A stretch of 64,000 nucleotides of DNA, taken from Thermosipho sp. (in: thermotogales) (lineage in GTDB: Bacteria > Thermotogota > Thermotogae > Thermotogales > Fervidobacteriaceae). The translations under genes were made by a program, and so were the position numbers. This document shows, one piece after another, positions 1 to 64,000 of this stretch (its first letter is position 1; every line of letters starts with the position of its first letter). Below the pieces are notes generated by a model, which saw only the letters and a list, made by a program, of their open reading frames with translations, ran no database searches and was not told the DNA's origin. The stretch spans positions 310,001-374,000 of the forward strand of contig JACDOA010000002.1 in assembly GCA_017656335.1 (NCBI GenBank), in the 5' to 3' direction.

Positions 1-768
1 TTGAATGTCCCCTTTATAACAGATGAAGTTTTATTAGAGACCGAATTAGAGGCTAATAAAGTGATTCAATCATGCTTAAAAGTAGAAGAGATAATTGTAG
101 AAAAGAATGAAGTAGAGAATTTTCCATTAAGAAAACAGTTAAGTGAAAAAGTTTCTGGAAAGGTGAGAATAATAAAAATAGGTGACTATGATTATTCTGC
201 TTGTGGAGGATATCATGTTAGCAACACAGGAGAGATTGGTCTTGTGAAAATTTTAAAAACTGAAAAGGTTAAAGGAAACCTTACAAGAGTGTATTTTATT
301 GCCGGATTAAAAGCGCTTGATTATTTTCAAAGATATACAAATATTTTAAGAAAATTATCAAATTTGTTAACTTCTTCAATATTTGAATTAGATGATCGCG
401 TTAAGCAGCTTCTTGAAAGGGTGAAGGAACAAAATTCTAAACTTGAAAATATTTCAGAGTCTTTAGCGAAAGAAAAAATCAAAGAACTAGAGAAAATAGC
501 CGAAGATATATTTTTTATAGAAGTTGATGAACTTATATCAAAATATCTTCCAAAATATTTTAAAGAACCGAATTCAATGCTTATTACTTATGATGGAATA
601 AAGTATACCTTTCTTTCAACTGGAAAATACAATATAAAAGAAATTATAGAAAAAATAAAATCAAAAATTTCTGGAAAAGGTGGCGGAGGAAAAGAGAGAG
701 GAACATTTATTCCTGAAAGAAAAATTGATATTAAAGAAATTATAGAATTTATGGAGGTGTTAAAATGA
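1..768 (+). CDS. Alanyl-tRNA editing protein, AlaX type (5' end missing)
   Basis: This is the C-terminal 255 residues of a freestanding editing protein that would hydrolyse mischarged alanyl-tRNA. The visible part has the second half of the synthetase-associated (SAD) editing domain, with the metal-site segment SACGGYHV near residue 67. A charged, coiled-coil-prone stretch follows at about 115-165, then a DHHA1-like tail with the glycine-rich GKGGGGKERG near residue 226. The N-terminal HxxxH part of the editing domain is absent, so the gene begins before the window and the TTG at base 1 is not a real start. Its stop overlaps the next gene by 4 bp (ATGA). It is upstream of gatA-gatB, another tRNA-charging quality function. 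The family assignment is fairly sure; the subtype is not. Confidence 0.8.
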   Translation: MNVPFITDEVLLETELEANKVIQSCLKVEEIIVEKNEVENFPLRKQLSEKVSGKVRIIKIGDYDYSACGGYHVSNTGEIGLVKILKTEKVKGNLTRVYFIAGLKALDYFQRYTNILRKLSNLLTSSIFELDDRVKQLLERVKEQNSKLENISESLAKEKIKELEKIAEDIFFIEVDELISKYLPKYFKEPNSMLITYDGIKYTFLSTGKYNIKEIIEKIKSKISGKGGGGKERGTFIPERKIDIKEIIEFMEVLK

Positions 769-1967
769 AAAAAAGAATTGTAATTATAGTCTTATCAGTA
801 CTTTCAATTATGATATTTTCTAATGCTCTTAAATTTGTTCCTAAAGAGTATGATTTTTTAACATATGTTCCAGATTTAACTACCCTGTACAACGAAATAA
901 AAAAGACAAACACTGGTGATATATTTGCAAACCAAGTTGGTTTAGAACAGATGATTAAAGGTGTTATTGAACAGCAACTAATGGTTGAAAATTATACGCT
1001 GGAAGACATTGATATTTTTAAAGAATTGTTAATAGCTGTAAACAAGGATGAAGTATTGTTTGTGATTGGTCCTTCGCAACACCCAGATAAAATAAAGGAT
1101 ATTCTTGAAAAATTTACTGGTCAAACTTTACCAGAAGATGTAAAAATTGAAGATGGGTATTTCATAATTGGAAAAAATTATGGTGGAGGAGCAATTCCAC
1201 AAAATTTGAACGATTATTTATCTAAGGGATATTTAGCTGTTAGTTATGTAAATACCCGTGAAGATAAATATGAGGTAAAAGGATATGGTTATCTTGAATC
1301 AAAAGATAACACACTTTCTTTTTATAACGAAATCGTTCCCCAAAACGATGAAACTAGAAATTTAATCAACGAGGTTTCTATGCAAAAAGGAAAAGAAATT
1401 TTAAAAGACGAAAATATTGGAGGAGATGTTTTTGCATTTGTTAACAGGAAACTTCCAGATTTTATTATGGGACTGATTTCTTCAGCTGCTACTGATAATG
1501 AATACCTCGAACTATTAAACGATTTTGATGGAACGGCATATTTATCTGCTGATATTTCTTCTCTTATTGTTGATGCGTTATCTGGCATAGCGCCTTCATC
1601 AGTACCATATTATGGAGTAATTTACTATAATTCTCCTTCCTGGGATAAATTAGAAGTTGATATCTCAAAATTTGAAACAATAAATGGAGTAAAGTATGGA
1701 GTTGTTACAAGTGATGAAGGTACCCCATTAACTTATATAAATTTGGAAAACGACAAGATTGTGTTATATGGTGTTTCTCCCGACAAATATGTTCCTGGAA
1801 ATAAGGATTTCGTAAAAAACAATTACAAAGATAATTATTTATTAGGTCTTTTTATTAATTTAGAACCAGCTATTTTTAATTTTGTAGGTATTGAAACAGA
1901 AGCCTATTTGAAAGTTTACAGTTTCATTCAGGACGGTAAAATTATTCAACAAGCAATTTTTAAATAA
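765..1967 (+). CDS. Exported protein of unknown function (paralogue of 17187-18596)
   Basis: I do not recognise a named family. The protein is 400 residues with an N-terminal signal peptide (KKR, then a hydrophobic core to about residue 20). The rest is soluble, and there is no cysteine cluster or catalytic motif. The start of the mature part, KFVPKEYDFLTYVP, is matched by NFVPYDYDIF at the same place in the exported protein at 17187-18596. Both then have a segment about a protein that is 'FANQ/FAKF' followed by a V/LFV(I/A)xG stretch. This suggests a paralogous pair in the periplasm or on the cell surface. It is translationally coupled to the AlaX gene (ATGA overlap), and gatA follows within 15 bp. 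Confidence 0.7.
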   Translation: MKKRIVIIVLSVLSIMIFSNALKFVPKEYDFLTYVPDLTTLYNEIKKTNTGDIFANQVGLEQMIKGVIEQQLMVENYTLEDIDIFKELLIAVNKDEVLFVIGPSQHPDKIKDILEKFTGQTLPEDVKIEDGYFIIGKNYGGGAIPQNLNDYLSKGYLAVSYVNTREDKYEVKGYGYLESKDNTLSFYNEIVPQNDETRNLINEVSMQKGKEILKDENIGGDVFAFVNRKLPDFIMGLISSAATDNEYLELLNDFDGTAYLSADISSLIVDALSGIAPSSVPYYGVIYYNSPSWDKLEVDISKFETINGVKYGVVTSDEGTPLTYINLENDKIVLYGVSPDKYVPGNKDFVKNNYKDNYLLGLFINLEPAIFNFVGIETEAYLKVYSFIQDGKIIQQAIFK

Positions 1968-1981
1968 ACGAGGTGAAAAAA

Positions 1982-3376
1982 TTGAGTAATTTTAGAAAAT
2001 TAACAATATCAGAAATTTTGAAAAATAAAGGATCTTATATAAAAGATTCATTAGAGACTATTAAAAAAGTCGATGAAGATATCAAAGCTTTTATTACAAT
2101 CAATGAAAAAGCAGAGGTTCTTCCTGGAAAATTTTCAGGAATCCCAATAGCAGTAAAAGATAATATTGTTACTAAAGGCTTAAAAACCACATGTGCTTCA
2201 AAGATTTTAGAGAATTATATACCTCCATATGATGCAACTGTGATAAAAAAAATAGAGAAAGCTGGATTTACAATTGTAGGAAAAACAAATTTAGATGAAT
2301 TTGCAATGGGTACAGGAACAGAATATTCCGCATTTTTTACAACTCGAAACCCCTGGGATTTAACTAAAGTAGCTGGGGGGAGTAGTGGGGGATCGGCGGC
2401 CGCTGTCGCGAGTGGAGAGGTAGTTGCTGCCTTGGGAAGTGATACCGGAGGTTCTATAAGGCAGCCGGCCGCTTTTTGTGGAGTAGTTGGTTTTAAGCCA
2501 ACATACGGATTGGTTTCAAGATATGGTCTAGTTGCTTTTGCGTCTTCTTTGGATCAAATCGGACCAATAACTAAAAATGTTGAAGATGCAGCAATCTTAA
2601 TGAATGTAATTGCGGGATATGATCCTTCGGATTCAACAACAGTTGATATGAACATTGATTTTACAGAATATTTAGATAAAGATTTTTCTAATGTAAAAGT
2701 TGCCTTTCCGAAAGAAATTTTTGGTGAAGGAATAGAGGAAGGCGTTGCTGAAAAGTTTGAGGAATTTATCGCATTTTTAGAAAAAAAGGGAGTCAAAGTT
2801 CAAGAGGTAGATTTTCCAGAATTAAAATATTCTGTAGCAACTTATTATATAATTGCGCCTGCCGAAGTTAGTTCAAACCTTTCTAGGTTTGATGGGATAA
2901 GATATGGAAATAGAATAGAAGAAGAAGGTCTTTTGGAAACCTATTTAAATACAAGGTCAAAAAATTTAGGTCCAGAGGTAATAAGAAGGATTATGATTGG
3001 TACATTTACATTGAGCGCAGCTTATTACGATGCGTATTTTGAGAAGGCTCAAAAAGTTCGAAGGATAATAACCAAAAAAATTGAAGAATTGTTAGACGAG
3101 TTTGATTTTATTGTTACTCCTACATCACCTATTACAGCTTTCAAAATTGGTGAAATAAAGGATCCCCTTATCTATTATTTAATGGACATTTTTACAATTC
3201 CTGCCAATCTTGCAGGAATTCCTGCAATAAGCATACCTTTTGGTTTTTCAAATAATTTACCAGTAGGAATACAAATCATGGGTAAAAAATTTGATGATGC
3301 AAGAGTACTTGGTTTTTCAAGATTTATTGAAAAAGATATTCCTAAAGTTTTTCCGTTCGAGGAGGAAGAAAAATGA
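1982..3376 (+). CDS. gatA: Asp-tRNA(Asn)/Glu-tRNA(Gln) amidotransferase subunit A
   Basis: GatA is the amidase subunit that releases ammonia from glutamine and passes it to GatB, converting Glu-tRNA(Gln) or Asp-tRNA(Asn) to the amide form. The amidase signature is complete: the catalytic lysine in IAVKDN (about residue 60), the serine-rich loop GGSSGGSAA (about 133-141), and the nucleophile region [10 protein letters not shown] (about 155-164). A GTG at 1973 is also in frame, but it lies inside the ribosome binding site GAGGTG (1970-1975). TTG at 1982 has normal spacing and is preferred, giving 464 residues. gatB follows with a 4-bp overlap. No gatC is in the window, so that subunit must be encoded elsewhere or be unrecognised. 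Confidence 0.95.
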
Positions 3377-4803
3377 GATTTAAACCAGTAATAGGTCTCG
3401 AGATTCATGTTCAATTAAATACAAAAACAAAAGCTTTTTGTTCTTGTCCCGCAGATGTTTTTGAGTTAGAACCAAATTCTGCAGTTTGTCCAGTTTGTAC
3501 AGGACAGCCTGGAGCTTTACCCGTACCTTCTGAAGAAATGTTTGAATTTGGTATTTTACTTGCTACAGCATTAAACTGCAAAATTCATGAATATTCCAGA
3601 TTCGATAGAAAAAACTATTTCTACCCAGATTTACCGAAAGGATACCAAATAACTCAATTTTTTCATCCACTAGCTACAGAAGGGTATTTAGAATTAAACG
3701 GCAAAAAAGTAAAAATAAGAAGAATTCATTTAGAAGAAGATGCAGGTAAATTAATTCATTCTGCTGAAACAATTACAGAGGCAAAATATTCATATGTTGA
3801 TATGAATAGATGCGGTGTGCCTCTAGCAGAGATAGTAACTGATCCAGATATCGATTCTCCACGAGAAGCAAGAGAATTTTTGGAAAAATTGAGACAAATT
3901 TTGAGGTATATTGGTGTAAGCACTGGTGATATGGAAAAAGGAGCTTTGAGATGTGATGCTAATATTTCTGTTATAGATACAGAAACAGGTATTCAAAGTA
4001 ATAAGGTTGAAGTAAAAAATATGAATTCATTTAAATTTGTGGAAAAAGCTCTGGAATACGAATATGGAAGAATAGTTGAATTAATGAAAGAAGGTAAAGA
4101 AGTTGAAAAGGAGACAAGGGGTTGGGATTTAAGTTCCAAAACCACTATTTCTATGAGAAGCAAAGAGGAGGCAAATGATTATAGGTATTTCCCAGAACCA
4201 GACATACCACCTGTAATTTTGTCAAAAGACTATATAAATAACATCAAATCCAGAATACCCGAATTACCAGATGAAAAATTATTAAGATTCAAAAATGAGT
4301 ATGGATTGGGAGATTATGAAGCAAAAATTTTAACTTCAAGTGTTCAACTTGCAAATTATTTTGAAGAATGTGTGAGGATCACTAAAAACCCAAAGGAAAC
4401 ATCTAACTGGTTTTTGACAGAATTATTAAGATTTGTGAGCCCTGAGGATAATTTCCAAAATTTAAAAATTAAACCGGAACATTTTAAAGAACTTTTTGAT
4501 ATGGTAAATAATAGAGAAATTTCAAGAAATATAGCTAAGAATGTATTTGAAGAGACCTTCAAAACAGGAAAAAATCCAAGAGAAATTGTAGAAAAGAAGG
4601 GTTTAAAAATTGTTGGTGATGAATCAATGATAGAAGAAATTTTAAGAAAACTAATTGATCAGAATCCTGATAAAGTACAGGCTTATAAAAATGGCAAAAC
4701 GGGACTGCTTGGATTTTTTGTCGGTGGTGTTATGAAAGAAACAAAAGGAAAAGCAGATCCAAGAAAGGTAAATGAGATTGCCAGAAAATTACTTTCTGAT
4801 TAA
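3373..4803 (+). CDS. gatB: Asp-tRNA(Asn)/Glu-tRNA(Gln) amidotransferase subunit B
   Basis: GatB binds the mischarged tRNA and does the kinase/transamidation step with ammonia supplied by GatA. The 476 residues match the usual family length. The N-terminal GLEIHVQL motif is followed by a zinc-type cysteine set (CSCP near residue 27 and CPVC near 40). The phosphorylation core includes [16 protein letters not shown] and [14 protein letters not shown]. The C-terminal YqeY-like tRNA-binding tail ends with [20 protein letters not shown]. It overlaps gatA by 4 bp and is almost certainly translated together with it. Confidence 0.96.
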
Positions 4804-4821
4804 AAATTTTGAGGTGGTAAT

Positions 4822-5607
4822 ATGAAGAAACATTTTGCACTGATTTTTATTTTCATGCTGTCTTTTATTGCCTTTTCTGGAACTTTTGCAATATTTAATG
4901 AATATTTTCTTCTAGAAGCTTCTCCGATTTTATTATCTGTGGGAGAAAATGCATTTGGGGTTGGATTTGTTTATTCTACTTCCAAAACTCAATATACTGA
5001 AACCAAGATAGGATTTTTAAAAATTAAAAAGCCATCTGAGAAGGAATATTTGGATTTTTCCGTAATTTTAGGCCCCATGTATGGAGTGTATACTTCTATA
5101 AGGTATGAAAATTTGAATTATCCTGTTTCCTCACAATATTTGGAATTTTTTGTTACAAATAAAATTAGTTTTATTTCATCGCAAAAAAAGACATTTTATG
5201 CTTTAGGCCCCATATCATTAAATTCTGAAAGTAGTTTTTTGAAGCAAAATAATGAATTTGGTTATTCTTTCTCGCGTTATTTTGGAAAAATTCAGAATCT
5301 TTCGGGATATTTTTTGAAATTAGATAATGCATATCTTTTGGGTTATTTATATCCTTTAGATGCATCTTTAGAACAAGGTATATTGGCAGGCTTGGGAACT
5401 GAAGATTTCAATCAATTATATCTAAATTTTGGAATTAGGAAATATTTTAAAGCAGGAGATTTAAAAGGTTTTGGATTTACTTACCTTTATGTTGATAAAG
5501 ATGATTTGGGCAACATAAAGTATTTTAGTGGTTTAAAATTTTTGGGACCATTGAAGGGAGATTTAATATTCTGGGATGGCAAATTCACTTTCAGAATTAA
5601 TTGGTGA
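4822..5607 (+). CDS. Exported protein, possible outer-membrane beta-barrel
   Basis: No family is recognised. The 261 residues begin with a clear signal peptide (KKH, then a hydrophobic core ending around SGTFA). The mature part is rich in aromatic and alternating polar/hydrophobic residues, with recurring LGP turns (VILGPMYG, ALGPIS, FLGPLKG). The last residues are FTFRINW. A C-terminal aromatic after alternating residues is typical of outer-membrane beta-barrels, and the exported protein at 48977-49699 ends the same way (EFPIW). The barrel idea is inference. The 3' end overlaps the downstream radical SAM gene by 32 bp. Confidence 0.65.
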   Translation: MKKHFALIFIFMLSFIAFSGTFAIFNEYFLLEASPILLSVGENAFGVGFVYSTSKTQYTETKIGFLKIKKPSEKEYLDFSVILGPMYGVYTSIRYENLNYPVSSQYLEFFVTNKISFISSQKKTFYALGPISLNSESSFLKQNNEFGYSFSRYFGKIQNLSGYFLKLDNAYLLGYLYPLDASLEQGILAGLGTEDFNQLYLNFGIRKYFKAGDLKGFGFTYLYVDKDDLGNIKYFSGLKFLGPLKGDLIFWDGKFTFRINW

Positions 5608-6703
5608 TTTTAATAAAATTTCATTGTATATTCATATCCCTTTTTGCAAAAAAAGATGTTATTATTGCGATTTTGTGAGTTTTACAGAAGGAAGCATAGA
5701 AAATTACATAAGTGCGCTTTTAAGCGAAGTTGATTTGTATAGGGAGAAGTTGAAAAGGGGAGTTAAAACTCTTTATATAGGAGGAGGTACTCCAAGTTTT
5801 ATTAATGAATATTATATAAAGAAAATAGTTGAAAAATTAAGTGAGTATTTAAAACTGGAAGAGTTTACAATAGAAGTTAACCCTGATTCTTTTGATGAAT
5901 ACAAAGCAAAATTTTATAAGGATTTGGGAATAAATAGACTTAGCATAGGGATACAAACTTTTGATGATATAGTTTTGAAAAAATCCGGAAGAACTCATGA
6001 TGCAAAAGAAGCATTAAGGGCGTATGAGATTGCAACAAAATATTTTGAGAACGTAAATGTTGATTTTATAATTGGACTCCCTGGAGAAACTTGGAGAAGC
6101 ATTGAGGGAATTGTTGATTTTATAAGAGTTTATACTCCAAAACATATTTCACTATATCTTTTAGAAATACACGAAGGGACTTTGATTTCTCAATTTTACA
6201 AAAAGCATCCAGATGAAGTATATGAAAGATATGATGCTGTTTTAACATTTTTAAAGTCAAGTGGTTATGAACGATATGAAATTTCTAATTTTGCATTAGA
6301 AGGTAAATATAGCAAACACAACTTGGTTTATTGGGCAAATTTAGATTATGTTGGTCTTGGAATCTCGGCTGGTGGTCATTTGGACAGTATGCGGTATAAT
6401 AACGTTTCAACTTTTGAACAATATTACACAAAGCTCAAAAAGAAGGAGTATCCAATAGAGTATAAAGTTATTAATAAGATTGAACGCGAAACTTTAGAAA
6501 GTATATTTATGATGCTTAGAACAAAGTGGGGAATTGATAAAAAGCTTATTGCAAATTTACCCAAATTAGATACAGTACTGGATATTCTTTCATCAAAATA
6601 TGAGTTTTTTGATGGGACAAAGTTAAATGAAACTGGTATGGATTTTTCAAATTTGTTTTTAGGAGAGCTTTTAAAGATATGGGAGGATTTCTATGAGAAC
6701 TAG
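5576..6703 (+). CDS. hemW: HemW-like radical SAM protein
   Basis: This is a radical SAM enzyme of the HemN/HemW group. IHIPFCKKRCYYCDF near residue 20 carries the CxxxCxxC set for the 4Fe-4S cluster, followed by TLYIGGGTPS (the GGGTP SAM motif) and RLSIGIQTFDD. HemW proteins are known as haem-binding chaperones rather than true coproporphyrinogen oxidases; HemW is the better fit because no other haem genes are nearby. The ATG at 5576 lies inside the upstream gene, with only a distant GAAGGGAG. A start slightly downstream is possible, because family members often begin close to the IHIPFC motif. Confidence 0.82.
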   Translation: MANSLSELIGDFNKISLYIHIPFCKKRCYYCDFVSFTEGSIENYISALLSEVDLYREKLKRGVKTLYIGGGTPSFINEYYIKKIVEKLSEYLKLEEFTIEVNPDSFDEYKAKFYKDLGINRLSIGIQTFDDIVLKKSGRTHDAKEALRAYEIATKYFENVNVDFIIGLPGETWRSIEGIVDFIRVYTPKHISLYLLEIHEGTLISQFYKKHPDEVYERYDAVLTFLKSSGYERYEISNFALEGKYSKHNLVYWANLDYVGLGISAGGHLDSMRYNNVSTFEQYYTKLKKKEYPIEYKVINKIERETLESIFMMLRTKWGIDKKLIANLPKLDTVLDILSSKYEFFDGTKLNETGMDFSNLFLGELLKIWEDFYEN

Positions 6704-7775
6704 TGTTGCAATACTGTTTATAACAATACTTGTTTTGTTTACAATAGGTTCTATTGCAATATATAGTTTAGATTTTGCCAAGGAATATTATTATTCACAA
6801 AGTTCCAATTTGTTTGAGAAATATATTGTTAATATAATTTTAGGTACCGTTACTTTTTTAACTTTTGCTTTTTTTATGCCATACGATATTGAAAAGTATT
6901 ATAATGTTTTTTACGTTTTTGCCAATTTGGTATTACTTCTTCCATTATTTTTCCCACCGGTAAACGGGGCTCACCGATGGTTAATGATTGGTGGTTTTAG
7001 TTTTCAACCATCTGAAATATCAAAAATTTTTCTTATCCTATTTTTCTCAATTTATATCAAAAAAAACAGAGAAAAGATGAATACTTTTTACACAGGAGTT
7101 GTAAAACCATTTTTGTTTATACTTCCTCCTTTATTTTTAATTGTAATTGAACCTGATTTAAGTACTTCTGCACTTATTTTCCTTACAATAATTACTTTGT
7201 TATATTTTGGGGGGGCAAAATTATTACATCTATTATCAGTTTTTGCAGGCTTAGGAGTATTTGGTTTTTTTGCCCTTCAATTTGGTTTAATACATTCCTA
7301 TCAACTTGGAAGGATTAGTTCTTATTTTTCCAGACAAATGCCATGGCAGTTAGAAATAGCTTTAAAAGCGATAAATAATGGTGGATTTGTAGGGACTGGA
7401 CCGGCTTTAGGAAAATTTTTCTTAACAGTTCCTGCTGCTGAATCTGATTTTATAGTTGCTGTAATTGGTGAAAATTTGGGATATATAGGAATTATCGTTT
7501 TAATTGTTAGTTATTTATTAATTGCAATCTCTCTTATCCGAGTATCTGAGGAGATTAATAATGAAATTTTAAGATATTTTACATGGGGATATACTGCTCT
7601 AATGCTTTTTCATGTCGTTTTCAACACAGGAGTTGTTAGTGGGGTTTTCCCTATCACGGGTATTCCACTTCCATTTGTTAGTTATGGTGGTAGTTCCCTT
7701 TTATCATTTTCTATGGGTTTAGGAATAATAATTTCTGGCTTTTTTAATGAGTTAGAAGGTGCTAAGACAAAATAG
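6693..7775 (+). CDS. FtsW/RodA/SpoVE family peptidoglycan polymerase
   Basis: This is a polytopic membrane protein of 360 residues with about 9-10 hydrophobic segments. Family motifs are in order: NGAHRWLMIGGFSFQPSE (about 90), EPDLST (about 150), the loop PAAESDFIVAVIGENLG (about 248) with the conserved aspartate, and PLPFVSYGGSSLL near the C-terminus. SEDS proteins of this kind polymerise lipid II glycan strands together with a class B penicillin-binding protein. Whether this is the division (FtsW) or elongation (RodA) enzyme cannot be decided from sequence alone. The ATG has GGGAGG upstream and overlaps the previous gene by 11 bp. Confidence 0.9.
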   Translation: MRTSVAILFITILVLFTIGSIAIYSLDFAKEYYYSQSSNLFEKYIVNIILGTVTFLTFAFFMPYDIEKYYNVFYVFANLVLLLPLFFPPVNGAHRWLMIGGFSFQPSEISKIFLILFFSIYIKKNREKMNTFYTGVVKPFLFILPPLFLIVIEPDLSTSALIFLTIITLLYFGGAKLLHLLSVFAGLGVFGFFALQFGLIHSYQLGRISSYFSRQMPWQLEIALKAINNGGFVGTGPALGKFFLTVPAAESDFIVAVIGENLGYIGIIVLIVSYLLIAISLIRVSEEINNEILRYFTWGYTALMLFHVVFNTGVVSGVFPITGIPLPFVSYGGSSLLSFSMGLGIIISGFFNELEGAKTK

Positions 7776-7787
7776 GAGGATGATATT

Positions 7788-8711
7788 TTGATTTTTCTTG
7801 ATTCAATTGTTGAAAACGTTTCAAAGGTTATAAAAGGAAAAGATGAGAAAATAAAAATTATTAGTTCTTGTCTTTTAGCAGGTGGTCATGTGCTTTTGGA
7901 GGATGTTCCAGGAGTTGGAAAGACAATGCTTGCAAGAGCTCTTGCAAAGACATTTGATCTTGATTTTAAAAGGGTACAGTTTACTCCTGATATCTTACCT
8001 ACCGATTTAACTGGGTTATATATTTTTGAAAAAGATACAGGACAATTTGTTTTTAAAAGGGGGCCTTTGTTTACTAATGTTTTATTAGCAGATGAAATTA
8101 ATAGAGCTACTCCAAGGACCCAATCTGCTCTTTTAGAAGCTATGGAAGAAAAACAGGTAACTGTTGAAGGAATAACTCATCATCTTCCGGATGTGTTTTT
8201 TACAATTGCAACTCAAAATCCCATAGAATCTGAAGGTACTTTTCCGCTCCCGGAAGCCCAGTTGGATAGATTTATGATTAGAATTGATATAGGTTATCCC
8301 GAAAAGGATAACGAAAAAGAAATGCTGGTTTCTCAATTTGATCATCATCCAATAGAAGATATAAAACCAGTGATTTCAAGGCAGGAATTAAAAAATAAAA
8401 TAGAAGAAGTGAAAAAGATTAAAATTAGTGATTCGATTTTAGAATATATACTTGATATAGTAAATGCGACAAGAAATCACGAGGATATAAAAGTTGGTGC
8501 CAGTCCTAGAGCTTCGATTGTTTTGATGAAACTTTCCAAAGCATTTGCGTACCTTGAAGGAAGGGACTTTGTTATTCCAGATGATATAAAATATCTTGCA
8601 CCTTATGTATTGAATCACAGAATTATTTTGACAATAGAAGCTAAAATAAAGAGGCTTAATCCCTTTGAAATAATAAATGAAGTTTTGAATGAAGTAAAAG
8701 TGGTGAAGTAA
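7788..8711 (+). CDS. MoxR-family AAA+ ATPase
   Basis: A 307-residue AAA+ ATPase of the MoxR group. Walker A is DVPGVGKTMLARAL (about residue 40) and Walker B is LLADEINRATPRTQSALLEAME (given in two halves: LLADEINRA, then TPRTQSALLEAME). The sensor region is FFTIATQNPIESEGTFPLPE, with LDRFM after it. MoxR ATPases usually act as chaperones for von Willebrand-type proteins encoded beside them. The next two genes (DUF58, then membrane DUF4129) are the standard partners, often linked to envelope stress. The start is TTG at 7788, preceded by AGGAGGA at 7774-7780. Confidence 0.93.
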   Translation: MIFLDSIVENVSKVIKGKDEKIKIISSCLLAGGHVLLEDVPGVGKTMLARALAKTFDLDFKRVQFTPDILPTDLTGLYIFEKDTGQFVFKRGPLFTNVLLADEINRATPRTQSALLEAMEEKQVTVEGITHHLPDVFFTIATQNPIESEGTFPLPEAQLDRFMIRIDIGYPEKDNEKEMLVSQFDHHPIEDIKPVISRQELKNKIEEVKKIKISDSILEYILDIVNATRNHEDIKVGASPRASIVLMKLSKAFAYLEGRDFVIPDDIKYLAPYVLNHRIILTIEAKIKRLNPFEIINEVLNEVKVVK

Positions 8712-8713
8712 AA

Positions 8714-9928
8714 ATGGAAATTCAAAATAATCAATTGGTTTTCTTAACGGTGATAGTTATCTTTTTAAACCTTTTTAATATCAATGGTGTTTCATTGTTT
8801 TTACTGGCGTTAGTAGTTTACGAATGGATAGAATTTAAAATTACGATTAATAAAATAGAAAGAATAAAACTGGCTGCATTTTTTAAAAACAAAAGAGCTT
8901 TAATAGGCGAAAATGTGGAATTTGTAATAAATATTTCTAATTCTAAAAAGGGCATGAAATTTACTGTATCTATACCTGAATTAGCCATTAGTAAAATGAA
9001 TGTAATTACAAAATCAAGTGCTACAAAAATATCGTTTTATCATTCATATCATACCCGTGGTAAAAAAATAATTAATAAGGTATTTTTGAACTATAGTTCT
9101 CCATTTTTTAAAGTGATAAAGAAATTTGATATAAAAGAAGAAATTTTTATTCTCCCAAATTTTGAGTTTGTTAGATTTAATAAAGAAAAAATTTTGGAAT
9201 TAATTCCCAATTTATCCAGTTATTTAAGACTTTTGGAAGATCCGACACATATAATTGGTATTAGAGAGTATAATAATGATCCTGTAAAAAAAATACATTG
9301 GAAATTATCTGCAAAGTTTGACAAATTGTTGGTCAAAAACTATGAATTTTCCTCTCAAGGAAAGTTGTTTGTGGCCTTATTTTTGAATCTCCATCCAGAG
9401 ATTTTTTCCAAAAGGGCATGGCTTCCAATTCTGAAAAAGTATACCGAAGATGTTATTGCAGGAATAGCGGGAATTATAAAAGAAGCCATTGAAAAAAACA
9501 TACCAACACGACTCTTAGTAGATACAAAAGATGGTATAAAAAGTGTATTTTCGAAAGATTGGATAGACCATTTTGATCTTCTTGCTCAAGCGTATGGTTC
9601 AACCGAAGTTTACAATTATGAAGTGTATGAAAAAATAGAAAATGAAATAGGCTACAATGATACTTTATTGATTGTTTCTATGTATCTTACTGAAAATGAC
9701 ATTCCTTATATTTTAAGATTAAGAGAAAAATGCTCAAAAATCATTGTTCTAATACTTCCATATGGTTTTAGAAAGTATAGTACAAAAAAATTCAAGACTT
9801 ATTTAAACATTCCACCTGATATTATAGAACTTCAAAAAAAGGCTCTAATTTTGCGTGAAAACGATATATTTGTAGAAGTATATAGTGAAAACACAGCGTT
9901 TCAGGAGGGTATTGAACTTGTTAATTGA
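8714..9928 (+). CDS. DUF58 domain protein, MoxR partner
   Basis: This protein has 404 residues. Two hydrophobic segments near the N-terminus (about 8-40) anchor it in the membrane. A beta-rich middle follows. The DUF58 signature is at about 180-205, where GIREYNNDPVKKIHWKLSAK precedes LLVKNYEF; this is the conserved 'R-Y-D-P-hxIxW-xxSA' region. DUF58 proteins have a von Willebrand A-like C-terminal half and pair with MoxR ATPases. The start ATG lies 2 bp after the moxR stop, so the two are co-translated. The C-terminus overlaps the next gene by 11 bp if that gene starts at 9918. Confidence 0.88.
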   Translation: MEIQNNQLVFLTVIVIFLNLFNINGVSLFLLALVVYEWIEFKITINKIERIKLAAFFKNKRALIGENVEFVINISNSKKGMKFTVSIPELAISKMNVITKSSATKISFYHSYHTRGKKIINKVFLNYSSPFFKVIKKFDIKEEIFILPNFEFVRFNKEKILELIPNLSSYLRLLEDPTHIIGIREYNNDPVKKIHWKLSAKFDKLLVKNYEFSSQGKLFVALFLNLHPEIFSKRAWLPILKKYTEDVIAGIAGIIKEAIEKNIPTRLLVDTKDGIKSVFSKDWIDHFDLLAQAYGSTEVYNYEVYEKIENEIGYNDTLLIVSMYLTENDIPYILRLREKCSKIIVLILPYGFRKYSTKKFKTYLNIPPDIIELQKKALILRENDIFVEVYSENTAFQEGIELVN

Positions 9929-11162
9929 TATTGTTGTACTGTTTTTATTTTTTTCAACCTTTTTAAAACTAAATTTATATACTTTTCTTTTTTTGGGTAT
10001 TACTTATTTAGCCTTTCGTTTTAAAAAATTAAAATGGCTTTATTTTGTGTCTTTAATTGGAGCATTAATTGTCTTTAAAAATCCTTTACCAGTTTTGCTT
10101 TTTTATACATATGAAAAAGCCAAAAAAAATAATAAAGAAATCTATGTGTTCATAGCTTATTTTTTAACAAGCTCCTTTTTTTATACCAATTTTAAAGTTA
10201 TTGTTTTTTCAATATTTATGGCATTGTTAGTATCTGTAAAAGAGAAAAAAATGTTTTACTTAATTTTAATTCCCCTTCTTTTCATACCAACATTTTTTAC
10301 CCCATATCAAAATATTTCGACGATTAACTTGGAAAACGGAAGTATACAAACCAATTTGGATAATGCCACTTCAACTTTTCAAGAAGGAGAAGTTGGAAAT
10401 ACTGAAAACCAAAATGAAATTAATATAAACACTCGAGAGCTTAAATATGACAAATTTGAAAACATTATCTTTTTCTTGTTATTTTTTGTGGGAATATTTT
10501 CGCTCTATATTCTTTTTAAATTTACAACCAAACCAACTATAAGAATTGTTCTTGGTATTATTGCCGTGGTAAGTTTTTCATATATACTGTTTTTAATTTT
10601 ATTTCCAAATATAGGGAAAGATTTTTCAATGCCTCAATCTGAGATGAATTTTGAACATCAATTAACCCAAGATATTGATGTTCAAAACAGTCCTTTGGAA
10701 GCGGCTACTACTTTAGACACAAATATAGAAAAGACTTATAATCTTGTTAATTTATTGAAAATAGGTATGATTATTTTAGTTGTATTTTTATTGATTTTGT
10801 TAATAATTGTAATTTATTTAATTAAAAATATAAATGCCAAACAGATTGAAAAAATTGAGAAAAATTCCCAGGATATTTGGCAAACTCAAGATACCTATGA
10901 GGATATTTTAAAATTGAATACCAAAGATTTAGTTAGAAGAATTTATGTATACATAAGAGCAAAAGTTTTTCCGGGGTTTTTTTATTTAACACCTTACGAA
11001 TTAGAAAGAAAGATCAAAGATCCGGAGCTTTCATACATAACAGAACTTTTTGTGAAATCAGAATACGGAAAATCAAAAGTTGATTATAATTCTGAGGAAT
11101 TGAAAAATTTGTTGAAAACAATTATTGAAAGATACAATTCACAAATTTTACAAAATCATTGA
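9918..11162 (+). CDS. Membrane protein with DUF4129-like C-terminus
   Basis: This is the third member of the MoxR-DUF58 cassette. The N-terminal half has about five to six hydrophobic segments, then a polar loop of roughly 60 residues. Two more hydrophobic helices follow, then a cytoplasmic tail where TPYELERKIKDPELSYITEL and KSEYGKSKVDY fit the DUF4129 pattern. In many genomes this position holds a transglutaminase-like protein; no Cys-His-Asp protease domain is visible here. A GTG at 9885 is in frame, but TTG at 9918 sits 9 bp after AGGAGG (9903-9908) and leads straight into the first membrane helix, so I prefer it. Domain assignment is moderate. Confidence 0.72.
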   Translation: MLIDIVVLFLFFSTFLKLNLYTFLFLGITYLAFRFKKLKWLYFVSLIGALIVFKNPLPVLLFYTYEKAKKNNKEIYVFIAYFLTSSFFYTNFKVIVFSIFMALLVSVKEKKMFYLILIPLLFIPTFFTPYQNISTINLENGSIQTNLDNATSTFQEGEVGNTENQNEININTRELKYDKFENIIFFLLFFVGIFSLYILFKFTTKPTIRIVLGIIAVVSFSYILFLILFPNIGKDFSMPQSEMNFEHQLTQDIDVQNSPLEAATTLDTNIEKTYNLVNLLKIGMIILVVFLLILLIIVIYLIKNINAKQIEKIEKNSQDIWQTQDTYEDILKLNTKDLVRRIYVYIRAKVFPGFFYLTPYELERKIKDPELSYITELFVKSEYGKSKVDYNSEELKNLLKTIIERYNSQILQNH

Positions 11163-11223
11163 ACAAATTTGTTAAGCGTTGTTTTCAAGAAATCAAAAGC
11201 TTTCTGCCAAAATTTTTCAAGTT
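11156..11223 (-). pseudogene. Decayed copy of the 3' end of pepF
   Basis: Read on the minus strand, this segment encodes EKFWQKAFDFLKTTLNKFVQ and a stop. The end of the intact pepF at 12124-13866 reads EKFWQKAFDFLEKMLKEVVQ and a stop. At DNA level, 11189-11218 matches 12157-12186 over 30 bases with one mismatch. Upstream similarity fades within a few codons and no start or ribosome binding site exists. It is therefore a fragment left by a duplication, recombination or deletion, not a gene. Its stop lies inside the end of the convergent membrane-protein gene. Confidence 0.75.
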
Positions 11224-11266
11224 TAATAGCGTGGAATAAGCGCAAAAAAAATAAAAAAACTTCTAT

Positions 11267-11296
11267 ATTATAACTGAATAAAACATTCTGATACAA
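11267..11296 (-). promoter_or_regulatory. Candidate orphan promoter
   Basis: On the minus strand, TTGTAT (11291-11296) and TATAAT (11267-11272) are 18 bp apart. Transcription would run into the pepF fragment and then antisense across the end of the membrane-protein gene. There is no open frame with a ribosome binding site behind it, so it could drive a small RNA or be a leftover. Confidence 0.35.
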
Positions 11297-12044
11297 AAGT
11301 GGTTTTATACATGCTATATGATATTTTAAAAAAGTTGTGTTTAAAATAGATATTTAAGAAATTAAATTAATTCAAGGTTTGTTGTTTTATAGCACTATAA
11401 ATATATGAAAAATCCATAATTTCTACCTCCGAAATGGACCATATTATAGCATATAGTCAGTACACTGAACACTGAACAAGTAGGGCCATGTTTGTCAATG
11501 AGCTGACTATATTTGCATTAATTAAGTTGTCAAGTTGATAATTCTTGAAAAATTTTTAATTTATCTTTTGAAGAAACTTTGCATTTCAAATAATCAATAA
11601 TAAAAACTTGGAAAATTAATTTTAATTTAATGTGTGTGAAAATCCTTTTAAAAATAAAAGATTAAACAAACAAAACCACTCAATAATTCTAACAAAACAC
11701 ATCAAGATTAAATGATTTCATATTTTATTAGAAAAGATATTCGTGCAGCTTATTATTTATTTAAACTTAGTTAAAAAATAGGATTTTTTAGGGAATAAAA
11801 TATAGAAATGAATAATGATCTTGAAATCGAAAGTTGATTGAAAAGAACATTTTTGATAATTTGGAACAATGCAAAAGAACTTATAAAAGGAATTTGAAAA
11901 GTCTTGCAACTTTTTCTGCCGCATAGCTTTTCTTAGCATTAAAGGTTGATGCGTGGTTTTACCTTTAGCTATATTCAAATTCTTTGAGGTGAGATCTTGC
12001 ATTTTTTCAGAGTGTTTTATTGAAACAATAAAAGGTTTGCATAA

Positions 12045-12078
12045 AAAACCTCCCCAAAGTTTAAGAAGGGGAGGTTTT
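12045..12078. terminator. Bidirectional rho-independent terminator after pepF
   Basis: A perfect 11-bp stem, AAAACCTCCCC / GGGGAGGTTTT, is followed by TTTTGTTTT on the plus strand and by TTTTTTAT on the minus strand. It lies 46 bp past the pepF stop and would mainly terminate pepF. Confidence 0.85.
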
Positions 12079-12123
12079 GTTTTCACTTTTTAACTTAAAA
12101 TATAATCAACAAATTATAAAGAA

Positions 12124-13866
12124 TTATTGAACAACTTCTTTTAGCATTTTTTCCAGGAAATCAAAAGCTTTCTGCCAGAATTTTTCTTCATTTATGTTAA
12201 TTCCGACTTTTTCCAAAAGTTTTTCTGGTTTATCCTTTCCTCCACTTTCAAGAAGTTCAAGATATTTTGGAACAAAAGTTTTACCCTCTTCCAGATATTT
12301 TTCATACAATGCAATAACGAGACAATTTGCGTAATTATATGCATAAACGTAAAATGGTGTGTGGTAAAAATGTGGAATGGTAGACCATTCAAATCTATAT
12401 TCTGGTGTTATTTTTACACTATTTCCAAACATAAGTTTTAATTCTTTTTCATATATATCAGATAATTCATCCCAGGTGGCCATACCTTGTTTGCTAATTA
12501 AATTGTGAGATTTAATTTCAAAACGAGCAAACATGTTTTGTCTAAACATTGTTGCAAAAATTTCCTCTAGTTTAGAAGCTATAAAGAATTTTTTATCTTC
12601 TCCTGTTAGTTGATTCTTGAGTTTTTCAAATACAAGAAACTCACCAAAAACTGAGGCTATTTCTGCCATTGTTAAAGGGGTCTCATAATTTAAAAAGGTT
12701 TGTTTTGAAGATAAAGTTCCATGTAAACCATGACCAAGTTCATGAGCAAGGGTCATAACATCGCTCATTTGTCCAGTAAAGTTTACCAAAACAAAAGGTT
12801 TTATTTTGGGTGTGTAATATGAACAAAATGCGCCCCCCATTTTGCCTTTAGAAATTTCAGAATGAATCCTTTTTTCGTCAAAAAATTCTTTAATAATTTT
12901 TCCAGCTTTTTCATCAAATTCAAAATAAGCATCTAAAACAATTTCTTTTGCTTCTTCAAATGAATATTTTTTTGGACTTTTATTCAAAGGTGCATAAATA
13001 TCTGCCGGTGTTAGTGTTTCATTCATTTTTTCAGATTTCCATTCATAGTATTTATGTACAATATCCACATTATTAACAGTAACCTCAATAAGTTTTTCAA
13101 CACTTTCATCAGAAACTCTATTTTCCATATTACGCATAGAAATTGGTTTTTTGTAATTTCTCAATCTTGCTTCTGTGTCATAATCTTTAACAACGATGTT
13201 ATAAAGTCCATTTATAACAAGGTTATCTTTTTCATATTTTTCAAATAAAGTTTTCATAGCTTTTTTTCTTAACTCACCATCTGGAGAACGTCTTAAAGAT
13301 CTGATTTCACTATCTGTTAAATGTTGAACTTTACCATCAATTTCAATTTCAAAAGTATATGAAGAAGTAATTTTTTCGTAAAGTTCTGCTATGGCATCTC
13401 TTCTTGAAATACTTGTAGCGGCAAGAATTTTTTCGCCATCTTTTGAAAGTATATGTTTTTTTTCTTCAAGGATTTTGTTGAAGAAGTTTGAGTATTCTGG
13501 TATTTCGTTTGATAAAGATTTCAATTTTTCATCAGAAAGTTTAGCAAATTCACTATTTAGAGGAGATAAAAGTTCTTTGATTTTCGAGTAATATTGACTT
13601 GAAATGCTATAAAGTTGTTGGTATTTGGTGTTTGAAGTATCTTCAGAAAAAAGCAAACTGGAAAACTGCATAGGTCTTGAAAAGCCATCCAAAATATTTT
13701 CAATTTCGATAAAAAATTTTTTAGCTGTTTCAGCATCAATTGATTCGTTGATTTTATTTTCACAATTTTCGACAAGTTTTTTGGTTTTTGTTAAAAAATG
13801 TTCCAAATCACTTTTAATAAATGAATAATCAACGCTTTTGTAAAATACAGAAAGATCCCATTTCAT
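12124..13866 (-). CDS. pepF: Oligoendopeptidase F, M3B metallopeptidase
   Basis: A zinc peptidase that cleaves short peptides in the cytoplasm. The 580 residues contain the M3 active site in TLAHELGHGLHGTLSS (the HEXXH zinc motif, about residue 370), with the downstream glutamate in ETPLTMAEIASVFGE. PHFYHTPFYVYAYNYA near the C-terminus is the usual substrate-binding Tyr/His region. A start 10 codons upstream is possible in frame, but ATG at 13866 has GGGGTGAT (rc at 13871-13878) just before it and leads into MKWDLS, the typical N-terminus. It stands alone and convergent to the upstream membrane operon. A second, degraded 3' end lies at 11156-11223. Confidence 0.93.
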   Translation of the reverse strand: MKWDLSVFYKSVDYSFIKSDLEHFLTKTKKLVENCENKINESIDAETAKKFFIEIENILDGFSRPMQFSSLLFSEDTSNTKYQQLYSISSQYYSKIKELLSPLNSEFAKLSDEKLKSLSNEIPEYSNFFNKILEEKKHILSKDGEKILAATSISRRDAIAELYEKITSSYTFEIEIDGKVQHLTDSEIRSLRRSPDGELRKKAMKTLFEKYEKDNLVINGLYNIVVKDYDTEARLRNYKKPISMRNMENRVSDESVEKLIEVTVNNVDIVHKYYEWKSEKMNETLTPADIYAPLNKSPKKYSFEEAKEIVLDAYFEFDEKAGKIIKEFFDEKRIHSEISKGKMGGAFCSYYTPKIKPFVLVNFTGQMSDVMTLAHELGHGLHGTLSSKQTFLNYETPLTMAEIASVFGEFLVFEKLKNQLTGEDKKFFIASKLEEIFATMFRQNMFARFEIKSHNLISKQGMATWDELSDIYEKELKLMFGNSVKITPEYRFEWSTIPHFYHTPFYVYAYNYANCLVIALYEKYLEEGKTFVPKYLELLESGGKDKPEKLLEKVGININEEKFWQKAFDFLEKMLKEVVQ

Positions 13867-13993
13867 TACTATCACCCCTATCTTTATTTTTTGCATTTAT
13901 ATTTTAACATTTTTAGTTTTAAATTTATGTTTTGTCATAAAAAATGTTAAAATAAATGGTAGTTCTAAGTAATGCGTTGATACTAAATAAGGA

Positions 13994-15652
13994 GTGGTAA
14001 AAATTAAAAATAAATTTTTGTTTTTGGCTATTTCTTTGGTTTTGGGAATTTTCTTACTAACTATTAATAATAATTTTGTTTTGTCTACTGATCCAGTATT
14101 ATTATTTCTTCTTTTTTTAGGATTGTTTTTAAGCATAATTATCGACTTAAAAGTACATAATTTTTCTTTTATGACTGAGTTTTTAGTTATTCTTCCTTTT
14201 CTTTTATTTGTAACGCCTGAAACCATTTCCATATTTGTACCAGTTTCTAGATTACTGTTTTCCAAAAGAAACAAAATAACTCATTTTTCTTTTTCTTTTC
14301 TAATGCTTTCTTTTGCAACTTTTTTATATCACATAGTTTCTATAGATTTTTTAAAAATTCCAGTATTTACTATAGGATTTCTGATTATGAATTTGTTTTT
14401 GTCTTTATTCTATTTTGGATTTAATCTTGTTAAAAAAGAAGAATTATTGATAATTATAAAAAGTTATTTAATTATAATAACTCTTTCTTTTGTTTTTTCT
14501 TTTGCGTATATTATACCTGAAGTAAAAAAGGAATATTTTTTAATTTTGTTTATTGTGTACTCGTTGATATCCTATGTAATGTTTGATTATATAAAAGAAG
14601 TTAACGTTTTTTTGATTGAGAAAATTGAAAATAAAAAGCTCAAAAATATCAATAAAAATCTGGAAAAGTTAAAGGATTTTGTGTTTAGCAACTCATTGTT
14701 AAAAAATAGTTTAGATGAAGATTTAGGTGAACTTCTTAAGTTAGTATGTGATATTTCTGGATTTAAAGTAGCCGTAATGAGTCTTTTTGATAGGAGATCT
14801 GGAAAAGTCATTCGTGTCACACAATATGGTTTGGATAGATCAAAATTCGAAGAAATTAAGAAAAAACAACCAGAGATTCCAGAAATTATGAAATATTTTA
14901 ATAGACGGTTTGAGAATAACGGTATTTATTTTATTCCTAGGGGTGTTACTCTCTTTGAAAAGAATTTAGGTTTTATAATAAGCGAAGAAAGAAAGATAGA
15001 TGATGAAAGTAAGTGGGATCCTCTCGATTTATTATTGGTCCCCATTGAAGATGGAGATTCTAACATGATTGGTTACATAAGTTTAGATTTACCAGAGTCT
15101 GATTTACGGCCAACATCTGATGAGTTAATCCTACTGAGATTTTTGTCTTGGGTTGTATTTGAATTTTTGAAAAAAACACCGCTTTCAATATACTGGATAA
15201 CTGAAAAAGATAAGTATTTGAAGAACATATCTTATCCTTCTTTTGTGAGATTATGTGAGAATATAATTGAAAACTCCGAGAAAATTGTTCTTGCTTATTT
15301 GGATATAGATGATTTTGATAAAATTAATTTGGAAAAAGGTCCAGAATTTGCAGATTCAATTTCATCTTTATTGGAAACATACTTATATGAGAAGTTTAGT
15401 AATGCAATATTTTATAAAATTAGTGCGGAAAATTTTATTGTATTGTTTCATGATGTTTCAAAATTAAACGCAACAATTTACTTAAAAAAGATGATAGAGT
15501 GGTTAAAAGAGAAAAATCTTGATTTAAGTTTGAGCATTGGAATTAGTGCGAGTTTAAAAAAACAAAAAAATATATTTGAATTAATTTTTGAAGCAAAAAA
15601 AGCATTAAATATTGCAAAAAAATCTGGTGGTGGGAGGATTCACGCCTTATGA
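13994..15652 (+). CDS. Membrane sensor with GAF-like and degenerate GGDEF domains
   Basis: About six to seven hydrophobic segments fill residues 8-195. A GAF-like domain follows at about 225-380, then a C-terminal domain with the fold pattern of diguanylate cyclases ([14 protein letters not shown] near 433, SLSIGISAS near 515). At the place of the GGDEF loop the sequence is [11 protein letters not shown], so catalytic residues are missing and the enzyme is probably inactive; it may bind nucleotide or act as a scaffold. The only standard start is GTG at 13994, which overlaps the ribosome binding site AAGGAG (13989-13994). An ATT at 14003 has better spacing and could be the true start. The stop overlaps truA by 4 bp. 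Confidence 0.75.
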
Positions 15653-16383
15653 AAAGATTTGCAATAGAGTTTTCATATGATGGAACAAATTTTTTTGGTT
15701 ATCAAGGTCAACCCAATGTTAGAACGGTTCAGGGTGAATTGGAAAACGCACTGGAAAAGATTTTTAAAGAACGAATTTACACTCAAGTGGCAGGTCGGAC
15801 GGATGCAGGAGTACACGCGAATGGTCAAGTGGCTGCATTCAATTGTCCTATAGAAAGATTAACTGCGCGAGATATAAAAAATGCATTAAATGCAAATCTT
15901 CCAAGAGACATATATGTTAAAAAAGCTTGGGAAGTAGACAAAAATTTTAATCCCCGTTTTAAAGCAAAGAAGAGAATATATCATTATTTAATAAAAACAG
16001 ATGAAAGAAATATCTTTTTAAGGAATTTTGTGTGGCATTTTAAATATGAATTAAATATAGAAAAAATGAGAATTGCGGCGAGGTTTTTGGAAGGTGAACA
16101 TGATTTTAGTTCCTTTAAGAAAGGGAATGATAGGAAAAATCCAATTAGAACAATTTTTAGGATAAGAATTATAAGGTTAAGAACTAATTTGATTCTAATA
16201 CGCGTTGAAGGTATTTCTTTTTTAAGAAGTATGGTAAGAAATATCGTTGGTTCACTTGTAAAAGTTGGATTAGGACAGTGGCCCCCCGAAAAAATAAAGG
16301 AAGTTTTGGAGTTGCGCTCTAGGCAGGAAGCCGCAGGTACTGCCCCTCCACACGGATTGTATTTATATAAGGTAATATTTTGA
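15649..16383 (+). CDS. truA: tRNA pseudouridine synthase A
   Basis: TruA makes pseudouridine at positions 38-40 of tRNA anticodon stems. The 244 residues are normal for the family. The catalytic aspartate is in [14 protein letters not shown] (about residue 52). [14 protein letters not shown] at the N-terminus and [15 protein letters not shown] near 190 are also family signatures. The ATG overlaps the stop of the sensor gene, and tlyA follows 12 bp later, so an RNA-modification pair is co-transcribed. Confidence 0.95.
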
Positions 16384-16395
16384 GTAGGTGAGAAT

Positions 16396-17190
16396 ATGGC
16401 AAAAAAGAAAAGATTAGATTTGATTTTGGTTGAAAAAGGACTAGTTGAAAGTAGAGAGAAAGCTAAAAGATTGATAATGGCCGGAAAGGTAATTGTAGAG
16501 AATGAAAGAATTGATAAACCAGGAAAAATGTTCGATGAAAATGTAAATATAAGAATTAAAGGTGCAGAAAAATATGTCGGTAGAGGAGGATATAAAATAG
16601 AAGGCGCTTGGAATAGCTTTCGCTTTGAAATAGAAAATAAAATTGCCTGTGATATTGGAGCATCTACAGGAGGATTTACAGACTTTTTACTTCAAAATGG
16701 TGTAAAAAAAGTGTATTGTATAGATGTTGGTTATGGTCAACTTCACTGGAAGATAAGAAACGATCCCCGAGTTGTTGTAATGGAAAGAACAAACGCTAGA
16801 GAACTGATGCTTGAAGAAGAAGTTGATTTAGTCGTTTGTGATGTTTCATTTATTTCATTGAAAAAAATTTTTCCAACCATTAAAAGAATCCTTAGAAACA
16901 AAGGTGTTGCAGTAGTACTGGTAAAACCTCAATTTGAAGCTGGAAGAGAAAACGTGGGAAAAGGTGGAATTGTGAGATCAAAAGACATACACAAGAAGGT
17001 ATTATATGATATAATAAAGAATGCTATTGAAGTAGGATTATGTCCTAAAAATATAGATTTTTCAAAGATAAAGGGTACTGATGGAAATATAGAATTTTTT
17101 CTGGAATTAGTTAATGAAGAGTGTGAAGATTCATCTATAATAAACAAAATAGAAGAAGTAGTCAATAAAGCATGGGAGGAATTAGCTTGA
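16396..17190 (+). CDS. tlyA: TlyA-family rRNA methyltransferase
   Basis: An S4 RNA-binding domain occupies about residues 5-65 (RLDLILVEKGLVESREKAKR opens it). A FtsJ-like methyltransferase follows, with the SAM loop CDIGASTGGFTDFLLQ near 90 and VVLVKPQFEAGRE near 177. In other bacteria TlyA proteins 2'-O-methylate 16S and/or 23S rRNA; they were once called haemolysins. The 264-residue length fits. The stop overlaps the TTG start of the following exported-protein gene (TTGA). Confidence 0.9.
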   Translation: MAKKKRLDLILVEKGLVESREKAKRLIMAGKVIVENERIDKPGKMFDENVNIRIKGAEKYVGRGGYKIEGAWNSFRFEIENKIACDIGASTGGFTDFLLQNGVKKVYCIDVGYGQLHWKIRNDPRVVVMERTNARELMLEEEVDLVVCDVSFISLKKIFPTIKRILRNKGVAVVLVKPQFEAGRENVGKGGIVRSKDIHKKVLYDIIKNAIEVGLCPKNIDFSKIKGTDGNIEFFLELVNEECEDSSIINKIEEVVNKAWEELA

Positions 17191-18596
17191 AAAAGTATGC
17201 TATCATTATTGTTATTTTATTATCTTGGATTATAGTCTTACCTAATATTTTTAATTTTGTTCCATATGATTACGATATTTTTATCAGATTTAATAATAGC
17301 GGTTATTGGTACAATGAACTTAAGGAGGTCCCTTTTGCTAAATTTATATTAAATGATGAGGGACTTGCTTTCGAGTCTTATTTTTTAAGATATCTTGAAG
17401 ATATTGATTACAGTAACGGCACCAACAAGAACGTATTTTTGTCTGCTCTTGCCAGCGATGTTTTGTTTGTTGCAAAAGGGATAGAGCTTTCAGCAGAAAA
17501 TCTGATTTCTTTTGATGCTAATTATTATATAGATATTTTGAAAACTTTGTCTAAAGATTCTGCATTAATTTTTAAAACGGATAAACCAGTTGATGTTATA
17601 AGGTATTTTTCCAATTTGATTGGTTATAAAATTAAAACGGAAGGGAATATATATATTTTAGGAGATTCAATTTTTTCAAAAAGCATAGATGATTACCTAA
17701 TTTTGGCAGGTAGTAAGAATGCTTTAGAATATATTATAAATGTTTATAACTCTCCAGAGTTTCAATTTAAATCAAAATTCAGTGATTTGTTTGAAGATTT
17801 GAATTTCAATGGGAAATACTGGATTTCAGGTTATTCCAAAGGAGATGCAATAAAATTAAATTTCCCCGTTGAAGCACTTGAAGATGATGTTAAAACTGAA
17901 TATATTAAATTTTCGGGAATTGTTGATAATTCTGTTTTGAGAATCAATGTTCTTCAAAAAACCAATAAAGAGCAACCAAAAAGCACTCTAAATGAAGATT
18001 TAATGGAGAAAATACCAGTTTTGGGCAATTACTTTGCTGGAATAAGTATAAATGATAGTTTAAATGTGATGAAAATTCTTGAGCAGTGGACTATAACTTC
18101 TGATAGTACTAATTTGGAAAAATTATATGACTTAACATCTTCGATCTTGAAAAACGCTACCTCCACTTTTTATGTTGTTGGTGATATTGGTGATTCAGCA
18201 ACAAATTTATCTGTAGCGTTTTTATTTAAACTTTCTGATGGTTTGGAGGATATTGAAAAAACAATTAAGAAATATTCTGGAAGATTTGATGATAAAGAAG
18301 ACCAATGGATAATTGATGTTAGTGAGGAATATAAGGTGTTTTTTTATGAATTTGATCAATTTTTCGTTGTGAGTAATATTGATAAAGAAACATACTCTAG
18401 AAAAGCGAAAATACAAAGGTTGATGGATTTAGCGGCCTATAATTATTTAGATAAACAAAGAAGTTATAATATTAAAATTTTTCTCGATTTAGGAGATTTT
18501 ATTCAAAAATTTCTGGGGATAAAAATTAATTCAAAATTAATTTTCTGGGAAGAAAAGGATGGTTATTTTATAAAATATTATTTGGATATAATGTGA
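17187..18596 (+). CDS. Exported protein of unknown function (paralogue of 765-1967)
   Basis: This 469-residue protein has an N-terminal signal peptide and no recognised domain. Its mature N-terminus NFVPYDYDIF and overall layout resemble the protein at 765-1967, so I read the two as divergent paralogues. An ATG at 17172 is in frame, but it precedes the ribosome binding site GGGAGG (17174-17179). TTG at 17187, 7 bp further on, gives LKKYAI and a proper signal peptide. It is coupled to tlyA and converges with tmk, overlapping its 3' end by 19 bp. Confidence 0.7.
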   Translation: MKKYAIIIVILLSWIIVLPNIFNFVPYDYDIFIRFNNSGYWYNELKEVPFAKFILNDEGLAFESYFLRYLEDIDYSNGTNKNVFLSALASDVLFVAKGIELSAENLISFDANYYIDILKTLSKDSALIFKTDKPVDVIRYFSNLIGYKIKTEGNIYILGDSIFSKSIDDYLILAGSKNALEYIINVYNSPEFQFKSKFSDLFEDLNFNGKYWISGYSKGDAIKLNFPVEALEDDVKTEYIKFSGIVDNSVLRINVLQKTNKEQPKSTLNEDLMEKIPVLGNYFAGISINDSLNVMKILEQWTITSDSTNLEKLYDLTSSILKNATSTFYVVGDIGDSATNLSVAFLFKLSDGLEDIEKTIKKYSGRFDDKEDQWIIDVSEEYKVFFYEFDQFFVVSNIDKETYSRKAKIQRLMDLAAYNYLDKQRSYNIKIFLDLGDFIQKFLGIKINSKLIFWEEKDGYFIKYYLDIM

Positions 18597-19186
18597 TTGT
18601 CTATAGTTCTTTTTATATCTGAAAAAATCTCATTAACGTTTCTTTCACCATTTATTATGATAAAATTAGATTTTGTTTTTGCAATTTCCATATAGGATTT
18701 TCTTACTTTTTCAAGAAAACTTCTCCCTTCTTTTTCAAGTCTATCTTTATTTTTCATGTTCAATCTTTTTAAGGCGAGTTCAACTGAAATATCAATAAAA
18801 AAAACTAAATCGGGGAAAATATTGTTTGTGGCAAATTTGTTAAGAAAATCTACTGTTTCAATTCCTAAATTTCTTGCTCCACCTTGATAAGCGATGCTAG
18901 AATCGGCAAATCTATCTGCTAAAACATAGTACCCACATTTTAAAGCGGGTTTGATTATTTCTTCAACTAATTGTGCTCTAGATGCAAGAAATAGTAGTAG
19001 TTCTGCCCTATCGTTTATGTTTAGATCTTTGTTTAATAATATGGAACGGATTTTTTCTCCAACTTCTGTTCCGCCTGGTTCTCTAACTTTTATAACTTTT
19101 TTGTTTAGTGATTTTAAGTAATTAAAAAGCAGTTCTAATTGAGTGCTTTTCCCACAACCGTCTAATCCTTCAAAAGCAATGAACAC
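18578..19186 (-). CDS. tmk: Thymidylate kinase
   Basis: Phosphorylates dTMP to dTDP for DNA synthesis. The P-loop FEGLDGCGKST is at residues 5-15, the substrate motif LADRFADSSIAYQG near 92, and the LID region KDRLEKEG near 145. GTG at 19186 lies 7 bp after GGAGGT (rc at 19194-19199) and gives MFIAFEGLDG; a TTG further upstream falls in the preceding terminator. The ribosome binding site abuts the poly-T of a terminator hairpin, so expression depends on readthrough from rpsB. The 3' end overlaps the convergent exported-protein gene by 19 bp. Confidence 0.94.
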   Translation of the reverse strand: MFIAFEGLDGCGKSTQLELLFNYLKSLNKKVIKVREPGGTEVGEKIRSILLNKDLNINDRAELLLFLASRAQLVEEIIKPALKCGYYVLADRFADSSIAYQGGARNLGIETVDFLNKFATNNIFPDLVFFIDISVELALKRLNMKNKDRLEKEGRSFLEKVRKSYMEIAKTKSNFIIINGERNVNEIFSDIKRTIDNHIISK

Positions 19187-19197
19187 TATTATAACCT

Positions 19198-19223
19198 CCA
19201 AAAAAGCCCCCAAAAGGGGGCTT
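19198..19223 (-). terminator. Terminator between rpsB and tmk
   Basis: On the minus strand, AAGCCCCC, a TTTT loop and GGGGGCTT form an 8-bp stem followed by a run of Ts, immediately before the tmk ribosome binding site GGAGGT. It probably lowers tmk transcription relative to rpsB. Confidence 0.8.
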
Positions 19224-19230
19224 ACTTATA

Positions 19231-20019
19231 TTAAATTTCTTCCTGTTCTTCAGTATCTTCTATTTCGAAAAGTTCTTCTTCCTCTTTTGCTTCTTCTTTT
19301 TCATTTTGTTCTTTTATTTCTTCTTCGGAGAAAGCTACTCCTTCTTTACCTTCAAGATATGCATCAGCAATTTTTGAAGTAATGAGTTGAATTGCTCTTA
19401 TAGCATCATCGTTGCCAGGGATTATGTAATCAATTTCATCAGGATCGCAGTTTGTATCAACTATACCAACAGTAGGTATTTTTAAAAGGTTGGCTTCATA
19501 GACGGCATTTCTTTCTTTCTTTGGGTCAACAATATAAATAACATCTGGAATTCTATCCATGTTTTTTAAACCGCCAAGGTTTTTTCTGAGTTTTTCTAAA
19601 ATCCTTTTTAGTCTACTTTGTTCTTTTTTAGAAAGTTTTTCAAATTCTCCATTTGCTTCCATTTCTTCAAGTTCGATAAGTTTGTCTATTCTCTGTCTGA
19701 TGGTTTTGAAATTAGTTAATAATCCTCCAAGCCATCTATGATTTACATAGAAAGCTCCACATCTTTCAGCTTCTTGTTTTATTACTTGTTGAGCTTGCTT
19801 CTTGGTTCCCACAAATAAAATTGTCCCGCCTTCTGCAGCTTTTTCTCTAACAAAGTTATAAGCTTCATCTAATAATTTTGTTGTTTTTTGCAAATCAATT
19901 ATATAAATACCCTTTCTAGCTCCAAAAATGTAATCTTTCATTTTTGGATTCCATCTTTGGGTTCTATGCCCAAAATGTACACCTGCTTCTAAAAGTTGCT
20001 TCATGGTTACTACCGGCAC
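19231..20019 (-). CDS. rpsB: 30S ribosomal protein S2
   Basis: S2 joins the 30S subunit late and binds S1 in many bacteria. Family motifs are [19 protein letters not shown] at the N-terminus, GTKKQAQ near 65, and [15 protein letters not shown] near 87. The last 35 residues are a glutamate-rich tail. An upstream in-frame start at 20082 would put 21 odd residues before the conserved part and lies in the structured leader. GTG at 20019 has AGGAGGT 5 bp before it, so I chose that start (262 residues). tsf, the usual partner, does not follow; tmk does. Confidence 0.95.
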
Positions 20020-20049
20020 CGTAACACCTCCTATTTGGTTTGAACCACC

Positions 20050-20102
20050 ATTCCTTTCTGACCCACCGACCTTTTCAGGCACCGAGGTGGGAATCCAGGA
20101 AT
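20050..20102 (-). promoter_or_regulatory. Structured leader upstream of rpsB
   Basis: In the 92-bp rplT-rpsB spacer the minus-strand RNA can fold into a long interrupted hairpin. ATTCCT (rc at 20097-20102) pairs with AGGAAT (rc at 20050-20055). Inside it, CCCACC (20086-20091) pairs with GGTGGG (20062-20067), and an inner CCT/AGG closes a GAAA loop. Such a conserved-looking fold just before a ribosomal-protein gene suggests autoregulation by S2. That role is inference. Confidence 0.55.
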
Positions 20103-20111
20103 GTGAGTTCT

Positions 20112-20468
20112 TTATTTTTTAATTGCCTCCTTGGCAATGTTAACATATTCCTTAAAAGTTTCAGGATCATTTACTGCAAGCTCAGCAAGCATTTTCCTAT
20201 TTATAGAAACCCCAGCTACTTTTAAACCGTAAATTAATTCATTGTATTTTAATCCTTCATTTCTGGCAGCGATATTTATTCTAGTAATCCAAAGTTTTCT
20301 GAAGTTTCTCTTTTTTAATTTTCTGCCTGAATAAGCATGTTTTTTAGCTTTTATATATGCTTGTTTGGCAAGTCTATATCTTCTGCTTAATGCACCCCTG
20401 TATCCTTTTACTGCTTTTAAAATCTTTTTTCTTTTTTTTCTAGCATTAACTGCATTTTTTACGCGCAT
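20112..20468 (-). CDS. rplT: 50S ribosomal protein L20
   Basis: 118 residues, the usual length, with the basic N-terminus and [20 protein letters not shown] followed by [12 protein letters not shown]-like residues (here [14 protein letters not shown]). L20 is an early 23S rRNA-binding assembly protein and in firmicutes represses its own operon by binding the infC leader. The matching attenuator here is at 21234-21322. ATG at 20468 has GGAGGAATTTA before it. Confidence 0.96.
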
Positions 20469-20486
20469 TTAAATTCCTCCCTTCTC

Positions 20487-20690
20487 TTATCTTTTACCAA
20501 GTACTCTTAAAATTCTTTTTTTGTCAGCTGGTTTTACTTCAACTTCAAGTCTTAATTTTCTGAGCGTTGATCTTCTTTTTTTACCTGTTTTATGCCAGGC
20601 AAATGCTCTTCTTCTCATTATCTTGCCGTTTTTAGTTACTTTAAACCTCTTAGCGGCTGTTTTGTGTGTCTTCATCTTATTCTTAGCCAT
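20487..20690 (-). CDS. rpmI: 50S ribosomal protein L35
   Basis: A small basic protein of 67 residues with the family pattern KTHKTAAKRFKVTKNGKIMR. ATG at 20690 follows GAGGAGGG at a 5-bp spacing; a start five codons upstream would lie within that ribosome binding site. It sits between infC and rplT, the classic order. Confidence 0.95.
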   Translation of the reverse strand: MAKNKMKTHKTAAKRFKVTKNGKIMRRRAFAWHKTGKKRRSTLRKLRLEVEVKPADKKRILRVLGKR

Positions 20691-20701
20691 ACTTTCCCTC
20701 C

Positions 20702-21211
20702 TCAATTCTTAGGTTTTAACATCATCCACATGTCTCTTCCTTCAAGTTTAGGTGGTTTTTCGACGGTTGCGATATCTTTTAGATCAGAAATAACTCTTTC
20801 TAAAATCTCTTTTCCTTTATCTACAAATGCTAATTCCCTTCCTCTAAACATTATTACAACCCTAACTTTATTTCCTTGTTCTAAAAATCTTTTAATATGT
20901 CTAACTTTTGTTTGATAATCGTGTTCGTCAATTTTTATTCTGAACTTCATCTGCTTTACCTCAATAATTTTTTGATTCTTTTTAGCCTTTTTCTCACGTT
21001 TAGCTAATTCATATTTATATTTACCATAATCCATTATTTTAGCAACTGGTGGATTGGCATTTGGTGCAACTAAAATAAGATCAAGCTTTTTGGAATAAGC
21101 CAATTCCAAAGCATCTTTCGTTGGCATAATTCCCAATTGTTTTCCTTCTTGATCAACAACCCTTACTTCAGAGGCTCTAATTTCCTCGTTTTTAATTATC
21201 TTATCGATGAT
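20702..21211 (-). CDS. infC: Translation initiation factor IF-3, probable AUC start
   Basis: IF-3 keeps 30S subunits free and checks the start codon. The conserved N-domain begins IIKNEEIRASEVRVVDQEG and the C-domain has RIKIDEHDYQTKVRHIKRFL. No ATG, GTG or TTG lies between the ribosome binding site GGGAGGGG (rc at 21215-21222) and the conserved KIIKNEEIR; the only in-frame standard codon, TTG at 21244, is upstream of it in the terminator stem. ATC at 21211 (5 bp after GGAGG) or 21208 (8 bp) fits. infC is known to use rare AUU/AUC/AUA starts for self-control in other bacteria, which supports this reading. The first or second ATC cannot be told apart. Confidence 0.9.
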   Translation of the reverse strand: MIDKIIKNEEIRASEVRVVDQEGKQLGIMPTKDALELAYSKKLDLILVAPNANPPVAKIMDYGKYKYELAKREKKAKKNQKIIEVKQMKFRIKIDEHDYQTKVRHIKRFLEQGNKVRVVIMFRGRELAFVDKGKEILERVISDLKDIATVEKPPKLEGRDMWMMLKPKN

Positions 21212-21233
21212 TTTCCCCTCCCAATATAAAAAT

Positions 21234-21322
21234 TTGGCGAGCAAGCGCCCGCCAATATTAGTTCCGAAAATTTATATTAACCCTTTCGCCTTTGTGGCTG
21301 AGGGTGGGAAGCGGGCGCTTCC
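21234..21322 (-). promoter_or_regulatory. Attenuator leader of infC-rpmI-rplT (L20-leader-like)
   Basis: The minus-strand leader contains three pieces. (1) A terminator-like hairpin at 21234-21255: TTGGCGGGC, loop GCTT, GCTCGCCAA, then ATTTTTAT. (2) An upstream arm AAGCGCCCGC (rc at 21311-21320) that is perfectly complementary to GCGGGCGCTT (rc at 21243-21252) inside that terminator, giving a 10-bp antiterminator; the same arm can instead close on itself (21307-21322). (3) Between them, ACCCT-CA-GCC...GGC-GAA-AGGGT (21280-21305), a stem with an asymmetric internal loop suited to bind L20. The folds are read from sequence; regulation by L20 is inferred from the firmicute system. Confidence 0.72.
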
Positions 21323-21343
21323 ACTTTTAATTATTTATTACTT

Positions 21344-21419
21344 TGGTGGGCCGTGTGGGACTCGAACCCACAGCCCCCTGATTAAGAGTCAGGTGCTCTA
21401 CCTGTTGAGCTAACGGCCC
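21344..21419 (-). tRNA. tRNA-Lys (anticodon CTT)
   Basis: The full cloverleaf is readable on the minus strand: acceptor GGGCCGT / ACGGCCC, anticodon stem CCTGA / TCAGG with loop CTCTTAA, T loop GTTCGAGTC, and an encoded CCA (rc at 21344-21346). It is the last of three tRNAs before the infC leader. Confidence 0.95.
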
Positions 21420-21424
21420 GCTCA

Positions 21425-21499
21425 TGGTGCCCCAGGGAGGAATCGAACCTCCATTTGCGGATTAGGAATCCGCCGTTCTATCCGTTGAACTACTGGGGC
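21425..21499 (-). tRNA. tRNA-Arg (anticodon CCT)
   Basis: Minus strand: acceptor GCCCCAG / CTGGGGC, anticodon stem GCGGA / TCCGC with loop TTCCTAA, T arm GGAGGTTCGATTCCTCC, discriminator A and encoded CCA. It lies 2 bp from tRNA-Glu and 5 bp from tRNA-Lys, so it is part of one transcript. Confidence 0.95.
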
Positions 21500-21501
21500 T
21501 T

Positions 21502-21576
21502 TGGCAGCCCCACGGGGAATCGAACCCCGACCTTCGGACTGAGAATCCGACGGACTAGCCGTTATCCTATGGGGCC
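21502..21576 (-). tRNA. tRNA-Glu (anticodon CTC)
   Basis: Minus strand: acceptor GGCCCCA / TGGGGCT with a terminal G-U, D arm with TAACGGCTAG, anticodon stem TCGGA / TCCGA with loop TTCTCAG, T arm CGGGGTTCGATTCCCCG, discriminator G and encoded CCA. First gene of the tRNA trio and closest to the promoter. Confidence 0.94.
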
Positions 21577-21590
21577 ATAATACCATATTA

Positions 21591-21619
21591 AATAATAACA
21601 TAAAAAGTATTGTTGTCAA
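21591..21619 (-). promoter_or_regulatory. Promoter of the tRNA-Glu-Arg-Lys / infC unit
   Basis: Minus strand: perfect -35 TTGACA (rc at 21614-21619), 17-bp spacer, -10 ATTATT (21591-21596). The expected start is a few bases before tRNA-Glu. It may also supply the infC operon by readthrough. Confidence 0.7.
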
Positions 21620-21673
21620 CACTAATGGAATTCCAAAATATAAAATTTATATTATTTTTTGTTTAAGTTTTTC

Positions 21674-23092
21674 TCAAATTATTTCTTGGACTTGAACAGT
21701 ATTTGTTGTACCAGGTTTTCCCCATGGGATTCCAGCGGTAATGATAACTTTATCAAAAGCTTTTGTTAGTCCAAGTTCTTTAGATATTTTCATTACTTCT
21801 AAAATCATTTCATCTGTAGATAAAGTTGGATCAATTTTTACTGGAATTACACCCCAAACTAAAGAAAGTCTGTAAAAAGTAGATTGATTTGGAGTTGGAG
21901 CAAGTATTGGTATCTTAGGTCTGAATCTTGCAACATTTATAGCAGTTTTTCCAGTACTGGTTGGTGTAATAATTAGCTTAGCGTTGACATTTTCAGATAG
22001 TTTAAAAGCTGCTTGTGAAACAGCATCTTCAATGTTTTCTAATGTGTATAAATTTTTTATCCATGAATTATTATTAGTATCGTATTTATGAATGTATTTT
22101 TCAGTATTAATGGCTACTTCGTTCATAACATTTACAGCTTCAAGCGGATGTTTACCAATTGATGTTTCTGCCGATAACATAATAGCATCAGTTCCATCTA
22201 TTATTGCATTTGCTATATCAGATATCTCGGCTCTTGTGGGAGTTTCGTTGTTAATCATGGTTTCTAGCATTTGAGTAGCAGTTATAACAGGTTTAGCATA
22301 TCTATTTGCATTTTTTATAATTTCTTTTTGGGCGATAGGAACTTGTGAGAGAGGAATTTCGACACCCAAATCTCCTCGTGCTACCATTACTCCATCGGCT
22401 TCCTTTACAATATCTTCCAAATTTTGAAGAGCCTGGGCAGTTTCTATTTTTGCAATGACGGGGATACCATTACTTAATGATTTTGCTAGTTTAACATCAG
22501 ATGCTTTTCTTACAAAAGATAGGGCAATATAATCAACATTTTCTTCTATAGCAAGTTGAATGAATTGCTTGTCTTTTTCAGTAATTGGGGATATAGACAG
22601 ATCAATTCCAGGTAAATTAACTCCTCTGTGATGAGTAATTGTTCCTCCGCGGATCACTTTTGTTACTACTTCTTTTTCTTTTGTTTCTAAAACTTCCAAT
22701 TCTATTGCACCATCATTAATAAGAATTTTGTCGTGAGATTTTACTTCATAAGGAAATTTCGTATAATTAATGGAAATTTTTTCTTTTGTCCCAAGAATTT
22801 CTTCTGTCGTTAAGACCAAAGTATCTCCTTCTTTAAGGATTATTTTATCTTGACTTAATGCCCCTGTTCTGATTTTGGGGCCTGACAAATCGATCAATAT
22901 TGAAAAGGAAATTTTCTTTTCATCTCTAATTTTTTTTAGTGTTTGAATTCTTCTTCTATGATTTTCGAATTCATCGTGAGAAGAATTCAATCTAAAAACA
23001 TTTACACCTAAATTCACTAGATTTCTAAGCATTTCTTCGGATTCAGTGGCCGGCCCAATCGTAGCTACTATTTTTGTTTTCCTTAAAATCAT
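21674..23092 (-). CDS. pyk: Pyruvate kinase
   Basis: Last step of glycolysis, phosphoenolpyruvate + ADP to pyruvate + ATP. Motifs in order: KTKIVATIGPATES at the N-terminus, FRLNSSHDEF near 35, IAKIETAQALQNLEDI near 215, GVMVARGDLGVEIP near 236 and TATQMLETMI near 270. There is no extra C-terminal PEP-utiliser domain. Two nearby ATGs compete; ATG at 23092 has AAAGGA 8 bp before it and is preferred over 23101. The 5' end overlaps the preceding DUF5693 gene by 50 bp. Confidence 0.96.
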   Translation of the reverse strand: MILRKTKIVATIGPATESEEMLRNLVNLGVNVFRLNSSHDEFENHRRRIQTLKKIRDEKKISFSILIDLSGPKIRTGALSQDKIILKEGDTLVLTTEEILGTKEKISINYTKFPYEVKSHDKILINDGAIELEVLETKEKEVVTKVIRGGTITHHRGVNLPGIDLSISPITEKDKQFIQLAIEENVDYIALSFVRKASDVKLAKSLSNGIPVIAKIETAQALQNLEDIVKEADGVMVARGDLGVEIPLSQVPIAQKEIIKNANRYAKPVITATQMLETMINNETPTRAEISDIANAIIDGTDAIMLSAETSIGKHPLEAVNVMNEVAINTEKYIHKYDTNNNSWIKNLYTLENIEDAVSQAAFKLSENVNAKLIITPTSTGKTAINVARFRPKIPILAPTPNQSTFYRLSLVWGVIPVKIDPTLSTDEMILEVMKISKELGLTKAFDKVIITAGIPWGKPGTTNTVQVQEII

Positions 23093-24341
23093 AGCTATCA
23101 TCCTTTCTTAAAAATACTTTAAAAATACCATATATACTTAAAGCGATTAAAATAGTTATCAACTCTCTATATATATTTATAAAAATAGGAGCTCTAATAT
23201 GACAAAAAGTATTAAATGTTGAAACAAGGGCGATACTACCAAAAATTTCGAAAATTTCTTTCCATATTTTTCTTTTACTTAAACTACTAAAAAAAAGCAA
23301 TGGATAAAACAACAACTCTTTTGTTCTTGGCCTAATAATAAAAATATTTTCTATTGCTTCTCTGAAATTTTTTTCTATTGATAAGACATAACCATTATTA
23401 CCACTTCTTAAAATATAATATACACCAAAGATCAAAAATAATGGAATAAAAAATTTTATTATTCCCTTTATTTCAGATTTTCGACGAATTATTAACAAAA
23501 ACAATAAGGAAGATGGTAGAAGCAATAAGGAAATTTTGACACCTCTATATACATCAAGATTATTTAAATGGTAAAAATCATACAATGCAAGGTTTGTAAA
23601 GATCCCAAGAGTGAAAAATGCAAAAAATTTTAATAATTGATCCTTAATTTTGAAAAATAAAATCAAAGTTCCAACAATGGACATTGTTGATATAAAAATG
23701 GTATAAGAATAATAGTAAAGAGCAAATATAATTAAAGCATAAGGGAAATAAAAACTTACAAAAATTCCCAGGATTATCCCAAAGATTTTTTGAAAATCTT
23801 TACTAGGTATATATGGAAAAGGCTCGCTTTTTTGAAAAAAATCAATGAAATTGTTGTAAACTGTTTCTGTAAGATTAGATCTTGGAGTAATAATTAGATC
23901 GATACTTCTTTCAACAACAGCCCTCCAAAAACGTTTAAAAAGTGTTTGTTCGTTGTAATTTTTAAGTTCTTCAGGTTTTATATAATGAACATAAATAACT
24001 TGATTTTCGGGGAGATTTTTAGCTATTTCTTTTGCTAAATTCTCCGATTCATTAAATTCTAAAACACCGAATTTTTTTGTTCCTAAATTTTCTATGAGAT
24101 TTTTTATATTTATTGAAGTAGCATCTTTTAAGATAACATATTTTGCACTTTCTGGAATAGAAGCATTTGAAGTATAAAAAAACAAAGAAGGGTCATCTTG
24201 GAATAAAATATTTACTTTCATGTTTTCTAAGTCATCTTGAAATCTTAAGAAAGAAGAAAAAAGAGCAACGAGTGTAAAAATAACTAAACTTATAAAGATA
24301 ATTTTATGGGAAAATTTTGATAATGTTTGTTTCTTTATCAT
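23043..24341 (-). CDS. DUF5693-family membrane protein
   Basis: 432 residues with an N-terminal membrane helix (about 15-35), an extracytoplasmic domain to about 180, then about eight further hydrophobic segments. The ending FGSIALVSTFNTFCHIRAP and the FIIRPRTKELLFYP stretch are, as I recall, hallmarks of the DUF5693 family. In Gram-positive genomes these sit near csaB and cell-wall genes; here the neighbours are an exported protein and pyk. ATG follows GAGGTGG. It overlaps the upstream exported-protein gene by 38 bp and pyk by 50 bp. Function unknown. Confidence 0.75.
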   Translation of the reverse strand: MIKKQTLSKFSHKIIFISLVIFTLVALFSSFLRFQDDLENMKVNILFQDDPSLFFYTSNASIPESAKYVILKDATSINIKNLIENLGTKKFGVLEFNESENLAKEIAKNLPENQVIYVHYIKPEELKNYNEQTLFKRFWRAVVERSIDLIITPRSNLTETVYNNFIDFFQKSEPFPYIPSKDFQKIFGIILGIFVSFYFPYALIIFALYYYSYTIFISTMSIVGTLILFFKIKDQLLKFFAFFTLGIFTNLALYDFYHLNNLDVYRGVKISLLLLPSSLLFLLIIRRKSEIKGIIKFFIPLFLIFGVYYILRSGNNGYVLSIEKNFREAIENIFIIRPRTKELLFYPLLFFSSLSKRKIWKEIFEIFGSIALVSTFNTFCHIRAPIFINIYRELITILIALSIYGIFKVFLRKDDSYDFKENKNSSYDWAGH

Positions 24342-25521
24342 AAATCCACCTCTTTTGATTTGAATTAATCCAAACCTTTATATAAGGCGATTTAATTGTA
24401 ACACCTCCTATATCAAACCAAACTTTTTCATTATAAAATTCAAGACCATTCTGAAGATTCTTAGAGCGAAATATATTTTTAAAAGAAAAAGAAAAATTTC
24501 CGAAACCATCTTCTGAATATGCAATTAAAAGATTTTTTCCTATTTCCAATTTGATAATTCCACTTTTAATTTTTCTGTTATTTAATAAAATTTCTGTTTT
24601 TACAGGAGAATAATCCGTTACATTTACGTCAATTTTACAGTAGCCGTTAAATAGATTTTCAAAATTAATCTTTATATCAGGTTTTGTGGTATCCCTAACT
24701 ATAACATTGGTTATAGTAGCAACATATGGTGTAATTTCGTAAAAGTTCTTGTTTCCAACAAAATCTAAGTGTCCATATTTTGAATTACTACCTAGTTCAA
24801 AATATTCATTTTTAAGTATTATAGTTGATTTTGGCACAATTATTTGTCTGGTTAAAGTAGATTCTAACCCAATTTCATCAATAGCAGAAACAAATATTGT
24901 ATAAGTACCCGAAGTTAAAGTTCCAAAATTAGAGGAAAGATTTCCATTTATATATGTTTTGATTAGTACTTTTCCTTTATCAGAAAAAGATACATGGTAA
25001 TAACCAAAATCAGGGAAAACAAATGTTGTTAAGAATATTTTTGGTTTTTCAGGAGTAATGTCGTAATCTCCATAATAAATGTTGGTTTCAGGTAATTCAT
25101 AATAATCTAGAAATAAGTTTAAATACTCTACTAACTTTTTCTTATCAATATAATCTTTAACAGAGATTTTATTTGAATAAATTTCTACTGGAAAGTAATC
25201 TATAATGATGTTTTCTATAAGATTCTTCTGGTACAGTTCTAATAATTTTTTAAAAACATCTTCAGAAACTTTTATAGTACCCTTCATTCCAATAGTTTGT
25301 CCGTCATCTAGTACAAGTAAATTAGATGGAATATTAGAATTAGGGATGTTAATCCCCTTGAAGTACATTTTGATTTTTCCTCTAAATTTTTCAGCTACGC
25401 CTTGATATGGATATATTTTTTTATCTATAATTATAGAATTATCATATATATTTATAAAGATGTTTATTCCAAAGAAGCTTAGAGAAATGAATAACAGCAA
25501 AAACGAAATTAACTTTTTCAA
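24304..25521 (-). CDS. Exported protein with Ig-like segment, function unknown
   Basis: 405 residues with an N-terminal signal peptide (KKLISFLLLFISLSFFG). The middle, about 205-235, reads like an immunoglobulin-type surface repeat (SGTYTIFVSAIDEIGLEST), and a second beta-rich stretch (DTTKPDIKINF... SPVKTEILLNN) resembles bacterial Ig-like modules. The start is TTG at 25521, directly behind the TAA of the pseudouridine synthase and 5 bp from GAAGGTG. Because it overlaps the DUF5693 gene, the two may work together at the envelope; that is inference. Confidence 0.65.
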   Translation of the reverse strand: MKKLISFLLLFISLSFFGINIFINIYDNSIIIDKKIYPYQGVAEKFRGKIKMYFKGINIPNSNIPSNLLVLDDGQTIGMKGTIKVSEDVFKKLLELYQKNLIENIIIDYFPVEIYSNKISVKDYIDKKKLVEYLNLFLDYYELPETNIYYGDYDITPEKPKIFLTTFVFPDFGYYHVSFSDKGKVLIKTYINGNLSSNFGTLTSGTYTIFVSAIDEIGLESTLTRQIIVPKSTIILKNEYFELGSNSKYGHLDFVGNKNFYEITPYVATITNVIVRDTTKPDIKINFENLFNGYCKIDVNVTDYSPVKTEILLNNRKIKSGIIKLEIGKNLLIAYSEDGFGNFSFSFKNIFRSKNLQNGLEFYNEKVWFDIGGVTIKSPYIKVWINSNQKRWIYDKETNIIKIFP

Positions 25522-26403
25522 TTAAACACCTTCTTTTAATTTTTTTATAACTTTAGTCAAGTCTTCTGGCAAATCGGCGATTGCTTCAATTCTTTTTCCT
25601 TTGTAAAAGAAACTCATTTTATTACAATGAAGAAAGTATCTTTTAAGACCAAATTGCCTTTTAAATTCTCTGTTTAATCTCCTATCTCCATATACATCAT
25701 CGCCAACTACTGGATGTTTGATTAAAGCAAAATGCTTTCTTATTTGATGTTTTCTTCCAGTTTTTATTTCTACATTTAGAAGAGAGAAATATCCTGTATC
25801 GGTTTTAAATATATTTTTTGTATTGTAAATAGTTAAAGAGTCTTTTTCATCGAGTGGCAGATCTATTTTTCCGCTTTTGTTTGTCTTGCCAACAACAAGA
25901 GTAACATATTGTTTTTCCATTTCTCTTGAAGAAATAATTTCGCTTAATATTCGAGAAGCTGGAGCATTTTTTGCAATTATTAAAATCCCAGAAGTATGTT
26001 TATCGAGTCTGTGCACTAGAAGAGGTTTAAAATTATTTTGATTACCATAGTAAATTAAACCTTCAATAAGAGTTGCAATATGTGTTCCTTTTCCAGGATG
26101 GATTGAAATCCCAGCTGGTTTGTTGATTATTAAAATATCTTCATCTTCATAGACAATATTTAAATTCATTTTGATTGGTTTTATTGATTTGTTAGTATCT
26201 CTATTATAATTTGCGATGTCTTCTTTTATTTCAATTGAATCACCTATTTCAATATTATAAGAAGGATTTTTCACTTTTTTTCCATTGACATAAACCTTTC
26301 CCTTTCTAATCATTTTATAAATAGCACTCAGAGGTATGTTTTGGAAATTTTTTCTTAAAAATTTATCAAGTCTTGTATAGTAGTTGTTTTCATTTACAAT
26401 CAT
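25522..26403 (-). CDS. RluA-family pseudouridine synthase
   Basis: 293 residues: an N-terminal S4 domain (RLDKFLRKNF to about residue 60), then the catalytic domain with the active aspartate in LLVHRLDKHTSGILIIAK (about 133) and the family block GRKHQIRKHFALIKHPVVGD (about 222). It pseudouridylates structured RNA; the target cannot be told from sequence. A second family member is at 50308-51237. ATG at 26403 has GAGGTGA upstream. It is first in the run with the exported, DUF5693 and pyk genes. Confidence 0.93.
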   Translation of the reverse strand: MIVNENNYYTRLDKFLRKNFQNIPLSAIYKMIRKGKVYVNGKKVKNPSYNIEIGDSIEIKEDIANYNRDTNKSIKPIKMNLNIVYEDEDILIINKPAGISIHPGKGTHIATLIEGLIYYGNQNNFKPLLVHRLDKHTSGILIIAKNAPASRILSEIISSREMEKQYVTLVVGKTNKSGKIDLPLDEKDSLTIYNTKNIFKTDTGYFSLLNVEIKTGRKHQIRKHFALIKHPVVGDDVYGDRRLNREFKRQFGLKRYFLHCNKMSFFYKGKRIEAIADLPEDLTKVIKKLKEGV

Positions 26404-26472
26404 TTCTTCACCTCAATTGAAATATAATATCATTTATATTATACATTAAAACAAAATTTTGAGTATAAATTC

Positions 26473-26500
26473 TTGACAATAAAAATAGTTATGTTAAAAT
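26473..26500 (+). promoter_or_regulatory. Promoter of tRNA-Val/tRNA-Gln
   Basis: TTGACA (26473-26478) and TAAAAT (26495-26500) with a 16-bp spacer, ending 11 bp before the tRNA-Val 5' end. Confidence 0.75.
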
Positions 26501-26511
26501 AAACTCGGTTT

Positions 26512-26586
26512 GGGTGCGTAGCTCAGTGGGAGAGCGCTTCCTTGACGCGGAAGAGGCCGCAGGTTCAATCCCTGCCGCACCCACCA
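26512..26586 (+). tRNA. tRNA-Val (anticodon GAC)
   Basis: Acceptor GGGTGCG / CGCACCC, anticodon stem CTTCC / GGAAG with loop TTGACGC, T arm GCAGGTTCAATCCCTGC, encoded CCA. It is followed by an 8-bp hairpin and tRNA-Gln in the same transcript. Confidence 0.96.
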
Positions 26587-26587
26587 G

Positions 26588-26608
26588 AAAGGGGCGCAAT
26601 GCCCCTTT
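26588..26608 (+). other. Hairpin between two tRNAs
   Basis: AAAGGGGC, loop GCAAT, GCCCCTTT: a perfect 8-bp stem two bases after the CCA of tRNA-Val. No T-run follows, so it looks like a processing or spacing structure rather than a full terminator. Confidence 0.55.
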
Positions 26609-26622
26609 GAGTTTCTGTAAGT

Positions 26623-26697
26623 TGGGGCGTCGTCTAACTGGCAGGACACTGGACTTTGGCTCCAGCAGTGTAGGTTCGAGTCCTACCGCCCCAGCCA
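26623..26697 (+). tRNA. tRNA-Gln (anticodon TTG)
   Basis: Acceptor TGGGGCG / CGCCCCA, anticodon stem CTGGA / TCCAG with loop CTTTGGC, T arm GTAGGTTCGAGTCCTAC, discriminator G and encoded CCA. If this organism charges Gln by the Glu-tRNA route, it would be a substrate of the GatA/GatB seen at 1982-4803. Confidence 0.96.
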
Positions 26698-26722
26698 GAG
26701 GGCCTTGTGCCCTCTTTTTTTG
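26697..26722 (+). terminator. Terminator after tRNA-Gln
   Basis: AGAGGGC, loop CTTGT, GCCCTCT, then TTTTTTT. The stem begins at the last base of the tRNA. Confidence 0.88.
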
Positions 26723-26792
26723 TCAAACCTTATATTGAAACGCACGAGGGCGTGGACGCAACAAAATGTTCACGTATTTTTCAAGACAAGTA

Positions 26793-26821
26793 ACATAATT
26801 GAGTTTATAATAAACTAATGG
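26793..26821 (+). promoter_or_regulatory. Candidate promoter of the str operon
   Basis: A perfect -10 TATAAT (26816-26821) with a weak -35 AAGACA (26793-26798) at 17 bp, 66 bp before the rpsL start. It is the only good -10 in the spacer after the tRNA terminator. Confidence 0.55.
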
Positions 26822-26887
26822 AATAGAATTCAATTGCGGCGTGGCTGAAAAGATTTAAAAGTGAAGAGTCTTGAAGGGAGGGTTTAG

Positions 26888-27262
26888 ATGCCTACTATAA
26901 ACCAATTGGTAAGGCATGGTAGAAAAGTAATAAAGGAGAAATCAAAATCACCAGCTTTACAAGGACATCCACAAAAAAGAGGTGTTTGTGTTAGAGTTTC
27001 AACAATGACACCAAAGAAACCAAATTCTGCTTTGAGAAAAATAGCCAGGGTAAGATTAAGTAATGGAATTGAAGTTACAGCTTATATACCTGGAATAGGT
27101 CATAATTTACAAGAACACTCTGTTGTATTAGTCAGAGGTGGAAGGGTTAAAGACTTACCAGGTATTAGGTATAAAATTATACGCGGTACTTTAGATGCCG
27201 CTGGTGTCGAAAACAGAAAACAGTCCAGAAGTAAATACGGTACTAAGAGACCAAAGAAATAA
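26888..27262 (+). CDS. rpsL: 30S ribosomal protein S12
   Basis: 124 residues with the decoding-centre loops [15 protein letters not shown] and [20 protein letters not shown]12 sits at the A site and controls decoding accuracy. GGGAGGG precedes the ATG. It is the first gene of the translation super-operon. Confidence 0.97.
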
Positions 27263-27280
27263 TTTGGGAGGGAAAAATAC

Positions 27281-27748
27281 ATGAGAAGAAGAAGAGCGGA
27301 AATTAGGAAAGTCCCACCCGATCCAATTTACAATGATGTTTTGGTTTCTAAGCTTATTAACAGGGTTATGTGGGATGGAAAGAAATCAATAGCACAAAAA
27401 ATTGTATATAAAGCTATGGAATTTTTAGCTGAAAAGACAAAGAAAGAACCTTTAGAAGCATTGCATCAAGCAATCGATAATGTTAGACCACTGGTTGAAG
27501 TAAGGCCCAGAAGGGTTGGTGGTGCAACATATCAAGTACCAATAGAAGTTCAAGAACCAAGAAAAACATCATTGGCATTGAGATGGATAGTAGAGGCAGC
27601 AAGATCGAGAAAAGGTAAACCTATGGCTGAAAAACTGGGCGAAGAATTAGTTAATGCGTTTAATAATACGGGAACAGCCATCAAGAAGAAAGAAGATGTC
27701 CATAGAATGGCGGAAGCCAACAGAGCTTTTGCACACTTTAAATGGTAA
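27281..27748 (+). CDS. rpsG: 30S ribosomal protein S7
   Basis: 155 residues, starting [29 protein letters not shown] and the C-terminal [15 protein letters not shown] are family landmarks. It nucleates the 30S head and in E. coli represses the str operon. It lies 18 bp after rpsL. Confidence 0.97.
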
Positions 27749-27770
27749 TTGAAGTAATTAGGAGGAAAGT

Positions 27771-29846
27771 ATGAAAGAAATTAGAGCGGTATATGTCGAC
27801 CTGAATAAATTAAGAAACATTGGAATAATGGCGCATATAGATGCAGGTAAAACTACGACTACCGAGCGAATCTTGTATTATACAGGTAGAAAACATATTC
27901 TCGGTAGTGTAGATGATGGTACTGCAACAATGGATTGGATGATTCAAGAAAAAGAACGTGGCATTACCATTGTTTCAGCGGCAACTACTTGCATGTGGAA
28001 AAATCACAGAATTAATATAATAGATACGCCTGGACACGTTGATTTTACCATTGAAGTTGAGCGTGCTCTGAGGGTTTTAGATGGTGCGATTGCTGTATTT
28101 GATGCTGCTGCCGGAGTTGAACCACAGTCGGAAACGGTATGGAGGCAAGCAGATAAATACAGTGTCCCAAGAATTGCTTTCATGAATAAAATGGATAAAA
28201 TCGGTGCTGATTTTGATATGTCAGTCAAATCAATGGTTGAGAGATTAGGTGCAAATCCTATCCCAATACAAATGCCAATGGGAGCAGAAGACAGTTTTGA
28301 AGGAGTTATTGATTTAATACAAATGAAATCTATAAGATGGCTTAATGATGATGGCACAGAAATGGTTTATGAAGAAATCCCAGAAAAGTATTTGGCAAAA
28401 GCCGAAGAAATGCGTGAAGAAATGTTAGAAAAAATAGCCGAAATTGACGATGATGTAATGATGCTTTATTTGGAGGGTGAAGAAATACCTGAAGATTTAT
28501 TGAAAAAAGCATTGAGAAAAGCAACAATAGAAAATAAAGGCACACCAGTTCTTTGTGGATCGGCGAAAATGAACAGAGGGGTTCAACCTCTTTTAGATGC
28601 AATTTTAGATTATTTGCCTTCTCCGCTTGATATGCCGCCTGTAAAAGGTTGGGATAAAAACGGAAATGAAGTAAAAATAAACCCCGATGAAAACGAACCA
28701 TTTACAGCTTTAGCTTTTAAAATCCAGGCTGATCCATATGTTGGTAAATTAACATTTTTCAGGGTCTACAGTGGAAGGCTTGAAAAAGGAAGTTATGTAT
28801 ATAACTCATCTAAAGGAAAAAAAGAAAGAATTTCAAGATTAATATTTATGCATGCAGATAAAAGGGAAGATGTAGAATATGTTAGAGCTGGAGACATAGT
28901 TGCAGCAATTGGTTTAAAAGATACCAAAACAGGAGATACGTTATGCGACGAAAAAAGACCTGTTATTCTTGAAAAAATGGAATTTCCAGAACCCGTGATT
29001 TCTATTGCTGTTGAACCTGAGACAAAAAACGATCAGGATAAGCTTTCAAAAGCGTTAACTTTATTAAGTGATGAAGATCCATCATTTAGAGCATATGTGG
29101 ATCATGAAACGGGTGAAACCATTATTTCTGGAATGGGAGAACTTCATTTAGAAATAATAGTTGACAGATTAAAAAGAGAATTTAACACTAAAGTTAGAGT
29201 TGGAAAACCACAGGTTGCTTACAGAGAGACAATTCAAGTTCCCGCTGAAGCCGAAGGTAAATACATTAGACAAAGTGGTGGTCGCGGTCAGTATGGACAT
29301 GTAAAGATGAGATTTGAACCGCTTGAATTAACAAAAACTTTTGAATTTGAAGATAGAACAGTTGGAGGAGTTATACCTAAAGAATATATACCAGCTGTTG
29401 AAGAAGGTGTCAAAGAAGCAACACAAAGTGGTTATATTGCAGGTTATCCCATGGTTGGAATCAAGGCTATTTTACTGGATGGTTCCTATCACGAGGTTGA
29501 TTCGTCTGAGATGGCATTCAAGATAGCTGCTAGTATGGCTTTTAAAGAAGCCATAAAACATGCAAAACCAGTTTTACTTGAACCAATTATGAAAGTTGAA
29601 ATTACAACACCAGAAGAATATATGGGTAATATTATTGCGGATCTTAACTCGAGAAGAGCGCACATCGATTCACTGGAAACAAGAGGTCATTTAAGAATAA
29701 TTAAAGCTCTTGTGCCGCTTTCTGAGATGTTTGGCTATGCAACTGATTTAAGATCATTATCCCAGGGAAGGGCAACTCATACAATGGTATTATCGCATTA
29801 TGATAAGGTTCCTGAAAAAATTGCAGAGAAAATTTTGAAGAAATAA
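27771..29846 (+). CDS. fusA: Elongation factor G
   Basis: A 691-residue GTPase that drives translocation. GTP-binding motifs are [25 protein letters not shown] and [10 protein letters not shown]. Domain IV has [11 protein letters not shown] and the C-terminal domain has [26 protein letters not shown] precedes the ATG by a normal distance. The ten residues before [13 protein letters not shown] are slightly longer than usual. Confidence 0.98.
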
Positions 29847-29872
29847 CCACGAAATTTAAAGGAGGGTGAATT

Positions 29873-31075
29873 ATGGCAAAAGAAAAGTTTGTGAGAAGTA
29901 AACCTCACCTTAACGTAGGAACTATTGGTCATATTGACCACGGAAAAACAACACTTACTGCTGCTATGACAAAGTATTTGTCTTTATTTGGAAGAGCAGA
30001 TTATACTCCATACGAACAAATTGATAAGGCTCCAGAAGAAAAACAAAGAGGAATTACTATTAACATTGCACACATTGAATATGAAACCGAGAAAAGGCAC
30101 TATGCACACATTGACTGTCCAGGACACGCAGACTACATTAAGAACATGATTACTGGTGCTGCACAAATGGATGGAGCAATTCTTGTTGTTGCAGCAACTG
30201 ATGGACCTATGCCACAGACCAGAGAACACGTTCTTCTTGCAAGACAAGTTAATGTTCCTGCAATGATTGTTTTTATTAACAAAACAGATATGGTTGATGA
30301 TGAAGAGCTTATCGATCTTGTAGAAATGGAAGTAAGAGATCTTCTTAGCAAATATGAATTTCCAGGCGATGACTTGCCAGTAGTAAGAGGTTCTGCTCTT
30401 AAAGCGGTTGAAGCTTCTGATGACCCAAATGATCCAGCATATAAACCAATTATAGAACTTCTTGATGCAATGGATTCATACTTCCCAGAACCACAAAGAG
30501 AAATTGACAAACCATTCTTGATGCCAGTTGAAGACGTTTTCTCTATAACTGGTAGAGGAACAGTTGTTACAGGGAGAATTGAACGTGGAGTAATCAGACC
30601 AGGTGACGAAGTCGAAATTATTGGTATGAGCTACGAAATTAATAAAACAGTTGTTACAAGTGTTGAAATGTTTAGAAAAATTCTTGACGAAGGTATCGCA
30701 GGAGACAATGTTGGATGTTTATTAAGAGGCGTTGACAAGGACGAAGTAGAAAGAGGACAAGTATTGGCAAAACCAGGTTCAATTACACCACACACAACAT
30801 TCAAAGCACAGGTTTACGTATTGAAGAAAGAAGAAGGAGGAAGACATACTCCATTCCAAAAGGGTTACAAACCACAATTCTTTATTAGAACTGCGGATGT
30901 TACTGGTGAACTTATTGATTTCCCAGCAGGTGTTGAAATGGTTATGCCAGGTGACAATGTTGAAATGACAATTAAGCTTATCTACCCTGTGGCTATTGAA
31001 GAAGGAATGAGATTTGCTATTCGTGAAGGTGGAAGAACAGTAGGTGCAGGAGTAGTTACGGCAATTATTGAGTAA
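29873..31075 (+). CDS. tuf: Elongation factor Tu
   Basis: A 400-residue GTPase that carries aminoacyl-tRNA to the ribosome. Motifs: [22 protein letters not shown], and [20 protein letters not shown], where threonine replaces the more common cysteine or valine in NKxD. The C-terminus has [19 protein letters not shown]. It is the only tuf in this window. A G7/C7 hairpin separates it from rpsJ. Confidence 0.98.
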
Positions 31076-31085
31076 TTGACTTGAG

Positions 31086-31103
31086 AGGGGGGGATCCCCC
31101 CCT
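31086..31103 (+). other. G7/C7 hairpin between tuf and rpsJ
   Basis: AGGGGGGG, AT, CCCCCCCT: a near-perfect inverted repeat in very AT-rich surroundings, 10 bp after the tuf stop. There is no T-run (TTCTTCCTG follows), so it looks like a processing or mRNA-stability element that may uncouple tuf from the S10 genes, rather than a full terminator. Confidence 0.6.
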
Positions 31104-31133
31104 TCTTCCTGAAATAAAAAGGGAGGGAACAAA

Positions 31134-31442
31134 ATGCCAGGACAAAAGATAAGAATAAGGCTGAAAGCATATGATCATAAGTTGCTAGATGAATCTGCCA
31201 AAAAAATAGTTGATGTTGTTAAAGAAACCAACGCAAAGGTTTCAGGTCCTATTCCTTTACCAACAGAAAGGACCCTTTACGTTGTGTTAAGATCACCTTT
31301 AAAACACAAAGATTCAAGGGAACAATTTGAAAAGAGAGTTCACAAAAGATTGATTGATATTGTTGAACCAACACCAAAGACTATTGATGCACTTATGAAA
31401 ATAAACCTTCCAGCTGGAGTTGACGTTGAAATCAACCTGTGA
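31134..31442 (+). CDS. rpsJ: 30S ribosomal protein S10
   Basis: 102 residues with [20 protein letters not shown] and [18 protein letters not shown]. First gene of the S10 cluster; it is also the NusE antitermination partner in E. coli. GGGAGGG precedes the ATG. Confidence 0.97.
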
Positions 31443-31464
31443 TACGAACTTGGAGGTGCTTAAG

Positions 31465-32082
31465 ATGAAGATGATAATAGGAAGAAAGATTGGAATGACT
31501 CGGGTATTTAAAGACGATGAAGCTATTCCAGTAACAGTGATAAAAGCAGGCCCATGCTTTGTTGTTCAAAAGAAAACAGTTGAAACAGATGGATATAACG
31601 CTGTTCAAATTGGTTTTGAAGAAGCCAAAAAAGTTAATAAACCAATGGAAGGTGTATTTAAAAAAGCTAGAATCAAGCCTTTAAAAATATTAAAAGAATT
31701 TAGAGTTGACGATGTTGAAAATTACGAAATAGGTCAAGAAATAAAAGTTGATATTTTTGAAGAAGGAGATAAAGTTGATATTACTGGTTGGTCAAAAGGA
31801 AAAGGATTTGCAGGTGCCATGAAAAGATGGGGTTTTAGAGGCGGACCAAAATCTCATGGTGCAAAGTTTCATAGAGAACTTGGTTCTGTTGGTCAACATA
31901 GTGAACCTGCAAGAATTTTCAAAGGAAAAAAAATGCCGGGACAATATGGTAACGAACGCGTAACAATCTTAAACTCAGAAATTGTTAAAATTGATGTAGA
32001 TAATAATCTAATAGCAGTTAAAGGTGGAGTTCCAGGAGCGAGGGGCGGCCTTGTCCTCATTAGAACTGCAAAAAGAGGATAA
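31465..32082 (+). CDS. rplC: 50S ribosomal protein L3
   Basis: 205 residues from ATG at 31465, which is 7 bp after GGAGGT and gives MKMIIGRKIGMTRVF. A start at 31420 would sit inside rpsJ. The central loop GWSKGKGFAGAMKRWGF reaches the peptidyl-transferase area. Confidence 0.96.
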   Translation: MKMIIGRKIGMTRVFKDDEAIPVTVIKAGPCFVVQKKTVETDGYNAVQIGFEEAKKVNKPMEGVFKKARIKPLKILKEFRVDDVENYEIGQEIKVDIFEEGDKVDITGWSKGKGFAGAMKRWGFRGGPKSHGAKFHRELGSVGQHSEPARIFKGKKMPGQYGNERVTILNSEIVKIDVDNNLIAVKGGVPGARGGLVLIRTAKRG

Positions 32083-32121
32083 GAGCAAGCCTCGAAAATG
32101 TAAAAAAGGAGGCTATGAAAA

Positions 32122-32787
32122 ATGGCTACTTTAGATTTATTGAATTCTAAAGGAGAAAAGGTAGGAACAATTGAATTAAAAGATGAAGTTTTTACTGTGG
32201 AACCAAATTTGGATGTTATGTGGCGTTATGTTGATATGCAACTTACCAATTCAAGATCTGGAACTGCGTCTACAAAAACACGCAGTGAAGTATCTGGTGG
32301 TGGAAGAAAACCTTGGCCACAAAAGCACACAGGTAGAGCAAGACAAGGATCAATTAGAGCACCCCATTGGAGACACGGTGGAGTGGCTCATGGTCCAAGA
32401 CCAAAAGTTTATTTTAAAAGATTAAACAAGAAAATGAAAAAGCTTGCTTTGAAATCTGCTCTTTCATTAAGATTCAAAGAAGGAAATTTGATTGTTGTTG
32501 ACGATCTTAAACTTGAAAGAGCAAAGACAAGAGAGTTAAAGGAAGTAATGAAAAATCTTGGACTTGAAGAAAGTAAAGTCCTTTTTGTTCTTCCTAAAAA
32601 GATTGAAGAATATGAAAATGTAAAAATTTCTGGACGAAATATCCCAGGAGTTAAAGTTATTATTGCAGATAATCCTGGAACTGAAAAAGTTACAATTGAT
32701 GGATTAAATGTTTATGATATTTTAAATCATGATAAACTAGTGCTTGTCCAGGGTACCGTCCAGAAGATCGAGGAGGTGCTCGGATAA
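32122..32787 (+). CDS. rplD: 50S ribosomal protein L4
   Basis: 221 residues. The extended loop [19 protein letters not shown] lines the peptide exit tunnel. In E. coli L4 represses the S10 operon. The stop overlaps the rplW ATG by one base. Confidence 0.96.
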
Positions 32788-33092
32788 TGAAAAATTATGC
32801 CGACATTGTTATCAGACCAATAGTAGGTGAAAAAGCATATTATGCCAGAGAAGATAGAAAATACGTTTTTGAAGTTGCAAAAGAAGCTAATAAACTTCAA
32901 ATAAAAGAAGCAATTGAAAAGCTTTTTAATGTCAAGGTTGATAAAGTTAATGTTGTTAATGTAAAACCTAAACCAAAAAGAGATATTAGACGTGGAGCGT
33001 TAGCAAGAGAAGGTTATACAAAATCATGGAAAAAAGCAGTAGTTACACTTAAAAAAGGCTATACAATTAAGGAACTTGAAGGAGAACACTAA
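32787..33092 (+). CDS. rplW: 50S ribosomal protein L23
   Basis: 101 residues: IVIRPIVGEKAYYAREDRKY and VNVVNVKPKPKRDIRRG. L23 forms the tunnel-exit docking site for trigger factor and SRP; tig is in this window at 46241-47566. Start overlaps rplD by one base. Confidence 0.96.
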   Translation: MKNYADIVIRPIVGEKAYYAREDRKYVFEVAKEANKLQIKEAIEKLFNVKVDKVNVVNVKPKPKRDIRRGALAREGYTKSWKKAVVTLKKGYTIKELEGEH

Positions 33093-33104
33093 AAGGGGTG
33101 AATA

Positions 33105-33932
33105 ATGATGGCACTTAAGAGATTTAAACCAACAAGCCCTGGAAGAAGACAAATGATAATATCAGATTTTTCTGAAATAACAAAGAGAGAGCCAGAAAAA
33201 TCATTAACAGTTCCTCTGAAGAAAACTGGTGGTAGAAATAATTATGGAAGAATCACTGTTAGATTTAGAGGCGGAGGGCATAAAAGAAGATATAGAATTA
33301 TCGATTTTAAAAGGGACAAAATTGATATTCCTGCAAAGGTAGTTTCAGTAGAATATGACCCAAATAGAACTGCGAGAATTGCTTTATTAGTATATGCTGA
33401 TGGAGAAAAGAGATACATTTTGGCGCCTCAAGGATTAAAAGTTGGAGATACTGTTCAAAGTGGTCCAAATGCAGAGATCAAACCCGGAAATGCTTTACCT
33501 TTGGAGAATATTCCTGTTGGTACTATCATTCACAATGTTGAATTTATACCAGGTAAAGGTGGTCAAATTGCAAGATCAGCAGGAAGTTCCTGCCAATTGA
33601 TGGCTAAAGAAGGAAACTATGCTCTTCTCAGAATGCCATCTGGAGAATTAAGAAAAGTCCCTGCTAAATGTTACGCAACAGTTGGAGTAATTGGAAATGA
33701 AGATCATAAAAACGAAGTTGATGGTAAAGCTGGAAGAGTGAGATGGATGGGTAGAAAACCTCACGTTCGTGGAGTTGCAATGAATCCAGTAGATCACCCA
33801 CATGGTGGTGGTGAAGGTAGAGGAAAAGGACACCATCCACAAAGTCCTTGGGGACAATTAGCTAAGGGCTATAAGACAAGAAGAGGTAAGAAAGCTTCAG
33901 ACAAATTAATAGTCAGAAGAAGAAACGGATAA
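33105..33932 (+). CDS. rplB: 50S ribosomal protein L2
   Basis: 275 residues, beginning [17 protein letters not shown]-terminal [17 protein letters not shown] is the peptidyl-transferase-proximal loop with the conserved histidine. Two adjacent ATGs (33105, 33108) follow AGGGGTG; the second has better spacing. Confidence 0.97.
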
Positions 33933-33947
33933 TAGGGAGGTGCAACG

Positions 33948-34235
33948 ATGGGCAGGTCCACCAAAAAGGGACCTTATGTAGATCCCAAACTTTTAAAGAA
34001 AATAAGACAATTAAATGAATCTGGTGAAAAAAAGATTATAAAAACTTGGAGTAGAGCAAGTATGATTGTTCCAGAAATGGTAGGACACACTATTGCAGTC
34101 TATAATGGAATAAAACACATACCCGTTTATATCACAGAAAATATGGTAGGACATAGATTAGGAGAATTTTCATTTACAAGAAGATTTGGAGGACATGCGG
34201 ATAAGTCTGCAAGCAAGGGTCAGGTTAAAAAATGA
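33948..34235 (+). CDS. rpsS: 30S ribosomal protein S19
   Basis: 95 residues with [19 protein letters not shown] and the C-terminal [20 protein letters not shown]. It binds the 30S head beside S13. ATG follows GGGAGGTG. Confidence 0.97.
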
Positions 34236-34249
34236 GGAGGGTGGAAACA

Positions 34250-34696
34250 ATGCAAGCTCTTATTAAAAGAAATGGAATGAAACGTTCTAAATTCCATTCC
34301 GCAAGAAAAGAGAAATTGGCGACTATGCCAGTATTTGAAGCTAAAGCTGTAGCAAAGTTCATTAGAATTTCTCCTAGAAAGGCAAGAAGTGTTGCAAATT
34401 CTATTAAAGGTAAAAATGTTTCAGAAGCGTTTACAATTCTTGAATTTTCGCCGAAAAAGGCTGCACGAATTATAAAAAATGTGTTAAAATCAGCAGTGGC
34501 AAACGCAGTAAATAATTTTAATCTTTCAGAAGAAAATTTGTATGTTTATACATGCTATGTAAATGATGGTCCAAGAATGAAAAGGCTTTGGCCAAGAGGT
34601 AGAGGAAGTGCTGATATAATTCAGAAGAGAATGTCCCATATTACAGTTATTGTTAGGGATAAAGAAGCCGAAAAGGCAGCAAAGGAAGAAAAGTAA
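34250..34696 (+). CDS. rplV: 50S ribosomal protein L22
   Basis: 148 residues from ATG at 34250, which follows GAGGAGGG; an in-frame ATG at 34232 precedes that site. About 27 basic residues come before the usual core, which starts [20 protein letters not shown]. The tunnel hairpin is near [15 protein letters not shown]. The N-terminal extension is longer than in E. coli. Confidence 0.95.
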
Positions 34697-34716
34697 TAGA
34701 AAGGTGAGGTGGTAAG

Positions 34717-35346
34717 GTGGGTCAAAAAGTTCATCCACGTGGGTTTAGACTAGGACTTACAGCTGACTGGCAAGCTACCTGGTTTAACGAGAAAAATTAC
34801 GCCGAATACCTGCTTGAAGATGAGGAAATCAGAAAAATAATTAAAGAAAAATATAATCATGCTGGTATAAGCGAAATTGCAATTGAAAGGCCAGATTCAG
34901 AAAGAGTTATTGCAATTGTTAAAAGTGCAAGACCTGGGATTATTATAGGTAAAAAGGGTGTTGAGATTACTAAATTAAGACAGGACCTTGAAAGAAGATT
35001 TAACAGAAGATTTATTATCAATATTGAAGAAATTAAAACGCCCGAAGCAGATGCACAGTTAGTAGCTGAGAATATTGCTGGAAGAATAGAGAAACGTGCA
35101 TCATATAAAATAGTTATGAAAAGAGCAATTTCAAATGCAATGAGAAAAGGTGCAAAGGGAATTAAAATTATGGTTGCCGGAAGACTTGCAGGTGCAGAAA
35201 TTGCAAGAACCGAGTGGTATCTTAAAGGAAGGCTTCCACTTCAAACCATTAGATCGATTATTGATTACGGTACCGCAAGAGCCGAAACAAAATATGGTAC
35301 TATAGGAATTAAGGTTTGGATTTATAAAGGCGACGCCGACATCTGA
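34717..35346 (+). CDS. rpsC: 30S ribosomal protein S3
   Basis: 209 residues, GTG start giving [17 protein letters not shown]. The KH domain motif is [18 protein letters not shown]3 helps form the mRNA entry channel. GAGGTGG precedes the start. Confidence 0.97.
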
Positions 35347-35368
35347 CGTCAAAAGGAGGTAGTACGAC

Positions 35369-35797
35369 ATGTTAATGCCGAAAAGAGTTAAGTACAGAAA
35401 ACAACATCGCGGAAGAATGAAAGGAAAAGCCAAAGGTGGAACATTAGTGAATTTTGGTGATTATGGTTTAAAAGCTATGGAATCTCACTGGATCACAGCA
35501 CAGCAAATAGAAGCTTGTAGAATTGCAATTACAAGAACTTTGAAAAAATCTGGAAAGCTTTGGATTAGAGTTTTTCCTGATAAATCATATACAAAACACC
35601 CGGCCGAGAGTAAGTTAGGAAAAGGTAAAGGTAATGTTGAAGGTTGGGTTGCAGTTGTAAAACCTGGGAAAATTTTGTTTGAAATTGGAGGAGTAAGCGA
35701 AGAATTAGCAAGAGAAGCTCTTGAATATGCTGCTACAAAGCTTCCAATAAGAACAAAAATAGTAAAAAGACATGAGATAGGTGGTGAAGCAGTATGA
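35369..35797 (+). CDS. rplP: 50S ribosomal protein L16
   Basis: 142 residues starting [19 protein letters not shown], with [20 protein letters not shown]. It contacts tRNA in the A site. The stop overlaps rpmC by 4 bp. Confidence 0.97.
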
Positions 35798-35994
35798 AGG
35801 CTGCTGAACTTAGAGGCTTAACAAACGAAGAATTATTAAATCTTCTTGAAGAAAAGAAAAGAACATTAATGAACCTTAGGTTCCAAAATGCCCTGGGACA
35901 ATTAAATGATTATAGCCAAATTTCAAAAACAAGAAAAGATATAGCAAGAATCAAAACAATTCTCAGGGAAAGAGAACTGGGTGTAAGGAGGTAA
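35794..35994 (+). CDS. rpmC: 50S ribosomal protein L29
   Basis: 66 residues, a two-helix protein with the pattern [22 protein letters not shown]. It sits near the tunnel exit next to L23. ATGA overlap with rplP. Confidence 0.96.
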
Positions 35995-35999
35995 TTGAC

Positions 36000-36305
36000 A
36001 TGCCAAAAAAGAAGCTTGTAGGTGAAGTTGTGAGTAATAAAATGGATAAGACAGTAGTAGTTGCCGTTAATACATTGGTAAAACACCCGACTGTGGGGAA
36101 ATATATAAAAAGAACAAAAAAATATTATGCCCACGATGAAAATAACGAATGTAGTATAGGCGATACTGTTGAAATTATTGAATCCAGACCTTTGAGTAAA
36201 TTGAAAAGATGGAGAGTATTAAGAATAGTCGAAAGATCAGTTTTTGCTGACGAAAACGCTGAAGATAACGTAGACTTGGAAGGAGGTAGTAACAATGATA
36301 ATTAA
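36000..36305 (+). CDS. rpsQ: 30S ribosomal protein S17
   Basis: 101 residues, about 15 longer than most S17. The OB-fold core runs [19 protein letters not shown] to [17 protein letters not shown]. The extra acidic tail is encoded across the rplN ribosome binding site and overlaps rplN by 11 bp. Confidence 0.96.
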
Positions 36306-36663
36306 TGAAAGCTACCTCAATGTTGCAGATAATTCCGGAGCAAAGCAATTAAGAGTAATAAGAGTATTGGGTGGTTCTAGAAGAAAATGGGGAACAGTAG
36401 GAGATATTGTTGTATGCAGTGTTAGGGATGCAGTACCAAATGGTGATCTAAAAAAAGGAGATGTTGTAAAAGCCGTTATTGTTAGGACAAAAAAAGAAAT
36501 TAGAAGACCAGATGGTACATACATTCGTTTTGATGATAATGCTGCTGTTGTAATCGATAAATTCAATGAGCCTAAGGGGACACGTGTTTTTGGACCAGTT
36601 GCAAAGGAACTTAGAGAAAAAGGATTTATGAAAATAGTCTCCTTAGCGCCAGAAGTATTTTAA
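36295..36663 (+). CDS. rplN: 50S ribosomal protein L14
   Basis: 122 residues with [20 protein letters not shown] and [10 protein letters not shown]. It forms a bridge to the 30S subunit. ATG at 36295 follows GGAGGT inside the rpsQ tail. Confidence 0.97.
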
Positions 36664-36676
36664 GGGGTGATGTGCA

Positions 36677-36997
36677 GTGGCAAGAAAAATAAAAAAAGGT
36701 GATACAGTACAAGTAATTTCAGGAAAAGATAAAGGAAAAACAGGGGAAGTTATTACTGTTATTCCAAAAGAAGATAAGGTAATTGTAAGGGGTGTTAATG
36801 TAGTTAAAAGACACCAAAGGCCAACATCTCATATGAGACAAGGTGGAATTATAGAAAAAGAATCACCAATTTATGTTTATAAGGTAGCTCTCGTGTGTCC
36901 AAGCTGTGGAAAGCCAACCAGAGTAGGTTTTAAAGTTCTTGAAGATGGAAGCAAAGTTAGGTATTGTAAGAAATGCGGAGAAGTCATAGATAAGTAA
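36677..36997 (+). CDS. rplX: 50S ribosomal protein L24, with zinc ribbon
   Basis: 106 residues. The KOW domain is [20 protein letters not shown]. The C-terminal half has two CxxC pairs, [14 protein letters not shown] and [10 protein letters not shown], which would bind zinc; most mesophile L24 lack these cysteines. GTG start behind AGGGGTGAT. Confidence 0.96.
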
Positions 36998-37010
36998 GGA
37001 GGAATAGAGC

Positions 37011-37556
37011 ATGCAGTACATACCATTGAAAGAAAAGTATAGAAATGAAATTATACCTGCAATGATTAAAGAATTTGGATATAAAAATGTTTTTCAAGTT
37101 CCCAGAATTGAAAAAATAGTTATCAATATGGGAATTGGAGAAGGTTCTAGAAATAAAGATGTTGTCGATGTCCATGCAAAAGAATTAGCATTAATTGCAG
37201 GTCAAAAACCCGTTATTACAAGGGCAAAGAAAAGTATTTCAAATTTCAAAATTAGAAAAGGTATGCCAATAGGCCTAAAAGTTACATTAAGAGGATTAAA
37301 CATGTATAACTTTTTATACAAACTAATTAATCTTGTTTTACCTAAAGTTAGAGACTTTAGAGGATTAAATCCTAATGGTTTTGATGGAAGAGGAAATTAT
37401 TCGTTTGGATTAACTGAACAATTGGTTTTTCCAGAAATTTCTCCGGATCAAGTTAAAAGAGTTCAAGGTATGGATATAGTTATTGTTACAACTGCAAAGA
37501 CTGATGATGAAGCTAGAAAATTATTAGAATTATTTGGTTTTCCTTTTAAAAGATAA
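37011..37556 (+). CDS. rplE: 50S ribosomal protein L5
   Basis: 181 residues with [19 protein letters not shown] and [20 protein letters not shown]. It binds 5S rRNA together with L18. ATG behind AAGGAGGA. Confidence 0.97.
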
Positions 37557-37571
37557 TAAGGAGGTTACGAT

Positions 37572-37757
37572 ATGGCTAGAAAAGGTCTTGTAGAAAGATG
37601 GAAAAAGCCTAAGAAATTTAAAACAAGAGAATACACAAGGTGTAAAATTTGCGGAAGAGCTCACTCTGTTTATAGAGAATTTGGGATTTGTAGAGTTTGT
37701 TTTAGAAAAATGGCCAACGAGGGAAAACTCCCGGGTGTTAGGAAGGCAACATGGTAA
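37572..37757 (+). CDS. rpsN: 30S ribosomal protein S14, zinc type
   Basis: 61 residues, the short zinc-binding form. [20 protein letters not shown] holds two CxxC pairs. The longer zinc-free paralogue is not seen here. Confidence 0.97.
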
Positions 37758-37772
37758 AAGGAGGGGAATACA

Positions 37773-38177
37773 ATGTGGAGCGATCCAATAGCTGACATGC
37801 TCACTAGAATAAGGAACGCAAACGTTGCGTTTAAAGAACAAGTAGACATTCCAGCATCAAATTTAAAGAAAGAAATCGCTGAAATTTTAAAAAGCGAAGG
37901 TTTTATAAAAGGATATACTTATATTGAGGATGGAAAACAAGGTATATTAAGAATTCAAATGAAATACAAAGGAACTAGAAGAAATAGAGAAAGAGTAATT
38001 CACGGTATTGTGAGAGTTTCAAAACCAGGAAGAAGAATTTATGTTGGTAAAGATAAATTACCTAAAGTTAAAAATGGACTCGGAATCGCAATATTATCAA
38101 CTTCAAAAGGAGTTTTAACAGACAAAAAAGCAAAAGAACTTGGAGTTGGCGGAGAAGTAATCGCCTACATCTGGTAA
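37773..38177 (+). CDS. rpsH: 30S ribosomal protein S8
   Basis: 134 residues, beginning [16 protein letters not shown] and ending with the [20 protein letters not shown] type block (here [15 protein letters not shown]). In E. coli S8 represses the spc operon. AAAGGAGG precedes the ATG. Confidence 0.97.
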
Positions 38178-38190
38178 GGAGGTGTGCTTA

Positions 38191-38745
38191 ATGTCCCGTA
38201 TAGCAAATAAACCTATTGTTATACCAAATGGTGTTGAAGTAAAATTGGAAGGAAATATTTTAAAAGTAAAAGGACCTAAAGGTGAGTTACAACAAGAATT
38301 TTTACCATATGTGAAAGTGGAAATAAATGGCAATGAAATTAACGTTCAACCAAACGTTGAAGTTATGAAGAGAAAATCAGATCTTAAAAAGATGAAAATG
38401 TTTACTGGAACGTATTGGAGATTATTTAATAACATGGTAATTGGTGTGACACAAGGATTTAAAAAGGAACTTGAGATAGTTGGTATTGGTTATAGAGCAC
38501 AGATACAAGGAAACAAACTTGTTATGAATCTTGGATATGCTCATCCTGTTGAAATGGAAATTCCTTCTGATGTAAAAGTAGAAGTTCCAAGTCCCAACAG
38601 AATAATAGTGAGTGGAATTGACAAACAAAGGGTAGGACAGGTAGCTGCTGATATAAGAAAATGGAGAAAGCCAAATGTTTACTCCGGTAAAGGTATCAGA
38701 TATGTTGGTGAGTATGTAAGAATGAAGGAAGGAAAGAAAGCATAA
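38191..38745 (+). CDS. rplF: 50S ribosomal protein L6
   Basis: 184 residues from ATG at 38191, 9 bp after AAGGAGG; an in-frame GTG at 38182 falls in that site. [19 protein letters not shown] opens the first of two repeats; [20 protein letters not shown] closes the protein. Confidence 0.97.
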
Positions 38746-38761
38746 AGGGGGTACAACTGAG

Positions 38762-39130
38762 ATGATAAAGAAAGAAAACAGGAATTGGAGAAGAAAAAAG
38801 AGACATCTAAGTATTAGAAAAAAAATACATGGTACTGCAGATAGACCAAGATTTTGCGTGTATAAAAGTGAAAAGCACATATATGCACAAATAATTGACG
38901 ATGACAAAGGACATACTTTAGTTGCAGCTTCTACACTTGATAAAGAATTAAGAGAATCTTTGAAAAAAACTTGGAATAAAGAAGCTGCTCGAGAAGTTGG
39001 AAAATTAATTGGAAAAAGAGCTGTAGAAAAAGGAATAAAGAAAGTGGTTTTTGATAGAGGCGGTTATAGATACCATGGTAGAATTAAAGAACTCGCTGAT
39101 GGTGCTAGAGAAGCCGGTTTGGAATTTTAA
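38762..39130 (+). CDS. rplR: 50S ribosomal protein L18
   Basis: 122 residues with the basic N-terminus and [20 protein letters not shown], and [19 protein letters not shown] at the end. Binds 5S rRNA with L5. Confidence 0.97.
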
Positions 39131-39144
39131 GGGAGGTGCACTGA

Positions 39145-39675
39145 ATGGCAGACATTGCACAGAAAATTAAGAATACAGGAGAAGAATTTGAAGAAAGAAT
39201 TGTTGAAATAAGAAGAACAACTAAGGTTACAAAAGGTGGAAAAAATCTTTCTTTTAGAGTTCTTGCTGTTGTTGGAAATAAAAATGGTAAAGTTGGAATC
39301 GGCGTTGGAAAGGCTAGGGAAGTTCCAGAGGCAATTAGAAAAGCTCTTTCTGCTGCTAGAAGAAATGTTTTTGTTGTTCCAATATATAATGGTACAATTC
39401 CTCATGAAACTGTTGGAAGACAAGATGCGGCAAAAGTTTTACTTAAGCCTGCTGCTCCAGGTACAGGTATTATTTCCAATGGTACGGTTCGTGCAGTTGT
39501 AGAGCTTGCAGGTATTCATAATATATTAACTAAGAGTAGTGGTTCTACAAATCCAGTAGCTCTTGCACAAGCAACTGTAAACGGATTAAAAGGCCTCCTA
39601 TCATTGGAAAAAGTTGCTGAACTTAGAGATATCACTCCCCAAGAAGTTATAAATGGTGTAAAAAAGGAGGGTTAA
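39145..39675 (+). CDS. rpsE: 30S ribosomal protein S5
   Basis: 176 residues. The dsRBD-like N-domain has [40 protein letters not shown] follows. It takes part in translational accuracy. ATG behind GGGAGGTG. Confidence 0.97.
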
Positions 39676-39679
39676 GTAA

Positions 39680-39865
39680 ATGAAAAAACTTAGAATAACA
39701 CTTGTTAAAAGTCCAATTGGCTATAAATATGATCAAAAAGACACGGTAAAAAGATTAGGTTTGAGAAAACTTAATTCTTCTGTTGTAAAAGATGATGTCC
39801 CACAGATTAGAGGGATGATTAGGAAGGTACAACACCTCGTAAAAGTTGAGGAAATAGAGGAATAA
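39680..39865 (+). CDS. rpmD: 50S ribosomal protein L30
   Basis: 61 residues: [20 protein letters not shown] and [16 protein letters not shown]. It lies 4 bp after rpsE with AGGAGGG inside the rpsE end. Confidence 0.96.
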
Positions 39866-39879
39866 GGAGGTAATATACT

Positions 39880-40323
39880 ATGAGATTAGATGAACTTAGA
39901 CCCACACCTGGCTCCATGAAGAAAAAAATTAGAGTTGGAAGAGGGATTGGTTCCGGTAAAGGTAAAACTTCTGGAAAGGGGCACAAAGGTCAAAAATCAA
40001 GAGGTGCAGGAAAAGTTAGTCCTTGGTTTGAAGGTGGGCAAACACCACTTCACAGAAGACTTCCAAAATTTGGATTTAAAAATTTTAACAAAAAAGTTTT
40101 TACAATAGTTAATGTAGAACAACTTGAAAAACTACTTAATTCTGGTGATGAAGTAACCCCAGAAAAGCTTTTGGAACTTGGAGTAATAAAAAACATTAAT
40201 GATGGAGTGAAAATTCTTGGAAATGGTGAAATAACAAAACCATTAACAGTTATTGCTCACGCATTTAGTTCAAGTGCCAGGAGGAAAATAGAAGCCGTTG
40301 GCGGAAAAGCTGAGGTGATATAA
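39880..40323 (+). CDS. rplO: 50S ribosomal protein L15
   Basis: 147 residues with [20 protein letters not shown] and the glycine-rich [20 protein letters not shown]. secY begins 2 bp after the stop. Confidence 0.97.
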
Positions 40324-40325
40324 AA

Positions 40326-41612
40326 ATGTGGAAGGCTTTAAAAAACGCTTTTAAAATTCCAGAACTCAGAGATAGAATAATATTCACACTCTTAATGCTT
40401 ATAGTTTTCAGGCTTGGTATTTATATTCCAGTCCCTGGAATTGATTTGAAAGCATGGGGGGCAGCTTTTACTCAATTGGGTAGCGGTTCTGCTAGTGGTT
40501 TGTTAAGTTTCTATGATGTCTTTACAGGTGGAGCATTTAGGCGTTTTTCTATTTTTTCAATGAGTGTTACTCCTTATATTAATGCATCAATTATTTTACA
40601 GCTTCTTTCTTCCGTAATTCCTTCATTAAAAGAAATGTTAAAAGAAGGGGAAGAAGGGAGAAAAAAATTCCAAAGATTAACAAGAAATCTTACGGTAATT
40701 TTAGGAACTTTACAAGCTTTTATAATTTCTTTTGGCCTTGGAAGAGGATTTCAAAATATATTAGTTGTTCCTCTTTGGACATTCACATTTGTTGCAACAG
40801 TTTCACTTATAGCAGGAACAATGTTTTTACTTTGGATTGGAGATAGAATTACCGAGAAAGGCATAGGAAATGGTATAAGCGTACTAATTTTTGCTGGAAT
40901 TGTTGCAAGATATCCATCATATTTCAGACAAGCAGTTTTAGGTGGACTAAATATTTTTGAATGGATCTTTCTTATTGGTATTATGGTGCTTATGGTTGTT
41001 GGAATTATTTATGTCCAGCAGGCAGAAAGAAGAATAATGGTCCAGTATGCTTCAAGAATGGTTGGAAGAAGAGTATATGGAGGAACTTCAACACATATTC
41101 CAATAAAAGTCAATCATAGCGGTGTTATTCCAATTATATTTGCCTGGGCAATTGTCTCTATCCCAGTAGGTATTGCTCAATTTACAAATTCTGATACTGT
41201 AAAATCTTTATTCTCAATGACAAGCCCTATTATTATAACAATCTATGCGGTTCTTATATTCTTCTTTACGTATTTTTACAGTATTGTTGTATTTGATCCA
41301 AAAGATATAGCAGAAAATATAAAAAGTTATGGTGGATACATTCCGGGTATTAGGCCAGGAAAACCTACTGAACAATACATAACTAGAGTGCTTAATAGAA
41401 TTACATTTGTAGGAGCCTTGTTCCTGGTAGTAATAGCCCTGCTCCCTTACTTGATTCAAGGTGTTGTAGGAGTTAATATTTGGTTAGGTGGTACAAGCGC
41501 TTTGATTGCCGTAGGTGTTGCATTGGATGTTGCTCAACAAATGGAAGCCCACTTAATCATGAGAAATTACGAAGGTTTTGTCAAAAAAGGAAAGCTCCCT
41601 GGAAGGAGATGA
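40326..41612 (+). CDS. secY: Preprotein translocase subunit SecY
   Basis: 428 residues with about ten membrane helices. Family signatures are [34 protein letters not shown] and the cytoplasmic loop [19 protein letters not shown]. It forms the channel that exports the several signal-peptide proteins encoded nearby. It starts 2 bp after rplO and is followed by adk. Confidence 0.97.
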
Positions 41613-41616
41613 TTCA

Positions 41617-42267
41617 ATGAGTTTAGATATGGTTTTTTTAGGACCACCAGGGGCAGGCAAAGGAACTTATGCAAAAGAATTAGTTAAATTATTTAATATT
41701 CCACATATATCAACTGGAGATATGTTTAGGGAAGCAGTAGCATCAGGTTCCGAACTTGGAAAGAAAGTTGAAGAAATATTAAAAAGGGGAGATCTAGTTC
41801 CTGATGATCTGACGATTTCAATAGTAAAAGACAGGTTATCAAAAGAGGATTGTAAAAATGGTTTTATTCTAGATGGATTTCCGAGAACTGTTGATCAAGC
41901 AAAAGCTTTGGACGAAATATTAAATTTCTTAGGTAGAGAATTGGGCTATGCTTTTTACTTTGAAGTAAATGAAGAGGTTGTTGTTCAACGAATAACAAAT
42001 AGAAGAATTTGTAAAAATTGCGGGAAAATATATAATCTTTTAACAATGCCTCCAAAAGTTGATGGAAAGTGTGACGTTTGTGGAGGAGAACTTTTTCAAA
42101 GAGAAGATGATGGAGAGGAAGTAGTAAGGAATAGGTATAAAGTATACATGGAAAACACATATCCTGTAATAGAATATTATCAAAAACAAAACAAACTTTT
42201 TACAATCGACGGAGCCTCAGGTGTTGATTCGGTAATAAAAGAAGTATTAAATATAGTCAGAAGGTGA
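41617..42267 (+). CDS. adk: Adenylate kinase, zinc-LID type
   Basis: 216 residues: ATP + AMP to 2 ADP. P-loop [19 protein letters not shown] site [11 protein letters not shown], and [10 protein letters not shown]. The LID carries four cysteines ([11 protein letters not shown] and GKCDVCGGE), a structural zinc site common in thermophiles and Gram-positives. ATG at 41617 follows GGAAGGAG; an upstream in-frame start lies within secY. Confidence 0.97.
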
Positions 42268-42271
42268 CGAA

Positions 42272-43039
42272 ATGATTTTTATTAAAACTCCACAAGAAAT
42301 CGAAAAAATTAAAATAGCTTCAATGGCTGTTGGAACAATTTTAGATGAAGGAAAAAAATTAGCTGTAGAGGGAGCAACTGCTTGGGATTTCGAAGTCATG
42401 GCAGAAAGGGTTTTGAGAGAGTTTAAATGTAAACCGGCTTTCAAAGGATACAATGGATATCCATATATTACAACAGTATCAATTAATGAAGAGGTTATCC
42501 ATGGTTTTCCGTTAAGAAATAAAGTATTAAAAAAAGGTGATATTGTCTCTTTAGATGTAGGGGCTATTTACGAAGGTTATTATGGCGATGGAGCGTATAC
42601 TTATATTGTTGGAGAAACTGATGAAATAGGGGAAAAGCTAGTAAATGTTACCAAAAGAGCTTTAGAAATTGCAATTGAAACTGTGAAAGATGGAGTAAGA
42701 TTAGGTGATGTTTCATATTCAATTCAAAGTTTTGTTGAAGAGAATGGTTTTGGAATAGTTAGAGATTTTGTTGGTCATGGTGTTGGTAGAAGACTCCATG
42801 AAGATCCTCAAATTCCAAATTATGGAAAAAAAGGAACGGGTATAATTTTAAAAGCGGGTATGACGCTTGCTATAGAACCAATGGTAACTGAAGGCGGCTG
42901 GCACGTGGAAATTTTAGATGATGGTTGGACAGTAGTTACTGTGGATGGAAAGAGAGCAGCTCATTTTGAGCACACCATTTTGGTAAAAAAAGATGGTGCT
43001 GAAGTTTTGACCCTAAGGGGTGATACGGTTGTCGAATAA
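42272..43039 (+). CDS. map: Methionine aminopeptidase
   Basis: 255 residues, type I enzyme that removes the initiator methionine. Metal ligands are visible in [18 protein letters not shown] (two Asp), [14 protein letters not shown] (His), [10 protein letters not shown] (Glu) and AHFEHTILV (Glu). It lies 4 bp after adk; the 3' end overlaps infA by 11 bp. Confidence 0.97.
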
Positions 43040-43253
43040 GGATGATATTATTAAGATGGAAGGTACAATAGTTGAAGCACTTCCAAACGCAATGTTTAGA
43101 GTGGAACTTGAAAATGGTCATAAGATACTTGCTCATATTAGCGGCAAAATGAGAAAAAATTTTATAAGACTTGTTCCAGGGGATAGAGTTATTGTTGAAC
43201 TAACCATTTATGATTTAACAAAAGGAAGAATAGTATACAGGAAAAAGGTATAG
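43029..43253 (+). CDS. infA: Translation initiation factor IF-1
   Basis: 74 residues, an S1/OB-fold: [39 protein letters not shown] and [22 protein letters not shown] at 43029, 6 bp after AGGGGTGA, gives [12 protein letters not shown]. An in-frame GTG at 43020 is inside the ribosome binding site. Confidence 0.95.
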
Positions 43254-43273
43254 AAGAAAGGAGAGTGTAATAT

Positions 43274-43390
43274 ATGAAAGTACAGTCTTCAGTAAAGAAA
43301 AGATGCGAGCACTGTAAAATAATCAGAAGAAAAGGCAGAGTTTATGTAATTTGTAAAGTAAATCCAAAGCATAATCAGAAGCAAGGTTGA
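43274..43390 (+). CDS. rpmJ: 50S ribosomal protein L36
   Basis: A 38-residue protein: [20 protein letters not shown] then [18 protein letters not shown]. The C-x2-C, C and H ligands bind zinc, so this is the zinc form. One extra residue is inserted between the third cysteine and the histidine compared with the usual 37-residue form. AAAGGAGAG precedes the ATG. Confidence 0.96.
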
Positions 43391-43402
43391 GGAGGGAGAT
43401 AG

Positions 43403-43771
43403 ATGGCTCGTATTGTAGGTGTTGAAATTCCTAACGACAAAAAGGTAGAAATAGCTCTTACATATATATACGGCATTGGTAAGACAAGAGCAAAGCAAAT
43501 TTGTGAATCTATAAACGTTGATCCTAACAAAAAAGTTAGGGAATTAAACGATGAAGAAATCAGTAAGATTGCTAATTTTATTCAACAGAATTTTAAAGTT
43601 GAAGGTGAGCTTAGATCAGAAGTTATGTCAAATATTAAAAGACTTATTGACATCGGCTGTTATAGAGGGCTAAGACATAAATTAGGGTTACCAGTAAGAG
43701 GACAAAAAACAAAATCAAATGCTAGAACAAGAAAAGGTCCAAGACCAAGTAGAATCAAGAAGAAAAAATAA
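43403..43771 (+). CDS. rpsM: 30S ribosomal protein S13
   Basis: 122 residues: [20 protein letters not shown], a helix-two-turn-helix, and the basic tail with [18 protein letters not shown]. It binds the 30S head and P-site tRNA. Confidence 0.97.
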
Positions 43772-43783
43772 GGAGGGAAATAA

Positions 43784-44179
43784 ATGGCTAAAAAAACCAC
43801 ACGTAGGGCTTCTTCGAAGAGAAAAAGAAAAATTGCCATTGATCATGGTGTTGTTCACATAAAATCGACATATAACAACACAATTGTGACGCTTACTGAT
43901 CCTGATGGTAAGGTAATTACATGGGGAAGTGGAGGAACTGCAGGTTTTGAAGGAACGAGAAAAGGAACACCATATGCGGCACAACTTGCTGCTGACCAAG
44001 TAGCGAAAGAAGCAGTAAAACTCGGAATAAAGAAAGTTGATATTCTTGTAAAAGGTCCTGGTTCTGGAAGGGAAGCTGCTATTAGAACGTTCCAGGCAGC
44101 TGGATTAGAAATTGGAACAATTAAAGATGTAACGCCAATTCCATTTAATGGCTGTAGGCCTAAGAAGAAAAGAGTTTAA
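43784..44179 (+). CDS. rpsK: 30S ribosomal protein S11
   Basis: 131 residues with [20 protein letters not shown] and the C-terminal [16 protein letters not shown]. It lines the mRNA exit on the platform. ATG behind AAGGAGGG. Confidence 0.97.
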
Positions 44180-44192
44180 GGGAGGGAAATAA

Positions 44193-44822
44193 ATGGCTAG
44201 ATATACAGGTCCACAATGTAAACTTTGCAGACGCGAAGGAATGAAGTTGTACCTGAAAGGTGAAAGATGTTTCACTGACAAATGTGCTTTTGATAAAAGA
44301 CCATATGCTCCAGGTGATCATGGTAGAGATAGGAAAAAGTTAACACAGTACGGTATACAATTGAGAGCAAAACAAACAATGAAGAGAATTTATGGAGTTC
44401 TTGAAAGTCAATTTAGAAGATATTATGAAAAAGCTTCTAAACAATCTGGAGATACCCGTGAAAATTTGGTGCTTCAAGTTGAAAGAAGACTCGATAACGT
44501 GGTATATAGATTAGGTTTTGCAGTTAATCGAACAACAGCAAAGCAACTTGTAACTCACGGACATTTCTTAGTCAATGGCAAGAAAGTATCCATACCTTCT
44601 TATCAAGTAAGACCCGGAGATGTTATTGAAGTTAAAGAAAAAAGCAGAGGTATTGAGCCAATTAAAAATGCAATAGAAATTAATAAAGATAAAAATAGAA
44701 TGCCATGGGTTTCAGTTGACTATGAAAACTTTAAAGGCGTTTACGAAAGACATCCAAAATTAGAAGAAGTTATTGATCTTCCAGTTGATGTACAAGCAAT
44801 CATTGAATTGTACTCGAGGTGA
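44193..44822 (+). CDS. rpsD: 30S ribosomal protein S4, zinc-binding
   Basis: 209 residues. The N-terminus has a four-cysteine site ([18 protein letters not shown] then FTDKC). The S4 domain is [20 protein letters not shown]. It is a primary 16S rRNA binder and in E. coli regulates the alpha operon. Confidence 0.97.
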
Positions 44823-44828
44823 TGAATT

Positions 44829-45812
44829 ATGGAATTTGTTATGCCTAGAAAACTCAAAATGGAGGAACATACTGAGGCTGAAGATTATTATTATGCTCGA
44901 TTTGTTCTATCTCCACTTGAAAAGGGATATGCAATTACTATAGGAAATACTTTACGAAGAGTTTTACTTTCTTCTATACCTTCTTTAGCAATTACTGATG
45001 TCAGATTTGTTAGACCAGAAAAATATCATGAATTTGATACAGTTGAAGGTGTTAAGGAAGATATCATAGAGATTTTATTGAATCTTAAAAAGGTTCAATT
45101 AAGAATGGAAAGTTATGTTGAAGAACCAGTTAAGTTAAAAATCCAGCATAAAGGTGCCGGCGAAATAAAGGCAGGAGATATAGACGTTCCAGCGGGTGTA
45201 ACTGTGACAAATCCCAATCTTCATATTGCAACATTAAATGAGGAGGCCGATATTGAAATTGAAATATTTGCTACTATTGGCAAAGGATTTGTCCCGGCAG
45301 CTGAAAGAGTTGAAAGACCTGAAATTGGTTGGGTAGTTTTGGACGGAGTTTATAATCCTGTACTTAAAGTAAATTGGAAATCTGAAAATGTACGTGTTGG
45401 GAAGAAAACCGATTATGATAAATTGATTTTAGAAGTTTGGACTAAGAAAAATATTAAGCCTATAGAAGCCATGAAACAAGCAGTTAAGATTATAAACGAT
45501 CACTTCAAAATAATAGAAGAAAGCTTTGTTGATATTGAAGAAGGTCCAATTTCTATTGAAACAGCCACGGAATACGTTGAAGAAAACAAAGAAGAAGATG
45601 ATGTATTAACTAAAAAGATTGATGAACTTGATTTATCCATGAGAGCATTGAATTGCTTGAAAAGGGATAGAATTGAAACAATTGGAGATTTATTAAACAG
45701 AGGCGAAGACGAACTTTTAAAAATTAAGAATTTTGGGCAAAAGTCCCTTAATGAAGTAAAACAGAAGTTGATGGAAAAATTTGGACTCACATTTGGAAAG
45801 GGGGACAACTAA
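44829..45812 (+). CDS. rpoA: RNA polymerase alpha subunit
   Basis: 327 residues. The assembly domain has [20 protein letters not shown] and the C-terminal DNA-binding domain (about 255-320) has [20 protein letters not shown] and [27 protein letters not shown] precedes the ATG. rplQ starts directly after the stop. Confidence 0.97.
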
Positions 45813-46193
45813 ATGAGACACCGAGTTAAAAGACATAGAATAGGAAGATACGGAAGCCATAGAAGAGCAACATTGAGAAATTTATCAAGAGAAATAATTG
45901 AACACGGAAGTATTATAACAACCACACCGAAGGCTAAAGCCGTCCAGATTTTCTTTGAAAAATTACTTACAAAGGCAATTAAGGCTAAAAAAACAGATGT
46001 GAAAGAAAAAAGTGTTGCACTTAGAAGAGAAATATTCAAGGAAATTGGAGATAGAAGATTGGTTAACAAATTAGTTGATGAAGTTGCTCCAAAGTACTTA
46101 GAACGACCAGGAGGGTATACTGCAATTTATAAAGTAGGTCAAAGAAGAGGCGATGGAGCAGAAATGTCCCTAATTAAACTTGTTGAAGAGTAA
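45813..46193 (+). CDS. rplQ: 50S ribosomal protein L17
   Basis: 126 residues: [20 protein letters not shown], then [19 protein letters not shown]. It is the last ribosomal gene of the super-operon, one base after rpoA and just before a terminator. Confidence 0.97.
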
Positions 46194-46199
46194 ATACAT

Positions 46200-46219
46200 G
46201 GGGGTAATCCCCCTTTTTT
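46200..46219 (+). terminator. Terminator ending the ribosomal super-operon
   Basis: GGGGG, loop TAAT, CCCCC, then TTTTTT, starting 7 bp after the rplQ stop. tig has its own GAGGAGGTG just beyond, so some readthrough or a separate start is needed for tig. Confidence 0.85.
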
Positions 46220-46240
46220 ACTCTTTTGAGGAGGTGTAGC

Positions 46241-47566
46241 ATGGAAATCAAAGAAGTGGGAGTAGAAAAAAATATTGTTACGAAAGAATTTATTTTTGAT
46301 AGAAATGAAATAGAAATTGCTGAAAGAAGAGTTGCAAATGAATTAAATAGAAAATACACAGTAGAAGGATTTAGAAAAGGAAAAGTTCCTCTTTCAATAT
46401 TCAAAATGAGATTTGGAAAGGATTTTTATGATGTTTTTGTTTATGAGAAATTAGTTGATATGATTTATGAATCTGTAAAAAATGAGCCTAATTTATTGTT
46501 GATTCCCGAAATTGTAAAAAAAGAAATTTCCAGTGAAAAAGCAATAATAACTGTAAATTTGCACAAAAAACCTGTAGCTAATATTGATTTTAGTAAGATA
46601 AAAGTTAGAGTAGCAAATAAAGAACAAGTTTTGGATAACTATGTTGATTTAAGGTTAAAATCACTTCAAGAAGAACATGCTGTTTTAGAACCAAAAGAAG
46701 GTCCTGCAGAATACAATGATTTAGTAAGAGCTAAAATATCAGTAACAAATAATGATTCAGGAAAAGTTTTGATTGATGGCAATGAAGATGAATTTGTATT
46801 ATATGAAGATGATGAAAGACCAATTATTAAGAACTTAGTTGGTCATAAAAAGGGAGAAGTAGTGGAATATGACAGAAATTTTGAAAACCAAGGAACTGAA
46901 AATAATATGCCAAGTTATCATTATAAAATAGAAATTTTAGAAGTTTATAAAAGAAATTTACCTGAAATAACTGATGATTTTGTTAAAACCTCGCTTGCAG
47001 AAATGCATTTGGAAACAGTGGAACAGTTGAAAGAAAAGTTTAAAGAGGAAGGCGAGAAAATTTATGAAAAAGAAATAAAAGGTTCCATAAGGGAACAAAT
47101 TCAAACAGCTCTTTCTTTAGCAACTGATTTGTTCATTTCAGATAAAACAATAGATTATGCTGTAAAATTAATTGTTGCAAACATGAAAGAAGAAAATAAA
47201 TATGCAGATTTTGTTAAAAAATATGAATCAGAAGAGAAAGCAATTGAAGCACTTAAGGAGTATTATGTTAATGAATTAAAGAAAGAAACAGCTATTGATA
47301 AAGTAGCGAAAGAAAATAATATTGAAAGAAAAGTATCAGAACAAGAATTAGAAGAGTATGCAGTACTTCTTGCTCCATACTGGGGAATTAGTGTGGAAAG
47401 GGCAAAGGTTTTAGTAAAAGAAAAACCAGAAGTCCGTTCAGAAGTTGAAGAAATGATATTTATTGACAAAGTTTTGGATAAAATCTCGGAATTTGTAGAA
47501 AAAGAAATAGTCGATGTTAACAGTGGCAAAGAAGGTGAAGAAAGTGAGAAAAATGAAGAAGGATGA
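46241..47566 (+). CDS. tig: Trigger factor
   Basis: 441 residues. The ribosome-binding N-domain has the signature [19 protein letters not shown] (known as GFRxGxxP). A degenerate FKBP-like domain lies at about 150-240, and a long helical C-domain follows. It binds L23 and chaperones nascent chains; cis-trans prolyl isomerase activity is known for the family. ATG at 46241 follows GAGGAGGTG. The end overlaps clpP. Confidence 0.94.
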
Positions 47567-48161
47567 GCTTAATCAAATTGTACCAATAGTTGTTGAAAAT
47601 ACTGGAAGATATGAAAGAGCATATGATATATATTCACGATTACTCAAAGATAGAATTATATTCCTTGGGAGTGCAATTGATGATTATGTGTCAAATTTAG
47701 TAGTAGCACAGTTATTGTTTTTAGAAGCTGAAGATCCTGATAAAGATATTCAGCTTTATATAAATTCTCCAGGTGGTTCTGTAAGTGCAGGTCTTGCAAT
47801 ATACGATACAATGCAATATGTAAAATGTGATGTTGCTACAATATGTATAGGCCAAGCAGCATCTATGGGAGCAATTTTATTGGCAGGTGGTACTAAGGGT
47901 AAAAGATTTTCACTTCCAAATAGTAGAATTATGATTCACCAACCTTTGGGTGGAGCAGAAGGTCCTGCAAAAGATGTAGAAATCCTAGCAAAAGAATTAT
48001 TAAGAATAAAAGGTAAAATTAATGAGATTTTAAGTTTTCATACAGGGCAGCCTATTGAAAAAATAGAAAAAGATACTGATAGAGATTTTTTCATGACTGC
48101 TGACGAGGCACTTGAATACGGAATTATAGATAAGGTAATAAGACCGGGAGATAGAAAATAA
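47553..48161 (+). CDS. clpP: ATP-dependent Clp protease proteolytic subunit
   Basis: About 202 residues of the serine protease. Catalytic serine in [14 protein letters not shown], histidine in [10 protein letters not shown], aspartate in [15 protein letters not shown]. The start is unsure: ATG at 47553, or GTG at 47544, which is 6 bp from GAAGGTG. Both lie inside the end of tig, so the two genes are coupled; tig-clp pairing is common in bacteria. Confidence 0.95.
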
Positions 48162-48209
48162 ATTATGATATAATCAAGTTAAGGAGTTAATTTTAAAGGA
48201 GGTAAAAAA

Positions 48210-48968
48210 ATGTCAGGGCACAACAAATGGGCGAATATCAAACATAGAAAAGCAGCCCAAGATGCTAAGAGATCAAAGATATTTACGAAATTAATAAGAG
48301 AAATTATAGTTGCTGCAAGGGAAGGCGGGGGAGATCCCGAAACTAATCCAAGATTAAGAGCGGTTTTGGAAAGAGCAAGAGCAGCAAACATGCCAAAAGA
48401 TACTATCGAAAAATCTATCAAAAAGGGAACTGGAGAATTAGAAGGCGTAGATTATCAAGAAATTATATACGAAGCATATGCCCCTGCAGGTGTAGCACTT
48501 TATATTTATGCAATGACAGATAACAAAAATAGAACAGCACAAGAATTAAGGCATTTATTAAGTAAACATGGTGGTTCACTTGCTGAAAGTGGATCTGTTG
48601 CGTGGCTTTTTGATAGAAAAGGTGTTATTGAAATTCCAAAAGAGAAGATTGCCGATTTTGAGGAATTTGCTATGGTTGCAATTGATGCTGGAGCAGAAGA
48701 CATTATTGAAGATGACCCTATTCAAGTAATTACAACACCTGATATGTTAACAGAAGTGAGTAAAAAATTGGCGGAAAATGGGTATGAAGGAGAAGCAAAA
48801 GTAACATTTATCCCAAAAAATACTGTTCATATAACAGGTTCAGATGCAGAAAAAGTTTTAAAATTAATAAGTGTGCTCGAAGATAACGATGATGTACAAG
48901 AAGTTTATGCAAACTTTGATATTGACGATGCTGAAATGGAAGAAATTATGTCTAAGCTTGAAGGATAA
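48210..48968 (+). CDS. yebC: YebC/PmpR-family protein
   Basis: 252 residues. [20 protein letters not shown] opens the protein and [20 protein letters not shown] follows; both are strong family marks. These proteins have been described as transcription regulators and more recently as translation factors for difficult sequences. A TATAAT at 48169-48174 with only a weak -35 suggests its own promoter. AAAGGAGG precedes the ATG. Confidence 0.95.
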
Positions 48969-48976
48969 AAAATAAT

Positions 48977-49699
48977 ATGAAAAAAATAGTCCTTTTAGTG
49001 CTTTTAGTTGCGAGTATTTCTTTCTCGGGTTTTATAAATTATTGGGTTGACCCTTTTTTTGAAAATCATGGTTTTAGTTTATATCAAAATGTAAGTTTTT
49101 GGAAAATTAATGCCCTGCTTCGATACGATTTAAACGTATCCTGGAAGCAGGGTTTTGCTTTTGTTTTCCCACGTTATCCAGAAATAACATTTGATCTAGT
49201 TTCTGAAAACTATTTGATTCAGTATGGTTATTTTCATGAAGGTGTCCCCTTCTCCACGTACGTTAATCCTGTTGATAAGGGTTTGAACTTAAAATGGGGT
49301 TTTGTAGGTTTTTATAATGAATATCAATATTTTTCTTCAGAAATAATTGACATGATAATCTCTGAGAATTTTTGTAATTTTAGTTTAAAAATGGATAATT
49401 ACGGATTGTTTTTTGAAAAAAGTGAAGATGAAATTTCATTTGGGACTTGGTTAAATGGAATAGTTTTATATAAAAAGAATAATGACATAAAGATGGGATT
49501 AAACCTTAATTTAGAAAATACTATTCTTTATTTTCTTCCTTTTGATAACAAACTAGGATTTGTAATAAGGAATGAACAGAATTATTTGTTTTTGACTAAC
49601 AAAGAAGCAACTTTTTCATTAAAATGGGGCGAATTGATTTTCTTTGGAAAATTGGAAGATGAAAACAAAATTTTTAGAATTGAATTTCCGATATGGTGA
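48977..49699 (+). CDS. Exported protein, possible outer-membrane beta-barrel
   Basis: 240 residues with a signal peptide (KKIVLLVLLVASISFSG). The mature part is rich in aromatics and alternating strands and ends in FRIEFPIW, an outer-membrane-type terminus like that of the protein at 4822-5607. No family recognised. A 15-bp interrupted inverted repeat lies within its coding sequence (49113-49152). The start is 8 bp after yebC with only a weak upstream ribosome binding site (GAAGGA). Confidence 0.65.
   Translation: MKKIVLLVLLVASISFSGFINYWVDPFFENHGFSLYQNVSFWKINALLRYDLNVSWKQGFAFVFPRYPEITFDLVSENYLIQYGYFHEGVPFSTYVNPVDKGLNLKWGFVGFYNEYQYFSSEIIDMIISENFCNFSLKMDNYGLFFEKSEDEISFGTWLNGIVLYKKNNDIKMGLNLNLENTILYFLPFDNKLGFVIRNEQNYLFLTNKEATFSLKWGELIFFGKLEDENKIFRIEFPIW
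49113..49152 (+). repeat. Long inverted repeat inside a coding sequence
   Basis: CCCTGCTTC (49113-49121) pairs with GAAGCAGGG (49144-49152), and GATACG (49122-49127) pairs with CGTATC (49135-49140). The loop is ATTTAAA and there is a CTG bulge on the 3' side, giving 15 bp in all. TTTTGCTTTTG follows, as in a rho-independent terminator. Confidence 0.8.
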
Positions 49700-49892
49700 A
49701 AAATTTATTATTTTATGATAAATATATCATTAACGGTTGTTTCAAGATTTTAGATTATTTTTTTCAATTGCCAACTGTTTAAACTAAATTAGGAAGTTTT
49801 TTGAAAAAACTAATATTTATTTTTTAAAGTACAGATAATTTAAATCAAAAACGTTATTTAGAAATTTATACCGAAAAATTGAGGTGATTTTT

Positions 49893-50441
49893 TTGTTTTG
49901 GGTTAGTCTTGTTTTTGTAATAGACCAAATTACTAAGTATATTGCAAGTGAAATTTGGCGTTTTAATCCTACCAAGTTATTTGGTTTTTTTTATTTGACT
50001 TATGCTACGAACACAGGGATTTCTTTTGGACTTTTTCCTGGTTCAAAAGAAATTGTGGTATATTTAACACTTATAATAACGCTTGGAATCTCAATGATAC
50101 CGCTTTTTAAAAAATTATCCTTTGCTGCAAACATGTTTTTGGGATTTATAGTAGGAGGTTCATTAGGAAATCTTGTTGATAGGATTAGATTCGGCTATGT
50201 TATTGATTTTATAACTATGCCATATTGGCCTACAATTTATAATTTGGCTGATTTTTTTATTTTAGTTGGTGCAATTGGAATAGCAGTTTTAATTCTTTGG
50301 AGGCGAGATGTTGGAAATACAAATAACTCCAAGGGAAATGGGTTGGAGACTAGACAAGTACGTTCAAGAGAAAGCGCCGAATTGGATTTCAAGGACTTTC
50401 ATTCAGAAAGCGATAAAGACGGGAAAAATCAAGGTAAATAA
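49893..50441 (+). CDS. lspA: Lipoprotein signal peptidase
   Basis: Cleaves the signal peptide of diacylglyceryl-prolipoproteins in the inner membrane. Four hydrophobic segments and the aspartyl-protease motifs are present: VIDQITKYIA (about 10), YATNTGISFGLFPG, GNLVDRIRFGYVIDFI and NLADFFILVG. TTG at 49893 is preferred because GTG at 49884 is part of the ribosome binding site GAGGTGAT. The last 40 or so residues are polar and outside the usual family length; they come from reading 134 bp into the next gene. Confidence 0.9.
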   Translation: MFWVSLVFVIDQITKYIASEIWRFNPTKLFGFFYLTYATNTGISFGLFPGSKEIVVYLTLIITLGISMIPLFKKLSFAANMFLGFIVGGSLGNLVDRIRFGYVIDFITMPYWPTIYNLADFFILVGAIGIAVLILWRRDVGNTNNSKGNGLETRQVRSRESAELDFKDFHSESDKDGKNQGK

Positions 50442-51237
50442 TGAAATAAAAAAACCAAGTTATAAATTAAAACTTGACGATATTGTTTATATAGATCTAC
50501 CTGAAAAACCTCAGACAGTTGAAATTTTACCTGAAAATATTCCTCTTAAAATTATTTATGAAGATAAAGATATAATAGTTGTTAACAAAGATCCTGGAGT
50601 TATTACGCATCCAACACCTTCTATAACATCCGGGACCCTTGTTAATGCCATTATGTATTATTGTAAGGATTTACAAGGTATTGGGGGTGAATTAAGACCA
50701 GGAATAGTCCATAGATTAGATAAAGATACAAGTGGAGTTATAGTCGTAGCTAAAAATGACAAGGCGCATCAAAGTCTTTCAAATCAGTTTAAAGAAAGAG
50801 TTACAGAAAAAGTATATGCAGCAATTGTCCATGGTATTATCAAAAAAGATTATGGAACAATTGAAGTATCACTTGCAAGAAATCCAGTTGTTAGAACAAA
50901 AATTGCCCCCTTAGATTGGGGAAAACACGCCTTAACATATTATAGAGTTCTAAGACGTTTTGATTTTGCAACTTTGGTTTTTGCTTATCCAAAAACAGGA
51001 AGAACTCACCAAATTAGAGTTCACATGAAATATATTGGCCATCCTTTATTGGGGGATGAATTATATGGGAAAGGTAGTAAAGATCAAATTTATGGTGCTA
51101 AAAGACAAATGCTACATGCTTTAAAGCTTTCTTTTTATCATCCCTCCACTCAAAAGAAAATGACTTTTGTTGCCCCACTCCCCGAAGATTTCAAAAAAGT
51201 TCTCAAAATTTTATCACAATTAGAAAAAAATAATTGA
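50308..51237 (+). CDS. RluD-like pseudouridine synthase
   Basis: 309 residues: S4 domain (MGWRLDKYVQEKAPNWISRT and on to about 65), catalytic aspartate in PGIVHRLDKDTSGVIVVAK (about 133), and GRTHQIRVHMKYIGHPLLGD (about 232). RluD enzymes modify helix 69 of 23S rRNA. GGAGGCGAG precedes the ATG. It lies 134 bp inside the long 3' end of lspA, an order (lspA then rluD-like) common in bacteria. Confidence 0.94.
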   Translation: MLEIQITPREMGWRLDKYVQEKAPNWISRTFIQKAIKTGKIKVNNEIKKPSYKLKLDDIVYIDLPEKPQTVEILPENIPLKIIYEDKDIIVVNKDPGVITHPTPSITSGTLVNAIMYYCKDLQGIGGELRPGIVHRLDKDTSGVIVVAKNDKAHQSLSNQFKERVTEKVYAAIVHGIIKKDYGTIEVSLARNPVVRTKIAPLDWGKHALTYYRVLRRFDFATLVFAYPKTGRTHQIRVHMKYIGHPLLGDELYGKGSKDQIYGAKRQMLHALKLSFYHPSTQKKMTFVAPLPEDFKKVLKILSQLEKNN

Positions 51238-51329
51238 ATTTTTATTAAAAATTAAAATATGCTATAATAATTTCAAAATTTGGAGGATTTTTCCAGTTAT
51301 GTCCTTTTTTGTTTATTAGGAGGGATAGG

Positions 51330-52649
51330 ATGAAAAAATCAACGATTTTTGAGGTTGTAAAAAAAGAGAACATAAGATTTATAAGACTTCAGTTTTCTGA
51401 TATCAATGGGCAATTAAAAAATGTAGAAATCCCCGTAAATGATTTAGAAAGAGCATTGGAAAAAGGAATAATGTTTGATGGTTCTTCAATTGAAGGATTT
51501 GTAAGAATTGATGAATCAGATATGTATTTAAAGCCTGATGTTTCTACTTTTGCAATATTACCTTGGACGTTAGAAGGCAAAAAAAGTGCCCGTTTTATAT
51601 GTGATATTTTTAAAGCTAATGGAGAGCCTTTTGAAGGTGATCCAAGGTATAGACTAAAATTAGTTATGGACAAAGCAAAAAGTATGGGCTATGTTCCTCA
51701 TGCGGGTCCTGAAGTTGAATTTTTCCTTATTCCTAGAAGAAATGGAAAACCGGTTTTTGAGTTTTTGGATGAAGGTGGATATTTTGACTTATTACCAGTT
51801 GATGTGGCTGAAAACTTGAGAAGTGAAGTGGCAGTAATGCTTGAAGAAATGGGTATTGATGTTGAAGCAACTCATCATGAAGTTGCACCATCTCAGCATG
51901 AAGTTGATTTTAGATATAGTAATGCTTTATCTTCAGCTGATGCAGTTCAGACAGTTAAGCTGGTCATAAAAACACTTGCGGTGAAGAATGAACTACATGC
52001 AACGTTTATGCCAAAACCATTTTATGGAGTAAATGGAAGTGGTATGCATGTTCATCTTAGCCTATTTTCTGAAGATTTAAAGAAAAATGTTTTTTATGAT
52101 GAATCTACTGGAGATATTTCTAACGAAATGAGATATTTCATTGGTGGAATTATAAAGCATGCTAAATCAATTACAGCTATAACGAATCCAACAGTTAATA
52201 GTTATAAAAGATTAGTTCCAGGTTATGAAGCACCAGTGAATATTGCATGGTCATTAGGTAATAGATCGGCTTTAATAAGAGTTCCAAATGCCAGAGGTAT
52301 GGCAACAAGGCTTGAATATAGATCTCCAGATCCTTCATGTAATCCATATTTGGCTTTTTCGGTTTTGATAGCTGCAGGCCTTGAAGGCATAGAAAATAAA
52401 ATTACGCCTCCCGAACCCGTAGATAAAAATGTTTATAGATTGAATAAAAAGGAAAGGGAATTTTTTGATATAAAAACGTTACCAAAGTCTTTGGAAAGAG
52501 CCATTTATGAAGCTGAAAACGATCCATTAATAAAAGATGTGTTGGGAGAACATGTTTTTAACAAATTTATTAAAATGAAACAAAAAGAATTTGAGGAATT
52601 TTCAATATATGTCACTGATTGGGAAAGAGCAAAATATGAAAATTTATAA
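51330..52649 (+). CDS. glnA: Glutamine synthetase, type I
   Basis: 439 residues: glutamate + ammonia + ATP to glutamine. Motifs: FDGSSIEGFVRIDESDMYLK near the N-terminus, HAGPEVEFFLIP, VAPSQHEVDFRY, GMHVHLSL and NSYKRLVPGYEAPVNIAWS. The C-terminal region near VYRLNKKERE looks like the GSI-alpha type rather than the adenylylated enteric type. ATG at 51330 follows GGAGGG. Upstream is TATAAT at 51263-51268 without a clear -35, and a leader with a short open frame (MSFFVY, 51300-51320). Confidence 0.97.
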   Translation: MKKSTIFEVVKKENIRFIRLQFSDINGQLKNVEIPVNDLERALEKGIMFDGSSIEGFVRIDESDMYLKPDVSTFAILPWTLEGKKSARFICDIFKANGEPFEGDPRYRLKLVMDKAKSMGYVPHAGPEVEFFLIPRRNGKPVFEFLDEGGYFDLLPVDVAENLRSEVAVMLEEMGIDVEATHHEVAPSQHEVDFRYSNALSSADAVQTVKLVIKTLAVKNELHATFMPKPFYGVNGSGMHVHLSLFSEDLKKNVFYDESTGDISNEMRYFIGGIIKHAKSITAITNPTVNSYKRLVPGYEAPVNIAWSLGNRSALIRVPNARGMATRLEYRSPDPSCNPYLAFSVLIAAGLEGIENKITPPEPVDKNVYRLNKKEREFFDIKTLPKSLERAIYEAENDPLIKDVLGEHVFNKFIKMKQKEFEEFSIYVTDWERAKYENL

Positions 52650-52743
52650 AGAATTTAGGTTATCATTTTCTTGTTTGTATTAATTTTTTATATTTAAAAT
52701 GTGGTATAATCAGTATGGGAAAGATACGATTAGAGGTATTTAT

Positions 52744-53475
52744 ATGAAAACTATAATTATATCAGCCTTGATTTTTTTGATAATTTTAGCAGGGGTAGCT
52801 TTATTTTTCGTGTATATGTTTTTTACAAAAAAACCAGAGAGTAGTGTAAACAATTATTTAAAATCCTCTGATGAGGTTTTAGTAAGTTATGATAAAACAG
52901 GGAATATAATTTTTTTACCAAAAGAGGCAAAAAATATAGCGATTCTTTTTTATCCAGAAAACTTAGTTGAAGCAGAAGCTTATGCACCGCTTTGTTTTAA
53001 ATTAGCCAATGAAGGATATGGTGTTGTTTTAATAAAACCTTTTTTAAATATTTCTTTTTTTTCAAATATCAATGCATTTAAAAGATTAAAAAGTGAAAAA
53101 GGAGTAATTCATTGGGTAGTTATAGGTCATGGTTCAGGTGGAAGAGTAAGTTCTTTTCTTGCAAGAAAATTTCCTCAAAAAATAAAAGGCATTGTTTTTT
53201 TAGCCTCGTATCCAATCTTTGATATTTCAAATTATGATATTAAATCTTTGGTAATTTATGCTGAATTTGATACAATTGTGAATTATGAGCAAATAATGAA
53301 ACACTTTGATGAATTTCCCAAAGACTGTGAATTTTTCAAAATTGCTGGTGGTAATCACTCGCAATTTGGTTATTTTGGAGAGATATTTGGTGACGGGGAA
53401 TCTTTGATTACAAAGGAAAAACAACAAGAGATTCTAATTGAAAAGATAAAAGAATTTTTAGATTCGATTCAATAA
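52744..53475 (+). CDS. Membrane-anchored alpha/beta hydrolase
   Basis: 243 residues with a single N-terminal membrane helix (about 4-27), then an alpha/beta-hydrolase fold. The nucleophile elbow is VVIGHGSGGRVSSF (about 125), an acid is likely in YAEFDTIVNYEQ, and the histidine is in AGGNHSQFGYFG. Substrate unknown; the closest type I can name is the dienelactone-hydrolase-like group. ATG at 52744 has GAGGTA upstream. A terminator follows at 53538. TATAAT at 52705-52710 is a probable -10. Confidence 0.82.
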   Translation: MKTIIISALIFLIILAGVALFFVYMFFTKKPESSVNNYLKSSDEVLVSYDKTGNIIFLPKEAKNIAILFYPENLVEAEAYAPLCFKLANEGYGVVLIKPFLNISFFSNINAFKRLKSEKGVIHWVVIGHGSGGRVSSFLARKFPQKIKGIVFLASYPIFDISNYDIKSLVIYAEFDTIVNYEQIMKHFDEFPKDCEFFKIAGGNHSQFGYFGEIFGDGESLITKEKQQEILIEKIKEFLDSIQ

Positions 53476-53537
53476 TATCTAAAGTATATTACTCTACTTA
53501 TAACTTTCCCCAAATTTAAGAAGCGATAATAAAAAAA

Positions 53538-53566
53538 TAAACCTTAAAGGTTTGTTTTTTTGTTTT
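53538..53566 (+). terminator. Terminator after the hydrolase gene
   Basis: AAACCT, loop TAA, AGGTTT, then GTTTTTTTGTTTTT. A short stem but a long T-tract, 63 bp after the stop. It isolates the peptide locus that follows. Confidence 0.72.
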
Positions 53567-53579
53567 TAAGAAAAATTAT

Positions 53580-53597
53580 AACTGGAAAGTTCCAGTT
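53580..53597 (+). promoter_or_regulatory. Perfect palindrome, likely operator
   Basis: AACTGGAA, spacer AG, TTCCAGTT: two perfect 8-bp arms. It ends 5 bp before the -35 box of the peptide promoter, where a dimeric activator or a repressor would bind. No known site is recognised. Confidence 0.65.
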
Positions 53598-53602
53598 GAA
53601 TA

Positions 53603-53631
53603 TTGACCTTTTTTTGAATATAATTTAAAAT
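53603..53631 (+). promoter_or_regulatory. Promoter of the tandem peptide genes
   Basis: TTGACC (53603-53608), 17-bp spacer, TAAAAT (53626-53631). The untranslated leader of about 70 nt contains ACAATA-ATTAA-TATTGT and ends in GGAGGGG before the first peptide gene. Confidence 0.7.
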
Positions 53632-53707
53632 TAAAACGTAAACAATAATTAATATTGTGATAATAATAGGTTTCATTTCTAAACAAATACAAAAAGGAGG
53701 GGAAATT

Positions 53708-53815
53708 ATGAAGAAATTATTGAGAAGGATATTCGTATTTGCATTGATAGCACTTCCATTTGTTATTTCAACAGTAGGGAATATAACACTTTGGCCAGGA
53801 AAATCAGGAAAATAA
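53708..53815 (+). CDS. Small signal-like peptide, copy 1
   Basis: 35 residues behind GGAGGGG at a normal spacing. The N-terminus is MKKLLRRIF (four basic residues), then an unbroken hydrophobic core to about residue 20, then a polar C-terminus STVGNITLWPGKSGK. There is no family I recognise. The layout fits either a secreted peptide precursor (signal plus a mature peptide such as ITLWPGK) or a small membrane toxin or protein. Copy 2 is identical except for one residue. Selection at the protein level is suggested by the almost entirely silent differences. Confidence 0.72.
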   Translation: MKKLLRRIFVFALIALPFVISTVGNITLWPGKSGK

Positions 53816-53862
53816 TTTTGAAATTTTTGAATAATTAAAAAATACAAAAAGGAGGGGAAACC

Positions 53863-53970
53863 ATGAAGAAATTATTGAGAAGGATATTTGTATTTGCATT
53901 GATAGTACTTCCATTTGTTATTTCAACAGTAGGGAATATAACACTTTGGCCAGGAAAATCAGGAAAGTAA
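53863..53970 (+). CDS. Small signal-like peptide, copy 2
   Basis: Same 35-residue design as copy 1, with valine for alanine at residue 15 and an identical C-terminal 20 residues. Ribosome binding site GGAGGGG is repeated exactly. It is the copy next to the HD-GYP gene, whose own candidate promoter begins right after the stop. Confidence 0.72.
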   Translation: MKKLLRRIFVFALIVLPFVISTVGNITLWPGKSGK

Positions 53971-53999
53971 TTTTGAAATAATCGTTTTTGTGGTAAAAT
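53971..53999 (+). promoter_or_regulatory. Candidate promoter of the HD-GYP gene
   Basis: TAAAAT at 53994-53999 with TTTTGA 17 bp upstream (53971-53976), or TTGAAA at 15 bp. It lies between peptide copy 2 and the HD-GYP start. Readthrough from the peptide promoter is equally possible because no terminator is seen. Confidence 0.45.
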
Positions 54000-54038
54000 A
54001 GTTCTAGTAAAGAAAATAATAATGTGTGGTGGTTTTTG

Positions 54039-55343
54039 TTGCAGTTAGCTAAATTTAAATCTATATTCAAAAGATCTTTTGTAGAATTTTATACATTAAT
54101 GATTTGGACCATTTATATGGTCCTTATTTTTATAGAATGGAATAAGGGAAATATTGATTTAAAAAATGCCAGTTTTTGGGTTTTAACTTTGTTTTTTATT
54201 TTATTTGAATCGATGGCCGTGAGTTTTCAATCGTTCATTTTAAGAAAATTTGGAGAAGATAAAACGACGGAAATGCTTGTTAGTACAGGTGTTATAATTA
54301 GTGTTTTATCTGCTGCAATTTTACCCCCTTCTTTAGCAGTTCTTTTACCTTTATTTGGATATTTGTTTTTAAGAATAAAAATACTATTTAGTAAAAACTA
54401 TTACTATTTTTTATTTAATGTTGCTTCTTTAGGTATAATAACTTATTTTACCTCAAATTTTCTTCATCTGTTTTTTAATAAATTTGGTAATAGTTTGCTT
54501 GCGAGTACTATTTTTATAACAGCAGGTTCGATGATTTATTTTCTATTAAACCTTGGTCTTACTATTACTTTTTTATTTGCATTTTATGAGAAGATTTCAA
54601 AAGAAATTGTGGATTTTGTAATTGGAGAAGGAAGATTTTTTAACACTTTTTCCACTGCCGTTAATACTTTAATTGTTTATGTTTTATATACTTATATAGG
54701 TCTTTTTGCAATACCACTTTCTCTATTTACTTTTTTAACAATTCAACTTAGTAATTATTATTCAACAAAATACAGGAATGCAAAAATAGAACTTTTAACA
54801 GCATTAAGTAAAAGTATAGAAGAAAAGGACCCTTATACAGCAGGACACGGGGAAAAAGTATCGGAATTTGCAGTTAAAATTGGCGAGAAATTTGGTCTTC
54901 CAAAAAAAGATATTGATTTATTAAAAACGGCAGGTGTACTTCACGATATTGGCAAAATAGGAATTCCTGATTTTATTCTTTTAAAGAAAGGTAAATTAAC
55001 AGATGATGAGTATCTTATTATGAAGGAACATCCAAAAAAAGGATATGAAATATTAAAGCAAGTAAATGAATTTGAAGATACAGTAGCAAAATGGGTTTTG
55101 CACCACCATGAACGATGGGATGGAAGTGGTTATCCAGAAGGATTGAGTGGTGAGGAAATTCCTATTCAGGCAAGAATACTGACATTAGCGGATGTGTATC
55201 ATGCTTTGATAAGTGATAGGCCTTACAGATCAGCTTTATCTAAAGAAGAAGCAATTAAAATTATTCAGGAAGAATCCGGTAAGTTGTTTGATCCACAATT
55301 GGTTGAAATTATATTAAATCTTATAAGAGAGGGGAAAGTATGA
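54039..55343 (+). CDS. Membrane HD-GYP domain protein, likely c-di-GMP phosphodiesterase
   Basis: About 434 residues. Six to seven hydrophobic helices fill the first 240, followed by an HD-GYP domain. All key parts are present: AGHGEKVSEFAVKIG, AGVLHDIGKIGIPDFILLKK, MKEHPKKGYEIL, LHHHERWDGSGYPEGLSGEE and ILTLADVYHALISDRPYR. Such domains hydrolyse cyclic di-GMP to GMP or pGpG. The membrane part could sense a ligand; the neighbouring peptides are candidates (inference). The start is unsure: GTG at 54024 has no ribosome binding site, TTG at 54039 is 6 bp after GGTGG. The stop overlaps the DUF5317 gene by 4 bp. Confidence 0.85.
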   Translation: MQLAKFKSIFKRSFVEFYTLMIWTIYMVLIFIEWNKGNIDLKNASFWVLTLFFILFESMAVSFQSFILRKFGEDKTTEMLVSTGVIISVLSAAILPPSLAVLLPLFGYLFLRIKILFSKNYYYFLFNVASLGIITYFTSNFLHLFFNKFGNSLLASTIFITAGSMIYFLLNLGLTITFLFAFYEKISKEIVDFVIGEGRFFNTFSTAVNTLIVYVLYTYIGLFAIPLSLFTFLTIQLSNYYSTKYRNAKIELLTALSKSIEEKDPYTAGHGEKVSEFAVKIGEKFGLPKKDIDLLKTAGVLHDIGKIGIPDFILLKKGKLTDDEYLIMKEHPKKGYEILKQVNEFEDTVAKWVLHHHERWDGSGYPEGLSGEEIPIQARILTLADVYHALISDRPYRSALSKEEAIKIIQEESGKLFDPQLVEIILNLIREGKV

Positions 55344-55819
55344 TAGTATATGTTTTTGCTGTTGCGTTTGTGATTTCTATACTTACTAAAAGAATTAGAC
55401 ATGTAATTGAAAGAAATTATAAATTTTTTTATCTTTTCCCAATTCCTTTTATTCTGCAAATGATTACACCCTATAGAGAAATTTGGATGCCTCTTTCATT
55501 TGCGATGCTCGTAACTCTTCTTATCTTAAATAAGCATGTACCAGGGTTTAATTTGATTACGATTGGTACAATTTTAAATTCTTTTGTTATGATGATACAC
55601 AATTGGAAAATGCCTGTTTTAAAATCTTTGGCCGAAAAATTTGAGCTTCCAATTGGAATAAGACATGTCCTTGTAGATCATTTTAATATTAAACTTTTGC
55701 TAGGAGATTGGATTCCTGTTGTTCTTCCATGGAAAGAAGCATATATAATTAGTATTGGAGATATTTTTGTTTATATTGGAGTATTTTTGTTTCTTTTGAA
55801 GGTAGAAAAGCAAAGATAA
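55340..55819 (+). CDS. DUF5317-family membrane protein
   Basis: 159 residues with about four hydrophobic segments. The pattern GFNLITIGTILNSFVMMIHN, then KMPVL, HVLVDHFNIKLLLGDWIPV and ISIGDIFVYIGVFLF fits the DUF5317 family as I know it. No function is established. It overlaps the HD-GYP gene by 4 bp, so the two are co-translated and may act as a unit. Confidence 0.75.
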   Translation: MIVYVFAVAFVISILTKRIRHVIERNYKFFYLFPIPFILQMITPYREIWMPLSFAMLVTLLILNKHVPGFNLITIGTILNSFVMMIHNWKMPVLKSLAEKFELPIGIRHVLVDHFNIKLLLGDWIPVVLPWKEAYIISIGDIFVYIGVFLFLLKVEKQR

Positions 55820-55842
55820 TAGAAAAAAGCAAATTTCAGAAT

Positions 55843-55872
55843 AAAAGGGGGCTTTGCCCCTTTTATTTTGTT
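55843..55872 (+). terminator. Terminator after the DUF5317 gene
   Basis: AAAAGGGGGC, loop TTT, GCCCCTTTT, then ATTTTG. It closes the peptide/HD-GYP/DUF5317 block 24 bp after the last stop. Confidence 0.82.
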
Positions 55873-55910
55873 AATCTTTTTATGTTAAAATTATTTAAGG
55901 AGGATATAAA

Positions 55911-56561
55911 ATGAAAATATTTGCGATTGATTCATCTACAGAAAAAATTGTTATGGTTTATAAAGATGATGAAAAAACTATAACCCTTTCCTATAAGGGA
56001 AAAGATAAGCATGGAAGAAATATTGGGGTTTTATCAAAAAAATTAAAAGATTTTAATATAAATTTTAATGAAGTAGATGTATTTGGAGTAGGAATAGGCC
56101 CTGGTAGTATAACAGGTTTGAGAGTTGGAATTTCATTTGTTCTAGGATTGGGGATTGATAAAAGAAAAGTTGCAATTCCATCGACTAAAATAATTGCAGC
56201 AAACATGGCTTTTTCTGGTAAAAACATTGTGGTAGCAAGAAAAGCAAGACAGGGTTATTTATATGGCGCTGTATATGATGAAAATCTAAATACATTGATT
56301 AACCCATTTATAGAGACAATAGAGAATTTCAAAAGGATTGTTTCAAAATTTTCAAATTGTATAATTATTGGTGATGGGGCTGATTTTTTTGAAGAAAGGG
56401 GATTTTTAGACACTATTTTTAATTATCCTTCACCAGAAAGGTTACTATTTGTTTTGCAAAAAGAAATTCAAAATGGGAATTTTACAGAAAAAATTCAACC
56501 GTTATATCTTCAAAAATCCATAGCGGAAATAAACTTTGAGAAAAGAAGAAGAGGTGAATAA
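55911..56561 (+). CDS. tsaB: tRNA threonylcarbamoyladenosine protein TsaB
   Basis: 216 residues of the ASKHA fold: IFAIDSSTEKIVMVYKD at the N-terminus and GVGIGPGSITGLRVGISFV near 63. TsaB is the scaffold that, with TsaD and TsaE, makes t6A37 in ANN-decoding tRNAs; those partners are not in the window. AAGGAGGA precedes the ATG. mutS starts immediately after. Confidence 0.9.
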   Translation: MKIFAIDSSTEKIVMVYKDDEKTITLSYKGKDKHGRNIGVLSKKLKDFNINFNEVDVFGVGIGPGSITGLRVGISFVLGLGIDKRKVAIPSTKIIAANMAFSGKNIVVARKARQGYLYGAVYDENLNTLINPFIETIENFKRIVSKFSNCIIIGDGADFFEERGFLDTIFNYPSPERLLFVLQKEIQNGNFTEKIQPLYLQKSIAEINFEKRRRGE

Positions 56562-56562
56562 A

Positions 56563-59013
56563 TTGAAAAAAATAACTCCCATGATGAAGCAATATATGGA
56601 AATTAAGAAAAATTACAAGGATGCAATTCTTCTTTACAGATTGGGAGATTTCTATGAAGCATTTTTTAAAGATGCTGAAATAGTTTCTAAAGTATTAAAT
56701 ATAGTTTTAACTAAAAGACAAAGCGCTCCTATGGCGGGAATTCCTTACCATGCCCTTGATAATTATTTGAAAAAACTTGTCGAAAATGGTTATAAAGTGG
56801 CAATATGTGAGCAAATGGAAGATCCTTCAGAAGCTAAAGGAATTGTAAGAAGAGAAGTTACTCGAGTCGTGACACCTGGCACACTTATTGAAGATGAAAT
56901 GTTAACATCAGAAAACAATTATCTGATGGCTATAGATTATTATAATAATTCATATAACTCAGTTCTTGTAGATGTTTCTACAGGAGAAGTATTGGTAAAA
57001 AATTTTGAAAATTTTGATTCCGTAATTGATTTTTTGAGAATTAATAATGTTTCACAGGTAATATGTTCAGAGAAAATATTTGATAATTTGAAAAGTAAAA
57101 TGCCTAACTTGTTCATTGAAAAACTAGATGAATGGTATTTCGAACAATCAGAAAGAAAAATAAAGGAAACGTATAAAGTTGCTTCAATTGATCATTTTGA
57201 ATTGGGAGATAGCTTGAGAATTTTTGGAGCTACAATAAAGTATCTTGAATATACATTAATGGCAAATATCTCCTTGTCAATTCCGGTGAAGCTAGAAGAA
57301 ACTGACTGGATGATTTTGGATTCTAAAACGGTGGATAATCTTTCTTTGATTCCTGGAGAAAAAGGGAAAAATTTATATGATGTTTTAAATAAGACAAAGA
57401 CCTCTATGGGAGCAAGACTTTTAAAAAAATGGATTCTTCAACCTTTAAAAAATCTTGAAAAAATTAAAGAGCGGCAAGAAATTGTAGAAGCATTTTTTAA
57501 TGATAGATTATTGTTAAATGAAATTAGAGAGTATCTTGGATATATATACGATATAGAAAGAATTTTAACAAGACTTTCTTACAATAAAGCAAGTCCAAAA
57601 GATTTAATTTCCCTCAAAAATTCTCTTAATATTATTCCCCAGATAGTTTCTGCTCTAGAAACCAATCCGGATTTATCAGATTTTGCCAGTTTAATTAAAC
57701 CAATTCCTGAGGTTGAAAAATTAATAGAAAATTCCATTTATGATGAACCTTCTAATTTACCTGGTGATGGTGGAGTAATAAAAGGTGGATTTTCATTGGA
57801 ATTAGATGAATATCGAGAGCTTCTTTCGCATTCTAATGAAAAGTTAAAAGAGTTTGAAGAAAAAGAGAGATTAAAAACTGGAATACAAAAATTGCGAATT
57901 GGTTATAACCAGGTGTTTGGTTATTATATAGAAGTTCCTAAAGGACAGGTTAAAAATGTGCCTGAATATTTTATACGCAAACAAACTCTGGTCAATTCTG
58001 AAAGATATATTACTCCAGAGCTGAAAGAATTTGAAGATAAAATCATGTCAGCAAAGGAAAAAATTGAAATTATCGAAAAAAAACTTTTTGAGGATGTATG
58101 TTCAGAAATTTCAAATTATATATCTGAAATGAAAAAGACTGCAGAAACAATTGCGCAATTAGATGTATTATCAAATTTTGCATATGTAGCTAATTTATAT
58201 AATTTTACAAAACCGGAATTTTCAAATAACAAGTTTTTGATTAAGAAAGGAAGGCACGCAGTAGTTGAAAGATTTGTTTCAGATTTTGTCCCGAACGATA
58301 CTTATATGGACGAAAATATAAGAATGTACATTATTACTGGCCCAAACATGAGCGGAAAAAGTACTTATATTAGACAAGTGGGGCTAATTGCTTTACTTGC
58401 TCAGATAGGTTCATTTGTTCCTGCAGAATATGCAGTTTTGCCTGTTTTTGATAGAATTTTTACAAGAATAGGTGCAAGAGATGATATTTCTACAGGTAGA
58501 AGTACATTTCTTGTTGAAATGAGTGAAGTTGCTTTAATTCTATCAAAGGCAACAAGTGAGAGTCTGGTTTTGCTTGATGAAGTAGGAAGAGGAACGAGTA
58601 CATTTGATGGTATAAGCATTGCTTGGGCCATGAGTGAGTATTTGTATAATGAAATAAAATGTAAAACCATGTTTGCAACACATTTTACAGAACTTACTGA
58701 ATTGTCTGATGTGTATAGAGGAATAAGAAATTTAACTATAAAAGTAGAGGAAACTAATAATGGAGTGGTATTTTTACATGAAGTTACTGAAGGGATAGCT
58801 GATAAAAGTTATGGTATAGAGGTTGCGGCAATAGCAGGTGTTCCATCAGGTGTTGTTGAAAGAGCAAAGGAAATATTGGAAACAATTACAGAAAAATCGG
58901 AATTAGAAAAGAAGGTTGGAGTGTTAAAAGAAGGGCAATTAAAAAAAGTTATAAGAAAAACAAAAGTTCCAGAAGGCCAAATTAGTATTTTTGAGGCTGG
59001 CGATGGAAATTAA
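56563..59013 (+). CDS. mutS: DNA mismatch repair protein MutS
   Basis: 816 residues. The mismatch-contact motif YRLGDFYEAFF (Phe-x-Glu) is near residue 30. The ATPase has Walker A in TGPNMSGKSTYIRQVGLIA (about 600), then LVLLDEVGRGTSTFDGISIA and MFATHFTELTEL. TTG at 56563 has GAGGTGA 5 bp upstream and follows the tsaB stop by one base; starts within tsaB are less likely. mutL is not in the window. Confidence 0.95.
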   Translation: MKKITPMMKQYMEIKKNYKDAILLYRLGDFYEAFFKDAEIVSKVLNIVLTKRQSAPMAGIPYHALDNYLKKLVENGYKVAICEQMEDPSEAKGIVRREVTRVVTPGTLIEDEMLTSENNYLMAIDYYNNSYNSVLVDVSTGEVLVKNFENFDSVIDFLRINNVSQVICSEKIFDNLKSKMPNLFIEKLDEWYFEQSERKIKETYKVASIDHFELGDSLRIFGATIKYLEYTLMANISLSIPVKLEETDWMILDSKTVDNLSLIPGEKGKNLYDVLNKTKTSMGARLLKKWILQPLKNLEKIKERQEIVEAFFNDRLLLNEIREYLGYIYDIERILTRLSYNKASPKDLISLKNSLNIIPQIVSALETNPDLSDFASLIKPIPEVEKLIENSIYDEPSNLPGDGGVIKGGFSLELDEYRELLSHSNEKLKEFEEKERLKTGIQKLRIGYNQVFGYYIEVPKGQVKNVPEYFIRKQTLVNSERYITPELKEFEDKIMSAKEKIEIIEKKLFEDVCSEISNYISEMKKTAETIAQLDVLSNFAYVANLYNFTKPEFSNNKFLIKKGRHAVVERFVSDFVPNDTYMDENIRMYIITGPNMSGKSTYIRQVGLIALLAQIGSFVPAEYAVLPVFDRIFTRIGARDDISTGRSTFLVEMSEVALILSKATSESLVLLDEVGRGTSTFDGISIAWAMSEYLYNEIKCKTMFATHFTELTELSDVYRGIRNLTIKVEETNNGVVFLHEVTEGIADKSYGIEVAAIAGVPSGVVERAKEILETITEKSELEKKVGVLKEGQLKKVIRKTKVPEGQISIFEAGDGN

Positions 59014-59145
59014 AATTTGATGGATTTCTTGGAATGAAAGGAAACGATAAATCAATAAAAGCTGCGACAATAAAAATTTGAGTATTTTTTGAAAAATCAT
59101 AGAAGTATAAAGATTTTTTTGGAAAATTAAATTAGGAAGAATAAA

Positions 59146-59667
59146 TTACTTGTAACGTTCAACGGTAAATCTATAAATTTCAAAATCATCATCGAATATT
59201 CCTGCCTTAAGTTTTGCAATTCTAATTTGTTCTTTAACTGTATCAACACCTTCTATATCAGGTAAAAGAAGACCTCTTTGCCAACCTTTTGCAACTATTA
59301 TCCCATATTTTTTTGGATCTAATTCGTCAATAGAAGATACAGGTTCTATTTTTCCAAGAACATCAACTGATACAACTATATTATTGAGTTCATCTTCTAT
59401 TACTGGTGGAAAACGAGGATCACGAGTGGCAGCAGAAATTGCATTACTTCTTATCTCATGTGCAAGGTTTGGTTGTATTGGCTCATAAGTGCCAATACAA
59501 CCTCTTAAGCTTCCATTGGTTAGGTGAAGAGTTACGAAACATCCCGCTTTCCGCTCAAATAATTCTTTTGGGAGTTTTTCTTTATCTGGTTCAATAATTT
59601 TATTAAATTTTACATAATTTTCGATAACTTCAATTGCCCATTTAACATATGGGTGAGTGCCAAACAC
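59146..59667 (-). CDS. AMMECR1-domain protein
   Basis: 173 residues with the family's [20 protein letters not shown] (about 55) and [17 protein letters not shown]. Function is not firmly known; in many genomes it is found with Memo-like and radical SAM proteins, neither of which is here. GTG at 59667 follows GGAGGGGAG. The minus-strand leader has CCCCC that can pair with that GGGG, so the ribosome binding site may be partly masked. Confidence 0.9.
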
Positions 59668-59700
59668 TCTGATCGCTCCCCTCCAATAATGGGGGTGTTT

Positions 59701-60276
59701 TTAATATTCTTTAGTATAAATAACAGTAGGAAAGTATTCCAAAGATTCACCCATCCACTTTAAAATGTTTTTGTCTATACTAGTTGGAGTTGGATCAATA
59801 GAAATAATTTTTGAGTTTTCGGGTAGTTTAATCACAAATTCTGAATCTTTGTTTGAGTTAATTTGAAGTTTTCCCATACTTAACTCATATTGATTGTCTT
59901 TTTCGGAAACCAAATTTTTAATCACAGCAATTTCTTCAATTTCCAAAATCCCAGCTCTTTCAGTAGCATTGTTTTTATACGAAATAACTATAAGATTCTT
60001 GCCGATTTCATCAGAAATTTTCTTGAAATAATCTATAAATGTTGATGAAGCGGCATTAAGGTAGCTTTCTTTATAATTTAATAAATCTTCATCTTTTTTA
60101 AAGTAAAGATCTGCCAGAGATGTTATAGTAGAAGCATCGGAAAAATCTGCTTCAACTTTTGTCTGATAAAACGTCACCTCAAATTTTGGTTTTCTAGCAA
60201 AAAGCGAAAAAATATCAAAAATCAAAAAGACTGCAACAAAAGCAATCAAAATATAGAGCAAAGTTTTATTTTGCAA
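59701..60276 (-). CDS. Membrane-anchored protein of unknown function
   Basis: 191 residues: one N-terminal membrane helix (about 5-27), then a soluble, presumably extracytoplasmic domain without motifs I recognise. The C-terminal SIDPTPTSIDKNILKWMGES gives an ordered appearance but no family. It lies 33 bp upstream of the AMMECR1 gene and 39 bp after ttuA, all on the minus strand. Confidence 0.68.
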   Translation of the reverse strand: MQNKTLLYILIAFVAVFLIFDIFSLFARKPKFEVTFYQTKVEADFSDASTITSLADLYFKKDEDLLNYKESYLNAASSTFIDYFKKISDEIGKNLIVISYKNNATERAGILEIEEIAVIKNLVSEKDNQYELSMGKLQINSNKDSEFVIKLPENSKIISIDPTPTSIDKNILKWMGESLEYFPTVIYTKEY

Positions 60277-60315
60277 TTAAATTCCCTCCCTTTTTACATA
60301 AAATTATAACATATC

Positions 60316-61203
60316 TTATTTCATTTTCTTCCCAAGAGTACCTGTCAAAATTTTTTCCTTTGTTCTGCAGAATTTACAAATATTTGATGTGGTTGGAAAT
60401 CCGCATTTTTCACAGAATTTAATCTCAACAGTTTCTTCTGGCAAAAATTTCTTAATTTCAAGAATAGAATAGATAAAATTTAACTTTTGATCTCGAGTAA
60501 ATTCAGTTTTTGTTTTAAATTTCTTTTGAGTACTTTCCATTGAATTTGGACAAGCACAACCTATATATGGAAGATTTTTCAACTTAGCGTATAACAATAT
60601 TTCTTCTTCTGCTAAGTAATATAAAGGTTTGACTCTACCAATAAGTTTTTTTTCAAAATTGGTTTCTGTGAGTGGACCAGTTCTTTGAATTTGAGAGATA
60701 TTTTTTCCAAAAAGATTATTAAATGCGAAGAAGACTTCATCATCAAGGTTATGACCCATAACTACATAATCAAACTTATTTTCATATGCATATTTATTTA
60801 AAATATATCTTCTAGTCATTCCACAATATGAACAGGGTTTATATTTTATATCTGGAATTACGAATCCTTCTTCCTCTTTTAAATCATATATTGTTAATGG
60901 ATACCCAATTTCTTGAGTAACTTTTTTTACAATTTCCTCAGATTTTTCTGTAAAAAATGGAATTCCGAGCCTAATAAAAAAATATTCTAATGAAAGATTA
61001 TATTTCTCTTGCAATTTGGATAAAACATACCCCACTACTACAGAGTCTTTTCCACCGGAAATGGCTATTAGAAGTTTTTTATTTTTTAAATGATATTTTT
61101 CAATAAATTTTCCAATTTTTCTTTCAAAATATTCTATAAAGTGATCTTCACAAAGTCTAGGAGATTTAAGAATGGCGTTTTTTTTGCATAATTGGCATTT
61201 CAT
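60316..61203 (-). CDS. ttuA: TtuA/TtcA-family tRNA thiolation enzyme
   Basis: 295 residues. The N-terminal zinc site is MKCQLC... with LCEDHF, the ATP-pyrophosphatase loop is LLIAISGGKDSVVVGY (about 45), KPCSYCGMTRR and YIGCACPNS supply three cysteines for a 4Fe-4S cluster, and a C-terminal zinc ribbon is CEKCGFPTTSNICKFC. This is the arrangement of TtuA, which makes 2-thio-5-methyluridine at position 54 of thermophile tRNAs and so stabilises them. ATG at 61203 follows AAGGAGG; a start at 61221 would be inside the upstream gene. Confidence 0.87.
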   Translation of the reverse strand: MKCQLCKKNAILKSPRLCEDHFIEYFERKIGKFIEKYHLKNKKLLIAISGGKDSVVVGYVLSKLQEKYNLSLEYFFIRLGIPFFTEKSEEIVKKVTQEIGYPLTIYDLKEEEGFVIPDIKYKPCSYCGMTRRYILNKYAYENKFDYVVMGHNLDDEVFFAFNNLFGKNISQIQRTGPLTETNFEKKLIGRVKPLYYLAEEEILLYAKLKNLPYIGCACPNSMESTQKKFKTKTEFTRDQKLNFIYSILEIKKFLPEETVEIKFCEKCGFPTTSNICKFCRTKEKILTGTLGKKMK

Positions 61204-61214
61204 ATTTTTCCTCC

Positions 61215-62408
61215 TTAACATTTTCCAATATAATCTAGTACATCTTCATCGAATTTTTTTACTGATTGAGTTAATTTTCCAACGCGTCTTATTGTTTCTT
61301 CAACGTTTTCTGCAACAATTCCATTTCCACAAGGAACGTCTATATTATTTAACGCAAGTTCACTTGTTTGAAGTGCAACCATTGTACCAGTAGCTGCTTT
61401 TAAAGCGCACCCTCTTTTTGCTCCATCACAGGTTAATCCAAACAATGTACCCAGAGTATCGTTTATAGCTTTTTTTATTTGCTTTTTACTTCCACCTTTT
61501 AAGTAAGTTAAACCAGCAGCACTTCCAGCTGCGGCAACAATTCCTGCTCCGCATATGGGAGATAAAAGGCCAGTATATGATTTTATATAAATAGTTACAA
61601 GAATACTCAGCAAAGTTGCTTTTAAAATTAGAGTCATAGAATAGTCGTTAATGCAAGCGGCAATAGGTAAAACACAAGATAATCCTTGATTACCACTCCC
61701 AGCAACTGTCATAACAGGTTTAAGAATCCCACTCATCCTAGCATCAACAGCTGCACTGACAAGTTTAACATAATTATTAATAGCTGCATTTGAAAAATTT
61801 CCTGGTGTGTTAATTCCAACATTTGCAATATTTAAATTCATTTCAATTGTTTTATTGACATAGTCTAATACCTCTTGGTCTGGATTTTCAATGTAGTCAA
61901 GTATGTCATCTAAAGTTAATTGTTTTATTTTTTCCAAAAGACTTTCAGAATTATTGTAAGGTTTATTAAAAATTTCTTCCGAATTAACTTTAATACTGAC
62001 TATATTATCATGTTTTCCTTTTATATTTACTTCAACATTATTGTCTGAAACAATCCTTGTTTTTATATTCAGCTCATTATCATTCAGTAAAGTAATGAAG
62101 ACACGCTTTGCAATTTCCTCAGCTTTTTTTATACAGGTATAATCAATATATTTTAAAACTTCAAGACCAAGGTCAGATTTTCCACATAAAAAGCCCAGAG
62201 CAGCAGCATATTCCAAACCATAGATGTTTGTACCTGGAATGTTTACAACAAGTCCATTTTTGTAGGTATTTTTGTCTATATGAGTTTCTATTTTCTTTAA
62301 ATTTCCTTTTGCATATTGTTTACCAACAGCTGCAGAAAGGGCAATGGCAATAGGTTCAGTGCAACCGTATGCAGGTTTTACTTGATCAAAAAATATTTGT
62401 TTTATCAT
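61215..62408 (-). CDS. L-cysteine desulfidase family protein (CyuA/UPF0597-like)
   Basis: 397 residues. Four cysteines match the ones that hold the 4Fe-4S cluster in L-cysteine desulfidase: Cys16 in KPAYGCTEPIAIALS, one in SPICGAGIVAAAG, then TCDGAK and RGCALK 41 and 48 residues further on. The reaction is cysteine to sulfide, ammonia and pyruvate. It lies 11 bp upstream of ttuA in the same direction, so it may provide sulfide for tRNA thiolation (inference). Serine dehydratase-like activity cannot be excluded. AAGGAGG precedes the ATG. Confidence 0.82.
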   Translation of the reverse strand: MIKQIFFDQVKPAYGCTEPIAIALSAAVGKQYAKGNLKKIETHIDKNTYKNGLVVNIPGTNIYGLEYAAALGFLCGKSDLGLEVLKYIDYTCIKKAEEIAKRVFITLLNDNELNIKTRIVSDNNVEVNIKGKHDNIVSIKVNSEEIFNKPYNNSESLLEKIKQLTLDDILDYIENPDQEVLDYVNKTIEMNLNIANVGINTPGNFSNAAINNYVKLVSAAVDARMSGILKPVMTVAGSGNQGLSCVLPIAACINDYSMTLILKATLLSILVTIYIKSYTGLLSPICGAGIVAAAGSAAGLTYLKGGSKKQIKKAINDTLGTLFGLTCDGAKRGCALKAATGTMVALQTSELALNNIDVPCGNGIVAENVEETIRRVGKLTQSVKKFDEDVLDYIGKC

Positions 62409-62481
62409 AACAATCCTCCTTGCTTTCTAAATCTAACTAATATGATTATATCATAAAGGATTTTTTAGAATTAAAAACTTT

Positions 62482-62509
62482 TTGTATTTTTAATAGGATA
62501 TGATACTAT
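62482..62509 (+). promoter_or_regulatory. Candidate promoter of the exported OB-fold gene
   Basis: TTGTAT (62482-62487), 16-bp spacer, TACTAT (62504-62509), 34 bp before the start codon. The divergent cysteine desulfidase-like gene starts at 62408. Confidence 0.5.
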
Positions 62510-62543
62510 ATTTTATGCTAAAAGATATTTTGGAGGGATTCAA

Positions 62544-64000
62544 ATGAGAAAAGTTGTTTTATTAATTTTAATTATTGTTTCTGTTTTGGCATTTTCTTTG
62601 AATATATTAGAAACAAAACAATTTAAAGATGGCACCGATGTAGTAGTTCAAGGAATAGTTACAGTTGAACCAGGTCCTTTTGACGTAAACATTATTTTTA
62701 TACAAGATGAAACTGCTGGAATTAATGTATATTTAAGAGGCGGTTATTTTGAGGATATAAAAAGGGGAGATTTAGTAGAAATCAGCGGATATTTGTGGAC
62801 ACACAGATTAAATCGAGAATTAGTTATTGATAACGATAAGGAAAAGTATTATATAAAGGTAATATCTAGGGGAAATGAACTTCCAGAACCAAAGCAAATC
62901 AGTACAAAAGATATAAACAATGAAAAATTACAAGGGTTATTAGTAAAAGTGGAAGGCGATGTAGTAGAAATAGACAAGGGTGATAATAGAAAAATTTATA
63001 TAGATGATGGTTCTGGAAAAGGTATGGTATTTATTAGAGGAAATACTGGGATTGATACAGCATATTTCAAAATTGGAATGCATTTGAAAGTTGTTGGTGT
63101 TTTAGGAAGGTATCAATCTGCTTTTGAACTTTGGCCAAGAGGAATGGAAGATATTGAGGCTGGAGATATCTTTCCGCCAGAGGTGAAATCAATCTTTTTG
63201 AAGGAAGATAAGGTTTATGTAGTATTTAACGAGTCTGTCGATGAAAAAAGTATTATAGATAATCAAACTGTAAAAATTTCTGGGAAAACAATTATCTCTC
63301 ACGAACCATATTTTAATGATAGAGTATTTATATTTGAATTAAATTCTCCTCTGGAAAAAAGCGAAAAAATAATGGTAAGATTTGTTAGAGATAAAAAGAA
63401 CAATAAAATGGGTTCAAAAATTTATACGTTAGATCCAGTTAAAGATATTTATACAAAAAGAATATTGTTCGATGCTGGTCACGCACAACAAGCAGGTAAC
63501 GCTGATTGGGTAATAGATGGGGCATATTCAGATTTTGCAGAAAGCCTTGAGGAAGGATTAGGCTGCCATGTTAAATCAACTAAAGAAAAATTAAGATATG
63601 AATTGTTGAGTTTATACAAAGTTTTTATAATACCAGAACCTAACAGACCATTTGAAAATGAGGAAATTGAAGCAATAATAGAATTTGTTAAAGAGGGCGG
63701 AGGGTTATTTTTAATAGCAGATCATGGTGATTCCGACAGAAACGGTAATGGTTGGGATTCACCAAAAATATTTAACACTTTTGCAGAAACTTTTGGGTTT
63801 AAATTTACAGGTGATAATATTCAAGAGGAACCCATTAAATATGTAATTCCTCATGAAATTACAAATAATATTAAAGAAGTTGGAGTTTGGGCTGGAACTA
63901 CAATTGAAATTTTAAATAACAATGTCCAAGTTTTACTTGAAAACAAAGATAAAAAACCATATATGGTATTGTCAAAATATGGTAAAGGTTATATTATAGC
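62544..64000 (+). CDS. Exported OB-fold protein with GATase-like region (3' end missing)
   Basis: 485 residues are visible and the frame is still open at the window end. Signal peptide: RKVVLLILIIVSVLAFS. Two OB-fold-like repeats follow: VVVQGIVTVEPGPFDVNIIF with YIxRGDLVEISGYL-like text (about 30-110), and LLVKVEGDVVEIDKGDNRKIY (about 130-195). A beta-rich linker comes next, then a segment from about 305 (ILFDAGHAQQAGNADWVIDG, and GGGLFLIADHGDSDRNGNGW) that resembles DUF4350/GATase-like exported domains. Similar OB-fold modules occur in secreted nucleases such as YhcR, but no nuclease domain is seen. GGAGGG precedes the ATG. Confidence 0.7.
   Translation, partial: MRKVVLLILIIVSVLAFSLNILETKQFKDGTDVVVQGIVTVEPGPFDVNIIFIQDETAGINVYLRGGYFEDIKRGDLVEISGYLWTHRLNRELVIDNDKEKYYIKVISRGNELPEPKQISTKDINNEKLQGLLVKVEGDVVEIDKGDNRKIYIDDGSGKGMVFIRGNTGIDTAYFKIGMHLKVVGVLGRYQSAFELWPRGMEDIEAGDIFPPEVKSIFLKEDKVYVVFNESVDEKSIIDNQTVKISGKTIISHEPYFNDRVFIFELNSPLEKSEKIMVRFVRDKKNNKMGSKIYTLDPVKDIYTKRILFDAGHAQQAGNADWVIDGAYSDFAESLEEGLGCHVKSTKEKLRYELLSLYKVFIIPEPNRPFENEEIEAIIEFVKEGGGLFLIADHGDSDRNGNGWDSPKIFNTFAETFGFKFTGDNIQEEPIKYVIPHEITNNIKEVGVWAGTTIEILNNNVQVLLENKDKKPYMVLSKYGKGYII

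Follow-up and report, generated by a model that had tools for sequence, protein, structure and literature searches.

The window analyzed here, a stretch of 64,000 nucleotides from a Thermosipho genome, carries infC, rpmI, and rplT, the genes for IF3, L35, and L20, on its minus strand, and between tRNA-Lys and infC, on the same strand, lies a leader that ends in a terminator hairpin (Table 1). The gene of the presumed ligand, rplT, is thus part of the same operon, and it is single in the genome. The original prediction had described this element well but missed its strand and the presence of tRNA-Lys 17 nt upstream, with no promoter-like site in between.

Table 1. Features of the locus, with positions in the window
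Feature	Position	Strand	Remark
Candidate promoter of the tRNA-infC unit, TTGACA-16-TATTAT	21592..21619	-	11/12, TG before -10; consensus match only
tRNA-Glu(CUC)	21502..21576	-	
tRNA-Arg(CCU)	21425..21499	-	
tRNA-Lys(CUU)	21344..21419	-	17 nt 5' of the conserved AAG of the leader
RF00558 (L20_leader) match	21223..21332	-	Model 1-127 of 127; 41.0 bits, E 6.2e-7
Conserved AAG of the leader	21326-21324	-	Precedes helix H1
Helix H1, GGAAGC-GCCC-GCUUCC	21307..21322	-	First half of the presumed L20 site
Helix H2, ACCCUC-A-GCC(acaaa)GGC-GAAA-GGGU	21280..21305	-	Asymmetric internal loop
H1-H2 junction, presumed L20 site		-	Role of the junction from Babina et al. 2018 (PMC6097659), accessible text
Antiterminator arm 1, AAGCGCCCGC	21311..21320	-	
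Antiterminator arm 2, GCGGGCGCTT	21243..21252	-	Overlaps the 5' strand of the terminator
Intrinsic terminator hairpin, then ATTTTTATAT	21234..21255	-	
infC (IF3)	20702..21211	-	Pfam match; start inferred from Shine-Dalgarno spacing and relatives
rpmI (L35)	20487..20705	-	ORF as listed and Pfam match; true start may be further in
rplT (L20), presumed feedback ligand	20112..20468	-	Pfam match; single match in the genome

The hairpin, TTGGCGGGC-gctt-GCTCGCCAA, consists of nine pairs, one of them G-U, and is followed by ATTTTTATAT, in agreement with the 9-bp terminator-like hairpin and T-tract first reported. Also borne out was the 10-bp complementarity between arms 58 bases apart, GCGGGCGCTT matching the reverse complement of AAGCGCCCGC at every position. 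Between these arms, the asymmetrically looped stem that had been seen corresponds to helix H2, and the element as first delimited runs from the end of the terminator (21234) to that of helix H1 (21322). An A+U-rich linker lies between H2 and the terminator hairpin. Taken alone, the hairpin is at chance level, as shuffles of the 4-kb region predict 2.3 terminator-like sites and two were found. The fold of the whole 131-nt leader, on the other hand, was better than those of 200 out of 200 dinucleotide shuffles (z of -2.5), and the terminator of the window scored 17.3, whereas 30 shuffles of the same segment averaged 5.3 and did not exceed 9.4. When one leader per genus was scored in this way, the value was above all 30 shuffles in 35 of 37 genera and was equaled once in the other two. 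A chance hairpin is ruled out by this score together with the compensatory pair changes and the fit of the cognate arms described below, and the strongest evidence beyond chance is the conservation of the leader across the phylum with compensatory change.

The covariance model of the Rfam L20 leader (RF00558) aligned end to end with the leader, with H1, H2, and the terminator in order. The comparison with this model that had been proposed for the locus therefore yielded a full-length alignment, at a score that is below the gathering score of 58.7, so a default Rfam scan of the window lists only the tRNAs. Terminator/antiterminator logic before infC-rpmI-rplT, likened in the original prediction to L20-controlled attenuation in Bacillus, is supported at the locus, but the accompanying statement that the sequence is different must be abandoned, given that all 127 model positions align and that the accessible text of Sun et al. 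2013 (PMC3766115) reports L20 motifs in Thermotogales. Within the genome of the window, the leader was the best match, followed by one of 26.9 bits. Matches with an E value of ≤1e-3 were obtained in 62 of the 103 Thermotogota genomes, with a single genome passing the gathering score, and in 60 of these 62 the best match shared its strand with infC and preceded the gene by 28 to 168 nt. The other 17 matches, none above 35.9 bits, fell at different places in the genomes; the two that were read proved to be plain hairpin-plus-T terminators rather than leaders. Ordinary terminators can score up to 35.9 bits with this model, which counts against the assignment. When 20 infC loci, chosen from those without an RF00558 leader match plus a few with one, were rescanned with permissive filters and an E value of ≤1, 11 showed RF00558 at the leader. 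Among the other subthreshold Rfam hits at the locus, AniS and the plastid untranslated region families were rejected, as they lie on the plus strand and the plastid ones cover a tRNA.

To follow the leader in the phylum, we used the infC regions of 98 relatives and the window (99 in total), taken from 103 Thermotogota genomes, of which 99 contained an IF3_N match (the exceptions were G074, G001, G013, and G026). All 98 regions of the relatives encode IF3, with L35 and L20 following in 97 and lost to a contig end in the last. H1 and H2, defined as the H1 motif with a downstream hairpin, were located in 97 of the 99 regions, window included. The two that do not match the H1 motif are L039, where the contig starts inside the leader, and L129 (genome G003, family f6), which has a degenerate H1 between tRNA-Lys and infC and possibly represents a loss of L20 control; its relative L125 retains the motif. 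In the 97 leaders, H1 formed standard pairs in 565 of 582 cells, compared to 365 and 351 when the partner was slid by one base, although the regular expression used for anchoring fixes part of H1 pairs 1 to 3 and the outermost H2 bases, not the combination of partners. Pair 1 is G-C in 84 leaders and A-U in 12, pair 5 is G-C in 71, A-U in 15, and C-G in 5, and pair 6 is C-G in 66 and U-A in 13. The outer five pairs of H2 were formed in 480 of 485 cells, and its closing pair is either A-U (92 leaders) or G-C (5), never a mixture of the two, so that all five leaders with G for A also have C for U. These counts were taken from all 97 leaders and not from the MAFFT alignment, which serves for display only and comprises 42 of 55 selected leaders, the long-loop leaders of f10 as well as L120 and L123 having been left out. 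That 97 of the 99 regions, representing 10 families, contain the leader suggests that it is old within the Thermotogota.

The antiterminator was evaluated by pairing the segment from H1 to the start of H2 with the 5' side of the terminator in 37 genera. Cognate arms gave a mean duplex energy of -19.5 kcal/mol, compared to -14.9 kcal/mol for arms taken from other families, and the sum of the cognate energies was not reached by any of 20,000 permutations, either over the 37 genera or over the 10 families. Exact-match runs were also longer between cognate arms (mean of 6.4 nt versus 4.7 nt when swapped; 0 of 20,000 permutations), even if the cognate run was strictly longer than that with every other-family partner in just 9 of the 37 genera. 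Compensatory changes in the pairing arms, whose absence among relatives would have counted against the original prediction, are present, so that the idea survives this comparison, and cognate arms fit best. In transcripts ending just before the 3' strand of the terminator, all 37 genera had the antiterminator in the minimum-energy fold at 70°C, and 36 had it at 37°C; with swapped arms it still formed in 68 of 111 combinations at 37°C, because all of these arms are G+C rich. The full transcript of the window folds as H1, H2, and terminator (-35.1 kcal/mol at 37°C and -15.2 kcal/mol at 70°C), and among the full-length transcripts of the 37 genera, the minimum-energy fold contained the terminator in 30 and lacked it in 7 at 37°C, with 25 and 12, respectively, at 70°C. 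On these folds, antiterminator and terminator are predicted to be mutually exclusive. The position of the antiterminator arm is not constant. In the genus of the window it consists of the H1 loop together with the 5' strand of that helix. The arm of families f2 and f3 reaches farther toward the 3' side of H1, and f9 seems to use the 5' strand of H2 instead of H1 (CCCCGCC with GGCGGG). The f9 loci (L071, L077, L078, L082, L083, L085, L086, L102, and L103) have an additional GTCAATA/TATTGAC pairing between H2 and the terminator.

The leader adjoins a tRNA gene in all genomes whose upstream sequence could be read. Of the 97 Thermotogota leaders (loci L040 to L136 and the window), 96 have a tRNA-Lys(CUU) gene upstream in the same orientation, and in the remaining one the region ends at a contig end. 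The distance between tRNA-Lys and leader ranges from 2 to 64 nt, usually 2 to 38, with a median of 13, and is 30 nt or less in 88 of the 96. Which tRNAs precede varies with the family, the arrays being Glu-Arg-Lys in f1, Arg-Lys in f2, Ala-Arg-Lys in f3, and Lys alone in f8 and f9. A separate promoter would hardly fit into so short a gap. In the window, the sole good promoter-like site on the minus strand, as judged by consensus match only, is that before tRNA-Glu, and a consensus scan listed none on this strand from 21592 to 21224. The leader is thus probably the 3' part of the tRNA transcript. Cotranscription with the tRNAs and termination at the hairpin are deduced from the sequence, and the L20-controlled terminator probably also ends the tRNA unit. 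We found no published report of a tRNA link of the L20 leader in the open-access literature covered, which does not include the main B. subtilis papers.

A second layer of control may exist at the start of infC. In the window, the most probable start is a non-AUG codon, ATC at 21211 (21211-21206), behind GGGAGGGG (21222-21215), and a scoring of Shine-Dalgarno distance that favors ATG nevertheless gave ATC, ATT, or ATA as the likely start in 85 of the 99 regions. No credible ATG, GTG, or TTG start for infC was found in the window or in the relatives where a non-AUG codon was favored. IF3 of Escherichia coli is a repressor of its own gene and acts at the AUU start codon. The non-AUG start suggests a similar autoregulation by IF3, which may act on top of the control by L20, i.e., there may be two feedback loops in the operon.

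The leader was also detected outside the Thermotogota. When a pattern scan was run for H1 directly behind the 3' end of a tRNA, 23 stretches came up, of which 19 were labeled as Thermotogota lineages, 2 were labeled "Candidatus Eisenbacteria," and 2 carried the plain label "bacterium." One of the latter (L145) has tRNA-Lys(CUU), and the other (L153) resembles the Eisenbacteria pair. In L153 and this pair, tRNA-Val(GAC) is found upstream and infC and rplT downstream, and RF00558 matches all three with 37 to 42 bits. When 20 genomes of this third phylum were searched, RF00558 matches appeared in 13, all 13 with tRNA-Val(GAC) upstream and with infC, rpmI, and rplT downstream. The order tRNA-Val(GAC)-L20 leader-infC-rpmI-rplT was seen in L147, L150, L153, and L165 to L177, and in the first three of these the long downstream open reading frames look, by eye, like pheS and pheT. 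The scan returned 23 stretches although 50 of our own 99 loci fit the pattern; it is thus incomplete, and a lack of hits in other phyla is no evidence of absence.

The RF00558 alignment, the covariation of H1 and H2, and the fit of the cognate arms together indicate that infC-rpmI-rplT is very probably governed by a transcription attenuator of the L20 type. As described in the accessible text of Babina et al. 2018 (PMC6097659) and of a review (PMC10931766), the H1-H2 junction is where L20 binds in B. subtilis, and a Rho-independent terminator is stabilized by this binding; by homology we infer that L20 is the ligand here and that the response has the same direction. Polymerase would start upstream of tRNA-Glu, transcribe the three tRNAs, and reach the leader within 17 nt. 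With free L20 scarce, the H1 strand AAGCGCCCGC would pair with the emerging GCGGGCGCUU and capture the 5' strand of the terminator, leading to read-through into infC-rpmI-rplT. Once L20 exceeded its 23S rRNA sites, it would bind the H1-H2 junction and keep H1 closed, which would free the 5' strand of the terminator, so that the terminator would form and transcription would end after the tRNAs. The AAGUGGAAG of the leader resembles AAGUGUGGAAGG in a 23S rRNA segment of relatives when the sequences are simply read side by side. No 23S rRNA gene was found in the 33-contig assembly of the window (G000) or in two of the relatives searched, and it is probably missing from these assemblies.

Two other readings of the locus have to be weighed. 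The hairpin could be just the terminator of the tRNA operon, with the complementarity a by-product of two G+C-rich hairpins and infC expressed from a promoter of its own. It does come after three tRNA genes, in a 4-kb region where terminator-like sites occur at the chance rate, and the G+C-rich arms often pair when swapped, as noted above. We nevertheless consider this very unlikely in view of the compensatory changes of H1 and H2 throughout 97 of 99 regions, the better fit of cognate arms, the RF00558 match at the same place, and the stretch from 21592 to 21224 devoid of minus-strand promoter-like sites.

About equally unlikely is that the attenuator, though real, senses a signal other than L20, such as IF3, L35, tRNA-Lys, or temperature. 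IF3 and L35 are also encoded by the operon, and the leader adjoins tRNA-Lys throughout the phylum, but the third phylum has tRNA-Val in its place, indicating that the identity of the neighboring tRNA is not conserved with the leader. Moreover, the conserved H1-H2 region is recognized by RF00558 and, according to the accessible text of Babina et al. 2018 (PMC6097659), forms the L20-binding portion of the B. subtilis RNA. L20 thus stays the presumed ligand.

In comparison with the B. subtilis leader and RF00558, the Thermotogota leader shares the place before infC-rpmI-rplT, the order of helices (H1, H2, and terminator), a full-length covariance match, the presumed L20 site at the H1-H2 junction, and mutually exclusive terminator and antiterminator, which here are predicted. 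It differs from RF00558 in that the leader of the window scores under the gathering cutoff, and from B. subtilis in that it is found directly behind a tRNA gene, whereas the B. subtilis leader stands behind its own promoters, and in the antiterminator arm, located in the loop and 5' strand of H1, further 3', or in H2 depending on the family. In E. coli, as outlined in the accessible text of the review (PMC10931766), L20 likewise represses rpmI-rplT through mRNA resembling its rRNA site, but that control is translational, involves a pseudoknot and a hairpin, and leaves infC outside. Also close is the L20 motif of Thermotogales, from the same family and phylum, one of four ribosomal-protein motifs in the accessible text of Sun et al. 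2013 (PMC3766115), and the leader of the window is evidently one of these; to that motif we add structure, antiterminator, and tRNA linkage. Transfer from Firmicutes is proposed in the same text, while that of Babina et al. 2018 (PMC6097659) describes the L20 leader RNA as narrowly distributed to Firmicutes. The present data side with Sun et al. over a distribution restricted to Firmicutes, and extend their finding. This kind of regulator was already known in the phylum, and what is new here is the phylum-wide coupling to tRNA genes, the moving antiterminator arm, and the presence in a third phylum.

The range of a leader that one paper (PMC6097659, accessible text) calls confined to Firmicutes is thereby widened, and it can be traced through the whole phylum even though the Rfam cutoff misses 102 of the 103 genomes searched. 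Its antiterminator arm changes position in the RNA, in contrast to the presumed protein site, which does not move. We give about even chances to the broader proposal that the L20 attenuator outside the Firmicutes is an old device which, in the Thermotogota and one or more other phyla, lacks a promoter of its own and rides on a tRNA transcript. If true, a single L20-controlled terminator would close the tRNA unit and meter IF3, L35, and L20, ribosome-assembly genes would be tied to tRNA transcription, and a narrow Firmicutes origin followed by recent transfer would be argued against. At this locus, the idea that transcription of tRNA genes feeds an operon for ribosomal proteins can be put to the test.

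Follow-up and report, generated by a model that had tools for sequence, protein, structure and literature searches.

A conserved palindromic control site in Thermosipho and a candidate peptide partner of MASE9-HD-GYP proteins in the Thermotogae

In the streptococcal ComRS and Rgg-SHP systems a very short gene, coding for a hydrophobic peptide with a tryptophan-bearing C-terminus, is preceded by a palindromic operator, which in the case of the ComR box has a 5-N2-5 architecture. In the DbfQ-DbfS pair of Vibrio cholerae, a small exported protein directly modulates the membrane sensor that is encoded next to it, with an outcome in biofilm formation and cyclic-di-GMP (PMC12714742). For Thermotoga maritima, a peptide-based, density-dependent production of exopolysaccharide has been proposed (Johnson et al. 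2005, cited in PMC4187201 and PMC6022435). The passages of the two citing papers that deal with this putative quorum-sensing peptide name no receptor for it (PMC4187201, PMC6022435), and a proteome survey of 2018 reports no complete peptide system in thermophiles (PMC6022435). Neither the MASE9 domain nor a peptide partner of it is described in the literature that we searched.

The locus considered here lies in a window of 64,000 nucleotides from the genome of a Thermosipho species (G000), and the coordinates of its features are collected in Table 1. It resembles the ComRS and Rgg-SHP systems in combining a tiny hydrophobic peptide gene, a 5-N2-5 palindrome upstream of it and a W-bearing C-terminus, but the sequence of the palindrome differs and a membrane HD-GYP sensor is encoded adjacently. 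The cytoplasmic HTH-TPR regulator that defines RRNPP systems by its position beside the peptide gene was absent among the Pfam-scanned neighbours. With DbfQ-DbfS the locus shares a small, probably exported or membrane-anchored gene product that is encoded beside a membrane sensor and predicted to act on it; however, DbfQ targets a histidine kinase, whereas the neighbour in the window combines MASE9 and HD-GYP and is a clear member of the MASE9-HD-GYP proteins by the domains PF20972 and PF13487, and the small product has 25-36 residues. The putative peptide quorum sensing of T. maritima belongs to the same bacterial class, a comparison made by description and not by peptide sequence. Taken alone, the palindrome is an ordinary, known kind of regulatory site, and it is the class-wide pair of peptide and MASE9-HD-GYP protein lying under it that raises the interest of the locus: a tiny selected gene beside every MASE9-HD-GYP gene of the class, preceded in the window's family by a conserved control site, offers a concrete peptide together with a candidate receptor. 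If this is true, the MASE9 domain would gain a candidate ligand, and a peptide would be linked directly to cyclic-di-GMP breakdown without a histidine kinase.

Table 1. Features of the peptide locus (positions in the window)
Feature	Position	Strand	Remarks
Palindrome AACTGGAA-AG-TTCCAGTT, predicted operator	53580..53597	.	18-mer is the single exact match in the genome
Core TGGAA-NN-TTCCA, 12 bp	53583..53594	.	8/8 assembled family loci; 8 bp to the -35 box
-35 box TTGACC	53603..53608	+	TTGAC invariant in 8 genomes
-10 box TAAAAT, 17-bp spacer	53626..53631	+	consensus TATAAT in G010 and G012
5'UTR element TTGTGATAATAATAGGTTTCATTTCTAAA, 29 nt	53655..53683	+	almost the same in 7/8 genomes of the family; G006 has diverged
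Peptide gene copy 1: MKKLLRRIFVFALIALPFVISTVGNITLWPGKSGK	53708..53815	+	35 codons; family pN/pS 0.10-0.29
Peptide gene copy 2 (A15V)	53863..53970	+	35 codons; tandem ORF
Promoter-like stretch, extended -10 TGGTAAAAT	53976..54002	+	sequence; might serve the HD-GYP gene as its own promoter
MASE9-HD-GYP membrane protein, putative c-di-GMP phosphodiesterase	54039..55343	+	MASE9 8.9e-40, HD_5 3.4e-44
Terminator-like hairpin GGACCAT-TTAT-ATGGTCC with T-rich tail	54106..54123	+	within the HD-GYP coding region

A short-peptide family beside MASE9-HD-GYP genes

The two peptide genes of G000 differ at three bases, one of which alters an amino acid. Across the class the genes comprise 25-36 codons and are present in 1-3 tandem copies, each tandem copy carrying its own ribosome-binding site. 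In the consensus derived from an alignment of 30 members, a basic N-terminal segment (MKKLW or similar) leads into some 18 hydrophobic residues and then the tail AVGNxxxW, which in Thermosipho continues as PGKSGK or similar. The tail peptides are thus NITLWPGKSGK-like, and in Thermotoga GANKIW-like. Alignment and hydropathy thereby bring out the features of pheromone-type peptides, namely a positive N-terminus, a hydrophobic stretch and a conserved short C-terminal peptide, and the product is probably exported or anchored in the membrane. The pN/pS ratio of the peptide within genera or families, in a range that leaves out genus g1, is 0.10-0.29, and the peptide is therefore translated and under purifying selection. 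The 35-residue peptides are members of a previously undescribed family (MKKLW...AVGNxxxW). In G001 and G003 the assembly is interrupted within the peptide gene (L019, L021, L022), probably on account of the tandem copies, and the number of peptide copies in these genomes may exceed our count.

The gene that follows starts with TTG at 54039 or GTG at 54024. Its product matches MASE9 with 137.2 bits (cut-off 24.3) and HD_5 with 151 bits (cut-off 27.2), and the HHERWDGxGYP motif is present in the alignment, suggesting a putative c-di-GMP phosphodiesterase-like protein. The predicted structure of the MASE9 domain (pLDDT 54) was too poor to use. A short gene is located immediately upstream of all 42 MASE9 genes that were found in 103 genomes of the class, a count that includes G049, where a contig end leaves just its last codons. 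A profile of the family peptide recovered relatives in a second and a third family of the order, and inspection of the MASE9 loci gave the rest. The resulting 30-member profile matches at E below 1e-4 in 41 of the 42 genomes with MASE9 and in one of the 61 others, the latter being G036, in which the contig ends just past the peptide. Other matches to the profile are weak (E above 0.02) and located within different reading frames. The association of peptide and MASE9 corresponds to a Fisher p of 2e-26, without correction for shared ancestry. A search of plasmids for MASE9 gave no hit.

As the peptide adjoins MASE9-HD-GYP in every genome of the class that has this enzyme, it is a good candidate for a signal or partner of MASE9-HD-GYP that has so far gone unnoticed, and it probably acts on, or together with, the adjacent sensor. 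The earlier note had expected a signal or a toxin; both are predictions, and the strict pairing with MASE9-HD-GYP suits the former better than the latter. A type I toxin would be short, cationic-hydrophobic and present in tandem copies, as these peptides are, but the family is neither patchy nor mobile, being linked to MASE9 at 42 of 42 loci. Furthermore, a search of the peptide locus with Rfam for an antisense RNA antitoxin gave no match near threshold and so no convincing RNA, RNA families that are still unknown lying beyond the reach of Rfam. We consider a toxin highly improbable, and a signal or partner of the sensor remains the preferred reading.

In genus g5 (L024, L025, L026, L027) a pel-like exopolysaccharide cluster, which includes a GAF membrane protein and a DUF3492-GT4 PelF, runs divergently from the peptide promoter. 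This cluster was rejected as a core part of the system, as PelF does not follow the peptide: G000 is without PelF, and genus g3 has PelF without the peptide.

The palindrome at the peptide promoter

The earlier note had described a palindrome with a 5-nt gap to TTGACC, itself separated by a 17-nt spacer from TAAAAT, and had put its centre about 49 bp before the expected transcript start. Re-reading of the coordinates in the sequence agrees with this arrangement, and the centre, at 53588.5, falls approximately 49.5 nt upstream of a start expected near 53638. Symmetry by itself is weak evidence, because first-order Markov simulations of this AT-rich DNA give similar numbers of inverted repeats: perfect repeats with arms of at least 8 and a spacer of 0-4, some places being entered twice, number 24 in the window against 11-25 in six simulations, and those with at least 3 G/C per arm number 10 (7 distinct places) against 0-5. 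The genome-wide search that had been proposed as a check singles out this site, with one copy of the exact 18-mer in the 1.79-Mb genome and the next-best match one mismatch away. The core followed by N8 and TTGAC also has one exact match in the window's genome, all other matches being at two mismatches.

The comparison within the family covers the eight genomes with assembled upstream DNA; in G001 the region is truncated where the contig stops. The core is exact in seven of them and has a single changed base in G014 (ATCCA), and the invariant TTGAC is always positioned exactly 8 bp after it (8/8). The mean pairwise identity of the two half-sites is 1.00 and 0.95, as against 0.39 at the two central bases, 0.36 across the 8-bp spacer and 0.40 over the preceding 30 nt. 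The three outermost bases of each arm, as they stand in the window's genome, vary among the family genomes; hence the functional unit is 12 bp and not 18. This is the pattern of an operator, with symmetric half-sites kept while flanks and centre vary, and with a constant position relative to a sigma-A promoter in all eight genomes. The core is thus a phylogenetic footprint, a two-fold symmetric site whose position is fixed relative to the promoter, and the palindrome is a genuine control site that has been conserved. A role of this kind, according to the earlier note, would be refuted by close relatives with the peptide genes but no palindrome; in the family the site is kept at all eight assembled loci. 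Outside the family the peptide is retained without the palindrome, which is absent at the peptide loci of other families; the site is therefore a lineage-specific solution.

An overlapping pair, TTGAAT at 53596 and TATAAT at 53619-53624, receives an equal score from the promoter scanner (10/12). It was rejected as the promoter, and TTGACC/TAAAAT preferred, because TTGAC at 8 bp after the core is conserved in the relatives and the TTGAAT/TATAAT pair is not. In G010 and G012 the promoter has the consensus form TTGACA-17-TATAAT. The scanner also flags the palindrome as terminator-like on the - strand and comparable inverted repeats are present elsewhere in the window, so that one might take it for a reverse-strand terminator or a chance repeat. 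However, the relatives keep just 5-bp arms around a 2-bp centre, which is too tight for such an RNA hairpin, and most of them are without a T-run on that side; nor does chance sit well with symmetric bases that are retained amid diverging flanks. The terminator was rejected as incompatible with the conserved 5-N2-5 core, and the chances of either explanation are very slim as compared with those of an operator. Downstream of the promoter, the conserved element of the 5'UTR (53655-53683) differs between genomes in its distance from the -10 box, and it may be a second operator or an RNA signal.

The predicted regulator and other occurrences of the core

The best reading of the core is that it is probably bound by a dimeric DNA-binding regulator. 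With its centre near -49.5 and its spacing invariant, the core speaks for an activator in contact with the polymerase. Our preference for an activator over a repressor is only moderate, because the consensus promoters of G010 and G012 can do without one. Accordingly, of the dimeric activator site proposed in the earlier note, the dimeric-regulator site at the peptide promoter is borne out by the conserved core and spacing, and the activating sign is less secure, since consensus promoters fit a repressor too. A dimer lying against the -35 box as a repressor would shut out RNA polymerase from a promoter that is strong once the repressor is gone. This is in line with the consensus TTGACA-17-TATAAT of G010 and G012 and the TTGAC of all eight genomes, and the footprint of the dimer would extend to the edge of the -35 box. 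In contrast, an 8-bp spacing that stays constant across a diverged spacer sequence better suits a stereospecific contact, and in G003, G006 and G014 the -35 boxes at a second gene with the same site (see below) are poor. Operators for repression more often overlap the promoter or lie after it. Repression is thus a serious but somewhat unlikely alternative, and we retain activation as the preferred sign.

Pfam analysis of the tested neighbours (MASE9-HD, abhydrolase, DUF5317, glutamine synthetase) detected no HTH protein. Nor was a transcription factor gene found next to any of the palindrome sites, so that the search for the regulator by neighbourhood came up empty, and the text of a paper on Thermotogales regulons contains no TGGAA or TTCC string.

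In G003, G014 and G006 the same core also precedes a second gene, which is 417 codons long and belongs to no Pfam family; here it is placed 30-32 nt before the -10 box, as compared with 31 nt at the peptide promoter. G003 and G014, being 89% identical at this gene, do not count as independent cases, and in G000 and G002 the core is missing and another hairpin is present. Loci of this 417-residue family include L115, L135 and L144, as well as L163 and L164; the copy in G014 is interrupted by stop codons. Attempts to define a regulon through pattern searches were rejected: most TTGGAANNTTCCA sites are intragenic, the family-wide matches with two mismatches look like chance, and none of the inspected one-mismatch matches in genus g3 lies at a peptide promoter. 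In G006 only, TTGGAANNTTCCA occurs at two secreted starch-related genes (L085, L136), which code for a CBM-like protein and a GH57 protein, and is followed there by a -10-like box at a distance of about 33 nt. In all four genomes of one genus (L132, L142, L101, L154), TTGGAANNTTCCAAGGAG overlaps the ribosome-binding site of a murE-like Mur ligase gene, approximately 12 nt past a TATAAT, and could be either an operator or an RNA hairpin.

Downstream control elements and a model for the peptide

At the place of the promoter-like stretch that follows the second peptide gene, inspection revealed a TGNTA(A/T)AAT-like site in G001, G002, G003, G006, G007 and G012. The terminator-like hairpin that lies in the HD-GYP gene is retained in nine genomes despite differences in the encoded residues (WTIYMVL/GAIYMAL/GAIYLLL/GALYALL), and its register, on reading the sequences, has moved by a single base in G010 and in G014. 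It relies on rare codons, with a synonymous-shuffle p of 0.001-0.027 in each of the nine genomes, and would stop part of the transcripts beyond the peptide genes.

Taken together, we infer protein binding, activation, export, an interaction between peptide and sensor, and control of c-di-GMP. A dimeric regulator would sit on TGGAA-NN-TTCCA, its centre near -49.5 and the -35 box directly downstream, and would most likely contact RNA polymerase and raise transcription, the alternative being repression from the same position. The transcript is predicted to yield, from one or several gene copies, a very short peptide that has a positive N-terminus, one hydrophobic stretch and a conserved W-bearing tail, and that would enter the membrane or be exported through it. 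There the tail may act on the adjacent HD-GYP protein at its MASE9 sensor domain, altering the breakdown of cyclic-di-GMP, and in the Thermosipho family the intragenic hairpin would keep the output of peptide high relative to that of the enzyme. We lean slightly towards this joint model, in which the operator-bound dimer drives the peptide, the peptide tunes MASE9-HD-GYP and the hairpin sets the dose.

Alternatively, the peptide might serve the MASE9-HD-GYP membrane protein as a small structural subunit and not as a signal, which would agree with the strict one-to-one pairing and the single hydrophobic stretch. However, the separate, hairpin-limited expression and the repeated duplication suggest that dose matters, and the conservation of the tail extends past the hydrophobic stretch. 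These points make a structural subunit unlikely beside a ligand whose dose is set.

In families f2, f3 and f8 the peptide gene is flanked by complementary arms of 9-16 bp, the sequences of which are wholly different between families, and a scan of six f2/f3 loci gave no match in Rfam. These arm-bracketed ORFs are possibly a new RNA element. They also bear on the idea that the short genes are leader peptides (arrest or attenuator peptides), which would control translation or transcription of HD-GYP in cis and would have no function once released. A leader would always be directly upstream of HD-GYP and could have a conserved C-terminal W close to the stop, both of which are observed, and complementary RNA arms of changing sequence bracketing the ORF in three families would fit it as well. 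Against this stand the 1-3 tandem copies with individual ribosome-binding sites, the conservation of a charged N-terminus and hydrophobic stretch beyond the tail alone, and the promoter-like stretch that separates peptide and HD-GYP in much of the window's family. A leader function is hence decidedly unlikely, and we continue to favour a peptide that acts on the sensor. In its widest form, which we put forward tentatively as quite possible, the peptides would be secreted or membrane-displayed ligands of MASE9 in a class-wide peptide-to-cyclic-di-GMP signalling system of the Thermotogae, with the W-ended tail directly controlling the HD-GYP phosphodiesterase and the dose being set by operators in the window's family or by structured RNA in others. 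The arm-bracketed loci include L199, L204, L205, L171, L225 and L236, and AGCGGAG/AGCGAAG repeats are present in the 5'UTR.
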